The notes below the pieces were generated by a model, which saw only the letters and a program-made list of their open reading frames with translations, was not told the origin of the DNA and made no database searches. From Arcticibacter pallidicorallinus (GTDB lineage: Bacteria; Bacteroidota; Bacteroidia; Sphingobacteriales; Sphingobacteriaceae), in the NCBI RefSeq assembly GCF_003002875.1, contig NZ_PVTH01000010.1, forward strand, positions 1 to 64,000: a stretch of DNA of 64,000 nt, written 5' to 3'. Each line of letters opens with the position of its first letter. Within the stretch, counting starts at the first letter, position 1. The translations under genes and the position numbers were made by a program. Positions 1-64,000 of the stretch are shown in pieces.

Positions 1-62
1 TTCCTCTTTTCAATCTCTCACTTAGCCTTGCGCCTCGCTTTCCCTTGTTCGTTTTGGGACTG

Positions 63-93
63 CAAAGATGGGAACTTTTTGTATTCCCTGCAA
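63..93 (-). promoter_or_regulatory. Strong leftward promoter, possibly of an rRNA or other stable RNA operon
   Basis: Read on the minus strand this is TTG-N20-CATCTTTG, close to the Bacteroidota primary sigma consensus TTG-N19/21-TAnnTTTG, followed by GCAGTCCC. An A-rich stretch lies just upstream, like an UP element. Transcription would run left, out of the window, through 62-1, which contains no start codon with a convincing reading frame. The layout resembles leaders of rRNA operons in this group; the RNA genes themselves are not visible, so that identity is inference. Confidence 0.5.
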
Positions 94-395
94 GTCTTTA
101 AGGCTTTTATTTTTATCTACAGGGGCTTTTCCGGGCAGCAGAGAGGACAGCGGCTTTGAAATCAGAAGATTATAAAGTGAAATTTGATCAAACAATTTTT
201 AGGGGGTGTTTGTAAAGGGGGTCAAAAGAGTGAGTGGATAGGGTTTGAGGATCCGGATCGGACATATATGCAGGGAGCATAGGCAGGGAGCAGGCTCCGG
301 GCCAAGAGGAAAACCAAAATCTGAGCCTGGCCCCGGAAGGTTCAGGATATACCAGGTGTGCGGGATGATATAAATTGCATAATGAGGTATAATGT

Positions 396-414
396 CGCCT
401 GTATGCTACAGGCG
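396..414. repeat. Perfect 8-bp inverted repeat, 3-nt loop
   Basis: CGCCTGTA-TGC-TACAGGCG. It is not followed by a T run on either strand, so it is not an obvious terminator. It lies in the gene-free stretch and its role is unknown. Confidence 0.6.
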
Positions 415-628
415 AATGTCTATACCGCTTTCAATATTAGTAAAAGGTGTAAACGAATTGGATCATTCATCTTGTCTATCCAATAATATCCTTTCAATAA
501 GGAAGAGCTTCATATAGATGCCTGTCTGGGGCGAAGCAGGTAAGGCTGTTTGGAAAGCCTTGCACAAAGTCGAATCAACCTCCCTTAAACTCCCTACCAA
601 CTTCGGCTTTTCTTCGCATTTTATCGAA

Positions 629-661
629 GCTGGTACGACGCTGGTACGACTTTGGTTCGGA
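629..661. repeat. 11-bp tandem repeat, two perfect copies and one degenerate
   Basis: The unit GCTGGTACGAC occurs at 629-639 and 640-650, followed by a degenerate third copy at 651-661. GGTACGAC-rich strings of this type are, as I recall, scattered in intergenic regions of Sphingobacteriaceae genomes; that recollection needs a genome search. Confidence 0.6.
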
Positions 662-1516
662 GCTGACAGGGCCTTGACTCAAGAATGATGCTACAAAGGA
701 AACCCGGGCAAGAAGCGAGGCTTACCAAACTTGTCTCCTCTTACATTCCATAATCGATCGCATAGTTTCTCTGATTTTGAAAAATGATTTCAGGTCGATT
801 CACTCATCTGTTCCAGCTATCATCTTCGACGCACCAATGAAGCTTATTGCTTCTTTTTGATTCAGGAATATGGTAGCATCGTCCTGTCGAGGCTATACAT
901 CTTTCATCGCCCGTCCTATTATAACTATACAACCTTTGAATGTCACCAGATCAGGACCTTCTTAAAATCTTCACAGCATTCGATCTTTTTGTCAACCTTC
1001 CGCGATGCTGGTGTATCCTATAACTAGTGACCCGGGCGCGAATGACATCAAAGACAAGTTGTGTTTCAAGCCGCACGACAAACAGTCCTATTAAATTACA
1101 CCTTTATATAGATGATTTCAGGAAGACGTCCGGAAACAACTACCTATATAGTATTAACCAATACCCCAATGCATACTCCGGCTAGAGAAAGATCCCTGCA
1201 GTCGATTTCGGGAGCACCCGATAAAAAGCTATTCAAAACAACCAGCATCCCCTACCAAAACCACCCCTGTTAAAGAGCATCGCTATAGATATTCAAAAAC
1301 ATACCTATAATAATTAAGCAGCCGGCGTTCTAGCAAGAGCATCCCAATGAGATTGCTCCACGTGGCACATTATAATTCCACCATACACCACTTGATTGAG
1401 ACATCTGACCAGGTCTGCTTTTGCTACATAATCCCGATCATCAGTCGTGTTGTTAAGTTTTGTTAAAATCATCTCACAGGCCGTAAAAAAACCTAACTTC
1501 GAACGAATTAATTGAA

Positions 1517-1547
1517 TTGACTATTATTTTGATTTAATGTATCTTTG
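1517..1547 (+). promoter_or_regulatory. Promoter of bamD, almost touching the start codon
   Basis: TTG (1517-1519), a 20-nt spacer, then TATCTTTG (1540-1547): an exact match to the Bacteroidota primary sigma promoter. With the -7 box ending at 1547, transcription should begin at about 1550-1554, essentially at the ATG at 1552. The mRNA would be leaderless or nearly so. The promoter rules out the in-frame ATG at 1537, which lies upstream of the predicted transcription start. Confidence 0.75.
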
Positions 1548-1551
1548 CAGG

Positions 1552-2445
1552 ATGTTTAAAAACAAGCGTTTATTAACGTGGTGCTTATTGCTGGCTGTTG
1601 CTCTTGTGACCAGCTGTAAGAGCAAATTTGAAAAGTTAGTTGCTAGCAACGATACTGGTAAAAAGTACCAGGAAGCCATTCGTTTATATAATAAAAAAGA
1701 TTACAGCAAAGCGTTGCTCCTGTTTGACGGGTTAAACCAAAAATATAAAGGTCGGGGTGAAGCGGAAGATCTTGCTTATTATTTCGCCTATACGAATTAC
1801 AGACTGAGAGATTACACTACTGCACGCTATCAGTTTAAGGTATTTGCAGATACCTATCCAAACAGTGCGAGAGCGGAAGAGTGCAGATTTATGTCGGCTT
1901 ACTGCTACTATCTGGACTCACCCAATTTTACGCTCGATCAGGAGAACACGTATCGTGCAATCGAATCTCTGCAGCTTTTCATTAACCTTTATCCAAAGAG
2001 CGACCGTGTTGTTGAGGCGAGTAGCCTGATTGCGGATCTTCGTGATAAGCTGGAGAAAAAGGCAATGGCAAATGCCCGTCTGTATTTGGATATAGGAGAC
2101 TACAAATCGGCAATCTTCGCATTCGAAAATGCTTTGAGAGACTACCCTGATACCAAATATGCCGAAGAGATGGAAGCGTTAAGCGTGGAGGCTCAATACC
2201 TTTATGCAGCGAACAGTCTGGAAATCCGTCAGGAAGAACGTTACACTCAGGTTGTAGAGATGGCGAATACTTTCAGCGAAGAATTCCCTGAAAGCAAGTT
2301 TCTGAAAAATGTACAAGACTACAGGAAACGCGCTGAACAGGGCATCGTTCAGGTGCAAAAGTTGTTGGCGCAGTCTCAGCCACCAGCACCTGAGAAAGAT
2401 AAAGAAGAAGTAAAAGAAGAAAAATCCACTGCGGAAAATAAATAA
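1552..2445 (+). CDS. bamD: Outer membrane assembly lipoprotein BamD
   Basis: Outer-membrane lipoprotein of the BAM complex, which inserts beta-barrel proteins; it binds BamA on the periplasmic side. The 297-aa protein begins with a short basic segment and a hydrophobic helix ending in the lipobox VTSC (Cys22), then carries tandem TPR-like helical repeats through about residue 250 (for example YFAYTNYRLRDY and YPNSARAEECRFMSAYCYY). The last 40 residues are rich in Lys, Glu and Pro and look unstructured. The start was set at 1552 because an upstream in-frame ATG at 1537 sits inside the promoter and would spoil the lipoprotein signal. The next gene begins 7 bases after the stop, so it heads an operon with omega, coaBC and porD. 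Confidence 0.9.
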   Translation: MFKNKRLLTWCLLLAVALVTSCKSKFEKLVASNDTGKKYQEAIRLYNKKDYSKALLLFDGLNQKYKGRGEAEDLAYYFAYTNYRLRDYTTARYQFKVFADTYPNSARAEECRFMSAYCYYLDSPNFTLDQENTYRAIESLQLFINLYPKSDRVVEASSLIADLRDKLEKKAMANARLYLDIGDYKSAIFAFENALRDYPDTKYAEEMEALSVEAQYLYAANSLEIRQEERYTQVVEMANTFSEEFPESKFLKNVQDYRKRAEQGIVQVQKLLAQSQPPAPEKDKEEVKEEKSTAENK

Positions 2446-2452
2446 GGTAAAG

Positions 2453-2782
2453 ATGAGTAATACGAAAACTACAGTTGCTTCAAGCACAATAACAAGAGAT
2501 CTGCGTCAGTTGGACACAACTACAGATAATGTATATGAGTCTTTAGTTGTTATTGCTAAGAGAGCAAACCAAATATCGAACAACATCAAAGAAGAACTTC
2601 AGGGAAAGCTTTCTGAATTCGCTTCTTCAAATGACAATCTGGAAGAGGTATTTGAAAACCGCGAGCAGATTGAAATATCCAAGCATTATGAGCGTATGCC
2701 GAAGCCTACGCTGATTGCGATAGACGAGTTTTTACACGATAAGGTTTATTATCGTAACCCTTCTAAAGAACAACAGGGTTAA
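2453..2782 (+). CDS. rpoZ: RNA polymerase omega subunit (Bacteroidota type)
   Basis: Small accessory subunit of RNA polymerase (Rpb6/omega family) that helps beta-prime fold. The 109-aa protein has the family's N-terminal signature in its Bacteroidota form: TTDNVYESLVVIAKRANQI at about residues 22-40, corresponding to the helix that contacts beta-prime. The C-terminal half (KPTLIAIDEFLHDKVYYRN) is conserved in Bacteroidota omega proteins as I know them. Its place between bamD and coaBC fits the common link between rpoZ and coaBC in bacteria. Divergent from the enterobacterial protein, hence slightly reduced certainty. Confidence 0.85.
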   Translation: MSNTKTTVASSTITRDLRQLDTTTDNVYESLVVIAKRANQISNNIKEELQGKLSEFASSNDNLEEVFENREQIEISKHYERMPKPTLIAIDEFLHDKVYYRNPSKEQQG

Positions 2783-2842
2783 TTTGTTCTTCCGGAAGTC
2801 TGGATAGCATATTAGTCATCCAGGTTCATTACTTGATGTGAT

Positions 2843-4039
2843 ATGCTTGAAGGAAAAAAGATATTACTAGGCGTTTGCGGCAGTATAGCCAGTTACAAAT
2901 CTGCTATTTTAACCCGTTTACTGGTGAAAGCTGGTGCAGACGTCAAAGTAATCATGACACAGGATGCTACGCATTTTGTTACCCCTCTTACGTTCTCTAC
3001 TCTATCAAAAAACCCGGTTTTCAGCACTTATTTCAAGGCGGATTCGGGTGAGTGGAACAACCATGTTGAACTCGCTCTTTGGGCTGACTTCATGCTCATT
3101 GCCCCTATAACCGCTAACACTATCGCCAAACTAGCTAACGGCCATTGTGATAACCTGCTGTCTGCGGTTTATCTTTCTGCTAAATGCCCTGTCTTCTTTG
3201 CGCCTGCAATGGATCTTGATATGTGGCTTCATCCGGCGGTACAGCGTAACGTTTCATTACTGGAATCTTATAAAAACAAGCAGATTAAACCCGCCTATGG
3301 CGAACTTGCCAGCGGACTCGTCGGTGAAGGCCGAATGGCTGAACCTGAGGAAATCCTCGCTTATCTTCAGCAAGCGTTGGGCACCGATCTTCCTCTGAAG
3401 GGGAAACGGGTATTGATAACGGCAGGTCCCACATATGAATCAATTGATCCCGTAAGGTTTATAGGCAATCATTCATCCGGCAAGATGGGTTTTGCAATTG
3501 CGGAGGAGTTCGCTCGCAGAGGGGCGCAGGTGACCCTCATTAGTGGTCCCTCCTCTCAAGTACTGCGCGCGCCATCTATCAGGCGGATCGACGTAAGTTC
3601 AGCAGAAGAAATGTACCATTCGGTTCACCAGGAGTTCCCTGAAAACGATATCATGATCATGAATGCTGCGGTGGCCGATTATCGACCCAAACAGGTAGCG
3701 CCAGAAAAGATCAAAAAGAGTCCTTCTGAGTTTGTTATCGAGCTGGTAAAAACGAAAGACATATTGTCTTCACTTGGTGAAATGAAAAGGGATGATCAGA
3801 TTCTGGTTGGCTTCGCTCTGGAGACCAATAATGAAGAAGAGCATGCCATCGCGAAGCTTAACAAGAAGAACCTTGATTTCATCGTGCTGAACTCATTAAA
3901 AGATGAGGGGGCCGGTTTTCAGGGGGATACTAACAAGATTACCATTATCGATCGTCATCTCCGGAAAGAAACGTTTCCTCTTAAATCTAAGGAAGAGGTA
4001 GCAAAGGATATTTGCAGTAAAATAGCCGACTACCTGTAA
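2843..4039 (+). CDS. coaBC: Bifunctional phosphopantothenoylcysteine decarboxylase / phosphopantothenate-cysteine ligase
   Basis: Catalyses two consecutive steps of coenzyme A synthesis: joining cysteine to 4'-phosphopantothenate and decarboxylating the product with FMN. The N-terminal flavoprotein domain (about 1-185) has GVCGSIASYKS, the catalytic His74 in NNHVELALWAD, and the PAMDLDMW segment. The CoaB domain (about 190-398) has TAGPTYESIDPVRFI, NHSSGKMG and NAAVADYRP, with the KIKK segment behind it. In the flap motif, E. coli and many others have ACG-x-x-G-x-GRM with an active-site Cys (Cys158 in E. coli); here it reads ASGLVGEGRM, with Ser157 in place of Cys. I believe this is shared by Bacteroidota, but it is worth checking. 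The stop overlaps the porD start by one base. Confidence 0.93.
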   Translation: MLEGKKILLGVCGSIASYKSAILTRLLVKAGADVKVIMTQDATHFVTPLTFSTLSKNPVFSTYFKADSGEWNNHVELALWADFMLIAPITANTIAKLANGHCDNLLSAVYLSAKCPVFFAPAMDLDMWLHPAVQRNVSLLESYKNKQIKPAYGELASGLVGEGRMAEPEEILAYLQQALGTDLPLKGKRVLITAGPTYESIDPVRFIGNHSSGKMGFAIAEEFARRGAQVTLISGPSSQVLRAPSIRRIDVSSAEEMYHSVHQEFPENDIMIMNAAVADYRPKQVAPEKIKKSPSEFVIELVKTKDILSSLGEMKRDDQILVGFALETNNEEEHAIAKLNKKNLDFIVLNSLKDEGAGFQGDTNKITIIDRHLRKETFPLKSKEEVAKDICSKIADYL

Positions 4040-4935
4040 TGAGAATCATTGCCCTCATTCTCCTGCTCGTATTTGCCCTGAATGCAAAAGCACAGGATTT
4101 GAATGCGCAAGTGCAGGTAATATCTCCACGGGTACAGAACAATAACAAACGTGCGCTCATTCAATTGGAGTCGGCGATACGCGACTTCCTGAACGGCCGC
4201 AGATGGACGGGTCTTGCTTCTCGTCCGCAGGAAAGAATTGATTGCAATTTTCTGATCAACATCAGTGAATGGGACGGATCATCAAGTTTCAAGGCAGAGG
4301 CTCAGATCCAATCAAGCCGGCCAGTATTCGGAACGACGTATAACTCGCCACTTATCAACATCAGCGACAAGCATTTTGATTTCAGCTATATTGAAGGGCA
4401 GGCTCTCGATTTCTCGGAGCAGCAGTTCCAGTCTAATATCGCTTCGCTTCTCGCCTATTACGCCTACATCATTGTGGGCTTTGATGCAGACAGCTTCTCG
4501 CGATATGCTGGCGCACGCTATTTTGAACAGGCCCGACAAATTGTTAACAATGCGCAGAATGTTCCTTTTGTGGGATGGAGAGCAGTCGAAAGCCAGACAA
4601 ACCGCTATTGGCTTTCTGAAAATCTGAACAACCAACAGTATAACGATCTCCGAAATTTTATCTACGAATATCATCGCGATTGCCTGGATATTCTGGAGTC
4701 TAAATCAGAGCGAGCGAGGAAGACTTTAGTTTCTATTCTTCCCGGCCTGCAAAAAACGGACAGGGCCCGCCAGGGAAATATGTTAAGTCAGATTGTGTTT
4801 ACGGCGAAGTCAGATGAGATCGTGCATGTTCTGAGACCTGCGCCCGAACAGGACAGACTCCGCGCATATTCCATATTAAGTTCTGTCGATCCGGTGAACA
4901 TCCGCAAATATGATTTGTTAAAGAGTAATCAATAG
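4039..4935 (+). CDS. porD: PorD-family protein (DUF4835), type IX secretion associated
   Basis: A 298-aa exported protein with a clear signal peptide (hydrophobic residues 3-14, cleavage probably after NAKA at about residue 18). It matches the DUF4835 family, named PorD for its genetic link to type IX secretion and gliding in Bacteroidota. Conserved family features include the early VQVISPRVQ segment, LINISEWDG, and YYAYIIVGFDADSFSRYAG near the middle. Molecular function is not established. It starts on the last base of the coaBC stop codon, so translation is coupled. The cluster bamD-rpoZ-coaBC-porD-recN is, as far as I know, conserved in Bacteroidota. Confidence 0.85.
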   Translation: MRIIALILLLVFALNAKAQDLNAQVQVISPRVQNNNKRALIQLESAIRDFLNGRRWTGLASRPQERIDCNFLINISEWDGSSSFKAEAQIQSSRPVFGTTYNSPLINISDKHFDFSYIEGQALDFSEQQFQSNIASLLAYYAYIIVGFDADSFSRYAGARYFEQARQIVNNAQNVPFVGWRAVESQTNRYWLSENLNNQQYNDLRNFIYEYHRDCLDILESKSERARKTLVSILPGLQKTDRARQGNMLSQIVFTAKSDEIVHVLRPAPEQDRLRAYSILSSVDPVNIRKYDLLKSNQ

Positions 4936-4943
4936 TGCTATTG

Positions 4944-4951
4944 TATATTTG
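4944..4951 (+). promoter_or_regulatory. Possible -7 box upstream of recN
   Basis: TATATTTG, an exact TAnnTTTG match 38 nt before the recN ATG. No TTG is found at the best spacing upstream, so it may be a weak internal promoter that lets recN be expressed apart from the bamD operon. Confidence 0.4.
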
Positions 4952-4989
4952 ATGTACCTTTAAAACAAAAGCTCAGTTCATATACCATT

Positions 4990-6663
4990 ATGCTAAGTCG
5001 CTTAATAATACGCAATTATGCACTTATTGAAGACCTCGATATTGCATTTTCAGGGAAATTAAACATTATCACCGGTGAGACAGGCGCTGGGAAATCCATC
5101 ATTCTGGGAGCGCTATCACTAATCCTGGGTCAGCGTATTGAAGGAAGATATTTCTTCAATCAGCAGAAAAAATGCGTCATAGAGGGTCACTTTGAAATAG
5201 GCGCCTACCAAATCGCTGCCTTTTTCGAGGATAAAGATCTGGACTATGAATCATCGACGGTCCTGCGCAGGGAAATTTCCGCAGATGGCAAATCACGGGC
5301 ATTTATTAACGACACACCCGTTAACCTAACGGTATTGCGAGAGCTGGGTGAGCTTCTTATCGACATTCACTCCCAGCATGCTACGTTGGAGATAAATAAC
5401 GAGAGTTTCCAACTGCTCGTGGTAGATTCTATCGCTGCAAACGATCTTCTGCTTAAAAATTATCAGGAGAACTACCGTCAGTATAAGTCGATAACCCAGA
5501 AATTGAAAATACTGGAAGAACGCTCCCATCAGGCAAAGGCAGACGCAGACTACTATCAATTTCAGTACAACGAACTGGATGAGGCATCGCTGCACGACGA
5601 GTTTGAGCAGGAGGCTCTTGAGCAGGAGCTGAATGCGCTTACACATGCGGAGGAAATTAAAAAAAGTCTTTTAACGGTCGGGAGTGCCCTTACCGAAGAC
5701 GAGCAATCAACCGTTATACTGCTAAAAGAAGCGCTTTTGCAACTTCAGCATGCAGAGAAGTACCTTCCGGAAGTGCATGAATTGAGCGAAAGGCTCAATA
5801 GCGCGTTGATAGAAATCCGCGATATTGCGGCAGAAGTGGAAATACTCGAGAGCAGCACGTTAATAGACGAGTCGCGGGCAGACGTTGTTAATGAACGCCT
5901 TAGCACTATATACAACCTTCAAAAGAAGCATCGGGTTACATCCATTCAGGACTTAATAAAAATCCGTGAAGGCATTGCGGAAAAGCTTGACTCAGCATCC
6001 ACTACTGACGAGGAGATTGAAAAACTAAAAAAAGAAAGTGCCGCGCTGAAAGATGAACTGGTTATTTTGTCTGACACGCTATCGGCCAGCCGGAACGAAA
6101 TCATACCAACCATTGAGAGGCGTGTCAGAGAGATGCTGACGGAGGTCGGGATGCCTAATGCGGTGCTTAAAATCGTAAATGAACTGCTCGACGAAGACGC
6201 CTTAGGGCCAAGGGGCAGAAACAGGATTCAGTTTTTGTTTTCGGCTAATAAGGGACAAGACCCGGCGCCGATGAACAAGGTCGCTTCCGGCGGAGAGCTT
6301 TCCAGACTGATGCTAAGCATCAAGTCGCTCATGTCTAACCACATTGCCCTGCCTACCATTATATTTGATGAGATAGACACCGGAATTTCTGGTGAAGTAG
6401 CGTTAAAGGTGGGGGGTATCATGGAGAAATTGTCGGAAGGCATGCAAGTGATAGCGATTACTCACCTTCCGCAGATCGCCAGCAAGGGAGATGCTCATTA
6501 TTTCGTTTTCAAGGATGAAAGGGACGATATCACCCATACGGATATCACTTTGCTTAGCAGTGATGAACGCGTTGTGGAGATTGCAAAGATGCTCAGTGGC
6601 GAGAATCCCGGTGAATTTGCCTTACAGCATGCAAGGGAGCTGATTGAAGCTGCGAAATCGTAA
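4990..6663 (+). CDS. recN: DNA repair protein RecN
   Basis: SMC-like ATPase acting early in double-strand break repair. The 557-aa length fits the family. Walker A is GETGAGKS (about 29-36), with the FRxxxN-like RAFINDTPV segment near 98-106. A long coiled-coil middle (about 155-370) is interrupted by the hinge-like region. The C-terminal head carries the ABC signature SGGELSRLMLS and Walker B TIIFDEIDTGISGE, followed by the H-loop in ITHLPQIAS. The start is the first ATG after a 54-nt gap from porD. No damage-response operator was recognised. Confidence 0.95.
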   Translation: MLSRLIIRNYALIEDLDIAFSGKLNIITGETGAGKSIILGALSLILGQRIEGRYFFNQQKKCVIEGHFEIGAYQIAAFFEDKDLDYESSTVLRREISADGKSRAFINDTPVNLTVLRELGELLIDIHSQHATLEINNESFQLLVVDSIAANDLLLKNYQENYRQYKSITQKLKILEERSHQAKADADYYQFQYNELDEASLHDEFEQEALEQELNALTHAEEIKKSLLTVGSALTEDEQSTVILLKEALLQLQHAEKYLPEVHELSERLNSALIEIRDIAAEVEILESSTLIDESRADVVNERLSTIYNLQKKHRVTSIQDLIKIREGIAEKLDSASTTDEEIEKLKKESAALKDELVILSDTLSASRNEIIPTIERRVREMLTEVGMPNAVLKIVNELLDEDALGPRGRNRIQFLFSANKGQDPAPMNKVASGGELSRLMLSIKSLMSNHIALPTIIFDEIDTGISGEVALKVGGIMEKLSEGMQVIAITHLPQIASKGDAHYFVFKDERDDITHTDITLLSSDERVVEIAKMLSGENPGEFALQHARELIEAAKS

Positions 6664-6744
6664 TAAACTGATTTATAAATTGATCGTAATTGATTTCGTT
6701 TTAACTGATAAGAATCCTTATTTTAGACGCCAAATTGGTTAATA

Positions 6745-7557
6745 ATGGCTTATAATTTACTAAAAGGCAAAAAGGGTATAATCTTCGGAGCTCTTGATGA
6801 AAAGTCAATCGCTTGGAAAACAGCCTTACGCTGCGTTGAAGAAGGCGCTGAAATAGTGCTTACAAACGCTCCAATCGCGATGCGTATGGGTGAGATCAAT
6901 AAACTGGCCGAACTGTGTAATGCTCCTGTTATTCCTGCTGACGTTACCAGCCTCGAAGACATCGAGAACCTGTTCACTAAGTCTATGGAACATTTCGGAG
7001 GGGGTGTCGACTTCGTTCTGCATTCAGTAGGCATGAGTATGAACCTGCGCAAGGGGAATCACTATACTGATACGAACTACGAATTCATGCACAAGAGCAT
7101 GGATATCTCTGCAATCAGCTTCCACAGAGTGTTGCAAACAGCTATGAAACTGGATGCCATCAATGAATGGGGATCTGTTGTAGCTCTTTCTTACATCGCT
7201 GCTCAACGTGTATTCCCTGATTACAATGATATGGCGGATGCTAAAGCAATTTTGGAGAGTATTGCACGTAACTTTGGTTACCAGTACGCTGTTAAAAAGC
7301 ACGTGAGGGTAAATACGATTTCTCAGTCGCCAACCCGCACTACTGCAGGCTCAGGCGTTAAGGGCTTTGAAGGATTTATTCTTTTTGCTGAAAAACAATC
7401 ACCTCTTGGTAATGCATCAGCAGACCAATGTGCAGACTACACCGTTACCTTGTTCTCCGACCTAACGAAGATGGTAACTATGCAAAACTTATTCCATGAC
7501 GGAGGCTTCTCCAACACAGGTATCAGCCATGCTGTTATCGATCAAATGGAAAAGTAA
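6745..7557 (+). CDS. fabI: Enoyl-[acyl-carrier-protein] reductase (NADH)
   Basis: Last reductive step of each type II fatty acid elongation cycle, reducing trans-2-enoyl-ACP with NADH; the target of triclosan-type inhibitors. The 270-aa SDR protein has the divergent FabI cofactor motif GALDEKSIAW (about 15-24) and the active-site pattern Y150...Y160-x6-K167 (LSYIAAQRVFPDY then MADAK), which separates FabI from FabG or FabL. HSVGMS at 93-98 lines the cofactor site. It stands alone, with a 81-nt gap after recN and a strong terminator directly after the stop. Confidence 0.95.
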   Translation: MAYNLLKGKKGIIFGALDEKSIAWKTALRCVEEGAEIVLTNAPIAMRMGEINKLAELCNAPVIPADVTSLEDIENLFTKSMEHFGGGVDFVLHSVGMSMNLRKGNHYTDTNYEFMHKSMDISAISFHRVLQTAMKLDAINEWGSVVALSYIAAQRVFPDYNDMADAKAILESIARNFGYQYAVKKHVRVNTISQSPTRTTAGSGVKGFEGFILFAEKQSPLGNASADQCADYTVTLFSDLTKMVTMQNLFHDGGFSNTGISHAVIDQMEK

Positions 7558-7576
7558 GCACTCTTCTTGAGATATT

Positions 7577-7616
7577 AAAAAAGGGGCCGCGGATAATTAA
7601 TCTGCGGCCCCTTTTC
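7577..7616. terminator. Bidirectional terminator between fabI and a convergent lipoprotein gene
   Basis: A GC-rich stem, AAAAGGGGCCGC pairing with GCGGCCCCTTTT, around a short AT loop, with A runs on the left and T runs on the right. It can work in both directions, matching the convergent genes on either side. Confidence 0.9.
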
Positions 7617-7634
7617 TGTTCATAGGACATTATG

Positions 7635-8030
7635 TTAGTATTCGGAAGAATCGATAAGCACAATCTTTATGCGCATAGAGGCTGGCAAGTTAGTTATCAC
7701 TCCTCCATCTAAACGCTTGATTTCAAGCAGAAGACTTCCCGCTGTTACTACATAACCATACGATATTCCTTCGTAGACCTCTGGAATTTGTTCATAATTG
7801 CGTCCGCCATCAAAGGAAATGTAGATTAAAATAGCTCCCTGTTGGTTGGTGTAACTATCATATTCAGGCAAATCGATTGAGGCCTCATATGTTCTTCCAT
7901 TGTCAAACGGCTCCCAATCACGAGCTTCCAGGTCCACTATCACTGTTCTGTTGGGGACAACGTATTCGGTTTTCTCACATGCTGTTACGAACAGCATCAG
8001 TGGCATAATTAGCGTTAGTAAATATTTCAT
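7635..8030 (-). CDS. Small predicted lipoprotein, function unknown
   Basis: I do not recognise this family. The 131-aa product starts with a lipoprotein signal, MKYLLTLIMPLMLFVTAC (Cys18), so it is probably membrane-anchored. The mature part has alternating short beta-prone segments (TVIVDLEARDWEP, GAILIYISFDGG, YGYVVTAGSLLLEIKR, MRIKIVLIDSS), suggesting a small beta-sandwich. An in-frame start 51 bases upstream would put the lipobox too far inside, so 8030 was chosen. It is the last of three minus-strand genes behind an SDR oxidoreductase, with an 86-nt gap to the preceding gene. Confidence 0.7.
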   Translation of the reverse strand: MKYLLTLIMPLMLFVTACEKTEYVVPNRTVIVDLEARDWEPFDNGRTYEASIDLPEYDSYTNQQGAILIYISFDGGRNYEQIPEVYEGISYGYVVTAGSLLLEIKRLDGGVITNLPASMRIKIVLIDSSEY

Positions 8031-8116
8031 ATCTGGCGTGTTTCCTATATAGACGAAAGATACGCCCGATGGTTTCATCAAGGACTAAACTTTTGGGAAA
8101 CGGCGGCAGAGTGCTC

Positions 8117-8605
8117 CTAGTTAAAGTCTTTGAAACTAGCCCTGGTGAAAGTACCCGGCATGGCATGATCCCCTTCCTCAAACTCAATCTTTACTGCTTT
8201 AACCGCAGGGATCTCCGTTAAGGAAAAAGTCGCTTCTGCCAGATAAGACTCCGCACCGGATGTGCCGATACTTTGGGTGAGTTGCATGGCGTCGTCAATT
8301 CGAGTGACAATTGTATCACCCTGCATGCGCAGGTATTTCATTTTGATCCCCGGATACTTTTGGTTTAACACGCGAATGATCTCTTCATGTCCCACCCCTG
8401 CCATACTTCCTGCTGTATGGTCCAGCTGCAAACGTTGTGTAGTTTCATTATAGGTGGTATTCCAGGGGAGCGAATCTAACTTTCCCTCCTGCTGCAAGGA
8501 ATCGGTAATGAGTGTATCAGCGGTGTCAGATGACGACCGTTTCTCATCTCTTGTACAAGCGGCTAAAAAGATCATACATATCAAAAGGAAACGGCCGTAT
8601 TTCAT
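8117..8605 (-). CDS. Predicted lipoprotein, possibly with a GerMN-like C-terminus
   Basis: A 162-aa protein with the lipoprotein signal MKYGRFLLICMIFLAAC (Cys17), followed by a Ser/Asp/Lys-rich linker to about residue 45. The C-terminal part (about 110-160) reads TQSIGTSGAESYLAEATFSL then TEIPAVKAVKIEFEEGD, which resembles the helix-strand pattern of GerMN domains (leucine-rich helix, LTE-x-P-x-V, strand, G). The match is by eye and uncertain. The gene starts 18 nt after the SDR gene stop, so the two are probably cotranscribed. Function unknown. Confidence 0.65.
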   Translation of the reverse strand: MKYGRFLLICMIFLAACTRDEKRSSSDTADTLITDSLQQEGKLDSLPWNTTYNETTQRLQLDHTAGSMAGVGHEEIIRVLNQKYPGIKMKYLRMQGDTIVTRIDDAMQLTQSIGTSGAESYLAEATFSLTEIPAVKAVKIEFEEGDHAMPGTFTRASFKDFN

Positions 8606-8623
8606 AACCTGGTAATTGAATCG

Positions 8624-9325
8624 TTAAGGTGTAGTAACCGCAACAGGAAGGACCTTACCGTTGAAGAACTTATGTGCATTAAGAGCAAAGTCGGCAATGT
8701 ATTTGCCCATCTCAAAAGCCATAACCGGAGACTGATAGCCAGGGAACGCTTCTTCAAGCATTTCCGTCTGTGCAGAACCCAATGCCAGACAATTGAAGTG
8801 GATATTACGCTCTGTATATTCTACTGCCAAACATTCCGTTAACGCATGTAGTGCAGCCTTGCTAGCCGCGTATGCCGCCATCCCCGGAAACTTAACGCTA
8901 CCCGTGAAGCCTGCCATACTTCCTATATTAACAACATGTGCATTGTCGTTCAGCACCGGAAGCATATTCTGGATCATCTTAATATGCCCCATTAGATTGC
9001 TTTGCAACATTGCAGCAAAGTCTATCTGTGAGATTTCTCCGAAAGGCTTTTGGATTAGCTGTCCGGCATTATTAATGAGAACGTCCAGGGTTCCTACCTT
9101 CTGCTTAACAAAATTGACCAGGGAGGTATAGTCATCATGCACAATGTCAAACTTGGCTGGGTAAAGTTTGCAGTCCGGATTTAGGCCTAATGCTATCTCG
9201 TACAATCTCTTTAATTTATCTTCGGAGCGTGCCAGTGCAATAATTTCATGATCACCGTTCTGAATCATATCCAGCACCGCCTCAAACCCTACTCCACTGC
9301 TGACACCTGTTATTAAAATCTTCAT
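8624..9325 (-). CDS. SDR family oxidoreductase
   Basis: A 233-aa classical short-chain dehydrogenase/reductase. The cofactor motif is TGVSSGVGFE (TG-x3-G-x-G, residues 6-15), followed by NNAG at about 86-89, the catalytic Ser in VVNIGSMAG, and the YAASK Tyr/Lys pair at about 152-156. The C-terminus is short, as in small soluble SDRs of the YdfG type; the substrate cannot be told. It is divergent from the epimerase at 9452 and heads a likely operon with the two lipoproteins downstream. Confidence 0.85.
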   Translation of the reverse strand: MKILITGVSSGVGFEAVLDMIQNGDHEIIALARSEDKLKRLYEIALGLNPDCKLYPAKFDIVHDDYTSLVNFVKQKVGTLDVLINNAGQLIQKPFGEISQIDFAAMLQSNLMGHIKMIQNMLPVLNDNAHVVNIGSMAGFTGSVKFPGMAAYAASKAALHALTECLAVEYTERNIHFNCLALGSAQTEMLEEAFPGYQSPVMAFEMGKYIADFALNAHKFFNGKVLPVAVTTP

Positions 9326-9405
9326 CGTACAATATCTTTAAAATACGAAATTAGGGAAAAAGATCCGCTATATCTGAAACGTGCATACAGGGATTATAGT
9401 TTCCA

Positions 9406-9437
9406 TTAGTTCCGCAAGTCGAAAAAACGTAGCTTTG
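9406..9437 (+). promoter_or_regulatory. Promoter of the sugar-nucleotide epimerase gene
   Basis: TTAG, a 20-nt spacer and TAGCTTTG at 9430-9437. The -7 box matches exactly; the upstream element has one mismatch to TTG. The leader before the ATG at 9452 would be about 10 nt. Confidence 0.55.
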
Positions 9438-9451
9438 CGCTTTAGCGAAAT

Positions 9452-10408
9452 ATGAAACACATTCTGGTAACTGGCGGGGCTGGTTTTATTGGTAGTAACC
9501 TGATAACTACATTATTATTAAGCGGGGAGTACAAGGTAACGTGTATTGACAACTTCGACGATTTCTATCCGATTGCACAGAAGGAATGGAATATTAAGGA
9601 CTTCGACCAGAATCCAAACTTTTCTTTAATACAGGGGGATATTCGCAATCCTGAAGATCTGCAGAAAGCTCAAAATGTCGACGCCATAATCCATCTGGCA
9701 GCAAAAGCCGGCGTCAGGCCGAGCATTGAGAACCCTGGCTTGTACCTGGACGTGAATATAAATGGCACCAGGATTCTTCTTGACTACGCCCGCGAAAACG
9801 GGATCAAACAGTTTCTGTTTGCGTCATCAAGTAGTGTCTACGGTATAAATGAAAATGTGCCATGGATTGAAGAAGATCCTTTGCTCCCCATTAGCCCATA
9901 CGCCTCGTCGAAAGTAGCCGGCGAAATGCTTGGTCATGTTTATAGCCATCTTTATGGCATCAGGTTCGTTGCGTTACGTTTCTTCACGGTTTATGGCCCT
10001 GGACAAAGGCCGGACCTGGCTATACACAAGTTCTTTAAGGCGATCTCCAATGACCAGCCTATCCCCGTTTTTGGTGACGGTTCGACTAGTCGGGACTATA
10101 CTTTTGTGGACGATACCGTACGGGGGATTGTTGCAGCGCTGGACTACACCCGCTCTGATTTTGAAATCATAAACCTGGGCAACCACCGGACGATTACCTT
10201 AGGCAGCCTGATTGAGGCTATAGAAGATACCGTTGGCAAGAAAGCGATCATTGACCGCCACCCTGAACAACCGGGCGATGTTTCTCAAACATACGCCGAG
10301 ATTTCCAAGGCTCAGGAATACCTGGGATATGACCCTTCCACTTCTTTGGAAGAGGGCTTGGATGTCTTCTATAAGTGGTTTAAGGAATTTTATTCGGAAG
10401 AAGCCTAA
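9452..10408 (+). CDS. NAD-dependent sugar-nucleotide epimerase/dehydratase (UDP-glucuronate 4-epimerase-like)
   Basis: An extended SDR enzyme acting on a nucleotide sugar. The 318-aa protein opens with GGAGFIGS (residues 7-14), has DNFDDFYP after the second strand, SSSSVYG near 124-130, the catalytic Tyr/Lys in YASSK (about 150-154), LRFFTVYGPGQRPDLA, and FGDGSTSRDYTFVDD. The FTVYGPGQRPDMA-like string is typical of UDP-glucuronate 4-epimerases, making UDP-galacturonate a plausible product; other UDP-hexose epimerases cannot be excluded. Its 3' end overlaps the convergent flippase-like gene by four bases. The neighbours (ArnT-like and GT2 transferases) suggest the sugar is used on a surface glycan. 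Confidence 0.85.
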   Translation: MKHILVTGGAGFIGSNLITTLLLSGEYKVTCIDNFDDFYPIAQKEWNIKDFDQNPNFSLIQGDIRNPEDLQKAQNVDAIIHLAAKAGVRPSIENPGLYLDVNINGTRILLDYARENGIKQFLFASSSSVYGINENVPWIEEDPLLPISPYASSKVAGEMLGHVYSHLYGIRFVALRFFTVYGPGQRPDLAIHKFFKAISNDQPIPVFGDGSTSRDYTFVDDTVRGIVAALDYTRSDFEIINLGNHRTITLGSLIEAIEDTVGKKAIIDRHPEQPGDVSQTYAEISKAQEYLGYDPSTSLEEGLDVFYKWFKEFYSEEA

Positions 10409-11322
10409 GGATTGTTAGGCTCCTCTTCTTTCAAATGGGCAACCTCTTCTTCTGAAGGAAGAGGCTCAAATTCTTTGGACCGGTATACAAACCAGAGTCC
10501 GGGTAAGGATGCCAATACATTGATCATCCAGAACGTAAACGTAAGGAATACCGCAAGGGTTTGATCGATATCAAACACGTCGGAAGCATGAGCCATGAAT
10601 ACGTCTCTGACTCCCAGGCCTGCCACTCCAATATTGATCAAAGCAACAATAGACGACATTAAAAAGCTGAACAGGTAGGGCGAGAACTTGCCATCGAAGT
10701 CCTGAGACAGCAGAATACATATAACGGCCAGGATCTGAAGCGACTGCACCATCCCTGCTTTAATATGATTACGGATGAAGTGTCTGGAAAAATCGGTAAA
10801 GAAGCGCCGCAATACCAGAAAGTAAATTAACGTACCGAGTAATAGAGCCGTTATCGGCCATGTGGCAGGTATCTCAATCTGGGGGATAAAGATGATCAGT
10901 ACCACAGAGATAAAGCCGACTGCCCAAAGACCACTCAGGCGGTCAAAAAAGAACGCCAATAGCAGACGCTTCGTAGGCAGCTTAAATTTCTTCCTTAGCA
11001 GATAAACTTTATATCCATCGCCTCCTATCCCTCCCGGGAGGAAAACGTTATAAAACATCCCCAGCAGGTAAAGCCGGAAGTTATACCAGAAGTTGAATTC
11101 CAAACCTATTGCCTTTAAAAAGCTGAGCAGCCTCCAGGAGGAAACGACTTGCGATAAAAAATAGGAGCAAAAAGCCAGCAGGATAAACCACATGTTGCTG
11201 GTAAGAAACAGTTGCTTGACCTGATTAAAGTCTATTTTCTGGAAGACGTAATAAATCAGCAGGCCCGTTACTATAACCTTCAGGGGGATTTTAACTTTAT
11301 TCCAGAGTTTCTTCTTGTCCAT
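10405..11322 (-). CDS. Lysylphosphatidylglycerol synthase-like integral membrane protein (UPF0104/AglD family)
   Basis: A 305-aa multi-pass membrane protein with about seven hydrophobic helices, starting MDKKKLWNKVKIPLK. The segment FYNVFLPGGIGGDGYKVYLL is the hallmark of the family that includes the flippase half of MprF and many glycan-linked proteins. It lacks any aminoacyl-transfer domain, so it is unlikely to make lysyl-PG. The start at 11322 was chosen for its clear Shine-Dalgarno AGGAG eight nucleotides upstream; it overlaps the 3' end of the GT2 gene by 26 bases. The C-terminus is acidic (LPSEEEVAHLKEEE). It probably moves or binds a lipid-linked sugar made by its partners. Confidence 0.85.
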   Translation of the reverse strand: MDKKKLWNKVKIPLKVIVTGLLIYYVFQKIDFNQVKQLFLTSNMWFILLAFCSYFLSQVVSSWRLLSFLKAIGLEFNFWYNFRLYLLGMFYNVFLPGGIGGDGYKVYLLRKKFKLPTKRLLLAFFFDRLSGLWAVGFISVVLIIFIPQIEIPATWPITALLLGTLIYFLVLRRFFTDFSRHFIRNHIKAGMVQSLQILAVICILLSQDFDGKFSPYLFSFLMSSIVALINIGVAGLGVRDVFMAHASDVFDIDQTLAVFLTFTFWMINVLASLPGLWFVYRSKEFEPLPSEEEVAHLKEEEPNNP

Positions 11323-12247
11323 TAAATATTCTCCTAACCTGGTATGTTTTCCTGTTTGTACCTTCGAAATAGTTTCTGATGCTGATTTCGGCAATGATGC
11401 CAATGGTGATTAATTGGATGCCTCCCAGCAAAAGGATAAGTCCTAATATCAGCAATGGTTTTCCTCCAATGTCATTACCCAGCACCTTCAGGATGAGAAG
11501 ATAAAAGTTAATGAGTAAACCCAAACCGAATGAAATAAAGCCGATGGTTCCGAACAGGTGCATGGGGTTTTGGATATACTTTCTGAAGAATACCATGGTC
11601 ATTAAATCGGCCATTACTTTGAAGGTACGGTTGAGTCCGTACTTGGACTGACCATGAATACGCGCATGATGCTTCACATCCACCTGCGTTATATTAGCGC
11701 CCTGCAGCTTAGCCAGGACTGGGATAAAGCGATGAAGTTCTCCATAGATGCCGAGATCTTCTGCTATTTCGCGCTTAAACACTTTTAGGGTGCAGCCGTA
11801 ATCTTTTATATATACACCGGTCATACGACGGATAATATTGTTGGCAATTTTAGAGGGTACTTTCCTTAAGAAGACGCCATCCTGTCGGTTCTTGCGATTG
11901 CCCGCTACAACGTCCCAGTCTTCGTCAATCAGCTTCTCCAGCATCATCGGGATATCACTTGGGTCATTCTGCAGGTCTCCATCAAGTAGTGCAACATATC
12001 GTCCTTTGGAGTGCTCGATACCGGCTGTCATGGCGGTACTTTGTCCATAGTTCCTTCTCAGTTCGATGAGGGTAATGCGCTCATCAGCATATTTCCTTAT
12101 CTCTTTCTGCGTCCCGTCAGAGGATCCGTCATCGACAAAAACCACTTCGTAATTAAGGGTCCCTAATGCTTTGCGTATGGCCTCCAGCAGAGGCTGTATA
12201 TTTTCTCTCTCGTTGAGGACTGTGATAACTACGGAAAGGTCTTTCAT
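11297..12247 (-). CDS. Glycosyltransferase family 2 (polyprenyl-phosphate sugar transferase, GtrB/ArnC-like)
   Basis: A membrane-associated GT-A transferase of 316 aa. The N-terminal catalytic domain has VVITVLNERENI (5-16), VDDGSSDGT near 38-46 and the metal-binding GDLQNDPSDI near 94-103. After about residue 230 come two hydrophobic helices (LFGTIGFISFGLGLLINFYL and LLILGLILLLGGIQLITIG), the layout of GtrB, ArnC and DPM1-like enzymes that charge undecaprenyl phosphate with a sugar. The start overlaps the stop of the ArnT-like gene by four bases (ATGA), and its own end overlaps the next gene, so the three are translationally coupled. Confidence 0.88.
   Translation of the reverse strand: MKDLSVVITVLNERENIQPLLEAIRKALGTLNYEVVFVDDGSSDGTQKEIRKYADERITLIELRRNYGQSTAMTAGIEHSKGRYVALLDGDLQNDPSDIPMMLEKLIDEDWDVVAGNRKNRQDGVFLRKVPSKIANNIIRRMTGVYIKDYGCTLKVFKREIAEDLGIYGELHRFIPVLAKLQGANITQVDVKHHARIHGQSKYGLNRTFKVMADLMTMVFFRKYIQNPMHLFGTIGFISFGLGLLINFYLLILKVLGNDIGGKPLLILGLILLLGGIQLITIGIIAEISIRNYFEGTNRKTYQVRRIFNGQEETLE
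11331..11335 (-). promoter_or_regulatory. Canonical Shine-Dalgarno site deciding the start of the flippase-like gene
   Basis: AGGAG on the minus strand, 8 nt before ATG 11322. Strong Shine-Dalgarno sites are uncommon in Bacteroidota. This one lies inside the end of the upstream GT2 reading frame and supports the shorter start over an in-frame one 81 bases upstream. Confidence 0.65.
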
Positions 12248-13842
12248 TTAACTTTAAATAGTTTGAGATTGTTGTTATAGGATTTAACCAAAACCGCCTG
12301 CGGATTGCTCAAATCCCTGTCAAAGGTAAGATAATAGCCGGGCTTCGTGTCATCCTTCGTAGTCTGCATAATTTCCATACGTTCTCTTTCGATATAGAAA
12401 ATGAGGCGGTGGTAAAAAGGAATCTCCAGAACCGGGGGATTAAAATGGTAGAAGTATATACTTTCTCCTTTACTGATCCTGGCCATTTCTATGGACGCGG
12501 CTTTGAAATAACCGCTCTCATTATGTGCGGCACGATGCGGCAAAACAAAGAAACTAAAGGCCAGCCTCACGGCGATAAGTACTCCCAGAAACGCTACAAG
12601 TTTATGCCGTTGAAATTTATAAATCAACCATGTGAAGAAAGCTGCGCCCAAGAATACGATGCCCACTTTTAATACTAGGAAGTCCACGTATTGCTCGAGG
12701 TCCAGAAATAACGGGGCTAGCATCGCGAGCGATACCAGGAAACCCAGCACCAGTAGTATGGTGTTGAATATTCTGCTAAGCCTCGGAAACTCTTCTCTAT
12801 AGCTGTAATATGCGTGACTCCAGATAATAAACAGCAAAGGGTAAAGCATCAGCAGATACCGTGGCCTGGTTTCAGGCGATAACCAGTATACCCAAATGTT
12901 GGCGAGGAACGTAATGGCGCAAAAGAACAAGAATTCATTGTGACGGAGCTCTTTTAAGAACTTTTTATGGAAGCAAAATATCACCAGTAAACTGGTCGGC
13001 AACATGTGCGCGACATGCTCAAACGGAAAGGTTACCAGATGCTGGATACTGCTCCAGAGCCCTGTTCGAACGGCTGTACGCTGACTGCTCTGATCCCAGA
13101 TAGTGGAGAAATAGCCTCCCAGGTCAGGGTTATATAATGAGTAATTATAAAAATACAAGCCGATAATCAGCAGACATATTGAACCTGAAATGATGTGCTG
13201 CCAACTGAAAAGCTTCTTAAAGTTCTTTGTGACAGCAAGGAATGCAATTAAAGTAAAGCCCTGAAATACTACTGACGGCAATCCCTTACTTAGAAAGGTG
13301 ACAGATGTGATCAGATAGGATATTAAAAACAGGAAGAACCATTGCTTCTTTTGGTAAAAATAGAAGATGCTCATGAAAGAAATGAACGTGAGCCATGAGT
13401 AGAAGATGTCAATATGCCCCAGCATGGAATCATACAGCAACATTCGCCCGTTTACCAGGAAAAAGAATGCGCTCATAAGGGCTATACGCTTATCTGTAAG
13501 GAAGGTCCGAACAGCTATGTAGATAGTCAGTGCATAAAGAAACATAGGCACCGCCGCGGGGAGACGCGTAATGAACTCAGAATAACTTCCCGTGAGCAGG
13601 TACAGACCAGCCAGAATCCAGTTATAAAGTGGTGGCTTATTGTAATAATACTCCCCGGCAATTGTAGGAACCGAATAGTTGCCGCTAACGATCATTTCCA
13701 ACGCTACGTTGGACCGCGTCGATTCATCTGCAAATAGAGGAAGCAGACCGAGGTTGAAGAGAAAAGCCGGTATTGACAGGGCGATTAAAAAAAGAAATGT
13801 TCTACCGGGATACTGATCTATATAGTCTTCTATCTGCTTCAT
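12244..13842 (-). CDS. ArnT-like glycosyltransferase of the PMT/GT83 type
   Basis: A 532-aa multi-spanning membrane enzyme that would transfer a sugar from a polyprenyl-phosphate carrier. After the first helix it has FADESTRSNVALEMIVSGNY (the conserved Asp-Glu after helix 1 in ArnT and PMT enzymes), then YYYNKPPLYNW and FITRLPAAVP, all typical of ArnT relatives. About 11-12 helices follow, and a short C-terminal soluble domain starts near residue 430. The start at 13842 was preferred over a TTG 15 bases upstream that is part of the promoter. It heads the operon with the GT2 and flippase-like genes: a likely synthesis, flipping and transfer module for a lipid-linked sugar. Confidence 0.85.
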   Translation of the reverse strand: MKQIEDYIDQYPGRTFLFLIALSIPAFLFNLGLLPLFADESTRSNVALEMIVSGNYSVPTIAGEYYYNKPPLYNWILAGLYLLTGSYSEFITRLPAAVPMFLYALTIYIAVRTFLTDKRIALMSAFFFLVNGRMLLYDSMLGHIDIFYSWLTFISFMSIFYFYQKKQWFFLFLISYLITSVTFLSKGLPSVVFQGFTLIAFLAVTKNFKKLFSWQHIISGSICLLIIGLYFYNYSLYNPDLGGYFSTIWDQSSQRTAVRTGLWSSIQHLVTFPFEHVAHMLPTSLLVIFCFHKKFLKELRHNEFLFFCAITFLANIWVYWLSPETRPRYLLMLYPLLFIIWSHAYYSYREEFPRLSRIFNTILLVLGFLVSLAMLAPLFLDLEQYVDFLVLKVGIVFLGAAFFTWLIYKFQRHKLVAFLGVLIAVRLAFSFFVLPHRAAHNESGYFKAASIEMARISKGESIYFYHFNPPVLEIPFYHRLIFYIERERMEIMQTTKDDTKPGYYLTFDRDLSNPQAVLVKSYNNNLKLFKVK

Positions 13843-13854
13843 GATATTCAGCTG

Positions 13855-13862
13855 CAAAGATA
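13855..13862 (-). promoter_or_regulatory. -7 box of the ArnT-like operon
   Basis: TATCTTTG on the minus strand, exact consensus, 12 nt before ATG 13842. No clear TTG at N19-21. The predicted leader is shorter than 10 nt. Confidence 0.5.
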
Positions 13863-13873
13863 GAAGGATAGAA

Positions 13874-15916
13874 CTATAATTCTACGCTCAATCCGGCAAA
13901 GAAATTTCGTCGGGCAGCAGGGTTGAAATAGCGGTTGCCAAATGCGTTCAGATCATTACCCAGGCTGTATGTCTCATCAAGTAAGTTGTCTGCGCCTATA
14001 TAAAAGGATATGCCAAGTCCTCCCGCTGTTGTAAATTTACGGCTTGCCTTTGCCTGTAGCAGATGATACTTCTCCGCATAAACAGAGCTGGCATCGTTTA
14101 ATGTAATGTCTGATGTATAATTGTGCTGCAGGAACAAGCTGTATTGTTTAGCGAAACCAAGGTTAACGGAGCTTACCAGAACATGCTTAGGAATTCCGGT
14201 CAGCCGGTTTCCGGTGTAATCTTCGGAACCGCTCTGATAATTATCAAATGAAAAGTCGCTATAGGTATAGCTATTCCTCAGCTGCGTACTTCTCAGGAAC
14301 CCCTGCTTCCTCGGCGGAACCAGCCAATAGAGTAATTGAGACTCCAGTCCCGACTGGTTAGTTCCTCCTGCATTAACGAAGTATTCCGCATCATCCTCGT
14401 TAACGCGTCTCACGATTGCGTTTTTTAAATCATATCTGAAAACCACAGCATCCCAGTACAAGCGGTTATTAGCAAGTGACATTCTCAAGCCTGCTTCGTA
14501 GTTCCAGCCAGACTCGGGCTGAAGTTCCGTATTGATTACCTGATCGGAGGCACGAACCTCTGCTATTGTGGGCGATGAGAAACCGCGACTCGTGGAGGCC
14601 CTGACGGCAAGCTCCTCAGACAACTTGTATGATGCCGCAATGCGAGGCATAACCTGAGCGTCAAACGCTTTATCGTTCAGAGCAGATCTGGCTGCATCTA
14701 TTGCTCCGTATTTATAACCGTTGAAGTTGATACTGGCGGCTGCCTCGAGAAGCAACCTGGAACTGGCCTGGATACTTAGGCGAGAGAAGACGAATTGTTG
14801 ATTTGCATTCAGTTGATCGGCCGATTGTGTGTTACCCCGGATGCCGCCATTATTATCATAATTACTAATATCAGAAAGAGTGCGTTGTCCTTCATAGCCG
14901 AGTTGCCAGGTTAGAGGTACCGCGGTTCCGGTGTATTGGAAATACGTCCGCAATCCTGCCGTTCTTTCTTCTCTAACCTCATAATTTGTAATAAAGGGAT
15001 TGCGGAAATCTGTAAGTGAGCCAGTGATGGCGAGTACGTGTTTGAAGGATGGCTTGAAGGTAACTTCATGCATGAGACCGCCCAGGAAGGTCTTATTATA
15101 GATGCCTGCTTGCTGTTCCCTGGCTCCGGGGTTGGGTCCTGCCGCGGGCCGCGCAGATCTTGGATTGCTTTCCATCTGCCCCGCAGTTAAGCCTCCAGGT
15201 GTCTCATAGTGCATATCCGAATATACAAGCAGCGCCTTTAGTGAGCCATTAGAAGAATAGCTCCATTGTGGTAGTGCTTGTATATACTTTCTGTTCATTG
15301 CGCTGTTCTCCCGGTATCCGTCCGAACGTTGATAAGCTTGGTAGACACTCAGGCTGACATCGTTCCACTTCTTTTGAATGGAGGCGTTCTGATATAACAG
15401 GCCATAAGATCCACCATTAATAGCAGCTTCGACAGTTTCCGAACCTGCAGCTTCAGTGTTAATCAAGACAACGCCACCTGTATTCGCCCCATAGACACTG
15501 CCCTCCGGGCCCTTCAGAATTGCTATCTCAGAAGCAGCACTTGCATCAATAGCATTCAGATATGTATTTCCTCCTGCATCAGTAAGCAGGAAATCGTCCA
15601 TATACATCTTCACGTTTCTGATACCAAAGGGGGAGCGCAATAAACTGCCGCGAATTGAAAGTCGGTAACTGCCCGGCGAGCGCTCTTCCATACGCATTCC
15701 CGGAACGGAATTCATTGCAGGAACCAGCGAAAACGGTTGCTGCTCAGCGAGCATACCAGCGCTAAGCACGCTGACAGATGCAGGCAGGCTTAGCACGGGT
15801 TGCTTCGTAAAATAGGCCTTCACTTCGACCGTATGCAGCAAACTGGCAGTATCTGCCTGTTGTCCCTTTACCTTGACACACAGTAATACCAGCAGAACCG
15901 ATAATCTTAAGTGCAT
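13874..15916 (-). CDS. TonB-dependent outer membrane receptor
   Basis: A 680-aa TonB-dependent transporter with a signal peptide ending near VKGQ (about residue 19), a TonB-box-like TVEVKAYF, and a plug domain (about 45-160) with RLSIRGS, MYMDDFLLTDAGGNTYLNAI and ILKGPEGSVYGANTGGVVLI. The rest is a 22-strand barrel with the usual alternating aromatic segments. It lacks the carboxypeptidase-like N-terminal extension of SusC proteins and has no SusD partner, so it is of the small-ligand (siderophore or cofactor) kind. It starts five bases after the stop of a PQQ-type sugar dehydrogenase gene, which makes PQQ or the enzyme's substrate the leading ligand candidates. The ligand is inference. Confidence 0.9.
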   Translation of the reverse strand: MHLRLSVLLVLLCVKVKGQQADTASLLHTVEVKAYFTKQPVLSLPASVSVLSAGMLAEQQPFSLVPAMNSVPGMRMEERSPGSYRLSIRGSLLRSPFGIRNVKMYMDDFLLTDAGGNTYLNAIDASAASEIAILKGPEGSVYGANTGGVVLINTEAAGSETVEAAINGGSYGLLYQNASIQKKWNDVSLSVYQAYQRSDGYRENSAMNRKYIQALPQWSYSSNGSLKALLVYSDMHYETPGGLTAGQMESNPRSARPAAGPNPGAREQQAGIYNKTFLGGLMHEVTFKPSFKHVLAITGSLTDFRNPFITNYEVREERTAGLRTYFQYTGTAVPLTWQLGYEGQRTLSDISNYDNNGGIRGNTQSADQLNANQQFVFSRLSIQASSRLLLEAAASINFNGYKYGAIDAARSALNDKAFDAQVMPRIAASYKLSEELAVRASTSRGFSSPTIAEVRASDQVINTELQPESGWNYEAGLRMSLANNRLYWDAVVFRYDLKNAIVRRVNEDDAEYFVNAGGTNQSGLESQLLYWLVPPRKQGFLRSTQLRNSYTYSDFSFDNYQSGSEDYTGNRLTGIPKHVLVSSVNLGFAKQYSLFLQHNYTSDITLNDASSVYAEKYHLLQAKASRKFTTAGGLGISFYIGADNLLDETYSLGNDLNAFGNRYFNPAARRNFFAGLSVEL

Positions 15917-15921
15917 TGTAT

Positions 15922-17226
15922 CTATTTAAAAGAAACGCGCCAAATAGTATTTCCAGCATCATCAGCAACCAGCAGAGAGCCGTCTTTGGCTACCGCAACG
16001 CCAACCGGCCTTCCATAAACGTCCTTGTCTCCACCCTCAACTATAAATCCAGTCAAAAAATCCTCCTGCTTCCCTGAGGGCTTGCCGTTTTCAAAAGGCA
16101 CAAAGGCGACTTTGTAACCGGAAAACTCCGAGCGGTTCCAGGAGCCATGCTGACCGATAAAAGCTCCGTTCTTATATTTTTCAGGAAACGATTCAGCGGT
16201 GTAGAACGTGAAACCAAGTGAGGCAGTATGAGCGCCTACTGATAGATCAGGAGCTATAGTTTTCTTCACCAGATCAGGTTTTTCTCCCTTTCTTCTGGGG
16301 TCTTCATTCGGACCAAAATAGGCGTATGGCCAACCGTAGAAAGCTCCATCCTTAACGCTGGTGATATAATCAGGCACGAGCTCATCCCCTAATTCGTCCC
16401 GCTCATTCACCGCGGTCCATAATTTCTTACTCTCCGGATTCCAGTCCATGCCTACTGGATTACGCAGCCCGGCAGCATAAATGCGCTCTCCGCTGCCGTC
16501 GGGATTAATTTCAAGAATATTCGCTCTCCGGACTTCATGCTCCATTCCATTCTCTCCAACGTTGCTTCCCGAGCCTACAGATACATAGATTTTTGATTTG
16601 TCCTTACTGGAAATGATATTTCGGGTCCAGTGATTATTGTACCCGCCCGCTGGAAGCTCGACAATCCTCTTTCCCGGAGACGTCATTTCCTGTTGACCCT
16701 CCTTATATGGATACATCCAAAGGCCATCGGTGTTGGCAACATAAAACGAATTTCCGATGATCAGCATCCCGAAAGGCTGATTAAGTCCCGACAAAAACAC
16801 CTTACCTATTTCAGGTTTCCCGTCATGATTAGCGTCTCTGAAAATCAGGATAGAGTTAGAACTTTCGTTCATATTCTGTGATTGCGCGCGGCCAGATACA
16901 ACATCAGATACTTTCTTCCCTTCAGTCGTCGCCTGAGCAACGAAGATATCTCCATTCGGTGCGACATATATCCATCGCGGATTCGTTAGATCTCCAGCAA
17001 ACTTACTCACAGAAAAGCCAGAAGGAGCCACCGGGGTTCTGCCATTTGGCCAACCAACAACCTTACTAAATTTGTTCTTAGATTCGCCAGGTTGCGGAAG
17101 ATTTCCGCTATCGGTGGTAACGAGGTTTGTATCTCCATCCGTTCCAGCACGGCTGCTACCGGAACTACAAGCTCCTAATGTTAGCGAACAGCCCAGGCCA
17201 AGGAAGAGTAGCTTTCTAATTATCAT
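15922..17226 (-). CDS. PQQ-dependent sugar/sorbosone dehydrogenase-like lipoprotein
   Basis: A 434-aa exported six-bladed beta-propeller enzyme of the soluble glucose/sorbosone dehydrogenase family. The signal ends with the lipobox LGAC (Cys20), so it is probably lipid-anchored. Family segments include PSGFSVSKFAGDLTNPRW (about 70-87), NPVGMDWNPESKKLW, the DELGDELVPDYITSV stretch, YGWPYAYFGPNEDPR, and the closing HGSWNRSEFSGYKVAFVPF and VYGRPVGVAVAKDGSLLVAD. PQQ binding is known for some members and not proven for all. The TonB-dependent receptor follows five bases later, a tight pair that suggests uptake of cofactor or substrate for this enzyme. Confidence 0.85.
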   Translation of the reverse strand: MIIRKLLFLGLGCSLTLGACSSGSSRAGTDGDTNLVTTDSGNLPQPGESKNKFSKVVGWPNGRTPVAPSGFSVSKFAGDLTNPRWIYVAPNGDIFVAQATTEGKKVSDVVSGRAQSQNMNESSNSILIFRDANHDGKPEIGKVFLSGLNQPFGMLIIGNSFYVANTDGLWMYPYKEGQQEMTSPGKRIVELPAGGYNNHWTRNIISSKDKSKIYVSVGSGSNVGENGMEHEVRRANILEINPDGSGERIYAAGLRNPVGMDWNPESKKLWTAVNERDELGDELVPDYITSVKDGAFYGWPYAYFGPNEDPRRKGEKPDLVKKTIAPDLSVGAHTASLGFTFYTAESFPEKYKNGAFIGQHGSWNRSEFSGYKVAFVPFENGKPSGKQEDFLTGFIVEGGDKDVYGRPVGVAVAKDGSLLVADDAGNTIWRVSFK

Positions 17227-17292
17227 AGGGTATCGTCTTTACTTTTGAACCACTTAACACAACTCTTTGTTTGGAGCCTTGTGAGAATCCGA

Positions 17293-18549
17293 CTAAGAAG
17301 TCAGCTTGGCAATCAACTTGGAGCTCTGTTGCGCACCCTCCTGTAACCTGTCGGAAAAAAAATCTTTCACCTGGTCGAAGTGAGACAGATAACCACTCAT
17401 ATCTCCATATTCAATAATTGAGGCCCATTCTCGTACGGCTGAATGAAATTCCAAATCGTCTGCACGGATACTCTTGTCATATAAAGCCGTTTGTATGGTT
17501 TCTTCCAAAAGATCTGCATTTTTAAACAGATACTCTGCAATACCTAGACGAAGACGAAAGGGAGGAGTCTGACAAATTAGATTTTCATAAGGGTTTACAC
17601 CTATTTGATACCAAGCGTCAACCATAGCCAGTAAGCTTAAGTGCGAGTTTGGCATATAGTCATCAGCCTTTTCAGCCATCTTAAAATCCTTCATTACCTC
17701 GGGATCCAGCGTTATAAAGTCTCGCTCCCCATGAAAGACAAACCTACTGGCAGCTTGTATGCGTTCGCGGAACAGATCCTCCTGCTCACAGATCATCATC
17801 TTAAACAGCTCCGACTCAGACTTGGCATACTGCCTGACCTGCTTGCGGGCAAAGGGATTGAGTATGGCAAGCCCGGCATACACGTGTGCCTTATAGCTGA
17901 ATATGCGCAGGGTTGTCAGGATCTTTACGTTATCAATTCCGTTAGAATAAGCGCCGTGATCCCAGGGATAAAAACCGGCATTTTTCCATGCGGTTCCCAT
18001 ACTTTCAAAACCCATATGCGTTACTGCTTGCGTATCTGCCATAATCTGATCATGCTGCTGATAGTCGGCCACTTCAATGATCTGCGACTCCAAGGCCTGA
18101 AAAACCTCATATGCACGACGGTATGCCTCCTCAGTTGAGCGATGATTAACTACGATAAGCTTCTGTCCTTCCGTGGAAAAAGCCGGACCATGCAGTGAAT
18201 GGCAGGTCACAATATGAACGTCTTCGGGGAGGTACTTTTCAAAAGCAGCGATCTCGGGCGTCTTCACGGAAGTCTGACCAGAAATGATCGACCCATATTT
18301 TACCGAGCTTGCCGTCTGAGCAACCACCTTTCCTATATTGGACGCTTCTACCGAAAACAGGAGAAAATCAGCGACGCGGGCAACATCATTACTTGTTTGA
18401 AGTACGACAACGGATGTATCGCTAAATTGCTCTTTAAGTATTTCGTAGCGCTCAGGGAGATCGCAACCGTAAACTGTGAAGCCGCTGGAAGCCCACTTTC
18501 TGGCGCATACTGAGCCCATATCCCCTAAGCCGATGATACCTATATTCAT
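17293..18549 (-). CDS. Prephenate dehydrogenase of the fungal Tyr1 type
   Basis: Oxidative decarboxylation of prephenate to 4-hydroxyphenylpyruvate in tyrosine synthesis. The 418-aa protein starts with a Rossmann motif GIIGLGDMGSVCARKW (3-18), then SVEASNIGKVV, GQTSVKTPEIAAFEKYLP, HSLHGPAFSTEGQ and MADTQAVTHMGFESMGTAWK. These strings follow the yeast Tyr1 sequence, as I remember it, much more closely than bacterial TyrA, and the length (about 420-450) fits Tyr1. The start at 18549 places the dinucleotide fold at the N-terminus; an in-frame start 102 bases upstream adds an unlikely segment. It is not next to other aromatic amino acid genes. The cofactor (NADP versus NAD) cannot be read with certainty. 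Confidence 0.82.
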   Translation of the reverse strand: MNIGIIGLGDMGSVCARKWASSGFTVYGCDLPERYEILKEQFSDTSVVVLQTSNDVARVADFLLFSVEASNIGKVVAQTASSVKYGSIISGQTSVKTPEIAAFEKYLPEDVHIVTCHSLHGPAFSTEGQKLIVVNHRSTEEAYRRAYEVFQALESQIIEVADYQQHDQIMADTQAVTHMGFESMGTAWKNAGFYPWDHGAYSNGIDNVKILTTLRIFSYKAHVYAGLAILNPFARKQVRQYAKSESELFKMMICEQEDLFRERIQAASRFVFHGERDFITLDPEVMKDFKMAEKADDYMPNSHLSLLAMVDAWYQIGVNPYENLICQTPPFRLRLGIAEYLFKNADLLEETIQTALYDKSIRADDLEFHSAVREWASIIEYGDMSGYLSHFDQVKDFFSDRLQEGAQQSSKLIAKLTS

Positions 18550-18666
18550 AGGGTAAATATATGCATTGATTTCAGATCTTATTTTTACAAGTAAGAACTT
18601 TAGCCTATTATTGCCAATATACCGTATGATTTCGTACCAACACAATTTCACTTAAACACGAATACC

Positions 18667-19281
18667 ATGAAAAAATCCTTTTTTATTAGTTTATCACTAA
18701 CAGGCCTGCTACTATGTGGAGCTTTTAGTCAAACAAATGCACAGGATACCACCAAAGCAGTGAACCAAACCTTAAATATGCAGTATACGGAGATACTGAG
18801 AAAGTCGCGTAACCTGGACGGATACAAGTTGGTGAATCCAAACCGACTCTCCTCCTTCTGGAAAAGCACAGCCGATACCTTAAAGAAGGAAAGAAGAAGT
18901 CTCGCCGAGGCGCGAGCAAAGGTTAGCACCCTAAGCACATCGCTTGAAGGGCTAAAAAGCACACTATCGTCCAGTGAACAGCAACTCACCGAATCAAATG
19001 CAAGGCTTAATCAAGTAAGTTTCCTCGGATTTCCGATGGAAAAAGGAACATATAATCTGGTTATGTGGGGAACAGTAATAGTCCTGGCAATTGCGCTTAC
19101 CATTTGCATTATTCAATCAACCAGAGCGAGAATGGAAGCCCGATATAGGGTGAAACTTTTTGAAGAGCTTTCTGCAGAGTTCCAAACCTACAAAGTGAAA
19201 GCTAACGAACGAGAAAAGAAGCTGGCACGGGAATTACAAGATGAGCGGAATAAGCTCGACGAACTCGGCTACAGAGGATAA
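18667..19281 (+). CDS. Exported single-pass membrane protein with coiled coils, function unknown
   Basis: I do not recognise a functional family. The 204-aa product has a signal peptide (MKKSFFISLSLTGLLLCGAF, cleavage near TNAQ), a periplasmic segment with YKLVNPNRLSSFWKSTADTL, a coiled coil (about 75-115) rich in Leu, Ser and Glu, one transmembrane helix (about 128-150) and a second charged coiled coil at the C-terminus (EREKKLARELQDERNKL). It may be a scaffold linking periplasm and cytoplasm. It is divergent from the prephenate dehydrogenase and ends in its own terminator. Confidence 0.75.
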   Translation: MKKSFFISLSLTGLLLCGAFSQTNAQDTTKAVNQTLNMQYTEILRKSRNLDGYKLVNPNRLSSFWKSTADTLKKERRSLAEARAKVSTLSTSLEGLKSTLSSSEQQLTESNARLNQVSFLGFPMEKGTYNLVMWGTVIVLAIALTICIIQSTRARMEARYRVKLFEELSAEFQTYKVKANEREKKLARELQDERNKLDELGYRG

Positions 19282-19287
19282 TAAAAT

Positions 19288-19322
19288 AAAAAAGGCGGAT
19301 AGTATAACTAACCGCCTTTCTT
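19288..19322. terminator. Bidirectional terminator between the coiled-coil gene and rpsJ
   Basis: AAAGGCGG (19291-19298) pairs with CCGCCTTT (19312-19319), with an A run before and CTT after. It ends the str operon after rpsJ on the minus strand and the convergent gene on the plus strand. Confidence 0.88.
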
Positions 19323-19341
19323 GTTTGGGTACTGTTTGTAC

Positions 19342-19647
19342 TTAAACTTTGATCTCAACTTCAACTCCACTTGGCAATTCAAGTTTCATTAAAGCGTCTA
19401 CAGTCTTTGAATTAGAACTGTAAATGTCAAGAAGTCTCTTGTAAGCACATAATTCAAACTGCTCACGAGCTTTCTTGTTCACGTGCGGTGAACGCAACAC
19501 TGTGAAGATTCTCTTTTCTGTTGGAAGAGGAATCGGACCACTAACTACTGCGCCAGTCGGCTTTACAGTTTTAACGATTTTCTCAGCTGATTTGTCAACG
19601 AGATTGTAATCGTAAGATTTTAATTTAATTCTAATTCTTTGGCTCAT
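19342..19647 (-). CDS. rpsJ: 30S ribosomal protein S10
   Basis: Small-subunit protein of 101 aa, also the NusE antitermination factor. Recognised by [22 protein letters not shown] at the start, [20 protein letters not shown] in the middle loop that packs on NusB/16S rRNA, and [18 protein letters not shown]. It is the last gene of the str operon here; in many bacteria rplC and the rest of the S10 operon follow at once, but here a terminator and an unrelated convergent gene follow. Confidence 0.97.
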
Positions 19648-19662
19648 CTTATTTGTGTTAAA

Positions 19663-19694
19663 GCCCTGCTTAAGAGCTATTGGTTAAGCAGGGC
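19663..19694 (-). promoter_or_regulatory. Perfect 11-bp hairpin between fusA and rpsJ
   Basis: On the minus strand GCCCTGCTTAA pairs with TTAAGCAGGGC across a 10-nt loop, followed by TTTAAC. It may be a partial terminator, an RNase processing site or a protein-binding leader that sets the rpsJ level relative to fusA. Confidence 0.65.
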
Positions 19695-19706
19695 GATTTT
19701 ATTTTA

Positions 19707-21818
19707 TTAACCGTTATTTTTAGCGCCCTTTACTTTGGCAATAACTTCTTCCTGAACATTACGTGGAGCTTCCGCATAGTGATCGAACTCCATGGTAGAC
19801 GTTGCACGTCCTGAAGTGATCGTACGTAACTGTGTTACATAACCGAACATCTCAGACAAAGGAACATGCGCTTTGATAACTTGAGATCCGGCACGTGAGT
19901 CCATACCTAAAAGCTGGCCACGACGACGGTTCATATCACCAATAACATCACCCATATTCTCTTCTGGAGTAAGGATCTCAACCTTCATGATTGGCTCCAT
20001 CAAAACGGGCTTACACTTCGGCAATGCCTCACGGAATGCTGAACGAGCACAAATTTCAAAAGACAAAGCATCTGAATCGACTGCGTGGAAAGATCCATCG
20101 ATCAAGCGAACTTTCATATCAGGAAGAGGGTATCCAGCTAACACACCATTAGACATGGCTGCAGCAAAACCTTTCTCAACTGAAGGAATAAATTCACGTG
20201 GAATTGAACCACCGGAGATTTCGTTAACGAACTGAAGTCCGCCTTTTTCGAAATCAGCATCGATAGGAGAAATTACCACCTGAATGTCAGCGAACTTACC
20301 ACGACCACCAGTTTGTTTTTTATATGTCTCACGGTGTTGAGTAGTACCTGTAATCGCCTCTTTGTAAGCAACCTGAGGAGCTCCCTGATTAACTTCTACC
20401 TTGAACTCACGCTTTAAACGATCCATCAGGATGTCTAAGTGAAGCTCGCCCATTCCTGAAATTACAGTTTGGCCGGTCTCTTCGTCGGTCTTTACATGGA
20501 ACGTAGGATCTTCCTCAGCTAATTTACCAAGAGCCATACCCAACTTGTCAATATCTGCCTGAGTCTTCGGCTCAATCGCCAAACCAATTACAGGCTCAGG
20601 GAAGTCCATAGACTCAAGAATGATTGGATTCTTTTCGTCGCAAAGTGTATCTCCCGTTTTGATATCCTTAAAACCAACTACCGCAGCAATATCACCCGCA
20701 CCCACATTAGGGATAGGATTCTGCTTATTAGCGTGCATTTGGAAGATACGTGAAATACGTTCCTTATTTTGTGAACGGGTGTTGTAAACATAAGATCCGG
20801 CATCCAGGTTACCTGAATAAACACGGATAAAACATAAACGACCTACGAATGGATCTGTCGCAATCTTAAATGCAAGAGCAGCAAACGGCTCTGTAACATC
20901 TGGCTTACGAACAATCTCCTGCTCTGTGTCAGGGTTTGTTCCTGTGATACCTTCAACGTCCATAGGTGAAGGAAGCAATTCCATCACATAATCCAGCATG
21001 GTCTGAACACCTTTATTTTTGAAAGACGAACCGCAAACCATAGGAACGATCTTAGCATCCAAAGTAGCCTTACGCAGGGCGTCTAATACTTCGCGCTCAG
21101 TGATTGTTTCAGGAGCATCGAAGAATTTCTCCATTAGAGACTCATCGTATTCAGCAACAGCTTCCAACAATTTTTCTCTCCATTCAGCAACTTCCTCTTC
21201 CATGCTTTCCGGAATAGGAACTTCTGTAAAGGTCATACCTTTATCATGCTCATTCCATACAATACCTCTGTTGTTGATCAAATCAACTACTCCAGTAAAT
21301 GCATCTTCTGATCCGATAGGTAACTGCAATGGAACTGCGTGGCTGCCTAACATTTCTCTTACCTGCTTAACAACCTTTAGGAAATCAGCACCTGAACGGT
21401 CCATCTTGTTGACGAATCCAATACGTGGTACATGGTAGTTGTTAGCTAAACGCCAGTTTGTCTCAGATTGAGGCTCAACACCATCAACCGCAGAAAACAA
21501 AAACACCAACCCATCAAGTACTCGTAATGAACGATTTACCTCTACGGTAAAGTCAACGTGTCCCGGTGTATCAATGATGTTCATATGATACTTCTGACCT
21601 CTGTAAGCCCAGTCAACAGTCACCGCTGCAGAAGTGATCGTGATACCACGCTCCTGCTCCTGTGCCATCCAGTCAGTGGTAGCCGACCCTTCGTGAGTCT
21701 CTCCCAACTTGTGGTTAACCCCTGAATAGTAAAGGATACGCTCAGTAGTAGTTGTTTTACCGGCGTCAATATGGGCAGCAATACCTATATTTCTTGTGTA
21801 TTTTAAATCTCTTGCCAT
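19707..21818 (-). CDS. fusA: Elongation factor G
   Basis: Translational GTPase that drives translocation of tRNA and mRNA on the ribosome. The 703-aa length is standard. G1 is [12 protein letters not shown] (residues 15-26), G3 [10 protein letters not shown]4 NKMD. Domain IV and V features include [14 protein letters not shown] and [26 protein letters not shown]. It lies between rpsG and rpsJ, the usual str order, which supports this being the principal EF-G and not a paralogue for recycling. Confidence 0.97.
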
Positions 21819-21845
21819 TTTATTGTTTGTGATTCTCTATGACCC

Positions 21846-21913
21846 AAAAAAGATTACATTGATTTCAAAACTCGTATCCCTCAATGTAATCTTCTTTAAA
21901 TCTATGTAATCTT
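21846..21913 (-). promoter_or_regulatory. Attenuator-like structure between rpsG and fusA with two competing 5' arms
   Basis: On the minus strand AAGATTACATTGA (21862-21850 reversed: arm at 21881-21893) pairs perfectly over 13 bp with TCAATGTAATCTT (complement of 21850-21862), directly followed by a run of T, a terminator-like form. A second copy of the 5' arm, AAGATTACATAGA (21901-21913, one mismatch), precedes it and could pair with the same 3' arm. Two mutually exclusive hairpins suggest control of read-through into fusA. The effect is inference. Confidence 0.55.
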
Positions 21914-21917
21914 TATA

Positions 21918-22385
21918 TTAGAAACGGAAGTGTGAAAACGCCTTGTTAGCCTCAGCCATTTTGTGCGTATCTTCTTTCTTCTTCACTGCAGCACCTTCAC
22001 CTTTAGAAGCAGAGATGATCTCTCCTGCTAATTTCTCCATCATGGTCTTTTCACCACGACGACGAGAGTAAAGGATTAACCACTTCATTCCTAAAGCAAT
22101 CTTACGTTCAGCACGAACTTCTGTAGGAACCTGGAAGTTAGCACCACCTACACGGCGAGATTTAACCTCTACAGCAGGCATTACATTATTCAAAGCTTTT
22201 TTCCATGCTTCAAGACCACTTTCATTCGTTCTTTTTTCAACTAACTCAACAGCATCGTAAAAGATAGAATAAGCAACTGATTTCTTTCCGTCGTACATCA
22301 TGTTATTTACGAAACGGGTTACCATCACGTCATTAAACTTCGGATCAGGCAGGATAATTCTCTTTTTTGGTTTTGACTTTCTCAT
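21918..22385 (-). CDS. rpsG: 30S ribosomal protein S7
   Basis: Primary 16S rRNA-binding protein that nucleates head assembly of the small subunit; 155 aa. Recognised by [17 protein letters not shown] at the start, [40 protein letters not shown] and [20 protein letters not shown]. It begins 18 nt after the rpsL stop in the str operon. Confidence 0.97.
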
Positions 22386-22403
22386 TTATATATCCTCCTT
22401 TGC

Positions 22404-22817
22404 TTATTTCTTTTTACCCTTTGCTGGTGCTGCCGCTGCCTGTCCTGGCTTTGGACGCTTAGTACCATATTTAGAACGACGCTGATTTCTTCCGGCTACA
22501 CCTGAAGTATCAAGTGCTCCACGGATGATGTGATAACGTACACCTGGTAAATCTTTAACACGACCTCCTCTGATCAATACGATAGAGTGCTCCTGCAAGT
22601 TGTGTCCTTCTCCTGGAATGTAAGCATTCACTTCTTTTCCATTTGTTAAGCGAACACGCGCAACTTTACGCATTGCTGAGTTTGGTTTTTTAGGGGTAGT
22701 AGTGTATACACGGGTACACACGCCTCTTCGCTGTGGACAGCTGTCCAACGCTGGGGATTTACTCTTATCCTCCAGAGCTACTCTACCTTTCCTAACTAAT
22801 TGTTGAATAGTAGGCAT
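22404..22817 (-). CDS. rpsL: 30S ribosomal protein S12
   Basis: Decoding-centre protein of the small subunit, 137 aa, first gene of the str operon. It contains [13 protein letters not shown] and [13 protein letters not shown]. The lysines equivalent to E. coli Lys42 and Lys87 are present, so no known streptomycin-resistance substitution is seen at these positions. The C-terminus is extended by an Ala/Lys-rich tail ([14 protein letters not shown]), a difference from E. coli. Confidence 0.97.
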
Positions 22818-22873
22818 TTACGTTTTTTGTTTTTAAATTAATTTGCTTTACTCTTTTCTCCTAAAAAGGAATG

Positions 22874-22902
22874 CAAAGGTAGTAAGTTTTTTTGATTATC
22901 AA
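22874..22902 (-). promoter_or_regulatory. Promoter of the str operon
   Basis: Minus strand TTG, an 18-nt spacer and TACCTTTG (22874-22881). The transcript would begin near 22868, giving a leader of about 50 nt before rpsL. The spacer is one base shorter than the common range. Confidence 0.65.
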
Positions 22903-22925
22903 GGGGTTGAGAATAGAAATTCAAC

Positions 22926-24914
22926 CTAATTCTTAACCTTCCAAACATTATTATCGGTATTTACATCCGGCAAACTCTGATCAGGGTCTATGGTGACTGA
23001 TGCTACGTCTTCATTTGTGGGATATTGAAAAGTCCAGCTTTTGTTCCGCTTCCATATCTCCACGGGAAGCTGCACTCTGGAAACACTACCGCTTTTTAAC
23101 TTGATGTCAACAACAACCGGCATGACCATCTTTTGCAGATTCGCCACTGTGATCAGCACGCCGTTCGCCGGATCATTTTTTACGTAACTAACTCCGGTAA
23201 CCGCCTGATCCAGCTTCCAGTTGTTAAAAAACCACCCGCGCCAGAACCAGGAAAGGTCCTCGCCGCTCACATTTTCCATTGTCCTGAAGAAATCATCTGG
23301 TGTCGGATGCTTATACGCCCAACGTTCTATATAGGCTTTGAAAGCCCGATCGAAGCGCTCAGGGCCTAACACATTCTCCCGAAGTAAGGATAGTGCGATA
23401 GCTGGTTTATAGTAAGACAAATAAGCGGTATTTCTTTCTTTCATATTATCCGCGGTGGTTGCTACCGCCTCCATAGAAGGATCCATGATCAGTGACGTCC
23501 ACTTTCTCATATTCCGTGTCCCCTTGTCGTACTCGCCTTTGTTAAACGCCGCGGTCGACAGCTCGTTGATAAAGGTATTCAGCCCTTCATCCATCCAGGG
23601 ATGAAGGCGTTCATTTGATCCTACTATCATAGGGAACCAGATATGCCCGAATTCATGATCCGTAACTCCCCATAAGGCACTCCCCCTGGCATTGCTTCCA
23701 CAAAAAACGATGCCTGGATATTCCATCCCACCAACATTGCTGGCGACATTAATAGCCGTCGGATAGGGATATTCAGTCCATTTTGCTGAATAGTATTCAA
23801 TAGAAGCTTTTATGTATTCTGTAGAACGTCCCCAGGCTAACTTACCTGCCGACTCTGCCGGATAAGCAGATATCGCCATCGACGTCCTCCCTTCCTGAAG
23901 ATTTATCCTTGCTGCATCAATCAAAAATGATGATGATGATGCCCAGGCCACATCCCGCGTATTCTCCATCTTGAACCGCCAGGTTTTTGTCCCCTCTACC
24001 GGCCGCGACGCATTCCTTGCATCCTTTTCTGAGCGGATCACAACAGTCTCATCACTACGCTTCGCCGCTGCCCATGCTTTCTGCTGATCCGGAGAATAAA
24101 CTTCCTCCGGATTCAGCAACTCTCCCGAGCAGACAACAACGTGATTGGCAGGGACAGTAATATTCATATTAAAGTTTCCGTACTCGAGATAGAACTCGGC
24201 GGGCCCCAGATAAGGCGTGGTATTCCATCCCAAAATATCATCATAGACACACATGCGCGGATACCACTGCGCAATAGAAAACACTTTTCCGTTCAAAGTT
24301 TCCAGAATACCCATCCTGTCGGACCCGTAATCAGGTATCGTAAAAGAGAACTCAATCTTCAGCTTCAGACTACCGCCGCCGGCCTTCAACGGTTCCGGAA
24401 GCATCAGTTGCATGCGCGTATCGTCAATCATGCAATTAAGCTCCGTCTCTTTCCCGCTTTCATCAACCAGCTTCGCGAACTTGATCGCATATCCGCCATC
24501 AAATTGCTGACCTTTATTCCCACTTCTGCTTCCCGTCAACGGAACCGTGTTAAGTCCCCGCGACCCCTGCTTGTAAAGGTTCTGATCTAGCTGAAGCCAG
24601 AGAAACTCCAGGTCATCCGGACTGTTATTGGTATACGTCAGCAACTCCGTCCCGCTAACGGTCTTAAGCTTCTCATCCAAGGCCACATCAATATGGTAAT
24701 CAGCGCGATTTTGCCAGTAAGCATGTCCGGGCTTGCCCGAAGCCGACCGATATTGATTCCCTGTACGCGTATAGACCGATCCGCCAAAGGTCTCGGTGTA
24801 ATTGTAGCTGCCAGGACTTTTATCGCCGTCAAAATAACTTTCCGACTGCTGGGCGTCAGCAACAAATGAACACCAAAGAAGAGAAAAAGAAACTAGAAAA
24901 CTTTTTAAATACAT
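22926..24914 (-). CDS. Secreted M1 family zinc metallopeptidase
   Basis: A 662-aa exported peptidase of the aminopeptidase N fold. A signal peptide (MYLKSFLVSFSLLWCSFVADA) precedes an N-terminal beta domain. The catalytic zinc site is HEFGHIWF (HExxH) with the third ligand Glu in WMDEGLNTFINE about 18 residues on. The substrate-anchoring GxMEN motif appears as the variant GGMEYPG, so classical aminopeptidase specificity is uncertain. The C-terminus (about 570-662) is a small beta domain with no obvious type IX sorting signal. Related Bacteroidota proteins are simply annotated as M1 peptidases. It follows the str operon in the same direction but has its own region upstream. Confidence 0.88.
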   Translation of the reverse strand: MYLKSFLVSFSLLWCSFVADAQQSESYFDGDKSPGSYNYTETFGGSVYTRTGNQYRSASGKPGHAYWQNRADYHIDVALDEKLKTVSGTELLTYTNNSPDDLEFLWLQLDQNLYKQGSRGLNTVPLTGSRSGNKGQQFDGGYAIKFAKLVDESGKETELNCMIDDTRMQLMLPEPLKAGGGSLKLKIEFSFTIPDYGSDRMGILETLNGKVFSIAQWYPRMCVYDDILGWNTTPYLGPAEFYLEYGNFNMNITVPANHVVVCSGELLNPEEVYSPDQQKAWAAAKRSDETVVIRSEKDARNASRPVEGTKTWRFKMENTRDVAWASSSSFLIDAARINLQEGRTSMAISAYPAESAGKLAWGRSTEYIKASIEYYSAKWTEYPYPTAINVASNVGGMEYPGIVFCGSNARGSALWGVTDHEFGHIWFPMIVGSNERLHPWMDEGLNTFINELSTAAFNKGEYDKGTRNMRKWTSLIMDPSMEAVATTADNMKERNTAYLSYYKPAIALSLLRENVLGPERFDRAFKAYIERWAYKHPTPDDFFRTMENVSGEDLSWFWRGWFFNNWKLDQAVTGVSYVKNDPANGVLITVANLQKMVMPVVVDIKLKSGSVSRVQLPVEIWKRNKSWTFQYPTNEDVASVTIDPDQSLPDVNTDNNVWKVKN

Positions 24915-24995
24915 AGAATATATACTTCTGACATCTTAAGCCAACAACAAACAAACCCTGATGAAACAGATATCAGTAATGAACAGAATAAAAAT

Positions 24996-25346
24996 TTACA
25001 CACTGAAGACCTCAGCATATCTGCCCTCATCAAAACCCAGGAGAACCTTATCGCCTGTTTCTACAACCGGCCGTTTGATGATACTCGTCTTTTCCGTCAG
25101 AACCGTGAAGGCCGATTTTGCATCAATAACGCCAGCCTGAACCTGCTGATCGAGCTGCTTCCAGGTTGTCCCCCTCTTATTAACAAGCGACTCCCAACCA
25201 ACTGCATCCGACCATGCAAGCAGTTTTTCTTCCGTAACGCCCCATTTTTTAAAATCATGAAACTCATAAGAAACATGGTGCCTATCCAGCCAATCCAACG
25301 CTTTTTTTACCGTACTGCAATTCTTTATACCATATACCTTAACCAT
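24996..25346 (-). CDS. Spx/ArsC-family thioredoxin-fold protein (YffB-like)
   Basis: A 116-aa protein with the arsenate-reductase-like fold. It has YGIKNCSTVKKALDWL at residues 5-20 with a single redox Cys10 in a C-x-x-V setting instead of the CxxC of Spx, as in the YffB/ArsC-like subgroup. VSYEFHDFKKWGVTEEKLLAW and KRPVVETGDKVLLGFDEGRY also match that subgroup. There is no sign of arsenic resistance genes nearby, so an arsenate reductase role is not supported. It follows pth by two bases and is likely cotranscribed with it. Confidence 0.85.
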   Translation of the reverse strand: MVKVYGIKNCSTVKKALDWLDRHHVSYEFHDFKKWGVTEEKLLAWSDAVGWESLVNKRGTTWKQLDQQVQAGVIDAKSAFTVLTEKTSIIKRPVVETGDKVLLGFDEGRYAEVFSV

Positions 25347-25348
25347 AT

Positions 25349-25912
25349 TTATTTATTAAAACGAGTCATTGTTAATTCAGCCCCTACCGTCACAAAACTT
25401 TCTATCATCTCTATAGAACGATCAATCAGCTCCGGTAGTGCAGGCGTTTCATCATCATCAAAGCCACTCAGCACATAGTCAACCTGCCGACCCTTTGGGT
25501 AATTGTCCGAAATCCCGAAGCGGAGTCGCGCATAATTATTAGAACCTCCCAGCACCGACTCAATACTCTTTAATCCGTTATGACCCGCGCTGCTCCCTTT
25601 CGGTTTGATTCTCACCTTGCCAAACGGTATAGCCAGATCATCAACCAGCACCAGCACATTCTCAATCGGAACTTTCAGCTCCTGCATCCAGTAATTAAGG
25701 GCTTTTCCGCTCAGGTTCATGTAGGTTGTAGGTTTAATCACAGCGACCTTCCTTCCTTTGAACCCGAATTCGGTATAATAAGCCAGGCGGAGATTCATAA
25801 AACTCACTTCCGCTTTCTTGGCAAGAGCATCTGCGATCATAAAACCAATATTATGGCGCGTATCTGCATATTCGTGGCCAATATTTCCAAGACCTACAAT
25901 CAGGTATTTCAT
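25349..25912 (-). CDS. pth: Peptidyl-tRNA hydrolase
   Basis: Releases tRNA from prematurely dropped peptidyl-tRNA. The 187-aa product starts MKYLIVGLGNIGHEYADTRH, with the catalytic His in TRHNIGFM (about residue 20), TYMNLSGKAL and the LVDDLAIPFGKVRIKPKGSS then AGHNGLKS segment. The ATG at 25912 was chosen over the preceding TTG. Its promoter overlaps the rplY terminator. Pairing with rplY and prs upstream is common in bacteria. Confidence 0.95.
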   Translation of the reverse strand: MKYLIVGLGNIGHEYADTRHNIGFMIADALAKKAEVSFMNLRLAYYTEFGFKGRKVAVIKPTTYMNLSGKALNYWMQELKVPIENVLVLVDDLAIPFGKVRIKPKGSSAGHNGLKSIESVLGGSNNYARLRFGISDNYPKGRQVDYVLSGFDDDETPALPELIDRSIEMIESFVTVGAELTMTRFNK

Positions 25913-25946
25913 CAATATTTACTTTTAATCCAGTGGTGTTTGCCGA

Positions 25947-25978
25947 CAAAAATATAGCAAAACTCCTATAAAAAGCAA
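25947..25978 (-). promoter_or_regulatory. Promoter of pth, overlapping the rplY terminator
   Basis: Minus strand TTG-N21-TATTTTTG (-7 box at 25947-25954, TTG at 25976-25978). The upstream element sits on the edge of the rplY terminator stem, so termination and initiation are stacked within about 60 bases. Confidence 0.6.
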
Positions 25979-26008
25979 AAGAGGTCACCTAAATAGGTAA
26001 CCTCTTTT
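25977..26008 (-). terminator. Terminator after rplY
   Basis: AAAAGAGGT and ACCTCTTTT form a stem that extends through CACCT/AGGT-like pairs; on the minus strand it ends in a T run. It separates rplY from pth. Confidence 0.85.
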
Positions 26009-26030
26009 ATAAATTCAAAGAAGAAAGAGA

Positions 26031-26612
26031 TTATTTACCCTTTGCTGCTTCTTGTTCCGCTTGTCTCAACGCACGTGAAGTTGTTACAGATACGATAGTA
26101 TCCTCAGGAGTGTTAGTGATGTCGAAACCTTCGAATTTAAGGTCACGAACACGAACAGACTTTCCAACTTCTAATGGCTCGATGCTTACTTCAACGTACT
26201 GAGGCATTGCACTTGGCAAAGCTTTAACACGAAGCTTACGCAGCTTTTGTACCAGCTTACCACCCATTTTCACACCCGGAGAAGTTCCGGTTAATTTAAC
26301 AGGGATCTGCATAACCAAAGGCTTGTCAGCATGAAGTTGCAAAAAGTCAACATGTATAACCTGCTCAGTCAAAGGATGAAATTGTGCATCCTGAATAATA
26401 GCCTGAGTTGATGTACCGTCAATCTGGATGTCTACGAAGCTCACGTCTGCGCTGTAAATCAATGCTCTTAACTCACTTGCTTCCACTGCGAAATGCTTCT
26501 GACCTTCTCCACCATAAAGAACTGCAGGCACTTTACCTTCGTAACGCAGTTCCTTTGCGTCGCGTTTCCCTACGTTCCCTCTAAGGGAACCGCTAATAGC
26601 GATAGTTTTCAT
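26031..26612 (-). CDS. rplY: 50S ribosomal protein L25/general stress protein Ctc
   Basis: A 193-aa long-form L25 (TL5/Ctc type) that binds 5S rRNA. The N-terminal domain (about 1-92) has LRGNVGKRDAKELRYEGKVP and AVLYGGEGQKHF; the C-terminal TL5 domain (about 95-185) has VDFLQLHADKPLVMQIPVKL and SPGVKMGGKLVQKLRKLRV. It starts nine bases after prs and is in the same operon, an arrangement seen in many bacteria. Confidence 0.95.
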   Translation of the reverse strand: MKTIAISGSLRGNVGKRDAKELRYEGKVPAVLYGGEGQKHFAVEASELRALIYSADVSFVDIQIDGTSTQAIIQDAQFHPLTEQVIHVDFLQLHADKPLVMQIPVKLTGTSPGVKMGGKLVQKLRKLRVKALPSAMPQYVEVSIEPLEVGKSVRVRDLKFEGFDITNTPEDTIVSVTTSRALRQAEQEAAKGK

Positions 26613-26621
26613 ATTATATAT

Positions 26622-27587
26622 TTAGTTATTTGTATTCAAATTTTGCTCCACGTTAAACAAGCCGCTTATTGAGCCGTGCTCATGAACAATAGAAATAGCT
26701 TTAGCAAACAGATCAGCTGTCGAAAGTACACGTATCTTGTCAGACGGACGCTTTAAAGGAATCGTATCCGTAACGATCAGCTCAGTAAGAGCCGAGTTCT
26801 CTACCGTTTCATAAGCGTGACCCGAAAGAACAGGATGTGAACATACCGCTCTAACACTATTCGCACCGTTCTCCATAATCAGAGCAGCAGCTTTTGCCAG
26901 TGTTCCCGCCGTATCGCAGATATCATCCATCAAAACAATATCCTGACCGGTAACATCTCCAATGATGGACATCGATTCAATCTCGTTCGCACGCTTACGT
27001 CGCTTATCACATATCACCACCTCTGCATTGAAGAATTTGGCGAAAGTACGGGCACGATACGAACCACCCATATCCGGTGATGCGATCGTCAGGTTCTTCA
27101 AACCAAGACTCTTGATGTAGGGAACGAAAATCACAGACGCATCCAGATGATCCACCGGAATATCAAAGAAACCCTGAATCTGGGCTGCATGAAGATCCAT
27201 AGTCATGATACGATGTGCTCCGGCGGCTGTAAGCAGATTGGCAATCAACTTTGCTCCTATAGCTACACGCGGCTTATCTTTCCTGTCTTGCCTGGCCATC
27301 CCGAAGTAGGGAATAACAACCGTTATATAATGCGCAGAAGCCCTTTTCGCTGCATCGATCAGCAATAAGAGCTCCATCAGATTATCGTAAGGCTGATTGG
27401 TAGACTGTATCAGAAAAACATCGCAACCTCGGACAGATTCGTTGAAAGAAGGTTGAAATTCTCCGTCGCTAAAACGAGCTGTAACAACATCACCTAGATC
27501 TCTTCCATATGAGCTGGCTATCTTCGCTGCTAACAATGTAGAGCCTGAGCCGGCAAATAACTTAACGTGATTGGGTTGGAATGGCAT
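26622..27587 (-). CDS. prs: Ribose-phosphate pyrophosphokinase
   Basis: Makes PRPP from ribose 5-phosphate and ATP for purine, pyrimidine, His, Trp and NAD synthesis. The 321-aa class I enzyme has the FSDGEFQPSF region, YFGMARQDRKDKPRV (ATP loop), the divalent metal/PRPP loop DLHAAQIQGFFDIPVDHL, and the PRPP-binding signature DIVLMDDICDTAGTLAKAA. It lies 132 nt downstream of tRNA-Gln on the same strand and may be cotranscribed with it; no clear -7 box was found in that gap. Confidence 0.96.
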   Translation of the reverse strand: MPFQPNHVKLFAGSGSTLLAAKIASSYGRDLGDVVTARFSDGEFQPSFNESVRGCDVFLIQSTNQPYDNLMELLLLIDAAKRASAHYITVVIPYFGMARQDRKDKPRVAIGAKLIANLLTAAGAHRIMTMDLHAAQIQGFFDIPVDHLDASVIFVPYIKSLGLKNLTIASPDMGGSYRARTFAKFFNAEVVICDKRRKRANEIESMSIIGDVTGQDIVLMDDICDTAGTLAKAAALIMENGANSVRAVCSHPVLSGHAYETVENSALTELIVTDTIPLKRPSDKIRVLSTADLFAKAISIVHEHGSISGLFNVEQNLNTNN

Positions 27588-27719
27588 TTTTTTCGTTCGG
27601 ATTTCGAAACTTTTGAGTACAATAAAGAATTCTGTCTCTGATCATTAGTGGTAGAAAAAATCCGGACTTCGAATTAAATGTATTTCCAAGAAAAATATCA
27701 GAGAATCCGAATTTTTATG

Positions 27720-27790
27720 TTGCCCGACCAGGATTCGAACCTAGACAAACGGTACCAAAAACCGTCGTACTACCTTTATACTATCGGGCA
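27720..27790 (-). tRNA. tRNA-Gln (anticodon TTG)
   Basis: A 71-nt minus-strand tRNA. The acceptor stem TGCCCGA pairs with TCGGGCA, the discriminator is A, the anticodon stem ACGGT/ACCGT encloses the loop TTTTGGT, giving anticodon TTG, and the T arm has GGTTCGAATCC. CCA is not encoded. Position 37 is G. A GG pair in the D loop is present (AAAGGTAGTAC). Confidence 0.95.
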
Positions 27791-27827
27791 ATCTTCCATT
27801 CCGTAACGCTTGCTGCGAAATGGAATG

Positions 27828-27857
27828 CAAATATAGCGTGATTAAAGAGATATCCAA
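27828..27857 (-). promoter_or_regulatory. Promoter of tRNA-Gln
   Basis: Minus strand TTG-N19-TATATTTG, a full consensus match (-7 box 27828-27835, TTG 27855-27857). The 5' leader of about 33 nt can fold as CATTCC pairing with GGAATG plus an inner CGC/GCG pair, abutting the mature tRNA. Confidence 0.75.
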
Positions 27858-28082
27858 AACATTTTTTGCTTTTTGAGCCTCTAAGCACGAATTCCGAAAC
27901 AACTCTCTGAAAATCACATGAAAAAGTTTAGTCCCCTGCAAGCGTCTCCCACCATCTCACTGTCTTCACACCTAACTCAGGGTCTCAGATGGTACATAAA
28001 TCCATAAACCTGGGGCATCAGACTTGGTAATTAAATTCTATTCGTTAATTTCGGGCTCCATATCGATACTGGTATCTTATAT

Positions 28083-31000
28083 ATGAATTACAACAAAATT
28101 AACAATCTCTTCGGTTGGCTATGTTTTATAATCGCCACGGCGACTTATGTCATGACCGCAGAGCCAACAGCGAGTTTTTGGGACTGTGGTGAATTCATCG
28201 CCGCAGCATACAAATTACAGATCGTACACCAACCCGGTGCACCTTTATTCCTGATCCTTCAAAAGATATTCTCCCTTCTGGCAGGCTCAGATGTAACCAG
28301 AGTTGCCTATTGGATGAATATTGGCTCAGCAGTTTCGAGTGGTGCCACCATCCTCTTTTTATTCTGGACCATCACGGCCCTGGCGAAAAAGACCTTATGG
28401 AAGTACGGCGAGGGGCTGAAACCAGCAACCCTCATCACCATTATTGGCTCCGGATTAGTAGGAGCGCTTGCCTATGCATTCTCAGACACGTTCTGGTTTT
28501 CAGCCGTCGAGTCTGAAGTATATGCCATGTCGTCGCTATGTACGGCAATCGTATTCTGGGCAATCCTCAAGTGGGATTATCATGCGGATGAGCCGGGAGC
28601 AGATAGATGGCTTGTATTTATTGCCTACGTTATGGGACTATCCATCGGCGTTCACTTGTTAAACCTATTGGTAATCCCTGCAATAGCACTGGTCTATTAT
28701 TTCAGAAGATATAAAAACCCTACCGCTAAAGGAGCTCTGCTTTCATTGCTGGCAGGTATCGTCGTGCTTGCCATAGTACAATATGGAATCATACAGTACC
28801 TGGTAAAATTTGCGGCTTACTTCGACTTATTCTTCGTAAATACATTGGGAATGGGCTTCGGAAGCGGCGTTCTGGTCTTTGTTCTTCTTGTAGTTGCTGC
28901 TCTTACCTACGGCATCATCTACTCGATCAAAAAGGTAAAGCCCACACTTAATCTCATCCTGATCTCCTTTGCATTTATCGTATTCGGATACAGCTCCTAC
29001 GCCATGATCGTCGTACGTGCAAAAGCCAACCCGGCACTAAATAATAGTGATCCCGATAACGCTTTCGCTTTCCTGAGTTACCTCAACCGCGAACAATATG
29101 GCGACCGTCCCCTTTTATACGGCCAGTATTTCGACTCACAACCTATCGATTACAAACAAGGAGATAATATCTACCGCAAGGGAGATGAAAAGTATGAAGT
29201 TGCCGGAAGAAAATTCTCAACAGAATACGATCGCAATACCTTACTGCCACGTATGTACAGTGACGATCCTCAGCACGTAGGATATTATCGTGACTGGATG
29301 AAACTCGGCGAAACCGAATCTCCAACTTTCTCAGACAATCTCGGATTTCTTTTCTCTTACCAGACAGGCTTCATGTACGCCCGCTACTTCCTTTGGAACT
29401 TCGCAGGCAGACAGAACGACGATCAGGGACATGGGAACTATACCTCAGGAAACTGGATTAGCGGTATTAAACCTCTTGACGCCATACTATTGGGGCCTCA
29501 GGATAATCTCCCTCCAAGCATAAAGGATAACAAAGCTCATAATACCCTCTTCTTCCTACCTCTTATCATTGGTTTGATTGGTGCTTTCTGGCATTTCAAA
29601 TACAACCAGAAAGATGCAGGAGTAGTTGGCTTGCTGTTCTTCTTTACCGGCGTAGCCATTGTATTATACCTGAATCAAAATCCCCTTCAGCCAAGGGAAC
29701 GTGATTACGCGTACGCAGGTTCGTTCTATGCCTTCGGTATCTGGATCGGACTGGGTGTTGCCGGAATTGCCAGCTTCCTCAGTAAAAAAATGTCACCCAA
29801 GACAGCAGGAATCGCTGCAACGGTCCTTTGTTTGTTTGCAGCCCCGGTGCTGATGGCCTCCCAAGAATGGGATGATCATGACCGCTCAGAAAAGTTTACT
29901 ACACGCGATTTTGCCATAGACTATCTGGAATCATGTGCACCCAATGCCATCCTTTTCACCTACGGAGATAACGACACCTACCCACTTTGGTACGTACAGG
30001 AAGTTGAAGGCGTACGTCCGGATGTGCGCATCGTCAACCTGAGCTTATTGGGTACCGACTGGTACATCCGCCAGATGAAAGACAAGATCAACCAGGCAGA
30101 TCCGCTTCCATTAACCATGGGGAATGAAAAATTCGTTCAGGGAGTGCGTGACGTAATCCGTTACTACGATTACAAATTCGCGGAACCTCTCGAGATGAAA
30201 AGCCTGTTTGAAGTACTAACATCAGACAACGACAACGATAAAGTTCCTATGCAGGATGGTACCAAGGAAAACATCCTTCCAACGAAGAACTTTAGAATCA
30301 CCGTCGACCCGACGCAAGTGCTCGCTACAAAGACAGTAAGTGAGTCGATGAAAGACAGCATCGCCGCTACTATGGACTGGACCTATAACAAAAACTATGT
30401 AACCAAAACAGAGCTGGCGATGTTCGATATCCTTGCACATAACGACTGGAAAAGGCCTATTTACTTCGCCGTTACCGTTCCCTCAAGCAACTATATTGGT
30501 CTGGACAAATACCTGTATAATGAAGGGTTCGCCTACAGACTACTTCCGCTGAAAAAACCGGTGGCAGACTCAACAGCACAGGAACCTGAGCTTATCAACG
30601 CCGACCGCATGTATGATAACATGCTTAACAAGTTTGTGTGGGGAAATATGAAAGGTGCGAAGTACCTCGATCCTGAAACGACCCGCATGATCGCAACCAT
30701 CATGAAAAGCTTCAATACACTAGCAGGCAAGTTATACGAAGAAGGTCGTGTTGAGGAAGCGAAAAAAGCATTGAACAAGTCTCTTGAAGTTGTTCCGGAG
30801 AAAAATTACCTTTTCTACTATATCCTTCACAGATACTACACAGCAGATTTACTGTACAAAGTAGGCGAAACAGAGAAAGCAAACACACTGGTTAAACACA
30901 CCAGCAAATTCATCTCAGATGAGCTGGCCTATGTCGGAGGTCTTTCAGGCAGTCGCCAGCGTTTCGCCATGAACGACATCCAGTTAGGTGTTTCCGTTCT

Positions 31001-31109
31001 CAATGAGTTGCTCAAGATCACAGAAGCGAACAAGCAAACCGCGCTGCATGCTGAACTGCAAAAGCAATTTACGAGCCTGCAGGGTTCATTGTCTCTCAAT
31101 TACGAATAA
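28083..31109 (+). CDS. DUF2723 / glycosyltransferase family 117 membrane protein
   Basis: A 1008-aa membrane glycosyltransferase-like protein found mainly in Bacteroidota. The N-terminus resembles PMT enzymes: the first helix is followed by the acidic motif FWDCGEFIAAAYKLQIVHQP, with the Asp and Glu likely catalytic. About ten to eleven further helices reach to residue 600, including the AEPTASFWDCGE loop and FSAVESEVYAMSS. The part after about 600 is soluble with a TPR-like helix pair (LAGKLYEEGRVEEAKKALNK). The family has been linked to protein O-glycosylation by resemblance; the acceptor is unknown. Monocistronic, closed by a strong terminator. Confidence 0.88.
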   Translation: MNYNKINNLFGWLCFIIATATYVMTAEPTASFWDCGEFIAAAYKLQIVHQPGAPLFLILQKIFSLLAGSDVTRVAYWMNIGSAVSSGATILFLFWTITALAKKTLWKYGEGLKPATLITIIGSGLVGALAYAFSDTFWFSAVESEVYAMSSLCTAIVFWAILKWDYHADEPGADRWLVFIAYVMGLSIGVHLLNLLVIPAIALVYYFRRYKNPTAKGALLSLLAGIVVLAIVQYGIIQYLVKFAAYFDLFFVNTLGMGFGSGVLVFVLLVVAALTYGIIYSIKKVKPTLNLILISFAFIVFGYSSYAMIVVRAKANPALNNSDPDNAFAFLSYLNREQYGDRPLLYGQYFDSQPIDYKQGDNIYRKGDEKYEVAGRKFSTEYDRNTLLPRMYSDDPQHVGYYRDWMKLGETESPTFSDNLGFLFSYQTGFMYARYFLWNFAGRQNDDQGHGNYTSGNWISGIKPLDAILLGPQDNLPPSIKDNKAHNTLFFLPLIIGLIGAFWHFKYNQKDAGVVGLLFFFTGVAIVLYLNQNPLQPRERDYAYAGSFYAFGIWIGLGVAGIASFLSKKMSPKTAGIAATVLCLFAAPVLMASQEWDDHDRSEKFTTRDFAIDYLESCAPNAILFTYGDNDTYPLWYVQEVEGVRPDVRIVNLSLLGTDWYIRQMKDKINQADPLPLTMGNEKFVQGVRDVIRYYDYKFAEPLEMKSLFEVLTSDNDNDKVPMQDGTKENILPTKNFRITVDPTQVLATKTVSESMKDSIAATMDWTYNKNYVTKTELAMFDILAHNDWKRPIYFAVTVPSSNYIGLDKYLYNEGFAYRLLPLKKPVADSTAQEPELINADRMYDNMLNKFVWGNMKGAKYLDPETTRMIATIMKSFNTLAGKLYEEGRVEEAKKALNKSLEVVPEKNYLFYYILHRYYTADLLYKVGETEKANTLVKHTSKFISDELAYVGGLSGSRQRFAMNDIQLGVSVLNELLKITEANKQTALHAELQKQFTSLQGSLSLNYE

Positions 31110-31125
31110 AGACAGACAATCGTTA

Positions 31126-31168
31126 AAAAAGAAAGGCCTGAAAATTAAATTTTCAGGCCTTTCTTTTT
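31126..31168. terminator. Bidirectional terminator between the GT117 gene and accA
   Basis: A long stem, AAAGAAAGGCCTGAAAA pairing with TTTTCAGGCCTTTCTTT, with T-rich ends on both strands, between convergent genes. Confidence 0.92.
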
Positions 31169-31186
31169 AACTGCTGCATTGAGATA

Positions 31187-32143
31187 CTAGCCCTCCACAA
31201 CGACACCCATCGCACAGAACTTCTCTATCCGCTCATTTACAACGGTATCAATATCTTTAGCCTTAAGCTCTTTCAAATCCCCAAGGATTCTGTTCTTCAA
31301 CGTTTCAGCCATCCATACAGGATCCTGATGTGCACCTCCCATCGGTTCCGGGATAATACCATCTATTAATCCATTCTTCAACATATCGTCGCCGGTAAGC
31401 TTCAAACATTCCGCGGCCCGTTCTTTATAGTCCCAGGTACGCCATAAAATAGCCGAACAATTCTCCGGCGATATAACAGAATACCAGGAATGCTCCAGCA
31501 TCAGCACCTTATCGCCGATCCCAATGCCCAATGCGCCGCCTGATGCCCCCTCTCCGATCACTACACAGATTACCGGCACACGTAAAACTGACATTTCCAG
31601 CAAATTTCTCGCGATGGCCTCACCCTGGCCGCGCTCCTCCGCTTCCAGACCTGGGAAAGCCCCGGGGGTATCGATCAGCGTCACCACCGGCTTGTTGAAT
31701 TTTTCCGCCAGTTTCATCAGCCGCAGAGCTTTACGGTAACCTTCCGGATTTGCCATACCAAAGTTCCGGTACTGACGCAGTTTCGTATTTGTACCTTTTT
31801 GGTGACCAATCACCATCACCGTCTGACCGCCAATCGAGGCAAAACCTCCGACAATCGCTTTATCATCTTTTACTGTACGGTCGCCATGCAGCTCAACAAA
31901 GTTTTCGCACATCATCTCGATATACTGCAACGTATAAGGTCTCTCAGGATGTCTGGAAATCTGAACCTTTTGCCAACCCGTCAGATTAGAATAGATCTGC
32001 TCTTTCGCAGCCGCCAACTGTTGATCCAACTCCGTCAGCGTTCCGCTCATATCCACTTTCGTCTTCTCGGCAATTTGCTTAACTTTCTCTATCTGCTGCT
32101 GAAGATCAGCTATAGGTTTTTCAAAATCAAAGGATGTAGTCAT
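31187..32143 (-). CDS. accA: Acetyl-CoA carboxylase carboxyltransferase subunit alpha
   Basis: Transfers carboxyl from carboxybiotin to acetyl-CoA, first committed step of fatty acid synthesis, with AccD. The 318-aa protein has the N-terminal helix pair, [40 protein letters not shown], the carboxybiotin pocket [20 protein letters not shown], and [20 protein letters not shown]. Length is that of the bacterial enzyme. Not linked to other acc genes here. Confidence 0.96.
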
Positions 32144-32281
32144 TTTTCAACAGAATAATTTGTTTCTTAATGGTGCTGAATCGTTCATGAGCTCATGTTC
32201 GGTCCAACAGAAAGTAACGTTTTTCATTAAACAAATAATCCGGCTAAGGTAGGAAAATGCAGGCACAACAAGAAAACAAAA

Positions 32282-34210
32282 CTACTTCGCGCCGAACCTC
32301 ACTGAAAAAACAGCACCTTGCCCAACTTCACTTTTAACAGACAGAGAAGCTCCATGTTTTTCGATAAGATCCTTGCAAATGAGCAGCCCAAATCCAGTAC
32401 CCGACTCTTTATGTGTGCCCTTGGTGGTAAAATAACTCCTGCTCAACACCTTTTTCAGCACTTCTTCACTCATGCCGATTCCATTATCCTCCACATGAAC
32501 GGTTATGCCATCGTCCACGGTCGCATAAATCCTCACATAGCCTTTCTCGGTAAACTTAAGCGCGTTCGTGAGCAGGTTCCTGAATACAACTTTTATCATC
32601 TCTCGGTCGCCTGAAATAGACAGCCCGGCCTTGATATCATTAATCAACAGGATGTCTTTCTTTGCGGCGGATATCTCCAACTCATGGCAAAGGCTGTCAA
32701 TCAATGGCTTCAGATCGATCACCTTAGATTCCAGGGCTGAACCCGACATCTGGCCCTTGATCCAGAATAGCAGATTATCAAGCAAGGTCAGCGATTTAAC
32801 ATATTGCGCATCCAGATCTTTCAATAACTGGTTAAGCTCAGCCGAACTGAGATAATTCCCTTCCACCAGATCCAAAATACCTTTTGTATTCGTCAAAGGA
32901 GTCCGAAGATCATGGCTTACGATAGACAAAAGCTTATCTTTCATGCGGTTTGACTCTTCCAAACGCTCATTCTGATCGGTTATGGCACTGTTCAACTTGT
33001 TAAGTGCCAGCACATGCTTCTGAATGACTTCATTCTTGTCCATCAGCTCTTTGCTGTACGACTTTGCGCGCTTGTAGTTCTTATACCAAAGTATCGTCAG
33101 CAGGATTAAGGTAATCAGTCCCGCAGATACAACACCGAGAACAACATTTGAATAAGCTACCCGCTGTTGCGCAGTCACAATCTTCTTTTGAAACACAAAC
33201 CTTTCCTGTTCCTTCGCTTTCAGAATCTCAAGAAAATTCATCGAATAAAACTTCTCGCGCTCGGCAAGATCATTTTGCCTGTCGATCAGCATTTCCTGGT
33301 ATTTTACCAGTTCCGTCATATCTTGCTTTTTCCGGTAAACCTCACACAGGCTTTTGAGCGACTCAATTTGTAGTTGCCCGGCAGAAATTGAACCTGCAGA
33401 TTTTAATGCCAACTTCAGCAGATCAACCGCATCCGCATAATCGCCTTCCCGGATTTCAAGCCGGGCAAGTTCATTTCTGTTAAGAGCAATCCCGTATGCA
33501 TCCTTGGCCTTGATATCAATCGCAAGGGAGGTATTGAAATAGTCTCTCGCGGTTGCCAGCTTCCCTATCTTCGCATTCAGAAGCCCCAGGTTATGATTCG
33601 ACTTCTTAGTGCCATATGTATAACCCAACCGCTGACTAGCTTCTCTTGCCTCAATAAAATAACTGGTGGCCGAGTCGATTCGTCCGGCTGCCAGCTTAAC
33701 CGAACCCAGGCTGTTCCAGATATTGACGAGATCCTCACTCTGACCCAGTATGCTATAGTAATCAACAGCAATTGTATATAAACGCTCTGCCTCAGCGTAG
33801 TCCCCGCTTTCCATCAACGCATTCCCTATCTGCTGATTAGCTTTGGCAATATGAAGAGAATCCTTAATTTTCGTACTGATATCGAGCGATTTATAGTACA
33901 GCGTTAACGCCCTTTTGTGATAGCCATTCTGATGATAAATTCCCGCTTCAGTCAGTAACGACGCAGCCATCCCCTTGTCATAATGATATAGCTCAGCGAG
34001 ATAGGCGGCCTTGTATACAACATCAAGTGCCCTCATCACATCATTCTTCTTCGTCCGGAAAGCTACCTCGTTCAGTGAGTCAATCGTGCGGTAGATGCCC
34101 GCATCCACTTTACCCAAGTCCGCAGACTTGTCGGGGATATCCCCGGCGCAACTGCTGATAAGCAATGCCAACAGCGAAATACTATAAAGGAGGATCGATC
34201 TGATATCCAT
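32282..34210 (-). CDS. TPR-containing sensor histidine kinase, lipoprotein-type signal
   Basis: A 642-aa membrane kinase. The start has a possible lipobox LLISSC (Cys21). The extracytoplasmic part (about 40-320) is a set of TPR repeats (for example IGNALMESGDYAEAERLYTI, LGLLNAKIGKLATARDYF), followed by one transmembrane helix (about 352-375) and a coiled coil. HisKA has SIVSHDLRTPLTNTKG with the phosphoacceptor His, and HATPase_c has FRNLLTNALKFT (N box), VEDNGIGMS and GTGFGLLICKDLIEKHG. No receiver domain and no response regulator gene is next to it, so it is an orphan. Such TPR kinases are abundant in Bacteroidota; the signal is unknown. Confidence 0.9.
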   Translation of the reverse strand: MDIRSILLYSISLLALLISSCAGDIPDKSADLGKVDAGIYRTIDSLNEVAFRTKKNDVMRALDVVYKAAYLAELYHYDKGMAASLLTEAGIYHQNGYHKRALTLYYKSLDISTKIKDSLHIAKANQQIGNALMESGDYAEAERLYTIAVDYYSILGQSEDLVNIWNSLGSVKLAAGRIDSATSYFIEAREASQRLGYTYGTKKSNHNLGLLNAKIGKLATARDYFNTSLAIDIKAKDAYGIALNRNELARLEIREGDYADAVDLLKLALKSAGSISAGQLQIESLKSLCEVYRKKQDMTELVKYQEMLIDRQNDLAEREKFYSMNFLEILKAKEQERFVFQKKIVTAQQRVAYSNVVLGVVSAGLITLILLTILWYKNYKRAKSYSKELMDKNEVIQKHVLALNKLNSAITDQNERLEESNRMKDKLLSIVSHDLRTPLTNTKGILDLVEGNYLSSAELNQLLKDLDAQYVKSLTLLDNLLFWIKGQMSGSALESKVIDLKPLIDSLCHELEISAAKKDILLINDIKAGLSISGDREMIKVVFRNLLTNALKFTEKGYVRIYATVDDGITVHVEDNGIGMSEEVLKKVLSRSYFTTKGTHKESGTGFGLLICKDLIEKHGASLSVKSEVGQGAVFSVRFGAK

Positions 34211-34215
34211 ATCAA

Positions 34216-36684
34216 TCAGCCTGCAACGTGTGTATACTCCAGATGGATCATCACGGCCTTTATTTCCGTGAAAGATACCTTTTCTCCCAGAGCCATCTTA
34301 ACATCATTCATCGACTCCGGATTATTTTCCGAAATATAGTCGGAGATCAGCTTTATCTTACCCTCCCCTACTACTTCATTAATTTCGACCCGGCCATTTC
34401 CTATGAAATGAATCAGATGCCCTTCTATGGTATTAACGGTCAATCCTCTTTCTGAGGCAATCTGACTAACAGACTTGCCTGCGCGAAGCATCCCCAAGGA
34501 TACTTCCTTGGTATCAGGCTTAAGCTTAGGTTCCTTTAACTTCATTTCCATTGGATTCCGGTCAATTCCCTTCTTGTCGCAATAGCGGGCGATCAACTCC
34601 AGAATCGTTTTTCCAAAGGCTTTTACCTTTGTCTTTCCGATACCCTTGATGCTTTCCAGCTCCTGGAGGGTCGATGGCAGACGCTCCACCAGTTCGATCA
34701 GCGACTTCTGGGGCAGCACGATATACACCGGAACATGCTTATCAGCGGCAAGCTCATTGCGCCATTTCCAGAGGCTGGAGTATAACTCCGCATGTAATGT
34801 ACCTGTTGCAGCCGGAGTCTTTCGGGTAGCCGGAACAACCTTTAATGCCGCCTCATAATCGATATCGGCGTTCGCCTTGGTTTTCAAATATCCGATAGTA
34901 TCAAAGCCGCCAACGCCATAATTGAATACCATCACCTTAATATGGGTAGCCTTCTGGAGTCTTCCAAACACATCCGTCAGGCTCTTTTTCAGTGCCTTGT
35001 TGTCCGTTTCCAGATCGAACTTCTTAAGCTCCTCCTGAAGAACCGAACGCACTTTGTCCACAAAATAGACGCAGGCTTTTTTCACCCTGTCCTGCAGCTG
35101 CTGGTAATCTTCCGGAAGCTTGTCTTCCTGCAGAAGCGTTCTGAGCTGTCGTTCAAACGATTCTGCTACCTTATATATGTCCTTTTCAAGAGCCTGCCCC
35201 ATGGCAAGCACATCGTCGGCAAGCGACGGCACCAGCACACGATCATTTTCCTGAACGATTCTTTGCAACTGAAAAAACGCCTGCTTGATTTCCCTGAAGT
35301 CGAACAGATCAAACAGCAGACTTTGCTGAAAAGCGATCTTCGAACGATTCAGCTGTTCCTGACCGGGCTCGTTGTTACTCGCATCCCGGGTATAAGCGGC
35401 AATGGCCCCATCCGTTTTCACACTTCCGTAAGAGATCGCCGAGCTGAGTACCATGCCTTCAAAGCTCTTGCAACGACTCAAAGCAACATAGACCTGACCG
35501 TGTGCAAACGCCGCATTTGCATCAATGATAGCCCGCTCAAATGTCAGACCCTGACTCTTATGTATGGTAATTGCCCAGGCCAGCTTGAGAGGAAACTGTG
35601 TAAAAGTACCGATTACTGATTCTTCCACCTCCTTGGTCGCGGCATTTAGAGTGTATTTGATATTCTGCCACTCGGCCTTTTGCACAGGAATCTCGGCCAG
35701 ATCACCCGGACATTTTACATAGATCAGCTCCGCAGTCATGCGAACGATCTTCCCGATCTTTCCGTTGTAAAACAGCTTATCCCGGGATGTATCATTTTTC
35801 ACAAACATCACCTGGGCACCCGTTTTTAGCTCCAGATCAACCTCAGTAGGATAGGCAAACTCCGGAAACTCCCGGTCTATCGCAGCAGCGAACTTTTGCG
35901 TTTTCTGCTCAATCTGAAGCAACTTCCTGATGTTGATATCCTGTGCAGAACTATTATGCGTCGTCAGCGTGATATATCCCTCTTCATCCGATGGATTAAA
36001 GTCAGGTATGTACCGCTCGTTCAGCTTATCGAGAACCGAGGCGTCGATCCGGTTATCCCGGATACTATTTAATAAACTGATGAAATGGGTATCCGACTGG
36101 CGGTAGATATGTTTCAGCTCAATACTTACCGGCGAGGTCTTCTGCAAAGCCTTGCTATTGAAGAAATATAAATTCGGATAATAATCTTTCAGTATCTGCC
36201 AGTCCTCTTGCTTTACCACCGGAGAAAGCTGGTGGAGATCTCCAATCATCAGCAACTGAATGCCTCCAAATGGCTTTGAATGATTTTTATATCTCCGCAG
36301 TACTTCATCTATCCCGTCGAGCGTATCTGCCCTAACCATACTGATCTCATCAATAACAAGAAGATCCAGACTTCTGATGAGATTGATCTTTTCCTTATGG
36401 AATCTGTTCGCATTAAATGACGTGTTCCTCTTTTGAGGATTATCGCCATCTCCCGGAATAAAGGGACCAAAAGGAAGCTGAAAGAAAGAATGGATCGTCA
36501 CCCCTCCCGCGTTGATAGCTGCCACTCCTGTCGGCGCAACAACGGCCATACGTTTCACCGAATCTTTTTTAAGACGGTGCAAGAATGTTGTTTTTCCTGT
36601 TCCCGCCTTACCTGTTAGAAAAATATTTTTGTCAGTAAAGCGTACATAGTCCGACGCCAATTGCAATTGAACATTGCTTTCCAT
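34216..36684 (-). CDS. Pif1/RecD-like DNA helicase with HRDC and helix-turn-helix tail
   Basis: An 822-aa superfamily 1 helicase. The N-terminal half has Walker A FLTGKAGTGKTTFLHRL (about 19-35), VAPTGVAAINAGGVTIHSFF, Walker B LLVIDEISMVRADTLDGID and QGLTFERAIIDANAAFAHGQ, as in Pif1 and RecD2 enzymes. After a charged middle comes an HRDC domain (about 640-720, YIVLPQKSLIELVERLPSTL and IKGIGKTKVKAFGKTI) and a C-terminal HTH of the RecQ-associated kind (SVSQIASERGLTVNTIEGHL). The HRDC-HTH pair is typical of RecQ, so this is a domain combination borrowed onto a Pif1 core; it is common in Bacteroidota. It starts five bases before nothing else upstream; the kinase gene follows by five bases. Confidence 0.9.
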   Translation of the reverse strand: MESNVQLQLASDYVRFTDKNIFLTGKAGTGKTTFLHRLKKDSVKRMAVVAPTGVAAINAGGVTIHSFFQLPFGPFIPGDGDNPQKRNTSFNANRFHKEKINLIRSLDLLVIDEISMVRADTLDGIDEVLRRYKNHSKPFGGIQLLMIGDLHQLSPVVKQEDWQILKDYYPNLYFFNSKALQKTSPVSIELKHIYRQSDTHFISLLNSIRDNRIDASVLDKLNERYIPDFNPSDEEGYITLTTHNSSAQDINIRKLLQIEQKTQKFAAAIDREFPEFAYPTEVDLELKTGAQVMFVKNDTSRDKLFYNGKIGKIVRMTAELIYVKCPGDLAEIPVQKAEWQNIKYTLNAATKEVEESVIGTFTQFPLKLAWAITIHKSQGLTFERAIIDANAAFAHGQVYVALSRCKSFEGMVLSSAISYGSVKTDGAIAAYTRDASNNEPGQEQLNRSKIAFQQSLLFDLFDFREIKQAFFQLQRIVQENDRVLVPSLADDVLAMGQALEKDIYKVAESFERQLRTLLQEDKLPEDYQQLQDRVKKACVYFVDKVRSVLQEELKKFDLETDNKALKKSLTDVFGRLQKATHIKVMVFNYGVGGFDTIGYLKTKANADIDYEAALKVVPATRKTPAATGTLHAELYSSLWKWRNELAADKHVPVYIVLPQKSLIELVERLPSTLQELESIKGIGKTKVKAFGKTILELIARYCDKKGIDRNPMEMKLKEPKLKPDTKEVSLGMLRAGKSVSQIASERGLTVNTIEGHLIHFIGNGRVEINEVVGEGKIKLISDYISENNPESMNDVKMALGEKVSFTEIKAVMIHLEYTHVAG

Positions 36685-36762
36685 ATAAAAACAACTTTTA
36701 TTCTCGGGAAGAAATTGAGAGCACGCAATATAGGCAATTTAAAATTTATTCAAGGCGTTCCG

Positions 36763-36770
36763 TATCTTTG
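36763..36770 (+). promoter_or_regulatory. -7 box of the P5C dehydrogenase gene
   Basis: TATCTTTG, an exact match, 18 nt before ATG 36789. The TTG at its 3' end is in frame with the gene but lies inside the promoter and is not a plausible start. Confidence 0.55.
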
Positions 36771-36788
36771 CAACCTAATTTCGAATTT

Positions 36789-38420
36789 ATGATTAAAGGG
36801 TTTTTCACTGTACCTGCACCGGTTAACGAACCCGTGTTGAACTATAGTCCGGGTAGCCGGGAAAGGTCTCTTTTGAAAGAAGCGATCAACCACGCTTATT
36901 CAGATCAGAAAGATATTCCGATGTATATCGGAGGGCAGGAGGTCAGAACCGGACAAAAGGTTGAGATAAAACCTCCTCATAACCACCAAACTGTAATCGG
37001 GCACTATCATAAGGGCGACAAGACTCATGTTCAGCAAGCCATCGACGCGGCCCTTGCAGCTAAAGCAGACTGGGAGAAAATGGCCTGGGAGCAACGTGCA
37101 GCGATATTCTTGAAGGCCGCAGACCTGATTGCTGGTCCCTACCGGTATAAAATCAATGCCGCTACCATGCTTGGGCAGTCAAAGAACGCCTATCAGGCAG
37201 AGATCGATTCAGCCTGCGAGCTAATTGACTTCCTGCGTTTCAATGTGCAATACATGACGGAGATCTATGCGCAGCAGCCCATATCCTCTCCAGGAAGCTG
37301 GAACCGCGTCGAACAACGCCCGCTTGAAGGCTTTGTATTCGCATTAACCCCCTTCAACTTCACCGCAATAGCCGGAAATCTTCCAACCTCTGCAGCATTG
37401 ATGGGGAACGTCGTCGTATGGAAACCTGCCAACACTCAGATCTATTCAGCCCAGGTCATCATGGAGGTGCTCCGGGAAGCAGGCCTGCCAACCGGCGTTA
37501 TCAATCTTATTTACGTATCCGGACCTGATGCCGGTGATGTTATATTTCAGCATCCTGATTTCGCAGGAATTCACTTCACCGGATCGACAGGCGTATTTCA
37601 GGATATCTGGAAAACGATTGGTAACTCCATCCATAAATACAAAACATACCCGCGTATTGTGGGTGAAACCGGAGGAAAGGACTTTATCCTGGTGCACCAG
37701 TCGGCTAATTTAGAAGTAGCCAATACCGCCATCGTAAGAGGCGCATTTGAATATCAGGGACAAAAATGTTCAGCAGCTTCCAGGGTTTATATCGCTAAAT
37801 CCATCTGGCCTGAGCTAAAAGAGATGATCGTACGCGACCTCGCCAGCCTGAAGGTAGGGCCCGTAGAAGATTTCAGCAATTTCGTGAATGCTGTTATCGA
37901 TGAGAAATCGTTTGATAAGCTTGCTTCAGCCATAGACAAAGCCAACGCTGATCCCCAATCAGAAATCATTGCCGGCGGAAACTACGATAAGTCTAAAGGT
38001 TACTTTATTGACCCGACCGTTATCGTCAGTCAGAACCCCTCATCGGTAACCATGTGCGAAGAACTGTTCGGTCCCGTGCTCACAATCTATGTATACGAAG
38101 ATGATCAACTGGATCAGACACTTGAGCTGATCGACAAAACATCGATCTACGCCCTTACCGGCGCCGTTATTGCTTCAGACCGTTATATTATCGAGAAAGC
38201 AACTGTCGCCCTCCGCAACGCTGCAGGGAATTTCTATATCAACGATAAGTGTACAGGTGCCGTGGTAGGCCAGCAGCCCTTCGGTGGAGCCAGAGGCTCG
38301 GGCACAAACGACAAAGCCGGTTCTATGATCAACCTCCTGCGCTGGGTATCTCCGCGCACGATCAAGGAAACGCTCGACGCTGCCAGAGATTATCGATATC
38401 CCTTCCTTCAGGAAGATTAA
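36789..38420 (+). CDS. pruA: L-glutamate gamma-semialdehyde (1-pyrroline-5-carboxylate) dehydrogenase
   Basis: Second step of proline breakdown, oxidising glutamate semialdehyde to glutamate with NAD. A 543-aa stand-alone enzyme, not fused to proline dehydrogenase. It has ALTPFNFTAIAGNLPTSAAL, GNVVVWKPAN (cofactor binding), IHFTGSTGVF, GETGGKDF with the conserved Glu, and the catalytic Cys in YQGQKCSAASR (about 317). CEELFGPVLTIYVYED and GAVVGQQPFGGARGSGTNDK complete the ALDH4 pattern. The start at 36789 follows the promoter. No putA-like proline dehydrogenase gene is adjacent. Confidence 0.93.
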   Translation: MIKGFFTVPAPVNEPVLNYSPGSRERSLLKEAINHAYSDQKDIPMYIGGQEVRTGQKVEIKPPHNHQTVIGHYHKGDKTHVQQAIDAALAAKADWEKMAWEQRAAIFLKAADLIAGPYRYKINAATMLGQSKNAYQAEIDSACELIDFLRFNVQYMTEIYAQQPISSPGSWNRVEQRPLEGFVFALTPFNFTAIAGNLPTSAALMGNVVVWKPANTQIYSAQVIMEVLREAGLPTGVINLIYVSGPDAGDVIFQHPDFAGIHFTGSTGVFQDIWKTIGNSIHKYKTYPRIVGETGGKDFILVHQSANLEVANTAIVRGAFEYQGQKCSAASRVYIAKSIWPELKEMIVRDLASLKVGPVEDFSNFVNAVIDEKSFDKLASAIDKANADPQSEIIAGGNYDKSKGYFIDPTVIVSQNPSSVTMCEELFGPVLTIYVYEDDQLDQTLELIDKTSIYALTGAVIASDRYIIEKATVALRNAAGNFYINDKCTGAVVGQQPFGGARGSGTNDKAGSMINLLRWVSPRTIKETLDAARDYRYPFLQED

Positions 38421-38426
38421 AACTCA

Positions 38427-38458
38427 AAAAGGCTTCCTTAAGCAGAGGAGGCCTTTTC
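38427..38458. terminator. Bidirectional terminator between pruA and the Rrf2 gene
   Basis: AAAAGGC-TCCT and AGGA-GCCTTTT form an interrupted stem with A and T runs on the flanks, between convergent genes. Confidence 0.8.
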
Positions 38459-38484
38459 ATTTCAACAGAAAGAAGATTTTACTA

Positions 38485-38913
38485 TCAAATAAGATGCGCC
38501 AACCCGCTATTTACAGGGTCACAAAGGTCTTTTACCTTTTTCTCCTCAAACAACTTCTCTAACAAATCCCTCGCAATCTTATATTCATCATGAATAGGAC
38601 AAGGGTGCAGAGCCGAGCATTTAGTCAAACCAAGTCCGCACTCTTTGAAAATATCTTTCCCCTCAATGCTTTCCACGATCGCGCCGATAGGCTGACCCAA
38701 TTGGGCCTCATTAACATGAAACCCACCAGACGGCCCCTTAATACTATTGATCAACCCCCGCTTTGCCAGAGTCTGCAATATCTTACCTACGGTGTGTTCA
38801 CTGGCATTGATGTGTTCAGCCGTTTCCTTAATGCCTGCCTTCCCGCCTTCCATACTTCTCGAGGCTAAATAAATAACAGCTTTGATTGCCGTTTTACACG
38901 TATAACTCAACAT
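38485..38913 (-). CDS. Rrf2-family Fe-S type transcriptional regulator (NsrR/IscR-like)
   Basis: A 142-aa winged-helix regulator. The N-terminal domain has the Rrf2 start YTCKTAIKAVIYLASR, the recognition helix region INASEHTVGKILQTLAKRG and the wing GPSGGFHV. Three cysteines, C92-x6-C99-x5-C105 (in ECGLGLTKC and HPCP), match the cluster ligands of NsrR and IscR proteins, so an Fe-S cluster sensing nitric oxide or redox state is likely. It lies 129 nt behind a lipoprotein gene with its own -7 box. The RIC di-iron repair gene in the same cluster is a classic NsrR-type target, so NO sensing is the best guess. Confidence 0.88.
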   Translation of the reverse strand: MLSYTCKTAIKAVIYLASRSMEGGKAGIKETAEHINASEHTVGKILQTLAKRGLINSIKGPSGGFHVNEAQLGQPIGAIVESIEGKDIFKECGLGLTKCSALHPCPIHDEYKIARDLLEKLFEEKKVKDLCDPVNSGLAHLI

Positions 38914-38965
38914 TCCGCACCTTTTTAGACACTAATTTTCTAGTCCTGCTCAACACCGGAGTTTG

Positions 38966-38973
38966 CAAATGTA
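38966..38973 (-). promoter_or_regulatory. -7 box for the Rrf2 regulator gene
   Basis: TACATTTG on the minus strand, consensus TAnnTTTG, about 50 nt before the ATG at 38913. Upstream lies AAAT-N5-ATTT (38968-38980), a weak dyad over the promoter, and the predicted leader holds ACTA-N6-TAGT (38934-38947), with the same 6-nt spacing as the operator at 42191. Confidence 0.45.
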
Positions 38974-39042
38974 CTATTTAACCAAATCTTGCCCACGCAA
39001 CACCTGTAAAAAGATGTCATCGGCTGATAGAACGAGCGCCCG

Positions 39043-39504
39043 CTATTCAAACCGCTCGTAAAAATCAAGCACGATATCTTCAATCTTTTTAACCGAAAGT
39101 TGCCCTTGTGCAATTGTTTCAGACTTTTTGACCGCCGACACCTCCTCAAGTAGCGGTGTTAACCAACCGTGTAATGCGTCATGATCTGGTCCCTTCATTT
39201 TGCAACCCGCAATGAGCTTATTCAAATCATCTGATAACCCCCCTCCTAAAGCTTTGAAAGAAGCAAGTTCCCCGTCGTTCTTCAACTTAAATTCCTTTAG
39301 CCTTGTATCCATTTCCGCTACATACGTTCTGGTATTTTCATCGGTCATCCACTTTTTAGTTTCAGTAGCATCTTCCCCTGTGTGTGGTTCCTTATGCTGG
39401 GCCGACGTATGCTCATGTGTCGCTTCTTCGGTTTTGGTATTCCCTTGCTGGCACGAAAAAAGTAAGATGGCATTCACTGCCAATAATAATACAATAGTTT
39501 TCAT
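39043..39504 (-). CDS. Predicted lipoprotein with His-rich linker, function unknown
   Basis: A 153-aa product with lipoprotein signal MKTIVLLLAVNAILLFSC (Cys18). The next 30 residues hold several His and Glu (EEATHEHTSAQHKEPHTGED), which could bind metal, followed by a helical domain (about 55-150) with HDALHGWLTPLLEEVSAVKK. I do not recognise the family. It starts 11 bases after the cupin gene and is in the stress operon with NDH-2 and RIC. Confidence 0.75.
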   Translation of the reverse strand: MKTIVLLLAVNAILLFSCQQGNTKTEEATHEHTSAQHKEPHTGEDATETKKWMTDENTRTYVAEMDTRLKEFKLKNDGELASFKALGGGLSDDLNKLIAGCKMKGPDHDALHGWLTPLLEEVSAVKKSETIAQGQLSVKKIEDIVLDFYERFE

Positions 39505-39515
39505 TGATGGTTCAA

Positions 39516-39803
39516 TTAATGTGTTGCTCTGTTAAATTTTATAACGCCATTTAAATCCAGAACGAGGTAAGAACTAAAGTCCTCATTGATATCCAGTCTG
39601 TGGGGTTCATCCGCCTTTATCAGCAAGCTATCACCTTGTGAAATGGTAACCTGTCTGTCGGCAAAAATAATCTTGCCCGTCCCCTTCCTTCCGATTAATA
39701 ACGCGTCGGAAGTGGCGTGATGCAAGGGAATTCCTTCGCCAGCATGTAAAGATACACTCAATACCTTGTATTGGTCATTACTGTCTACTTCTATTATTTC
39801 CAT
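39516..39803 (-). CDS. Small cupin-domain protein
   Basis: A 95-aa single-domain cupin. It shows the beta-barrel pattern with GEGIPLHHATSDALLIGRKG (first cupin motif with His-His) and GDSLLIKADEPHRLDINED (second motif with a His). The metal ligands are partly conserved (two His, one Asp/His), so it could bind a metal or a small ligand. The start at 39803 was preferred because the longer frame would run into the end of the NDH-2 gene. It lies between NDH-2 and the lipoprotein with gaps of 20 and 11 bases. Confidence 0.82.
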   Translation of the reverse strand: MEIIEVDSNDQYKVLSVSLHAGEGIPLHHATSDALLIGRKGTGKIIFADRQVTISQGDSLLIKADEPHRLDINEDFSSYLVLDLNGVIKFNRATH

Positions 39804-39823
39804 TTGACGTTTGTAAGTTAGTT

Positions 39824-41188
39824 CTACCTTAAACCTGACATATAACAATGGCTGCCCCTCATTTCCGGTACCACTAACGCCTCAGCTTGACTGCTTTTTT
39901 TCTGCTGTGCCGGAGCTTTTTGTGCCGGTTTGATGATCAACCGTAAAGACTGATCATAAGTGACATACTGCCACATCCAGTTGATTAAAATGAATACCCG
40001 ATTTTTGAGTCCGATCACAGACATCAGGTGGACGAGCATCCAGGCAACCCAGGCAATAAACCCACTCAAACGCATCCTGCCCATTTCGGCCACAGCCAGA
40101 TTTCTCCCCACGGTGGCCATGCTGCCCTTATCTTCATAAACAAAGGCTTTCATAGGTTTATTTAAGAGGCCGCTCAGGAGATTTTTGGCTAGAAGAGTAG
40201 CTTGTTGAATCGCCACAGGAGCAACCTGAGGATGGCCTTTCTGATATTCCATCGCAGCCATGGCAGCGATATCGCCGATGGCAAACACCCCATCCATATC
40301 CTTTACACGGTTGTAATCATCAACCAATATCCTGTTGTTCGGAAGTACCGATTGCTTTGGAATCCCCGACATTGCCACTCCTTTTACACCTGCTGCCCAA
40401 ATCAGGCAGCGGCTTTGAATGGCTGTACCGTTTTCCAGCGAAACCGTTTGTCCGTCATAGTCTTTCACCACAGTTTCCGTCTTTACGTCCACTCCAAGCT
40501 TCCCGAGATACATCTTTACCTTATCGGAAGACGGGTTGCCCAATCCGCCGAGCACTCTCTTTCCGGCTTCCAGCAAGTATATTCTCATACTGCCGAAGTC
40601 GATCTCCGGGTAGTCCTTCGGGAGCAATTTATTCTTCATCTCAGCCACCGCACCCGCCAATTCTACTCCCGTTGGTCCACCTCCCACAATCACCACATTA
40701 AGCAGGGCATTTCGCTCTTCTTCATTTTTTGAGGTCAGGGCATGCTCGTAATTCTGCAAGAGCGTATTTCTGATTAGCAAAGCATCCGAAACTGATTTCA
40801 TAGGATAACCATAATGTTGCAAATTGCTATTGCCCAAGAAGTTCGTCTCTGCACCATGCGCAAGGACCAGATAGTCATAAGATATCCTACCTATACAGGT
40901 GTCTATTTCCCGCTTGTCAGCGATCACTTCCATTACCTCCGCTACCCGTAAAAAGACATTGCTGCTTTTTTGAAAGATCTTTCTAAGGGGAAAGCTGATG
41001 CTGCTAGGCTCCAGTCCCGCCGTAGCGACCTGATAAAGGAGAGGCTGAAATTGGTGATAGTTGTTCCTGTCAAGCAATACGACCTGAAAGTGCTGAGGAG
41101 GGAGCGTCCGGGCTAGCTTCAGTCCTGCGAAACCGGCCCCGACAATTACTACCCTTCTCTGTTTCCCTGTGGTGAGTGGGATATCCAT
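39824..41188 (-). CDS. Type II NADH:quinone oxidoreductase-like FAD protein
   Basis: A 454-aa two-dinucleotide-binding flavoprotein of the NDH-2 family, transferring electrons from NADH to quinone without pumping protons. FAD motif VVIVGAGFAGLKLARTL (about 12-28), NAD motif VVIVGGGPTGVELAGAV (about 165-181), LIWAAGVKG and VFAIGDIAAM. The C-terminus has an amphipathic, hydrophobic region (FIAWVAWMLVHLMSVIGLK) usual for membrane attachment, ending in a Lys/Gln/Ala tail. Being in a stress operon with RIC suggests a respiratory bypass used when complex I or cytochromes are poisoned. The role in stress is inference. Confidence 0.88.
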   Translation of the reverse strand: MDIPLTTGKQRRVVIVGAGFAGLKLARTLPPQHFQVVLLDRNNYHQFQPLLYQVATAGLEPSSISFPLRKIFQKSSNVFLRVAEVMEVIADKREIDTCIGRISYDYLVLAHGAETNFLGNSNLQHYGYPMKSVSDALLIRNTLLQNYEHALTSKNEEERNALLNVVIVGGGPTGVELAGAVAEMKNKLLPKDYPEIDFGSMRIYLLEAGKRVLGGLGNPSSDKVKMYLGKLGVDVKTETVVKDYDGQTVSLENGTAIQSRCLIWAAGVKGVAMSGIPKQSVLPNNRILVDDYNRVKDMDGVFAIGDIAAMAAMEYQKGHPQVAPVAIQQATLLAKNLLSGLLNKPMKAFVYEDKGSMATVGRNLAVAEMGRMRLSGFIAWVAWMLVHLMSVIGLKNRVFILINWMWQYVTYDQSLRLIIKPAQKAPAQQKKSSQAEALVVPEMRGSHCYMSGLR

Positions 41189-41203
41189 GACATTTGATAT
41201 TAG

Positions 41204-42157
41204 TTAAGCGGTTAAACTCTTCTCCATTTCCGCTGCTTTCGGGAAAAGGATGTTATTTTCCAGGTGAATATGGATGTGAAGATCATCTTCAAATTCCTGT
41301 ATCATTTTGTATAAAAGCTTATAGCTTGTGCAGGCGTCAGCAGGAATGGCGTAGCCCTGGCTCAGTTCTCTGATCCTGTCGAGAAGCCGGCCTACAGTAT
41401 CGTGTTCATGCTCCAGCTCATCAATCTGTGATGCCAGTGTTCTGCTCGGAGTTACCAGAGTTTTCTGTTGATTCTTAGCCGCAACTATTTCTTTTACGTA
41501 ACTAAAAATTCCCTTTTCCTCATCTTCGCAATGGTCCAGAAGTTCGTCTTTGATGGTACCTATTATCGTGCTGATCTCGATTAGCTCCGGATGCTCTGCA
41601 CCATGAACCTGTGCCACTTTCAGCGCGTAGGAATTGATTTCGGGTATATACTTCCGAACGTAGCTGTGATGCGTATTGATGATGTAATCCGCGAGAAAAT
41701 CTATATTCCAATCGTTGTAAGATACAGCACTTGCCTTCGCCACGCTATTCACCTGCTGAAGCTCAGTTTCTACTTTGGTAACGTCGATGTTCTTTTCATT
41801 ACAAACCTGCGCCAGTGTTTTCTTACCTCCACAGCAGAAGTCAATTCCGTATTTCTTGAATACTTCAGCTTTTCGCAAATCCTTTGCAGCGATTTCTCCA
41901 ACCGTCTCCTTGTCGTTCTCGCCTTTTTTCGTGATCCTGACGTCCCACCACTCCGGACCTTCCTCCAGGTATTCCCAAATGAAAACATCCCCACGCTCAC
42001 CAAGCAGTTGATAATACACCGGCTTTGGGTCATGGTCGTTATGAATAGTCAGGCTCTCCCCACCTGCTAATCCATCGAACACGCGGAAGATGGTTGGGTG
42101 CTTTAACTTAGGTTCAATCAGGGGTACGTTGATGTAATTTTGCTCTATAGTTTCCAT
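41204..42157 (-). CDS. Iron-sulfur cluster repair di-iron protein (RIC/ScdA) with N-terminal DUF2249 domain
   Basis: A 317-aa protein that repairs Fe-S clusters damaged by NO or oxidants. The DUF2249-like domain (about 15-85) ends with LLGERGDVFIWEYLEEGPEW then WDVRITK. ScdA_N (about 95-140) has the YGIDFCCGGKKTLAQVC Cys pair. The hemerythrin-like part (about 150-310) has HHSYVRKYIPEI, HGAEHPE, HCEDEEKGIFSYV, LEHEHDTVGRLL and HIHLENNILFPKA, providing His and Glu ligands for two irons. The start at 42157 was chosen for METIEQNY; an in-frame start 33 bases upstream runs through the promoter. It heads the operon behind a perfect inverted repeat. Confidence 0.9.
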   Translation of the reverse strand: METIEQNYINVPLIEPKLKHPTIFRVFDGLAGGESLTIHNDHDPKPVYYQLLGERGDVFIWEYLEEGPEWWDVRITKKGENDKETVGEIAAKDLRKAEVFKKYGIDFCCGGKKTLAQVCNEKNIDVTKVETELQQVNSVAKASAVSYNDWNIDFLADYIINTHHSYVRKYIPEINSYALKVAQVHGAEHPELIEISTIIGTIKDELLDHCEDEEKGIFSYVKEIVAAKNQQKTLVTPSRTLASQIDELEHEHDTVGRLLDRIRELSQGYAIPADACTSYKLLYKMIQEFEDDLHIHIHLENNILFPKAAEMEKSLTA

Positions 42158-42177
42158 GTCTTTTTGATTTCTTAAAA

Positions 42178-42185
42178 CAAAGATA
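42178..42185 (-). promoter_or_regulatory. -7 box of the RIC operon
   Basis: TATCTTTG on the minus strand, exact consensus, 20 nt before ATG 42157. The inverted repeat at 42191-42214 covers the spacer and the expected upstream element. Confidence 0.7.
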
Positions 42186-42190
42186 ACCAA

Positions 42191-42214
42191 ATAAAAGTAA
42201 TAAAGTACTTTTAT
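42191..42214. promoter_or_regulatory. Predicted operator, perfect 9-bp inverted repeat with 6-bp spacer
   Basis: ATAAAAGTA-N6-TACTTTTAT, lying five bases upstream of the -7 box of the RIC operon and in the intergenic region shared with the divergent gene at 42265. Size, symmetry and position fit a dimeric repressor such as the linked Rrf2 protein. The partnership is inference. Confidence 0.65.
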
Positions 42215-42264
42215 ACCTTAAACTTTTTATCACCGTCTGTGTTATACTAGAAAACGACATAACT

Positions 42265-42618
42265 ATGACTAACCCAACTAATCCTAACAAAACCATCTCA
42301 GCCACAATGAGTACGCTTTCAGAGGTTCTGGCGAAGTTAAAAAAGGATGGCTACAGCATGGATTTTAACCTGAAAGACAACTGCCTTATTTGCAATGGAA
42401 ATGCTCTTCAAGTCTTTCCTGAAGACTTCGTAGTGGATAAGCATTATCGTTTCGAAGGCATAACCGACCCAGCCGATGAAGCGATTGTTTACGCTATTTC
42501 GTCAGAAAAGCATCAGATAAAAGGAGTTCTGGTAAACGGATACGGCCCCTCAAGCGACCCAATGACTGATAAGCTAATCACCTCGTTAAGTTCGGAAGGT
42601 CCTGCAACGGGACAATGA
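42265..42618 (+). CDS. Small conserved Bacteroidota protein (often named PRPP synthetase-like)
   Basis: A 117-aa cytoplasmic protein. The pattern TLSEVLAKLKKDGYSMDFNL, CLICNGNALQVFPEDFVVDK, HYRFEGITDPADEAIVYAIS and IKGVLVNGYGPSSDPMTD fits a family often annotated as phosphoribosylpyrophosphate synthetase in this phylum, but it has no PRPP-binding signature and is far too short for that enzyme. Function unknown. It is divergent from the RIC operon and shares the inverted-repeat region, so it may be coregulated. Confidence 0.78.
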   Translation: MTNPTNPNKTISATMSTLSEVLAKLKKDGYSMDFNLKDNCLICNGNALQVFPEDFVVDKHYRFEGITDPADEAIVYAISSEKHQIKGVLVNGYGPSSDPMTDKLITSLSSEGPATGQ

Positions 42619-42957
42619 CAACCCGACTAATGAACAGAATTGACAGAGAGAACTGTTATTTATATCCTCTGAAAAGAATTGATCATGTAATAACGGATAA
42701 ACAATATTAAGTCAGCGTAGCAGAGAAGACCCGATTTATAACCCCGTAATTGGCGGCACCTGCTCTACCATTTCCTCGTTCTCTATTCAGTCTCGGTTAT
42801 ATGATGCCCATAATCGCCTGAGATAATACCCACATAAGTCCGACTTACGATACTGTAAGTCGGACTTATGTGGGCTAAAAGGCGCTTTATATACGCCTGC
42901 ATTCAAAAGGGAATAAACGGCCGTCCCTTCGAGCTTACCCTTCGGGGATTATAAAGC
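42619..42957. other. Convergent spacer with a long hairpin
   Basis: No gene is seen. Besides the perfect 20-bp inverted repeat at 42829-42874 there is nothing recognisable. No rho-independent terminator with a T run was found for the small gene at 42265 or for the trehalase on the other strand. Confidence 0.6.
42829..42874. repeat. Perfect 20-bp inverted repeat, 6-nt loop
   Basis: The left arm (42829-42848) starts CCCACATAAGTCCGAC and its exact complement is at 42855-42874, around the loop GATACT. It lies between convergent genes. There is no T run on either side, so it is not a standard terminator, and a perfect arm of this length is unusual; it may be a REP-like element, an RNase III type processing site or a factor-assisted terminator. 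Confidence 0.85.
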
Positions 42958-44550
42958 TTACTGAATACTTTGGTTCTTTTGTCGCGCAAGAATCTTCAGC
43001 AACACGCCATTCGTCCAGCCAAAGCCGTCCTGGTTCGGGTACTCGCCGCCCCCGGCAAAAACCGCGGTATCGACCACATTATACTTTTCCATCAGCTTCC
43101 CCGTCTTATTGAAAACGTTGACGTTCAAACTGCTCCATCTGCGGGACACTTCGCGGGACAACTCCTCCTTTTTATAAGTAGACAAGCCGGCGATCGCCAT
43201 CCATTGCAACGGAGCCCAGCCATTAGGCGCGTCCCATTGCTGCCCTGTGGTCGCCAGGGTCGAAACCAGACCTCCCGGCTTGAGAAACTTCTGCTGCAGG
43301 GTATTTGCCATCGTATCGGCACGGCTTGTAGCTATCATATTGAAATACATGGGATAGACACCGGCCAGACTCATAGAGGAAGTCGCCATTTCCGACTTCC
43401 AGTTGTAGTCTCGAAACCATCCTGCCTCTTTGTCCCAGCAGTATTTCATAATCGCTATTTTGCGTTGTTCCGCTGAGCGCGTCATGAAGTCTTTTGCTTT
43501 ATCGTCTCCGCCGATTTGGTAGGCTTTAGCCAGCATGATTTCAAGATGATATAAGAGGGCGTTGAGGTCGACAGGAATGATATCCGTGGTCTGTATGGTA
43601 TTCAGGGTCTTGCCATCGCTGAACCAGCGACTGCTGTAGTCCCAGCCCGACTCCGCTCCGGAGCGAAGATGGCGGTAAACTTCAGGTTTTGAGGCGGAGC
43701 TGTTCGCCGCGATGGCAACGTCTTCCGAGTAAGCTTCCTCCCGGGGCCAGTCGCCCGAATCGAAATAGCGGTTCAGCTTTTCGCCATCAGGCATAAACAC
43801 GACATGCAGGTTAGCGCCCTTCTTCGCATCGTTATTATTCATCCAGAAACTGTATTCTCTCTCCAGAGCATCGCGGTTAGCTTTCAATACGGAATCACCT
43901 TTCAGCTTTTTGTTCTCCATGAGCAGCTTTACCATCAATGAAAAGTATGGAGGCTGAGATCGGGTAAGATAATAGGTACGGTTACCGTTGGGGATGAAGC
44001 CGTAAGTACGAATGAGGTAGGCAAAGTTGTTCACCATGCTTTCGATTAGGTCGGTGCGGCCGCTTTCCTCCAGCCCCAGCATCGTGAAATACGAATCCCA
44101 GTAATAGACTTCGCGGAACCGGCCACCCGGCACCACGTATGGCTGCGGAAGCGCCAGAAGAGAGCTGTACTGGTAGTATTTGTCGGGCCTGCGCGTCAGT
44201 ACATCCCAAAGAGAGCGAATATGCGGTTCGACGCCTGCGCGAATATTGGTTTGGTAGTCTTTTGCAACTTCTTCCGGCAAACTGAAGTTCTTGTCCACAA
44301 AGGCCTTCAGATTGAAGCCGGCCTTATTCTTCTCTTCCTGATAAGTTTTGAGAATGTCTTCCGGATCGCGCTTAGGCATACAATCGGTGAAAGTTTTACT
44401 GTCTTCAAACACATGGCCGGCCTGCACAGCCTCAAATAATCCCGGAAAGAGGTCGCGGGGAGACTGATGTTTGGTTTCGGTTTTTTGTTTGCAGGCGGAA
44501 AGGCTCAAGATCAAGAGGACGATAAAAAAGGAGGCGGACTTAAAAATCAT
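42958..44550 (-). CDS. treA: Periplasmic trehalase (GH37), lipoprotein
   Basis: Hydrolyses trehalose to two glucose molecules outside the inner membrane. The 530-aa protein has a lipoprotein signal ending LSLSAC (Cys20). Both trehalase signatures are present: PGGRFREVYYWDSYFTMLGL (about 140-160) and QWDAPNGWAPLQWMAI (about 435-450). The catalytic Asp region SGWDYSSRWFS is about residue 305. Length fits GH37. Expression is monocistronic, with no trehalose transporter beside it. Confidence 0.93.
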   Translation of the reverse strand: MIFKSASFFIVLLILSLSACKQKTETKHQSPRDLFPGLFEAVQAGHVFEDSKTFTDCMPKRDPEDILKTYQEEKNKAGFNLKAFVDKNFSLPEEVAKDYQTNIRAGVEPHIRSLWDVLTRRPDKYYQYSSLLALPQPYVVPGGRFREVYYWDSYFTMLGLEESGRTDLIESMVNNFAYLIRTYGFIPNGNRTYYLTRSQPPYFSLMVKLLMENKKLKGDSVLKANRDALEREYSFWMNNNDAKKGANLHVVFMPDGEKLNRYFDSGDWPREEAYSEDVAIAANSSASKPEVYRHLRSGAESGWDYSSRWFSDGKTLNTIQTTDIIPVDLNALLYHLEIMLAKAYQIGGDDKAKDFMTRSAEQRKIAIMKYCWDKEAGWFRDYNWKSEMATSSMSLAGVYPMYFNMIATSRADTMANTLQQKFLKPGGLVSTLATTGQQWDAPNGWAPLQWMAIAGLSTYKKEELSREVSRRWSSLNVNVFNKTGKLMEKYNVVDTAVFAGGGEYPNQDGFGWTNGVLLKILARQKNQSIQ

Positions 44551-44667
44551 AGCACAGAAGGATTTAGTTGTGCTAACAAACCATCAACAGAGAGGTTTCA
44601 TTTATAGCGGATTTCCTTTTCAGAAAGGACCAATAAAATAACGTAAATTTATACATAGCCAATCCGT

Positions 44668-45912
44668 ATGCCACCATCCCTCCTCTATATCAGAAAGTTG
44701 CTGATGCTGCTGGCTGCGTTCAGCTTGCTCAGTTCGGGAGGCTTTGCCCAGAGTTTTCAGTTCGAGGACAAGCGGAAGCGGCACTCTATTTCGTTCCGTC
44801 TCGTAAAAAACCTGATCGTCGTTCCGATGACCATCAACGGAAAGGGTCCCTTTAATTTTCTTCTGGATACAGGAATAGGTGTTTGCCTGATCACGAACCC
44901 CTCTCTCATTGATTCACTTCATTTGACTGGTCTCCGGCAGATGAAGATTACCGGCTTCGGGCAGGGCGAAGAGCTGAGTGCATCGGTGGCTTCGGGTGTA
45001 ACACTAGGACTCGGCAGGACGGTAGCGCATTCGATGAATGTCATCATTCTGAACGAAGATTTGCTGGAGCTTTCAGAAACACTTGGCATGCCTGTTCATG
45101 GATTAATTGGATATGATTTCTTCAACAGTTTCATGGTTGAGATCCGATACTCCGCTCAGCGAATTACGCTACGCCCTTTCTCCAGCGAATACATTCCTGA
45201 AAAGAGCACGGAAGTATCTATCAGCGTTGAAGATAAAAAACCGTATATAGAGAGTACAGTTGAACTGGATGGCAAGGTTTACAAGGCGTTGAAAATGATC
45301 GTTGACACGGGCGCCGGGCACGCTGTTTCTCTGGAAAGCTATGATAAGAAGTCGTTTGATGCTCCTGAAAAAAATATTGAGGCCAATCTTGGAGTCGGGT
45401 TGCTCGGACCTATTCATGGCCATATTGGTAGGATACAAAGCATTACCATCGGAAGTTATCTGTTTCAAAACGTCGTGTCATCCTTTCCGGAGTTTCAGGA
45501 AGTGATCAAGAGAAGCGGATTTCCGGAGAGGAACGGTAATCTCGGAAATCCTGTCCTCAAGAGGTTTCGGGTAATGTTCGACTATAGCAGGAATAAGATA
45601 TACCTCCGCCCTGCCCATTCATTTAAAGAGCCCTTTGAGCATGATATGAGCGGACTGGAACTGGTGACAAGGGCACCGGACTTCAAGCGTATACTGATTA
45701 ACCGGGTTGAGCAGCATTCTGCGGCAGACAGCGCGGGGCTTCGTGTGGGGGAAGAAATTATCAGTATCAACTTTCGACCCGTCAAGGAACTAAGTATGGA
45801 GGAAATCAATAGCATGTTCAGTTCCCGAGCCGAAAGGACCTTTATCCTTTATGTAATCGACAATGAAGGTGAGCGAAAATTTGTCATGCTCAAATTAAAA
45901 CGACGCATTTAA
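44668..45912 (+). CDS. Exported retropepsin-like aspartic protease with a C-terminal PDZ domain
   Basis: A 414-aa protein with signal peptide (MPPSLLYIRKLLMLLAAFSL, cleavage near GFAQ). Two retropepsin-like lobes each show a catalytic motif: FLLDTGIGVCLI (about 66-77) and MIVDTGAGHAVSL (about 210-222). A PDZ domain follows (about 335-405, with HSAADSAGLRVGEEIISINF). Bacterial proteins with two DTG lobes can form an active monomer like eukaryotic pepsins. The start is at the ATG that gives the signal peptide. Target proteins are unknown. Confidence 0.88.
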   Translation: MPPSLLYIRKLLMLLAAFSLLSSGGFAQSFQFEDKRKRHSISFRLVKNLIVVPMTINGKGPFNFLLDTGIGVCLITNPSLIDSLHLTGLRQMKITGFGQGEELSASVASGVTLGLGRTVAHSMNVIILNEDLLELSETLGMPVHGLIGYDFFNSFMVEIRYSAQRITLRPFSSEYIPEKSTEVSISVEDKKPYIESTVELDGKVYKALKMIVDTGAGHAVSLESYDKKSFDAPEKNIEANLGVGLLGPIHGHIGRIQSITIGSYLFQNVVSSFPEFQEVIKRSGFPERNGNLGNPVLKRFRVMFDYSRNKIYLRPAHSFKEPFEHDMSGLELVTRAPDFKRILINRVEQHSAADSAGLRVGEEIISINFRPVKELSMEEINSMFSSRAERTFILYVIDNEGERKFVMLKLKRRI

Positions 45913-45980
45913 GGCAGGAGATGGTTCTTCTACCTTGGAAATGTGAATAAACTGTCATTTTCTAAGGAAATAGGTGTTGC

Positions 45981-46005
45981 AACATCTATTTTTAATAAAG
46001 ATGTT
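45981..46005. promoter_or_regulatory. Inverted repeat upstream of yceI, possible operator
   Basis: AACATCT (45981-45987) and AGATGTT (45999-46005) with an 11-bp spacer, directly before the -7 box TACTTTTG at 46006-46013. TTGCAACATC-like dyads are typical of MarR-family sites in this phylum, as I recall. Confidence 0.5.
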
Positions 46006-46013
46006 TACTTTTG
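46006..46013 (+). promoter_or_regulatory. -7 box of yceI
   Basis: TACTTTTG, exact consensus, 7 nt before ATG 46021. It rules out a GTG start at 45943 that lies upstream of it. Spacing to the nearest TTG is too long (26 nt), so activation or repression at the adjacent dyad may matter. Confidence 0.55.
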
Positions 46014-46020
46014 TATCATA

Positions 46021-46626
46021 ATGAATATGAAAATGAAATTAACATCAGTATTAGCCATTGCAGCAATCGGCTTATTTTCGGCGTTCAAGCCAGCTTTAAA
46101 AACAGAATCTTTTACTGTTGATACAAAGAACTCATCCATCAAGTGGTTAGGTGAAAAAGTAACAGGCAAGCATTTCGGAACGATCAACTTGTCTTCGGGC
46201 AGCTTGAATTTTAACGGGAATAAGTTAGCTGGTGGTTCATTCACTGCAGATATGAACTCCATCGTTGCTACTGACGTTCAGGGAGAAACTGCTCAGAAAC
46301 TGGAAGGTCACCTGAAAGCTGATGATTTCTTCGGAACTGCGAAATATCCAACTTCTACCTTTAAGATCACTAAGGTTACTCCAGCCGGAGCAAGCCAGGT
46401 AAATATCACCGGTGACCTGACTATCAAAGGGATTACCAAGCCGCTTACTTTCCCTGCGACAGTAAAAAGACAGAATAACGCAGTTGTTGCTGTAGCGAAG
46501 GGTGTTAAAGTAGACAGAACGAAATACGATATCCGTTACAACTCTAAGAGCTTCTTTGAAAGCATTGGAGACAAAGCTATTTATGATGATTTCGTACTTG
46601 ACTTTAATCTGGTAGCGAAGAAGTAA
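46021..46626 (+). CDS. YceI family exported protein
   Basis: A 201-aa lipocalin-like beta-barrel protein of the YceI family, which binds polyisoprenoid-like lipids in solved members. Signal peptide MNMKMKLTSVLAIAAIGLFS with cleavage near FKPA. Family features include FTVDTKNSSIKWLGEKVTGK, GTINLSSGSLNF, LKADDFFGTAKYPTSTFKI and ITGDLTIKGITKPLTFPA. The start at 46021 was chosen from the promoter position. Own terminator. Function in this organism is unknown, though such genes are often stress-induced. Confidence 0.9.
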   Translation: MNMKMKLTSVLAIAAIGLFSAFKPALKTESFTVDTKNSSIKWLGEKVTGKHFGTINLSSGSLNFNGNKLAGGSFTADMNSIVATDVQGETAQKLEGHLKADDFFGTAKYPTSTFKITKVTPAGASQVNITGDLTIKGITKPLTFPATVKRQNNAVVAVAKGVKVDRTKYDIRYNSKSFFESIGDKAIYDDFVLDFNLVAKK

Positions 46627-46653
46627 TAAGAAGAAATCTAAAGTAGAAAATAC

Positions 46654-46693
46654 AAAGCCTGCATCATAATTTTGATAGCAGGCTTTTATTTTT
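46654..46693 (+). terminator. Terminator after yceI
   Basis: AAAGCCTGC and GCAGGCTTT form a stem with a 15-nt loop, followed by TTATTTTT. Confidence 0.85.
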
Positions 46694-46837
46694 ACGGAGA
46701 GTTTGGACATCTCGTCTGAAATATCTAATATCACACCCTGACTTTCAATCTAAGTTAGGATCCAAGACTAAAGAGAGAAATATTTGTTGAAAAAAGAATG
46801 AAAGACAAACTAAAAGTATAATAAGAAAATACTTGTG

Positions 46838-46900
46838 AAAAAAGAAACGCCTCCAGAAGGAGGCGTCGAACTAAGGATACTATCCTTAGTGAAGTTCTTG
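46838..46900 (-). ncRNA. Predicted small RNA, about 63 nt
   Basis: A complete minus-strand transcription unit without a reading frame. The promoter at 46905-46936 would start RNA near 46900. The RNA folds into a first hairpin, ACTAAGGATA with TATCCTTAGT (10 bp, 1-nt centre, 46870-46890), and a second one, ACGCCTCC with GGAGGCGT (46847-46866), followed by TTTCTTTTTT, a textbook terminator. No ATG is present in it and no minus-strand gene follows before 44550. No family is recognised; a regulatory RNA is the likely role. Confidence 0.65.
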
Positions 46901-46904
46901 ACTA

Positions 46905-46936
46905 CAAAGATACAGTAATAACAACGTAAAATGCAA
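46905..46936 (-). promoter_or_regulatory. Promoter of the predicted small RNA
   Basis: Minus strand TTG-N21-TATCTTTG (-7 box 46905-46912, TTG 46934-46936). The upstream element lies over the start codon of the divergent NYN gene (ATG 46931). Confidence 0.7.
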
Positions 46937-47569
46937 GAAATAGTTCAAAGAAAAGAAAGAGTAGTTGCGTACATAGATGGTTTTAACCTGTATTTTGGAA
47001 TGCGAGAAGCTGGCTTTGATAGCTGCAGGTGGTTAAATATAAAACTCCTTGTGGTGAATTTATTGAAGCCACATCAGGAATTAACTGGAATAAAATATTT
47101 CACAAGTCGAGTAAGCAACAACCCCGACAAGCAAAAGCGCCAGTCTACATATATCGATGCGTTAGAAAGCACAGGGATCAAAATCGTGTATGGCAATTAT
47201 CAGGACGGCACCCAAGAATGCAAAAGATGTGGACATATCTGGCGCACCGCCAAAGAGAAAATGACCGATGTGAATATTGCTACAGCCATTATCGTTGACG
47301 CTTTTAAAGACGAATACGATATGGCTATGCTCATTTCTGGGGATAGCGACTTAACACCCCCTATTAGAGAAGTCCACGCCCTATTTCCCAAAAAACGGAT
47401 ATTTATTTCATTTCCGCCTAAGCGACACAACTCTTCGATGACAGTGGCTGCAAAAGGTTCTCAAATCATAGGTAGAAAAAAACTCGTAGATTCACAGTTC
47501 GATCCTGAAGTGATAAGTAAAACAGGTTACAAATTAAAAATCCCACACGAGTGGAAGGCAGACGTCTAA
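46931..47569 (+). CDS. NYN-domain protein (LabA/DUF88 family) with a CxxC knuckle
   Basis: A 212-aa PIN-like, probable metal-dependent RNase. The catalytic acidic set is visible: D16 and N19 in YIDGFNLYF, D113 in KMTDVNIATAIIVDAF and the pair D138/D140 in LISGDSDLTPPIREV. An inserted CKRCGHIW (C97-x2-C100, H102) could bind zinc together with another ligand. The C-terminus (PPKRHNSSMTVAAKG) is basic and may bind RNA. Related proteins degrade structured RNA or act in defence systems; target unknown. It stands alone, divergent from the predicted small RNA. Confidence 0.85.
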   Translation: MQEIVQRKERVVAYIDGFNLYFGMREAGFDSCRWLNIKLLVVNLLKPHQELTGIKYFTSRVSNNPDKQKRQSTYIDALESTGIKIVYGNYQDGTQECKRCGHIWRTAKEKMTDVNIATAIIVDAFKDEYDMAMLISGDSDLTPPIREVHALFPKKRIFISFPPKRHNSSMTVAAKGSQIIGRKKLVDSQFDPEVISKTGYKLKIPHEWKADV

Positions 47570-47590
47570 GAGCCGCAACGCTCTGTTTAC

Positions 47591-48361
47591 CTATTCTTTA
47601 AGGATCTTAAACGCCCCCTCAACCTCTTCTACCCTGGCTAGCGAATCCCTCTTCGCATGATAGAACAGACATAGCCAGTTTTCCTGGGCCGCCAACTTAC
47701 CGTAGTGTTCCCGCAGCTCCATGGATTTAGCGCCGTCGTAGTCGTATTTGGCCTTAAACTTTCGAAGCAGCTGTTCAGGTTCAGGAAGGATATCTGCGCC
47801 AAAGAAGCACTTATCGCCCTGGTCATCTATCAGGAACACCTGATGGAACTGGCAATGTCCGCCTGTCACTTCGTAACTGATCTTATCCGTTAGCTTTCCG
47901 TCGCCCTCTATGAAATGAATACTGCCGCTGCGCTGAACGATGTCAAAGATATCTGTGTGGTAAGAGGACGATGCTCCGCTGTAGGCCACTTCCCATTCGT
48001 TGCGGTTGATGACATACTCTGCATGTGGAAAGGACAGCTGCATTGTGCCGTCTTTCTCGTAAATCATTCCGGCAGCGTGATCGTAATGAAGATGCGACAT
48101 CAGTACCATGCTTACGTCCTCTGGATCATAACCGGCCTTGCGGATGTTTTCATGAATGACGAGTTCGCCTGCGCCATTCTTGTAGCCAAGGCCTGTGTCC
48201 AGAACGATTAACTTACCATCCAGCTCTATCAAAAACGGTTGAACGTGGATAAATAAAGACCCGGGACGATCTTTCGCATTGTCGGTCTCCGGATTAAAGG
48301 GTATGAATTTTTTAGAGCTGTCTACAGAGTAAGAACCTTCGTTTAAAGAATATACTTTCAT
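47591..48361 (-). CDS. MBL-fold metallo-hydrolase
   Basis: A 256-aa metallo-beta-lactamase fold hydrolase. The metal site is SHLHYDHAAGM (HxHxDH, about 110-118), with TGGHCQFHQVF providing a further His and FFGADILP a bridging Asp. The pattern is closest to N-acyl homoserine lactonase-like or quorum-quenching related MBL proteins (AHL lactonase family), but the substrate cannot be deduced. It is monocistronic and divergent from recJ. Confidence 0.85.
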   Translation of the reverse strand: MKVYSLNEGSYSVDSSKKFIPFNPETDNAKDRPGSLFIHVQPFLIELDGKLIVLDTGLGYKNGAGELVIHENIRKAGYDPEDVSMVLMSHLHYDHAAGMIYEKDGTMQLSFPHAEYVINRNEWEVAYSGASSSYHTDIFDIVQRSGSIHFIEGDGKLTDKISYEVTGGHCQFHQVFLIDDQGDKCFFGADILPEPEQLLRKFKAKYDYDGAKSMELREHYGKLAAQENWLCLFYHAKRDSLARVEEVEGAFKILKE

Positions 48362-48420
48362 CAGATATATTTTATTTTTTCATGGTGATGAAGCGGTCAT
48401 AAGCCTATTTTCCATTGCTA

Positions 48421-48438
48421 TTGAGCAGCTGTGCTCAA
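48421..48438. repeat. Short 7-bp inverted repeat upstream of recJ
   Basis: TTGAGCA-GCTG-TGCTCAA in the divergent region between the MBL gene and recJ; a possible regulator site. Confidence 0.4.
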
Positions 48439-48546
48439 GACGATTTCATCGGAAAAATGTATAAGTTGATAATGAATTGCTTAGCAAGACATGGGTAGAT
48501 AATAACGTATTAAATAGTATATTTAACCCCACAACCTAACAAAGAT

Positions 48547-50256
48547 ATGCAAAAAAGGTGGGCAGAACAGGACTTAAAGAACCTGAAAGCTATTAAGGAA
48601 CTTCGAGATCAGCTTAACATCGATGAAGTTCTGGCTGCTCTGCTTGTCGCCCGTGACATAACGACTTATGAGGATGCGCGGAATTTTTTCCGTCCTTCAT
48701 TGAGTCATCTGCACGACCCTTTTCTAATGAAAGGAATGGAGGTTGCAGTAGAGCGGATACAGCGCGCGTTACTTTCTAAAGAAAAGATACTGATCTACGG
48801 AGATTATGATGTGGACGGCACTACATCCGTTGCGCTCGTTTATGGCTTCTTACGGAAATATCATTACCATATTGATTATTATATCCCTGACCGTTATAAA
48901 GAAGGATACGGAATATCGACTCAGGGTATAGATTATGCGCATGAGCATGGCATCACGCTCATTATTGCGCTCGATTGCGGTATTAAATCGGTTGACAAAG
49001 TTGATTATGCGAACAGTCTGGGAATTGATTTCATTATCTGCGATCATCACACCCCGGGCAGCATCATTCCGGAAGCGGTAGCAGTGCTCGACCCAAAGCA
49101 GAGTGATTGCCCCTACCCTTACAAGGAGCTTTCGGGCTGTGGTATCGGCTTCAAGCTGATCCAGGCCTTTGCTATGCGTAATAATATCGCCTTTGAAGAT
49201 CTGGAATGTTATCTCGACCTCGTGGTGGTGAGCATTGCTTCTGATATTGTACCCATAACCGGGGAGAACAGGGTATTGGCAAAGTTTGGTTTGCAGCGTC
49301 TTAATACTGCGCCCTGCCACGGTATGGCGGCACTGATTGAGATCGCGGGAAAAAAGCAGTATACCATATCGGATGTGGTGTTTACGCTCGGCCCGCGTAT
49401 TAATGCCTCCGGGAGAATAGATGATGCGCGGCATTCTGTTAACCTTTTGATTTCGGAGAACAGGGACATCGCGAGAAGTCACAGTCATGTGATCAACATT
49501 AAAAACACGGAACGAAAAGAGCATGACACCTCCATAACGGAGCAGGCTCTGGCGATGATTGCTGCCGACCCGGCACTTTTGAACCGGAAGACAACTGTCG
49601 TTTATAACGAGAGCTGGCATAAGGGAGTGATCGGTATCGTAGCCTCCAGGCTAACGGAAAAATACTACCGCCCTACGATTGTGCTTACGCAATCCAATGG
49701 TCATGTCTCCGGATCTGCCCGTTCGGTCATTGGCTTTGATCTGTACGAGGCGCTGAATTCCTGCAGTGATCTGTTTGAACAGTTCGGGGGACATAAATAT
49801 GCTGCGGGACTTACCTTGAAGAGTGAGAACCTGCTGGCTTTCCAGGAGAGATTTGAAAATATTGTTTCTCAGACGATACCTGATGAGCTACTGATACAGG
49901 AACAGGTTATCGACGCGAGCCTTGATCTGGAAAAGATTGACGGCAAATTCTTCCGGGTTTTGAGTCAGTTTGCGCCGTATGGCCCTTTAAATACCACTCC
50001 TGTGTTTATCAGTCATGCTGTGCAATGCCTGGGCAGTCCGCAAACCGTCGGAAACAATCACCTTAAAATGACTGTTAAGCAGGGGCGTTCACATGCTTTT
50101 GATTGTATTGGATTTGGACTGGGTGAATATATAGATATCGTGCAGGGCGGCCTTCCCTTTGATATTTGTTACACAATTGAAGAAAATGTTTGGAAAGACA
50201 AACGTTCCATTCAATTAAATTTGAAAGGTGTAAGGCGAACACCTCAACACGACTAA
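48547..50256 (+). CDS. recJ: Single-stranded-DNA-specific exonuclease RecJ
   Basis: 5'-3' exonuclease of the DHH phosphoesterase superfamily, for recombination and repair. The 569-aa protein has motif [16 protein letters not shown] (about 82-96), LDCGIKSVD, the DHH motif [33 protein letters not shown], and the DHHA1 domain [19 protein letters not shown] and [12 protein letters not shown]. The C-terminal OB-like domain has the [20 protein letters not shown] end. The next gene follows after one base, so it leads an operon with lptB. Confidence 0.95.
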
Positions 50257-50257
50257 A

Positions 50258-51010
50258 ATGATACTCAGAGCAGAAAACTTAGTTAAGAAATATAAGCAGC
50301 GAACGGTGGTGAACGACGTTTCCTTCCAGGTTGCACAGGGTGAGATAGTGGGACTTCTGGGGCCAAACGGTGCCGGGAAAACTACTTCATTCTATATGAT
50401 CGTTGGTTTGATCAAACCAAACGAAGGGCATGTCTACCTCGAATCTGAAGATATCACCAGCGACCCCATGTACCGGAGGGCGCAGAAAGGGATAGGTTAT
50501 CTTGCACAGGAGGCCTCTGTTTTCAGGAAGCTTAGTGTAGAAGATAATGTCATGGCGGTGTTGGAAATGACCAACCTGACTAAAGCCCAGCAAAAAGACA
50601 AGCTGGAGGAACTTCTCTCGGAGTTTAGCCTGCACAGGGTTCGTAAGAACCGTGGTGACCTGCTTTCCGGAGGGGAGCGGAGACGTACAGAGATTGCGAG
50701 AGCACTTGCCGCCGACCCGAACTTCATTCTGCTGGATGAGCCCTTTGCCGGCGTTGACCCCATCGCGGTGGAAGAGATTCAATCCATCGTATCCAAGCTG
50801 AAAGACCGTAATATCGGCATTTTGATAACCGACCATAACGTTCAGGAGACGCTATCGATAACTGATCGCGCGTACTTGCTTACCGAAGGAAAAATCATGC
50901 TTACCGGCACCCCACAGGAGATTGCCAATAATGAAATGGCCAGAAAATTCTATCTTGGTCAACACTTTGAATTGCGTAAAAAGAAGAATAGCAACCCCGC
51001 TCCCTTATGA
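50258..51010 (+). CDS. lptB: LPS export ABC transporter ATP-binding protein LptB
   Basis: ATPase of the LptBFG complex that moves lipopolysaccharide to the cell surface. The 250-aa protein has Walker [17 protein letters not shown] (about 35-50), the Q-loop in [16 protein letters not shown], signature [16 protein letters not shown], Walker [14 protein letters not shown] and the H-loop in [10 protein letters not shown]. The signature GERRR form is typical of LptB. Gene 1 nt after recJ; its stop overlaps the next start by four bases. Confidence 0.93.
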
Positions 51011-52524
51011 CACTTGTAAATACGATTGTAACCTGGTTCATGAAAAAACGAATGGACCAGATAGAGCTGTTTATGAATCATCCGCATGATGTGCAGGATG
51101 AAGTATTCCGCACATTGATATCTTCGGCAAGGTCAACCGAGTGGGGAAAGTTGTATGGCTACGATTCGATCTTCAATCAGGAGCAATTTAAACAACGTGT
51201 ACCGCTGCAAAACTACGAAACGCTGAAACCTTACATAGAAAGGATGATGACGGGAGAGCAGAACATTCTTTGGGGTTCTGAGGTGAAGTGGTTTGCTAAG
51301 TCATCGGGCACAACCAATGACCGGAGTAAGTTTATTCCGGTAAGTGCAGAGTCTCTGGAGGATTGCCATTACAAGGGCGGGAAAGACATGATCTCGATCT
51401 ATTGTAATAATAAGCCCGACACACAAATGTTCACGGGGAAATCGCTCGTATTGGGTGGCAGTCATAAGGTCAATCAGTTTAACGACGAGATTTCCTATGG
51501 AGATATATCGGCTGTATTGATCAAGAATTTACCGATGTGGGCGGAATTCCACCGCACTCCGGATATGTCGATCAGCCTGATGGACAATTACGAAGAAAAG
51601 ATTGAGAAGATGGCTCATGCGACCATTGACGTCAATGTGACTTCTATGGCTGGGGTACCCACCTGGACGGTTGTATTGGCCAAGCGTGTGATGGAGATTA
51701 CCGGCAAAAAGGATCTTTTGGAGATCTGGCCGAACCTGGAGCTTTATGTTCATGGAGCCGTAAAGTTTGGGCCTTACAGGGAGCAGTTTAAAAAGCTGAT
51801 TCCATCTTCGTCCATGTATTACCTGGAAACTTACAATGCATCTGAAGGATTCTTCGGCATTCAGGATCTACCTGGATCAGAAGAGATGTTGCTTATGCTG
51901 GACTACGGCGTTTTTTACGAGTTTCTTCCGATGGAGAACTTCGGGGAAGAGAATCCGGCAACAAAAAGCCTATCGGAGGTGGAGCTAGGGAAGAATTATG
52001 CCCTGATCATTTCGACGAACGGCGGACTTTGGCGCTATATGATCGGTGATACGATCAAGTTTACATCTATATCGCCGTATAGAATTCAGATTACCGGCAG
52101 AACAAAGCATTTTATCAATGCTTTTGGGGAAGAAGTGATCGTTGACAACGCAGAAAGGGCGCTGACTGAAGCCTGTACCCAAACGGGTGCAATAGTGAGG
52201 GACTTTACTGCCTGTCCGATTTATTTCAGTGATAACGAGAACGGCGGCCATGAGTGGATCATTGAATTTGACAGTCATCCTTCTGACATAGAACGCTTTA
52301 CCGACATCCTGGACAACACCTTACGGGAAGTAAATTCTGATTACGACGCAAAACGGTTCAAAGACATGGCCTTGCGCCGGCCATTGGTACATGTAGCTCC
52401 CGAGGGTACTTTCTATCAATGGTTGAAGACACGCGGTAAATTAGGCGGTCAGCATAAGGTTCCCAGGTTAGCTAATGAGCGAACCTATGTGGAGCAGATT
52501 CTGGAGCTTATTTCCAGCCGATAG
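51007..52524 (+). CDS. GH3-family acyl-adenylating protein
   Basis: A 505-aa member of the GH3 auxin-responsive family, ANL adenylating enzymes that in plants join amino acids to jasmonate or auxin. The ATP motif is [18 protein letters not shown] (about 95-112), later [12 protein letters not shown] and the [20 protein letters not shown] segment. The bacterial substrate is unknown. The ATGA overlap with lptB and the 1-nt gap between recJ and lptB show a tightly coupled trio. A link with LPS transport is suggestive only. Confidence 0.88.
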
Positions 52525-52527
52525 AGC

Positions 52528-53499
52528 TTATTTCTTTCGTTCCGTGGTGAAGCGTACCAACTGCTCAAGAGCAGTGCGTGCAGTATGATCCGGGAAGGTA
52601 TGCAATACTTGAAATGCTTCATCCTGATACCGGTGCATCTGTATTTCAGCATAAGCGAGACCTCCGTTATTACGGACAAAAGAAATCACTTCTTCGACTT
52701 TGGCGTTATCCTCATTATGATTCTTCACCAGGTTGATGATTCGCTGTTTTTCCTTTTTGTCTACTTTGCTTAGGGAGTAGATCAGCGGAAGCGTCATTTT
52801 CTTTTCCTTGATGTCTATACCAAGGGGTTTACCCACATCATCCGTTCCGAAGTCAAAAAGGTCGTCTTTAATCTGGAAAGCCATTCCGATCTTCTCGCCA
52901 AACAAGCGCATTTTTTCTATGGTTTCCACATCGGCACCGGCAGATGCTGCGCCGCAGGCACAACAGGAGGCGATCAGGGATGCGGTTTTCTGGCGAATTA
53001 CCTCATAATAGATCTCTTCGCTGATATCGAGCCTTCTTGCCTTTTCAATTTGCAGCAATTCGCCTTCGCTCATGAGCTTAACGGCGGAGGAAACAATTCG
53101 TAAAAGATGAAAGTCGTCGTGATCAATAGACAATAACAACCCTGTGGCCAGGAGGTAGTCGCCTACCAGTACTGCTATCTTATTTTTCCAAAGAGCATTG
53201 ACAGAAAAGAAACCGCGACGCTCATACGAGTTGTCGACCACGTCATCATGCACAAGAGTGGCCGTATGAAGCAGTTCTACAAGTGCGGCACCACGATGGG
53301 TAGATTCGTTAATTCCACCGCAGAGGCTCGCAGAGAAAAAGACAAACATGGGTCTTATCTGCTTACCTTTTCTTTTAACTATGTAATGTGTGATCCGGTC
53401 AAGCAAGGGAACGGTGCTTTTCATTGAAGACTTAAACTTCTCTTCGAACGCTTCCAGCTCTTGCTCTATGGGTTTTTTTATTTCGTCTAACTTTGACAT
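52528..53499 (-). CDS. Polyprenyl diphosphate synthase (octaprenyl-type)
   Basis: Chain-elongating prenyltransferase for the quinone side chain or a similar polyprenol. The 323-aa protein has the first aspartate-rich motif LVHDDVVDNSYERRG (about 83-97) and the second QIKDDLFDFG (about 213-222), with KTASLIASCCACGAA between. Family length for trans long-chain synthases. The start at 53499 (MSKLDEIKK) was preferred over an upstream TTG, which lies within the promoter. Ends three bases from the convergent GH3 gene. Confidence 0.9.
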   Translation of the reverse strand: MSKLDEIKKPIEQELEAFEEKFKSSMKSTVPLLDRITHYIVKRKGKQIRPMFVFFSASLCGGINESTHRGAALVELLHTATLVHDDVVDNSYERRGFFSVNALWKNKIAVLVGDYLLATGLLLSIDHDDFHLLRIVSSAVKLMSEGELLQIEKARRLDISEEIYYEVIRQKTASLIASCCACGAASAGADVETIEKMRLFGEKIGMAFQIKDDLFDFGTDDVGKPLGIDIKEKKMTLPLIYSLSKVDKKEKQRIINLVKNHNEDNAKVEEVISFVRNNGGLAYAEIQMHRYQDEAFQVLHTFPDHTARTALEQLVRFTTERKK

Positions 53500-53546
53500 G
53501 AACGACTGAATACATGATTCCCCGCTTTTGGCAAGACAGGTCGATT

Positions 53547-53554
53547 GCAAACAT
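53547..53554 (-). promoter_or_regulatory. -7 box of the polyprenyl synthase gene
   Basis: TATGTTTG on the minus strand, exact consensus, giving a leader of about 45 nt. No TTG at the ideal spacing. Confidence 0.45.
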
Positions 53555-53620
53555 AGCTAAATAATATATAATACCGTGTTCAAACGATTAATTAGCCTGC
53601 CATCACAGAATAAAATCCAT

Positions 53621-53647
53621 AAAAAAACCCCTGAAATATCAGGGGTT
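53621..53647 (-). terminator. Terminator after the ECF sigma factor gene
   Basis: Minus strand AACCCCTGA pairs with TCAGGGGTT over a 4-nt loop, followed by TTTTTT. Confidence 0.92.
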
Positions 53648-53678
53648 CTATAGTTGAGTTTAGAAAATAGGGGCTTGT

Positions 53679-54218
53679 TTATTCTGCCTCCGCGTAGATC
53701 GGCTTTTTAACGCCATTGTCGTAAGGTTTCAAGCTCTTTTTAAGAAGCTTTCTTGCTACGTGGATACGAGTTTTTACTGTACCGATTGGAATAGCCAGAT
53801 AGTCGGCAATTTCATGGTATTTGTGACCTTCGAAATACATGCTAAATGGTACATAGTATTCTTCGGGAAGTTTACCTAAAGCGTTTTTAATATCATCCAT
53901 AATGAACTTAGACTCACCCTGGTTTTTAGTAGATGAAAACACCAGGTTAGCTGAAGATATCTCATCAGATTTCGTAACGAATGAACTGATCTTTACAAAA
54001 CGACGGTAGTTATTGATGAAGGTGTTCTTCATGATGGTATACAACCAACCCTTAAGGTTCGTACCTTCTTTAAATTTATTATAATATGTTATCGCTTTAA
54101 GCAGGGTGTCCTGCACCAGATCATTAGCGTCATCAGCATCATGAGTGAAATGTAAAGCATACATTCTTAAAGAACTGGCTTGGTGCATTACCATAGTGTT
54201 GAATTCGATCTTAGTCAT
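53679..54218 (-). CDS. ECF-type RNA polymerase sigma factor
   Basis: A 179-aa sigma-70 family factor with only regions 2 and 4. Region 2 has MYALHFTHDADDANDLVQDT and LKGWLYTIMKNTFINNYRR; region 4 (about 115-165) has LGKLPEEYYVPFSMYFEGHK and EIADYLAIPIGTVKTRIHVA. No anti-sigma gene is adjacent, unlike the FecI pair at the right end. The protein is strongly conserved in Bacteroidota as I recall, suggesting a housekeeping stress role. Terminator follows. Confidence 0.9.
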   Translation of the reverse strand: MTKIEFNTMVMHQASSLRMYALHFTHDADDANDLVQDTLLKAITYYNKFKEGTNLKGWLYTIMKNTFINNYRRFVKISSFVTKSDEISSANLVFSSTKNQGESKFIMDDIKNALGKLPEEYYVPFSMYFEGHKYHEIADYLAIPIGTVKTRIHVARKLLKKSLKPYDNGVKKPIYAEAE

Positions 54219-54347
54219 ATTATAAAGTTTTTATAGATGATTAACAGTTACGCTATCATATATACAAACACTATGCTAAAAGAACGAAAACCTTTAAAAG
54301 TCCCTGATGTTGTAGCTATTTAATAGTTATTTAACATAATAACGAGG

Positions 54348-55364
54348 TTAAAGGACGTTGACTTCGCGCTCCAGAGTAATGTTAAATTTTTCTTTAACAT
54401 CGTTTATTATTGCCTCTGAAAAGCCATATATCTCTGAACCTGAAGCGTTTCCAGCGTTCACTATAACCAATGCCTGGTTTTTCCAGGTTGCGGTTTGTTT
54501 AATTTGTTTTCCTTTCCATCCACTTTTTTCAATCATCCAGCCCGCGGCCAGCTTTACTGTACTGTTTGGTAGACAGTAGTGTACTATGTCTGGAAAAGCA
54601 GACTTCAGCTGTACAAATTCATGTTCATCTATCACGGGATTTTTGAAAAAGCTGCCCGCATTACCGATGGTTGAGGGATCGGGTAACTTCTCGACACGGA
54701 TACTGGACACCACACTGGATACATCTTTGATATTTGGATGAGTAATGCCACGCGCCTCCAGCTCCTGGCGAATAGCACCGTAGGATATATTGATATGAGG
54801 GACTAAACTTAGTTTAAAGGTGACTGAAGAAATCAAAACCTGGTTTTTAAGCGCACGCTTGAATATGCTGTCGCGATAATCAAACTCACAGTCAGCCGGC
54901 GAAAAAGCTATTACCTCAGCCCTATCGATATGGTACGCCCGACAGGAATGAAACACATCTTTCAGCTCAACGCCGTAAGCGCCTATGTTCTGAACCGGGG
55001 ACGCTCCTACCGTACCCGGGATAAGGCTGAGATTTTCTATTCCGGCAAAGCCCCTGTCTACACAGTACTTTACAAGGTCGTTCCAGACAACACCGGCTCC
55101 AGCCGTCACATAGACGTCATCGCCTTTTATTTCGTGGGCGATACCCGGGATGCTCATCCTGATAATGAGACCACCGAAGTCGCGGGTAAATAGTACGTTG
55201 CTACCACCTCCAAGAATAAACCTCTCCGCAACTCTCCATCTGTCTTCGGCAAAAAGCTCTTGAAGCTCCCCTTCGTTATGGATCTCTGTGAACCAACGGG
55301 CATGAGCATCCACTCTAAAAGTATTCAGGTTTTTAAGGGAAACGTGTTCTGCGATAGCAAGCAT
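54348..55364 (-). CDS. murB: UDP-N-acetylmuramate dehydrogenase (UDP-N-acetylenolpyruvoylglucosamine reductase)
   Basis: Makes UDP-MurNAc from UDP-GlcNAc-enolpyruvate with NADPH and FAD, in peptidoglycan synthesis. The 338-aa protein has the FAD motif LGGGSNVLFTRDF (about 49-61), GTVGASPVQNIGAYGVELKD, CEFDYRDSIFK, GNAGSFFKNPV with the catalytic Ser, and a C-terminal AGWMIEKSGWKG. Type I enzyme, as in E. coli. The start at 55364 gives MLAIAEHVSLKNLNTFRV, matching the family; a start 39 bases upstream is unlikely. Confidence 0.93.
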   Translation of the reverse strand: MLAIAEHVSLKNLNTFRVDAHARWFTEIHNEGELQELFAEDRWRVAERFILGGGSNVLFTRDFGGLIIRMSIPGIAHEIKGDDVYVTAGAGVVWNDLVKYCVDRGFAGIENLSLIPGTVGASPVQNIGAYGVELKDVFHSCRAYHIDRAEVIAFSPADCEFDYRDSIFKRALKNQVLISSVTFKLSLVPHINISYGAIRQELEARGITHPNIKDVSSVVSSIRVEKLPDPSTIGNAGSFFKNPVIDEHEFVQLKSAFPDIVHYCLPNSTVKLAAGWMIEKSGWKGKQIKQTATWKNQALVIVNAGNASGSEIYGFSEAIINDVKEKFNITLEREVNVL

Positions 55365-55467
55365 CTTAAATCTATTTGGGCCGAATTTCGGATTAAATAT
55401 CAAATAATTGAAAAATTAAAACCTTAGCATTATTTGTGTATTATCACTTTCCTAAAGGAATAATAGT

Positions 55468-55475
55468 TATTTTTG
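55468..55475 (+). promoter_or_regulatory. Likely -7 box of the first tetR gene
   Basis: TATTTTTG, exact consensus, five bases before the GTG at 55481. No TTG at the ideal spacing was found, so the prediction is moderate. If right, the mRNA is leaderless or nearly so. Confidence 0.5.
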
Positions 55476-55480
55476 GTAAC

Positions 55481-56107
55481 GTGGAAAATCAGGACAGGAA
55501 AAAGGATTTAATTATTGACGCTGCGCTTAAACGGTTTGCTCATTTCGGACTTTCTAAAACGACAATGACGGAAATTGCCAATGACCTCTCTTTATCCAAA
55601 GCCCTCCTTTATTACTATTTTCCTGATAAGATCTCGCTTTATTCGGCAGTGCTCAAAAACATCATTGAAACGATGGATGCTGAAATGCGGAAAGATGTTG
55701 GAAGTGCGACCAACAGTCACGACGCTCTTAAAAAATGCTTAGACAAGAGACAGGCGTTCATCTCCAAGTACTATAATTTACTGGACTTCACGAAAATCAC
55801 CGGCACCGAACTGCCCGGTAACCTGATGTGTATGTTTGTTAAAGCAAAGGATTCAGAGCTAACGGTTCTGAAGACGGTACTGGAGATTGGCATTTCTGCG
55901 GGCGAGTTCAAAGTCGACGATCTGGATGAAACTGCCGCTCTGTTAAAAGACGCCCTCTCGGGCATCTATTTTACTGTATTAAAACGTCACACTAAAGGCT
56001 TTTTACCAGAGAAAGAACAGTTTGACAGCATCCTCAGCCGTCAGAAAAAACTAGGCGAAATATTCCTCAAAGGGCTGGAAGTAAGAACTGTCTCCGAAAT
56101 ATCATAA
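55481..56107 (+). CDS. TetR-family transcriptional regulator, apparent GTG start
   Basis: A 208-aa regulator starting VENQDRKKDLIID. The HTH is at about 10-55 with AALKRFAHFGLSKTTMTEIA and LSLSKALLYYYFPDKISLYS; the C-terminal ligand domain has four to five helices. A GTG 45 bases upstream is also in frame, but it lies before the likely -7 box. The product is paralogous to the next gene (same pattern RKxxLIxxAxKRFxHFGxxKTTMxEIA). It probably represses the RND pump operon downstream. Confidence 0.85.
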   Translation: MENQDRKKDLIIDAALKRFAHFGLSKTTMTEIANDLSLSKALLYYYFPDKISLYSAVLKNIIETMDAEMRKDVGSATNSHDALKKCLDKRQAFISKYYNLLDFTKITGTELPGNLMCMFVKAKDSELTVLKTVLEIGISAGEFKVDDLDETAALLKDALSGIYFTVLKRHTKGFLPEKEQFDSILSRQKKLGEIFLKGLEVRTVSEIS

Positions 56108-56128
56108 TTTTTTTACGACTCTAAAAAC

Positions 56129-56159
56129 TTGAATAAGTCATTTTGTTGCCGTACTTTTG
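56129..56159 (+). promoter_or_regulatory. Promoter of the second tetR gene
   Basis: TTG (56129-56131), a 20-nt spacer, TACTTTTG (56152-56159): full consensus. The transcript would begin near 56164. The apparent long-frame start TTG at 56157 falls inside the -7 box and cannot be used. Confidence 0.75.
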
Positions 56160-56189
56160 ACTAAATTATTAAAAAAGTCAAAGAATAAA

Positions 56190-56825
56190 TTGAACGATAT
56201 AGATAGGAAACGAGAATTAATTGTAGAAAGCGCGATCAAGCGCTTCTCGCATTTCGGTATTCAGAAGACGACGATGAATGAAATTGCTGACGACATATCG
56301 GTTACGCAACCTTCACTTTATCACTATTTTCCAGACAAGATGAGTCTGGTGATTGCGGTGGTTGAAAAGATCATGGCGGACTATTTCGAGGAACTGGAGG
56401 GCAAGCTAGCTACCCTCAACAACTTGGGCGAGGAGTTTATCGCGCTACTGGTCTGTCGGAAGAAATTTATTAAGCGATATTTTATGCTGAACCTGACGGA
56501 AACATCGCCCGAAGCCGGTCAGATACAGAACGCCTGTTACGGAGTGATGGAACACGCTAGAGTGAGAGAGTCTGCTTTAGTTGCCTCGTTAATAACGAAG
56601 GCTATACATATAGGAGAAGTCGCCTCGGTTGATGCAGACAAAATGAGCAAACTATATCTTGACGCCATAACCGGATTAAGCGTGTTTGTGCTCATACCGA
56701 TTAAAAATAAGTTCTCGCCAGGAGAAGACGAGTTTGATCTGATCTTCGAAAGGCAAAAAGAGCTTAGCGCAGTTTTTCTGTCGGGATTAAAGTCGTTTGG
56801 TTCAGATAGCGAGACATTATTGTAA
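56190..56825 (+). CDS. TetR-family transcriptional regulator, apparent TTG start
   Basis: A 211-aa regulator, paralogue of the preceding gene. The HTH (about 9-54) reads SAIKRFSHFGIQKTTMNEIA and ISVTQPSLYHYFPDKMSLVI. No ATG is available before the HTH; a TTG at 56190 gives LNDIDRKRELIVESAIKRF, which aligns exactly with the start of its neighbour (GTG-ENQDRKKDLIIDAALKRF), and it lies about 26 nt after the predicted transcription start. The pump operon begins 54 bases after its stop, so it likely controls it. Confidence 0.82.
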   Translation: MNDIDRKRELIVESAIKRFSHFGIQKTTMNEIADDISVTQPSLYHYFPDKMSLVIAVVEKIMADYFEELEGKLATLNNLGEEFIALLVCRKKFIKRYFMLNLTETSPEAGQIQNACYGVMEHARVRESALVASLITKAIHIGEVASVDADKMSKLYLDAITGLSVFVLIPIKNKFSPGEDEFDLIFERQKELSAVFLSGLKSFGSDSETLL

Positions 56826-56879
56826 CACGAACACTACTTATTGATCAAATAATCTATAACAACGAGAATAAAAAAGAAG

Positions 56880-58244
56880 ATGAATAGACCGAGAATAAAC
56901 ACGCTGATTGCGGCCTTAATAATGGCATGCACATTAGGTGTGGGATCAGTCCAGGCACAAACTGTGCAGCTATCTCTCAAAGAAGCGCTCAACTTTGCCC
57001 TTAAGAACAATGCATCCGTCCGCAAGGCGCGTCTGGAAGCAGAAAAAGGAAAAGAGCTTACTGCGGAAGTCAGGTCGCAAGCCCTGCCGCAAATAACGGC
57101 CTCAGGAAGCCTGAACGACAATTTAATGATACAAAAGAGTCCGTTACCAGGAGAGATACTGGGTAGACCGGGCGAGACGATACTGGTTGCTTTTGGGCAG
57201 AAGTATACGGCGAATGCGAATGTGCAGCTTAGTCAGCAGCTTTTTAATCAAAGTGTGTTCACAGGATTGAAAGCAGCGAGAGCGGGAGAAGAGTATTACC
57301 AGCTTAACGTCGATTTGAGTGAAGAAAATGTATTACAAATGGTTTCTTCTGCGTACTACCAGGTATTGGTGAGTCGCGAAAAGATTGAAGCAATAGATGC
57401 CAACATATCCTCTTTACAGCGGACTGAAAAAATACTAAGCGACCAGTACAAAAATGGCCTGGCTACACGGATCGACGTTGACCGGGTGAAGGTGAGTTTG
57501 ACAAACCTGCAGACGCAACGAGATGAGCTTGCGAAAGCTGCTGTACAGCAGGAAAACACGTTGAAATATTATATCGGCATGCCTATAGGTGTCAGCGTGG
57601 AATTACCCGAGGCCGAACTTAACCAAATTGTGGAAGGGGCGAATAGTCTGGCTGATACGGTAAATGTATCCGGACTGACTGAATATGCGTTGCTGAAGAA
57701 ACAGGAAGAACTTTTAATTTACCAGAAGAAGTCTAAAGTAGCGGAGTACTACCCAAAACTTTCCTTTATCACCAATTACTCACAGAACGGGTTCAGTAAC
57801 AAGTTTGACTTGTTCAAGAGTAACGGAACAGCGAACTGGGCAGAAGCTTCGGCAATCGGGCTGAATATCTCGATCCCGATATTCGACGGTTTTGGAAGAA
57901 GGTCAAGAGTTCGGCAGGCACAGATTGAAATAGAGCAGATCTCAGAGGATCTGAAGGACAACAGACAAGCATTAAATTTGGCTTACAGCAATGCAAGGCT
58001 GCAACTAAGGACCAGTGTGAGTACGATCAGAAACCAAAATGAAAATATGCGTCTTGCCCGCGAGGTGTTTAGCAGCACCCAGAACAATTATAATAATGGT
58101 TTGGCATCGCTTACAGATCTGCTGAATGCAGAAACAGCGTTGACCGATGCTCAGAACAGCTATACGCAGGCATTGTTGAACTACAAGCTTGCTGAAATAC
58201 AGCTCATGAAATCGAACGGAAATATTAAATCTCTCTTAAACTAA
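56880..58244 (+). CDS. TolC family outer membrane efflux protein
   Basis: Outer-membrane channel component of a tripartite efflux pump. The 454-aa protein has a signal peptide (cleavage near VQAQ, about residue 24) and two outer membrane efflux repeats with long coiled coils: KEALNFALKNNASVRKARLE (first) and GLNISIPIFDGFGRRSRVRQ (second), ending NYKLAEIQLMKSNGNIKSLL. First gene of the RND operon; the adaptor and pump follow in order. Confidence 0.92.
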   Translation: MNRPRINTLIAALIMACTLGVGSVQAQTVQLSLKEALNFALKNNASVRKARLEAEKGKELTAEVRSQALPQITASGSLNDNLMIQKSPLPGEILGRPGETILVAFGQKYTANANVQLSQQLFNQSVFTGLKAARAGEEYYQLNVDLSEENVLQMVSSAYYQVLVSREKIEAIDANISSLQRTEKILSDQYKNGLATRIDVDRVKVSLTNLQTQRDELAKAAVQQENTLKYYIGMPIGVSVELPEAELNQIVEGANSLADTVNVSGLTEYALLKKQEELLIYQKKSKVAEYYPKLSFITNYSQNGFSNKFDLFKSNGTANWAEASAIGLNISIPIFDGFGRRSRVRQAQIEIEQISEDLKDNRQALNLAYSNARLQLRTSVSTIRNQNENMRLAREVFSSTQNNYNNGLASLTDLLNAETALTDAQNSYTQALLNYKLAEIQLMKSNGNIKSLLN

Positions 58245-58308
58245 AGAACTGAACGGCGGACGATATACCCGCCGGTAAAGTTTGTGATCCTCAAAAGAAA
58301 TATAGTCG

Positions 58309-59373
58309 ATGAAAAAGAATACAGTAATTACAATTATAGCAGTAGTAGCAGCCCTTGTTCTGATTGGCTGGGTACTTCAAGGCAATAAAAAGAAGAACGC
58401 CGAGAAGACGGCTGTTGTTGCGGAAGGAAGTAAGGGTGCGGTAGCCGTAAAAACGGCTAAGGTTAGCCGGACCGATATTGATCTTAACTTTTCTTCTAAT
58501 GGTACATTCTCCTCCAACCAGGAGCTGACACTTTCTGCGGAGAACTCGGGGCGTGTGACACGTATTGCCGTAGACGAAGGTGATCGCGTAAGCAAAGGTC
58601 AGGTCTTGGCACGTATTGATAATGAGCTACTGGTTGTGGATACAGAAACTGCCGAAGCCAACTATCAGAATGCTGTACGTGACCTGGCACGTTATGAAAG
58701 TTCTTTCAAGACTGGCGGTGTGACTCAGCAAGCGCTGGAGAACGCACGCCTGCGGGTGAAGACAACACAGGCTGCGGTACAATCATCGAAAAGAAAGTCA
58801 AGTGACGCAAATATCAAAGCACCTTTCTCGGGGGTGATAAACAAACGGTCAATTGAGATGGGTTCTTATGTATCTCCGGGCACTGCTCTGTTTGAGATTG
58901 TTGATGTATCCAAACTGAAGTTGAAAGTTACCGCGAATGAATCGCAGGTGGTGAACCTGAAAAAAGGAGATCAAGTGACTATTAAGTCGAATATCTTCCC
59001 TGATAAGGAGTTTAAAGGCAAGATCACCTTCATCGCTGCAAAAGCAGATAACAGCCTGAACTTCCCTATTGAAATCGAGCTGGCTAATACCGGAACTTCC
59101 GAGATTAGAGCAGGGATGTACGGAACAGCTGTATTCCAGTTCCCGAAGCAGGATCCGATAATGACAATTCCGAGATCAGCTTTTGTGGGTAGCGTAAACA
59201 GCAACAGTGTGTTTGTTATGAATGGCGATAAGGCAGTTGAGCGGAAGATCGTTGCGGGTAGAATCTTTGGTGAGACAGTAGAAGTACTGGATGGGCTCCG
59301 CGAAGGCGAATTGGTCATTACAAGTGGTCAGATCAATCTGGTGAACGGAAGTTTGGTGGAAAACGTTAAATAA
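58309..59373 (+). CDS. RND efflux pump periplasmic adaptor (membrane fusion protein)
   Basis: Links the inner-membrane pump and the TolC channel. The 354-aa protein has an N-terminal membrane anchor (VITIIAVVAALVLIGWVLQ), the lipoyl-like half motif GRVTRIAVDEGDRVSKGQVL and LARID, a hairpin (about 108-150), its return half ANIKAPFSGVINKRSIEMGS, a beta barrel and the MP-proximal end ITSGQINLVNGSLVENVK. No Cys lipobox. The gap to the pump gene is 11 bases. Confidence 0.92.
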   Translation: MKKNTVITIIAVVAALVLIGWVLQGNKKKNAEKTAVVAEGSKGAVAVKTAKVSRTDIDLNFSSNGTFSSNQELTLSAENSGRVTRIAVDEGDRVSKGQVLARIDNELLVVDTETAEANYQNAVRDLARYESSFKTGGVTQQALENARLRVKTTQAAVQSSKRKSSDANIKAPFSGVINKRSIEMGSYVSPGTALFEIVDVSKLKLKVTANESQVVNLKKGDQVTIKSNIFPDKEFKGKITFIAAKADNSLNFPIEIELANTGTSEIRAGMYGTAVFQFPKQDPIMTIPRSAFVGSVNSNSVFVMNGDKAVERKIVAGRIFGETVEVLDGLREGELVITSGQINLVNGSLVENVK

Positions 59374-59384
59374 AAAATTCCCTG

Positions 59385-62300
59385 ATGAAAATTGCTGAAA
59401 TATCAATAAAAAGACCCACCGTAGTGGTTGTACTGTTTACGGTATTGTCACTCCTTGGGTATATAAGTTATACCTCGCTCAGTTACGAGCTCTTACCTAA
59501 GTTCTCGCCGTCGGTTGTTTCGGTAACGACGATATACCCGGGGGCATCGCCAAGTGAGGTGGAGAATACGGTGACGAAGAAAATTGAGGACGCCGTGGCT
59601 TCGATGGAGAACATCAAGAAGCTAAATGCAACTTCTTACGAGAGCCTTTCCTCAGTTGTAATTACCCTGCATAGTGGAACGGATGTGGATCTGGCACTGA
59701 ACGATGCGCAAAGGAAGGTAAATGCTATCCTTTCGGAACTTCCGGAGGATACTGAAGCGCCATCGCTAAACAAGTTCTCATTGGACGACCTTCCGGTTAT
59801 TACCATGTCGGCTACTTCGACAATGGATGATGCCGCCTTTTTTGATTTGATGGACAACCGCGTTGTTCCGAGCATCTCCAGGGTGACCGGAGTGGCACAG
59901 GTAAATATCATCGGTGGTCGTGAACGCGAAATTCAGGTAAGTATTGATGATAATAAGTTACAGGCTTATAATTTATCGCTACTCACTGTACAACAGACTA
60001 TCCAGGGATCCAATCTGGACTTTCCAACGGGATCTGTGAAAACACAAGACCGCGATATCCTGGTACGTCTGGCAGGAAAATATAGCACTGTCGAGGAGCT
60101 TCGCAACCTGGTCATTTCGGATAAGAATGGCATTCAGGTAAGGCTTGGAGACGTGGCAGACGTTCAGGATGCACAAAAGGACGTTGAGAAGCTGGCTCGT
60201 GTAGACCGGAAAGCATCCATTGCATTGCAGGTGATCAAGCAATCAGACGCAAATGCGGTAGATGTTAGTAAGGGAATCCATACGATCATCGAAAAGCTGC
60301 ATCAGGACTACGAGAAAGTAGGTCTTAACCTGGTGATTGCGTCCGACAGTTCCATATACACACTCGAATCTGCCGACGCGGTTATTCATGACCTTGTGCT
60401 GGCTGTTATTCTGGTTGCTTTCGTGATGCTTTTCTTCCTGCATAGTTTGAGAAACGCAGCCATTGTAATGGTGTCAATCCCGGCTTCCTTGATCGCCACC
60501 TTTATAGGAATCAGCATGTTCGGCTATACGCTGAACCTGATGTCTCTTCTGGGTCTTTCGCTGGTGGTGGGTATTCTCGTGGATGATGCTATTGTGGTAT
60601 TGGAGAATATTTACAGGCATATGGAAATGGGCAAGAACCGGGTGAAAGCTGCCTTTGAGGCAACGAAGGAAATTGGCTTTACGGTAACCTCGATTACTCT
60701 GGTAATTGTGGTGGTGTTCTTCCCTATCGCCATTAGTACCGGTTTAGTTTCGGACATTCTGAGACAGTTCTGCGTGGTGGTTATTATCGCTACCTTGCTC
60801 AGTTTGCTAACCTCCTTCACAATTGTACCGCTTCTGTCTTCGCGCTTTGGAAAACTGGAGCACCTTACGGGCAAGAATATGTTCGAACGCGTGATCCTTC
60901 GCTTTGAAAGAGGCCTGGACAAGTTTACAGCCTGGATTACAGGTATATTAAACTGGTCTCTGGCCCATAAGAAGACTGTGCTGGCCGGAACATTTGTTAT
61001 GCTGCTTGCTTCTATCGCGTTACTCGCAACCGGATATATCGGAACGGAGTTCTTCCCTAAGAGCGACAGAGGTGAGTTTATTGTGCAGATAGAAATGCCT
61101 AAAGATGCTTCTATCGAGCAGACAAACCTGATGACGTCGAGGGCAGAAAATATGCTTAATCAAAAGCCTGAAATCACCCGTATGATCACGACCGTGGGTC
61201 AGACAAGTGATGGTATGGGTGCTAGCCAGTCGACCGCGTATAAATCGGAAATCACGGTTCAGCTGGTGGAACGTAAAGAGCGAGCTGACCAGTCTGACGT
61301 TTATGCTGCCAAGGTTAGGAAGGAACTCACGGAGAGCCTTGCCGGCGCTAAGATTACGACTACACCAGTGAGTATTCTGGGTAGTGCGGAAAGAGCCCCG
61401 GTTGAAGTTATCGTAATGGGACCTGACTTGCCAAGTGTAATGGAGTTTGCTGAGGTGGTACGTGGAAAGGTTGAGAAGATCGAGGGAACTACGGGAATCA
61501 AACTTTCAGTTGAAAGTGGTAATCCGGAGGTTCAGGTTCAGGTGGACCGCGATAAGATGTCGTCTTTAGGTCTGTCTTTGCAAACCGTAGGTGCGACGAT
61601 GCAAACCGCTTTTAGTGGGAACACTGACAGCAAGTTTCGCCAGGGTGAGTATGAGTATGATATCAATATCAGGCTCGATGACTACAACAGACAGAGCATA
61701 GACGATGTGCGTGGTCTGACGTTTATTAACTCCAAAGATGAACGTATCCGCCTGGAGCAGTTTGCAACGGTAACGGAAGGATCAGGCCCTAGTCAGTTGG
61801 AACGTCAGGATAAAAGCACGAAGGTGTCGGTTCAATCGCAGGTGGTGGGACGTCCGACGGGAACTGTCTTCGCAGATATTGAGACCCAGATTAAGGATCT
61901 GAAGAGACCAACCGGAGTGAGCTATCTGTTTGGAGGTGATATGGAGAATCAGTCGGAAGGCTTTGGCACCCTGGGAATGGCTTTGATGATGTCCATCATC
62001 ATGGTATACCTGATTATGGTGGCCTTGTATGACAACTATATTTACCCATTTGTGGTAATGTTCTCTATTCCGTTGTCGATTATCGGCGCATTACTAGCAT
62101 TGGCTTTAACCAACAACTCGCTAAGTATATTCACCATTCTGGGATTGATCATGCTGATCGGTTTGGTGGCAAAAAATGCGATTATCCTGGTTGACTTTAC
62201 GAACCAGCAGAAGGCGGAAGGTAAGTCTACGCGTGAATCGCTGATCATGGCTAACCACGCCCGTTTAAGGCCTATCCTGATGACCACAATTGCGATGGTT

Positions 62301-62543
62301 ATTGGGATGCTTCCGATTGCTATTGCATCGGGTGCGGGTGCTGAGTGGAAAAATGGTCTGGCATGGGTAATTATCGGTGGTCTGATTAGCTCACTATTCC
62401 TTACACTGGTGATTGTACCGGTGATTTATGAGGCATTTGATAATATCATGCATCGTTGGGGTTGGGATAAAAAGGGAGATGACATCGATGCGATGATGAC
62501 AGAACCTGAAAAAGAAGAAAAGGAACTGGAAGTAGTTCACTAG
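59385..62543 (+). CDS. RND efflux pump inner membrane permease (AcrB/HAE1-like)
   Basis: Proton-driven exporter of hydrophobic compounds. The 1052-aa protein has twelve predicted helices and two large periplasmic loops. Proton-relay Asp pair in TM4 is LVVGILVDDAIVVLENIYRH; TM10 has the matching Lys in GLVAKNAIILVDF; TM1 start RPTVVVVLFTVLSLLGYISY. The porter domain has FPTGSVKTQDRDILVRLAGK and TTYPGASPSEVENTVTKKIE-like segments as in HAE1 pumps. The C-terminus is acidic and cytoplasmic. Substrates unknown; heavy-metal pumps have other TM4 motifs, which argues for drugs. Confidence 0.94.
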   Translation: MKIAEISIKRPTVVVVLFTVLSLLGYISYTSLSYELLPKFSPSVVSVTTIYPGASPSEVENTVTKKIEDAVASMENIKKLNATSYESLSSVVITLHSGTDVDLALNDAQRKVNAILSELPEDTEAPSLNKFSLDDLPVITMSATSTMDDAAFFDLMDNRVVPSISRVTGVAQVNIIGGREREIQVSIDDNKLQAYNLSLLTVQQTIQGSNLDFPTGSVKTQDRDILVRLAGKYSTVEELRNLVISDKNGIQVRLGDVADVQDAQKDVEKLARVDRKASIALQVIKQSDANAVDVSKGIHTIIEKLHQDYEKVGLNLVIASDSSIYTLESADAVIHDLVLAVILVAFVMLFFLHSLRNAAIVMVSIPASLIATFIGISMFGYTLNLMSLLGLSLVVGILVDDAIVVLENIYRHMEMGKNRVKAAFEATKEIGFTVTSITLVIVVVFFPIAISTGLVSDILRQFCVVVIIATLLSLLTSFTIVPLLSSRFGKLEHLTGKNMFERVILRFERGLDKFTAWITGILNWSLAHKKTVLAGTFVMLLASIALLATGYIGTEFFPKSDRGEFIVQIEMPKDASIEQTNLMTSRAENMLNQKPEITRMITTVGQTSDGMGASQSTAYKSEITVQLVERKERADQSDVYAAKVRKELTESLAGAKITTTPVSILGSAERAPVEVIVMGPDLPSVMEFAEVVRGKVEKIEGTTGIKLSVESGNPEVQVQVDRDKMSSLGLSLQTVGATMQTAFSGNTDSKFRQGEYEYDINIRLDDYNRQSIDDVRGLTFINSKDERIRLEQFATVTEGSGPSQLERQDKSTKVSVQSQVVGRPTGTVFADIETQIKDLKRPTGVSYLFGGDMENQSEGFGTLGMALMMSIIMVYLIMVALYDNYIYPFVVMFSIPLSIIGALLALALTNNSLSIFTILGLIMLIGLVAKNAIILVDFTNQQKAEGKSTRESLIMANHARLRPILMTTIAMVIGMLPIAIASGAGAEWKNGLAWVIIGGLISSLFLTLVIVPVIYEAFDNIMHRWGWDKKGDDIDAMMTEPEKEEKELEVVH

Positions 62544-62618
62544 CGTGCCTTAATTATACAGCATAATAATAGTTGTGACTGGTCTGGTGAGGTAAACAAA
62601 TCAGCTCACTTAATACAC

Positions 62619-62665
62619 AAAAAAGCTCAGATAGGATGTTGTTCCTTTTCTGAGCTTTTTTTATT
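62619..62665 (+). terminator. Terminator after the RND pump operon
   Basis: AAAAAGCTCAGA pairs with TCTGAGCTTTTT across an 17-nt loop, followed by TTATTT. Confidence 0.9.
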
Positions 62666-62790
62666 TAATTTGGTACATAGGCAATGTACTTACAGAGCAG
62701 GATAGTACGGGTTGCGTAACAATGCTAAAACTGTTAAGTTTAACTACCTTTTCAGAGCCTGAATGCTGATTAACGCCAACCAGTTATAAC

Positions 62791-63378
62791 ATGAGACAGT
62801 ATATTAAATTCTCAGATTCCAATCTATTGGCTCTGCTGAAGCAGGGTGATATAGTTGCGTTCGAGGAATTATATGAAAGATACTGGTCTAAACTTTATTC
62901 AGCGGGGTACAAACGTTTGGGAAACCGGGAAGCAGCGGAAGAGATCGTGCAGGATATATTTACTTCTTTGTGGATTAAACGCTCTTCTCTAGTGGTCAAT
63001 TCTTCATTTGAAAATTACCTTTATTCTTCTGTTAAATACATGGTTTTCGCGTCATTTCAGAAAGAAAGCAACAGGAAGACTTATGAAAACTACGTGGCCC
63101 ATGTTCATAAAGACATTGATAATTCGACAGTTGAGGCCATTGACTGGAATGAACTGACACGAAATGTGGGCACTGAAGTAGAAAAGCTTCCTGAAAAGTG
63201 CCGCAAAGTTTATGAGTTAAGCCGGAAGGAATTCCGCTCGAATAAAGAGATCGCTTTTTCCTTGGGTATCTCTGAAAAAACTGTAGAGAATCATCTCACA
63301 CGCGCTCTGCGTACTCTGCGCGTAAACCTAAAGCAGGTGGGGACTCTCCTGCTCAGCTCCCTTTTATCTTTTTTTTAA
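62791..63378 (+). CDS. FecI-like ECF sigma factor (Bacteroidota expansion family)
   Basis: A 195-aa sigma-70 factor with regions 2 and 4. Region 2: EELYERYWSKLYSAGYKRLG and AAEEIVQDIFTSLWIKRSSL; region 4: LPEKCRKVYELSRKEFRSNK and FSLGISEKTVENHLTRALRT. The C-terminal hydrophobic stretch (QVGTLLLSSLLSFF) is common in this family. The anti-sigma gene starts 78 bases downstream. Such pairs usually control a SusC/SusD transporter operon, which would lie right of the window. Confidence 0.92.
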   Translation: MRQYIKFSDSNLLALLKQGDIVAFEELYERYWSKLYSAGYKRLGNREAAEEIVQDIFTSLWIKRSSLVVNSSFENYLYSSVKYMVFASFQKESNRKTYENYVAHVHKDIDNSTVEAIDWNELTRNVGTEVEKLPEKCRKVYELSRKEFRSNKEIAFSLGISEKTVENHLTRALRTLRVNLKQVGTLLLSSLLSFF

Positions 63379-63455
63379 ATTTTTTAGGTTTCGATTGGGG
63401 GTAAAGGCTGGGTTAGCTCACTGTACTTATATACCAGTTATAACCTTAGAGCCTA

Positions 63456-64000
63456 ATGAATATTTCACCTGAGCTTATTAATAAGTATTTGAACCGCGAA
63501 TGCAGCCCTGAAGAGGAGCGACTTGTGCGGGACTGGTATGACTCTTTTGATAGCAAGGAAGAGCCGGCTGAATTGCTAAATAGCGATCAACGGGATTCTA
63601 TCCGGAAGCGGATACTTGAGAATGTACGGTCGGAAATCAGCAGGAACGAGGAGGGCGTGAAAGTGGGTGGTTCCAGCCGCCGTTTTTACTATGCCGTTGG
63701 ATTGGTTGCGGCTTCTTTGATTATCGCATTTTCTGCTGTTAACCAGATACTCTTAAAAGATTCGGCCGCTGAGACAATTGAAACCGTTGTTATTACTAAC
63801 AATACTCATATACTTAAGAACCATATTTTACCTGACGGCAGTAGCCTCTGGCTTGAGCCGGAGACAACTATACGGTATACTCTTCCATTTGTTAACAAAT
63901 ACAGGAAAGTATCGATGAAGGGAGAGACTTTTTTTGATATTAAGCGGGATACCCTCCACCCGTTCATCATCCACACGGAACAATTCGACACACGTGTTCT
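63456..64000 (+). CDS. FecR-family anti-sigma factor, 3' end cut by the window
   Basis: A partial gene of at least 181 codons. It starts MNISPELINKYLNRECSPEE and RLVRDWYDSF, the cytoplasmic sigma-binding part. One transmembrane helix follows (about 74-93, FYYAVGLVAASLIIAFSA), then the start of the periplasmic FecR domain (KNHILPDGSSLWLEPETTIR and KVSMKGETFFDIKRD). It senses a signal from a TonB receptor and releases FecI. The frame stays open to the window end. Confidence 0.92.
   Translation, partial: MNISPELINKYLNRECSPEEERLVRDWYDSFDSKEEPAELLNSDQRDSIRKRILENVRSEISRNEEGVKVGGSSRRFYYAVGLVAASLIIAFSAVNQILLKDSAAETIETVVITNNTHILKNHILPDGSSLWLEPETTIRYTLPFVNKYRKVSMKGETFFDIKRDTLHPFIIHTEQFDTRV

Follow-up and report, generated by a model that had tools for sequence, protein, structure and literature searches.

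A putative two-part module of a small structured RNA and a HEC-09-type NYN nuclease in Arcticibacter pallidicorallinus

The window analyzed here, a whole stretch of 64,000 nt at the start of contig NZ_PVTH01000010.1 of Arcticibacter pallidicorallinus, contains a NYN-domain nuclease gene on the plus strand and, immediately ahead of it on the minus strand, a promoter-like sequence followed by two hairpins. The locus raises two questions: whether the hairpins belong to a genuine small RNA gene and, if so, what such an RNA has to do with the nuclease beside it. An earlier note on this DNA had proposed an orphan, undescribed regulatory RNA, perhaps linked to the nuclease.

The RNA gene and its nuclease neighbor

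The promoter, the two hairpins, and the terminator that had been read on the minus strand were all present when the strand was read again. The predicted small RNA is approximately 60–63 nt long (positions 46838..46900, minus strand, with the 5′ end estimated from promoter spacing) and consists, from 5′ to 3′, of a short leader, the motif AACTTCAC, hairpin 1, a linker, the terminator hairpin, and a T run. Its putative promoter (46905..46936, minus strand) is of the Bacteroidota type, TTG-N21-TATCTTTG, with the TTG at 46936-46934, followed by 21 nt and the TATCTTTG box at 46912-46905; we take this arrangement to be the Bacteroidota consensus. The TTG had been placed on the start codon of the nuclease gene; it sits opposite codon 2 (CAA), directly beside the ATG. 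The gap between the TATCTTTG box and AACTTCAC is 8 nt, and the last two bases of AACTTCAC start hairpin 1 (ACTAAGGAT-AGT-ATCCTTAGT; 46870..46890, minus strand), whose core GATAG[CT]ATC (46884-46876, minus strand) is invariant in 32 of 32 aligned RNAs. Hairpin 1 had been described as a perfect 10-bp hairpin, which is accurate for the DNA palindrome, whereas the RNA would form 9 bp with a 3-nt AGU loop. A linker of 2 nt separates it from the GC-rich intrinsic terminator (46838..46867, minus strand), composed of hairpin 2 (GACGCCTCC-TTCT-GGAGGCGTT; stem-loop at 46867-46846) and TCTTTTTT up to 46838. The 8 bp attributed to this terminator are indeed perfect pairs, and its stem also has one G-U pair. 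As claimed, the transcript lacks any start codon (ATG, GTG, and TTG are all absent), and the 2.2 kb said to hold no minus-strand gene agree with a next plausible gene (42958-44550) that begins 2.3 kb away.

The predicted fold of the RNA region reached −26.6 kcal/mol (z −5.7; 0/200 shuffles as stable). Terminator-like sites were no more frequent in the region than in shuffles (5 found vs. 5.6 expected), so the terminator alone is unremarkable, as would be the case if a functionless hairpin and terminator had come together by chance. The RNA stands above chance because it is conserved in relatives, shows covariation, and has a promoter box upstream in most of them; conservation and covariation, together with the detector controls given below, rule out a chance origin, to which we assign a negligible probability. 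The region matches its own genome (G000) once, which excludes a repeat family of that genome. No Rfam 15 family matched the window's RNA at gathering score, and the best subthreshold matches (ncr1241, Phe_leader, and ncS025; 20.6–23.8 bits vs. gathering scores of 46–60) look like chance. The elements of 19 further loci also gave no match at gathering score, the Thr_leader match at L084 falling short of its own.

The adjoining gene (46931..47569, plus strand) encodes a protein of 212 aa of the HEC-09 family. The PADLOC profile PDLC04163 (E 1.2e-91) covers residues 9–209, nearly the whole protein, and the Pfam NYN family PF01936 matches with 49.3 bits vs. a cut-off of 24.2; we take HEC-09 in PADLOC to be a single-gene entry with one protein profile. 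The protein has the acidic residues D16, E109, D113, D138, and D140, which we presume to be catalytic; among 40 proteins, N19, E109, D113, D138, and D140 are invariant and D16 is found in at least 90%. Its predicted fold (pLDDT 81.7) matches the NYN structure 2qip (E 5.8e-11), and Foldseek returned unconvincing matches only beyond this one. Among NYN/LabA-like proteins, 2qip (VPA0982) is the nearest solved structure, with the NYN fold and the conserved acidic residues in common; it is a protein of no assigned function, unlike the predicted nuclease of the window. By profile and residues, the gene is predicted to encode a HEC-09-type nuclease, which may have an RNase or anti-phage role. The genome has a second NYN gene (G000:C9:18169-18576), with a higher Pfam score and no RNA element.

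Conservation and orientation of the RNA

A scan for close NYN relatives, using one genome per species, gave 31 loci, one of which (L032) has just 19 nt upstream. The divergent RNA was found upstream of NYN in all 30 readable loci, a set that includes near-copies and two loci on one contig (L028 and L044). All 30 have the invariant hairpin core and a terminator that starts with GACG (ACG in L039). Covariation was calculated from an alignment of 32 RNAs (the window, the 30 loci, and L046). Over all 17 stem pairs, 97.6% of cells were paired, 10 of the 17 pairs were changed in both partners, and covariation scored 0.408 vs. a shuffled mean of 0.193 (0/500 shuffles reached it); slid pairings scored at most 0.168. 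The RNAalifold structure omits one hairpin-1 pair (columns 16/30), an A-C mismatch in 8 of the 32 RNAs; without this pair, 99.0% of cells were paired, 9/16 pairs were changed on both sides, and the score was 0.412 vs. 0.191. Located halfway along hairpin 1 in alignment A1, this recurrent mismatch is perhaps a recognition feature. Conservation and covariance of the hairpins in relatives, which the earlier note had named as a test, are therefore present, with compensatory changes. The box TAnnTTTG occurred within 34 nt upstream of 24/32 RNAs vs. 4.7% of mononucleotide shuffles, and the box plus a TTG 16–24 nt before it in 22/32 vs. 1.2%; for L035, which is among the 24, the matched box lies at an odd distance, and the strict box is missing in 8/32 RNAs, including the four Chlorobium-like ones.

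The RNAs vary mostly within the paired regions of the stems, in the loop of the terminator, and at a few bases of the leader, and the alignment contains no long variable guide-like stretch. This pattern bears on the role of the RNA. The fixed structure, together with the invariance of the hairpin core and the conservation of the 5′ strand, would be as compatible with a ribonucleoprotein as with an antitoxin, and the element accompanies most NYN genes; the RNA might then be a required cofactor, activator, or sensor of the NYN protein, acting in substrate positioning or infection detection, and not an inhibitor. However, a guide-like stretch is precisely what is missing, and harmless NYN genes without the RNA should then be more common. 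We consider such a cofactor rather unlikely.

NYN 5′ regions were searched with a detector for a pair of neighboring hairpins and a T-rich tail, all within 160 nt; its thresholds are post hoc (written after examples had been seen), with shuffles and other genes of the loci as controls. It was positive in 74 of 92 distinct NYN 5′ regions (18 failed), on the same strand only in 24, on the divergent strand only in 34, and on both in 16, the last being put down to the symmetry of the element. Dinucleotide shuffles were positive in 4/1840 (same strand) and 19/1840 (divergent) cases, other genes in the same loci in 7/123, and window genes in 1/46, the single case resembling the terminator of the preceding gene. 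When 79 proteins with at least 150 domain positions were labeled, 44 were divergent, 23 same-strand, and 12 without the element; by eye, 8 of these 12 have two hairpins, some without a T run or with the T run in the stem, and the element is absent even by eye in 4/79 (L116, L156, L158, and L161). The script labels L083 and L085 as divergent (D); by eye, L085 is same-strand and L083 ambiguous. Over the labeled rows of a quick tree, the fewest orientation changes were four, and the 38-protein clade that holds the window's NYN (SH-aLRT 93) was entirely divergent.

The covariance model of the RNA, applied to the window and 39 loci, detected the divergent RNA in 22 of the 40 (E 8.2e-5 or better), with a single match in the window. 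On a Thermus oshimai plasmid (L081), the RNA is divergent to the NYN homolog (55.7 bits, E 1.5e-12). Same-strand matches just upstream of NYN were found in a phage contig (L085, E 1.3e-4), a Bacteroidota genome (L049, E 0.0011), a Streptomyces plasmid (L082, E 0.0015), and L070 (E 0.01); the match at L047 was weak (E 0.13). A DUF805 RNA (RF03081) match at L047:793-859, approximately 640 nt from the NYN relative, is probably unrelated. On the NYN strand of more distant homologs, inspection showed two hairpins separated by a short linker, the second being a terminator hairpin followed by a T run. ACCCC precedes or opens the first hairpin in 17 of 24 same-strand elements extracted. Two same-strand groups showed compensatory changes in 10/14 and 11/12 predicted pairs, in small, loose alignments in which up to 3/9 (or 3/12) sequences break a given pair. 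Judged by modest model scores and a shared layout, the same-strand and divergent elements look like one RNA family. The RNA is thus no orphan, as had been supposed, and recurs with this NYN family across several phyla in either orientation; its description as a structured RNA linked to the NYN gene agrees with the conserved fold and the recurrent pairing with NYN relatives.

Orientation also bears on the possibility that the RNA gene regulates NYN in cis, by antisense action or transcription interference where it is divergent and by attenuation where it lies on the same strand. The RNA promoter abuts the NYN start, the same-strand elements end 8–39 nt ahead of the start of the NYN match in 23/24 cases, like a leaky attenuator, and RCd22 likewise reduces abiF expression according to the passages available from PMC12373285. 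Yet a cis regulator would hardly survive a change of orientation with its RNA recognized by one covariance model on both strands, and antisense pairing does not need conserved sequence within a hairpin; we regard this explanation as unlikely. Because one apparent RNA family occurs in both orientations, a purely cis role is unlikely as the shared function, and a trans-acting RNA would be the simplest reading of the sequences. Likewise, the mutual interference between the two units that had been suggested is not the general mechanism because distant homologs have the element on the NYN strand.

Mobility and RNA copies without an intact NYN gene

In the window, yceI and a metallo-hydrolase gene lie 965 nt apart, with the RNA and NYN in an extra segment between them (46691..47590; the ends are estimates). 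In 5/5 same-genus genomes, yceI adjoins the metallo-hydrolase gene (gap of approximately 65–366 nt by alignment ends), the RNA was not found between the two, and NYN was not matched in any of the five. A search of the genus at the DNA level returned, outside the locus itself, short matches only (E 0.147 or worse). RNA and NYN, both missing in 5/5 congeners, are gained or lost together as one unit.

The distribution of NYN is sporadic because HEC-09 was found in 48/395 genomes of the phylum sample and relatives of the window's protein in 6/301 genomes of the family it belongs to, a count that includes the genome studied here. By tblastn, NYN relatives, all less than 60% identical, were found on 368 of 72,556 plasmid records, mostly of Klebsiella (207) and Escherichia (42); among the 40 plasmid matches listed, 24 are Enterobacterales plasmids of 3.4–5.1 kb. 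Four Enterobacterales plasmids of 3.5–4.3 kb (L083, L084, L117, and L118) have a NYN gene with upstream hairpins. One small-plasmid NYN type, including the hairpin stretch, is present on plasmids of 12/5426 E. coli genomes. A blastn search of plasmids with the window locus gave no match, nor did a protein scan of viral contigs for NYN; a DNA pattern search did locate RNA and NYN next to each other on one viral contig. There (L172:8809-9499) the pair lies beside a putative phage scaffold-like gene and a 977-aa ORF, a neighborhood that suggests a prophage cargo spot.

A scan of the phylum with the RNA model gave 53 places at E 0.01 or better, 43 of them at E 1e-5 or better; the 10 others, which look mostly like ordinary terminators, were omitted from the count. 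Beside the 43 strong matches, NYN was intact in 16, broken in 6, a remnant in 3, and undetected in 18, one of these 18 (L130) being cut by a contig end. The expectation that the RNA always adjoins NYN therefore held from one side only: 38/38 NYN proteins (at least 150 domain positions) of the divergent clade have the RNA, whereas 27/43 strong RNA matches lack an intact NYN. Family f18 accounts for 23 of the 27, and we regard it as Chlorobium-like on account of the grouping of its loci with a named Chlorobiaceae contig. In L088, L090, L105, and L111, NYN is in pieces and the divergent RNA still scores well. We dropped the argument that an RNA outliving NYN proves an antitoxin, NYN being an approximately tenfold larger mutational target.

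On the NYN side, copies without an intact NYN adjoin AbiD (L092), AbiE (L099), a PLD nuclease-like protein (L093), methyltransferases (L104 and L108), a type I restriction subunit (L131), and PDC-S32 (L127); DUF3800 proteins lie beside the RNA in L102 (no PADLOC match) and L115 (PDC-M04A). L103, L132, L133, and L134 resemble L092, L127, and L131 by sequence, and an Abi_2 gene is near two RNA copies with a NYN remnant, L092 (by HMM) and L103 (by sequence likeness). Other NYN-less copies adjoin housekeeping genes (e.g., L112). From these neighborhoods, either the RNA outlives NYN or it may also serve other defense genes. In Chlorobium-like genomes and elsewhere, RNAs lacking an intact NYN that are divergent beside other defense genes could represent a shared RNA or a gene-exchange site. 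The element might accordingly be a DNA-level hairpin or cassette border for the exchange of defense genes, its RNA-like appearance being secondary, as it flanks different defense genes in Chlorobium-like genomes, in three with a NYN remnant of just the first 20-odd positions. But most elements have a promoter box and a T run, compensatory changes maintain RNA pairing, and the hairpin itself bears no sign of recombination, which leaves a cassette border very unlikely.

Known systems and a proposed mechanism

The nearest tested analog is AbiF/RCd22 of Clostridioides difficile, in which, in the passages available, the protein is neutralized through binding by an RNA that lies upstream of abiF and has a terminator of its own (PMC12373285). 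As described there, a small structured RNA and terminator lie directly upstream of the toxin gene, as in the same-strand form here, and the system is phage-borne, as is our RNA-NYN pair on the viral contig. The two differ in that the AbiF/RCd22 partner is an Abi_2 protein instead of NYN, its transcripts are, in the same passages, 88–132 nt with two motifs instead of one unit of approximately 60 nt, and its RNA lies upstream of the toxin gene, whereas that of the window's clade is divergent. The abiF motif (RF03085) was not among the 12 Rfam matches up to E 10 in 46600-47100.

In type III toxin-antitoxin systems (ToxIN and kin), an RNA gene adjoins an endoribonuclease gene, as it does here. RNA, terminator, and nuclease lie on one strand in ToxIN; this order is found in the same-strand relatives but not in the window or its clade, which are divergent. 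The RNA here is a single unit, unlike the tandem repeats of ToxIN antitoxins, and the partner has a NYN domain and fold instead of being a ToxN-type toxin; the ToxN fold differs from the NYN fold. We did not assign the pair to type III or AbiF because the repeats, a ToxN or Abi_2 protein, and RF03085 are missing. The DUF3800 RNA motifs of Rfam are small RNAs that accompany a gene family of no known function, much as the RNA here accompanies NYN. Two NYN-less RNAs here adjoin DUF3800 genes, but these RNAs match no Rfam family up to E 1.

HEC stands for Hma-embedded candidate, and the passages available describe HECs as defense candidates, some of which were shown to work (PMC12988326). In Pseudomonas, again in the passages available, HEC-09 is listed among systems that correlated with susceptibility to phages and not with resistance (PMC12447246). 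The available passages on HEC-09 and HEC systems make no mention of an RNA partner of HEC-09, and among the matches listed from the open-access literature, no title or abstract named an RNA partner of NYN or HEC-09 genes. With no Rfam family at gathering score either, the claim that the RNA is undescribed stands as far as could be searched. The RNA-NYN module is new as far as the open-access literature shows; an earlier description may exist.

Sequence comparison strongly supports the partnership of RNA and NYN; that the RNA is transcribed, is bound by the protein, inhibits instead of activating it, and takes part in defense we infer. The explanation that we favor, with modest confidence, is that RNA and NYN form a mobile two-part module in which the trans-acting RNA is most likely the antitoxin of the NYN ribonuclease. 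The RNA would be a trans-acting transcript of two hairpins with a terminator of its own at the end. The NYN protein would likely bind hairpin 1 of this RNA and the conserved 5′ strand, which reads AACANCACC where the RNA is divergent and often ACCCC where it lies on the NYN strand. In this way the RNA would most likely keep the ribonuclease inactive. Should phage attack or loss of the element cut the supply of RNA, the nuclease would be freed, and growth or phage multiplication would be stopped. A nuclease checked by its RNA is the best fit because of the conserved acidic residues, the 2qip-like fold, the mobile carriage, and the HEC match.

A broader scheme is conceivable, if doubtful: an RNA-controlled NYN immunity spanning the phylum, in which the RNA of approximately 60 nt is the usual partner of HEC-09, is reused beside AbiD, AbiE, restriction-modification, DUF3800, and PDC-S32 genes as a sensor or safety RNA, and has flipped strand in evolution. 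The module is directly testable because natural versions exist on small E. coli plasmids (approximately 3.6–5.0 kb) and in two named Flavobacterium strains, of F. piscis (L027) and F. hydrophilum (L029). If the antitoxin explanation is true, HEC-09, known as one protein, would become a two-part RNA-protein system; it would add a NYN-fold enzyme to the RNA-controlled nucleases and would suggest how such nucleases can be carried safely.
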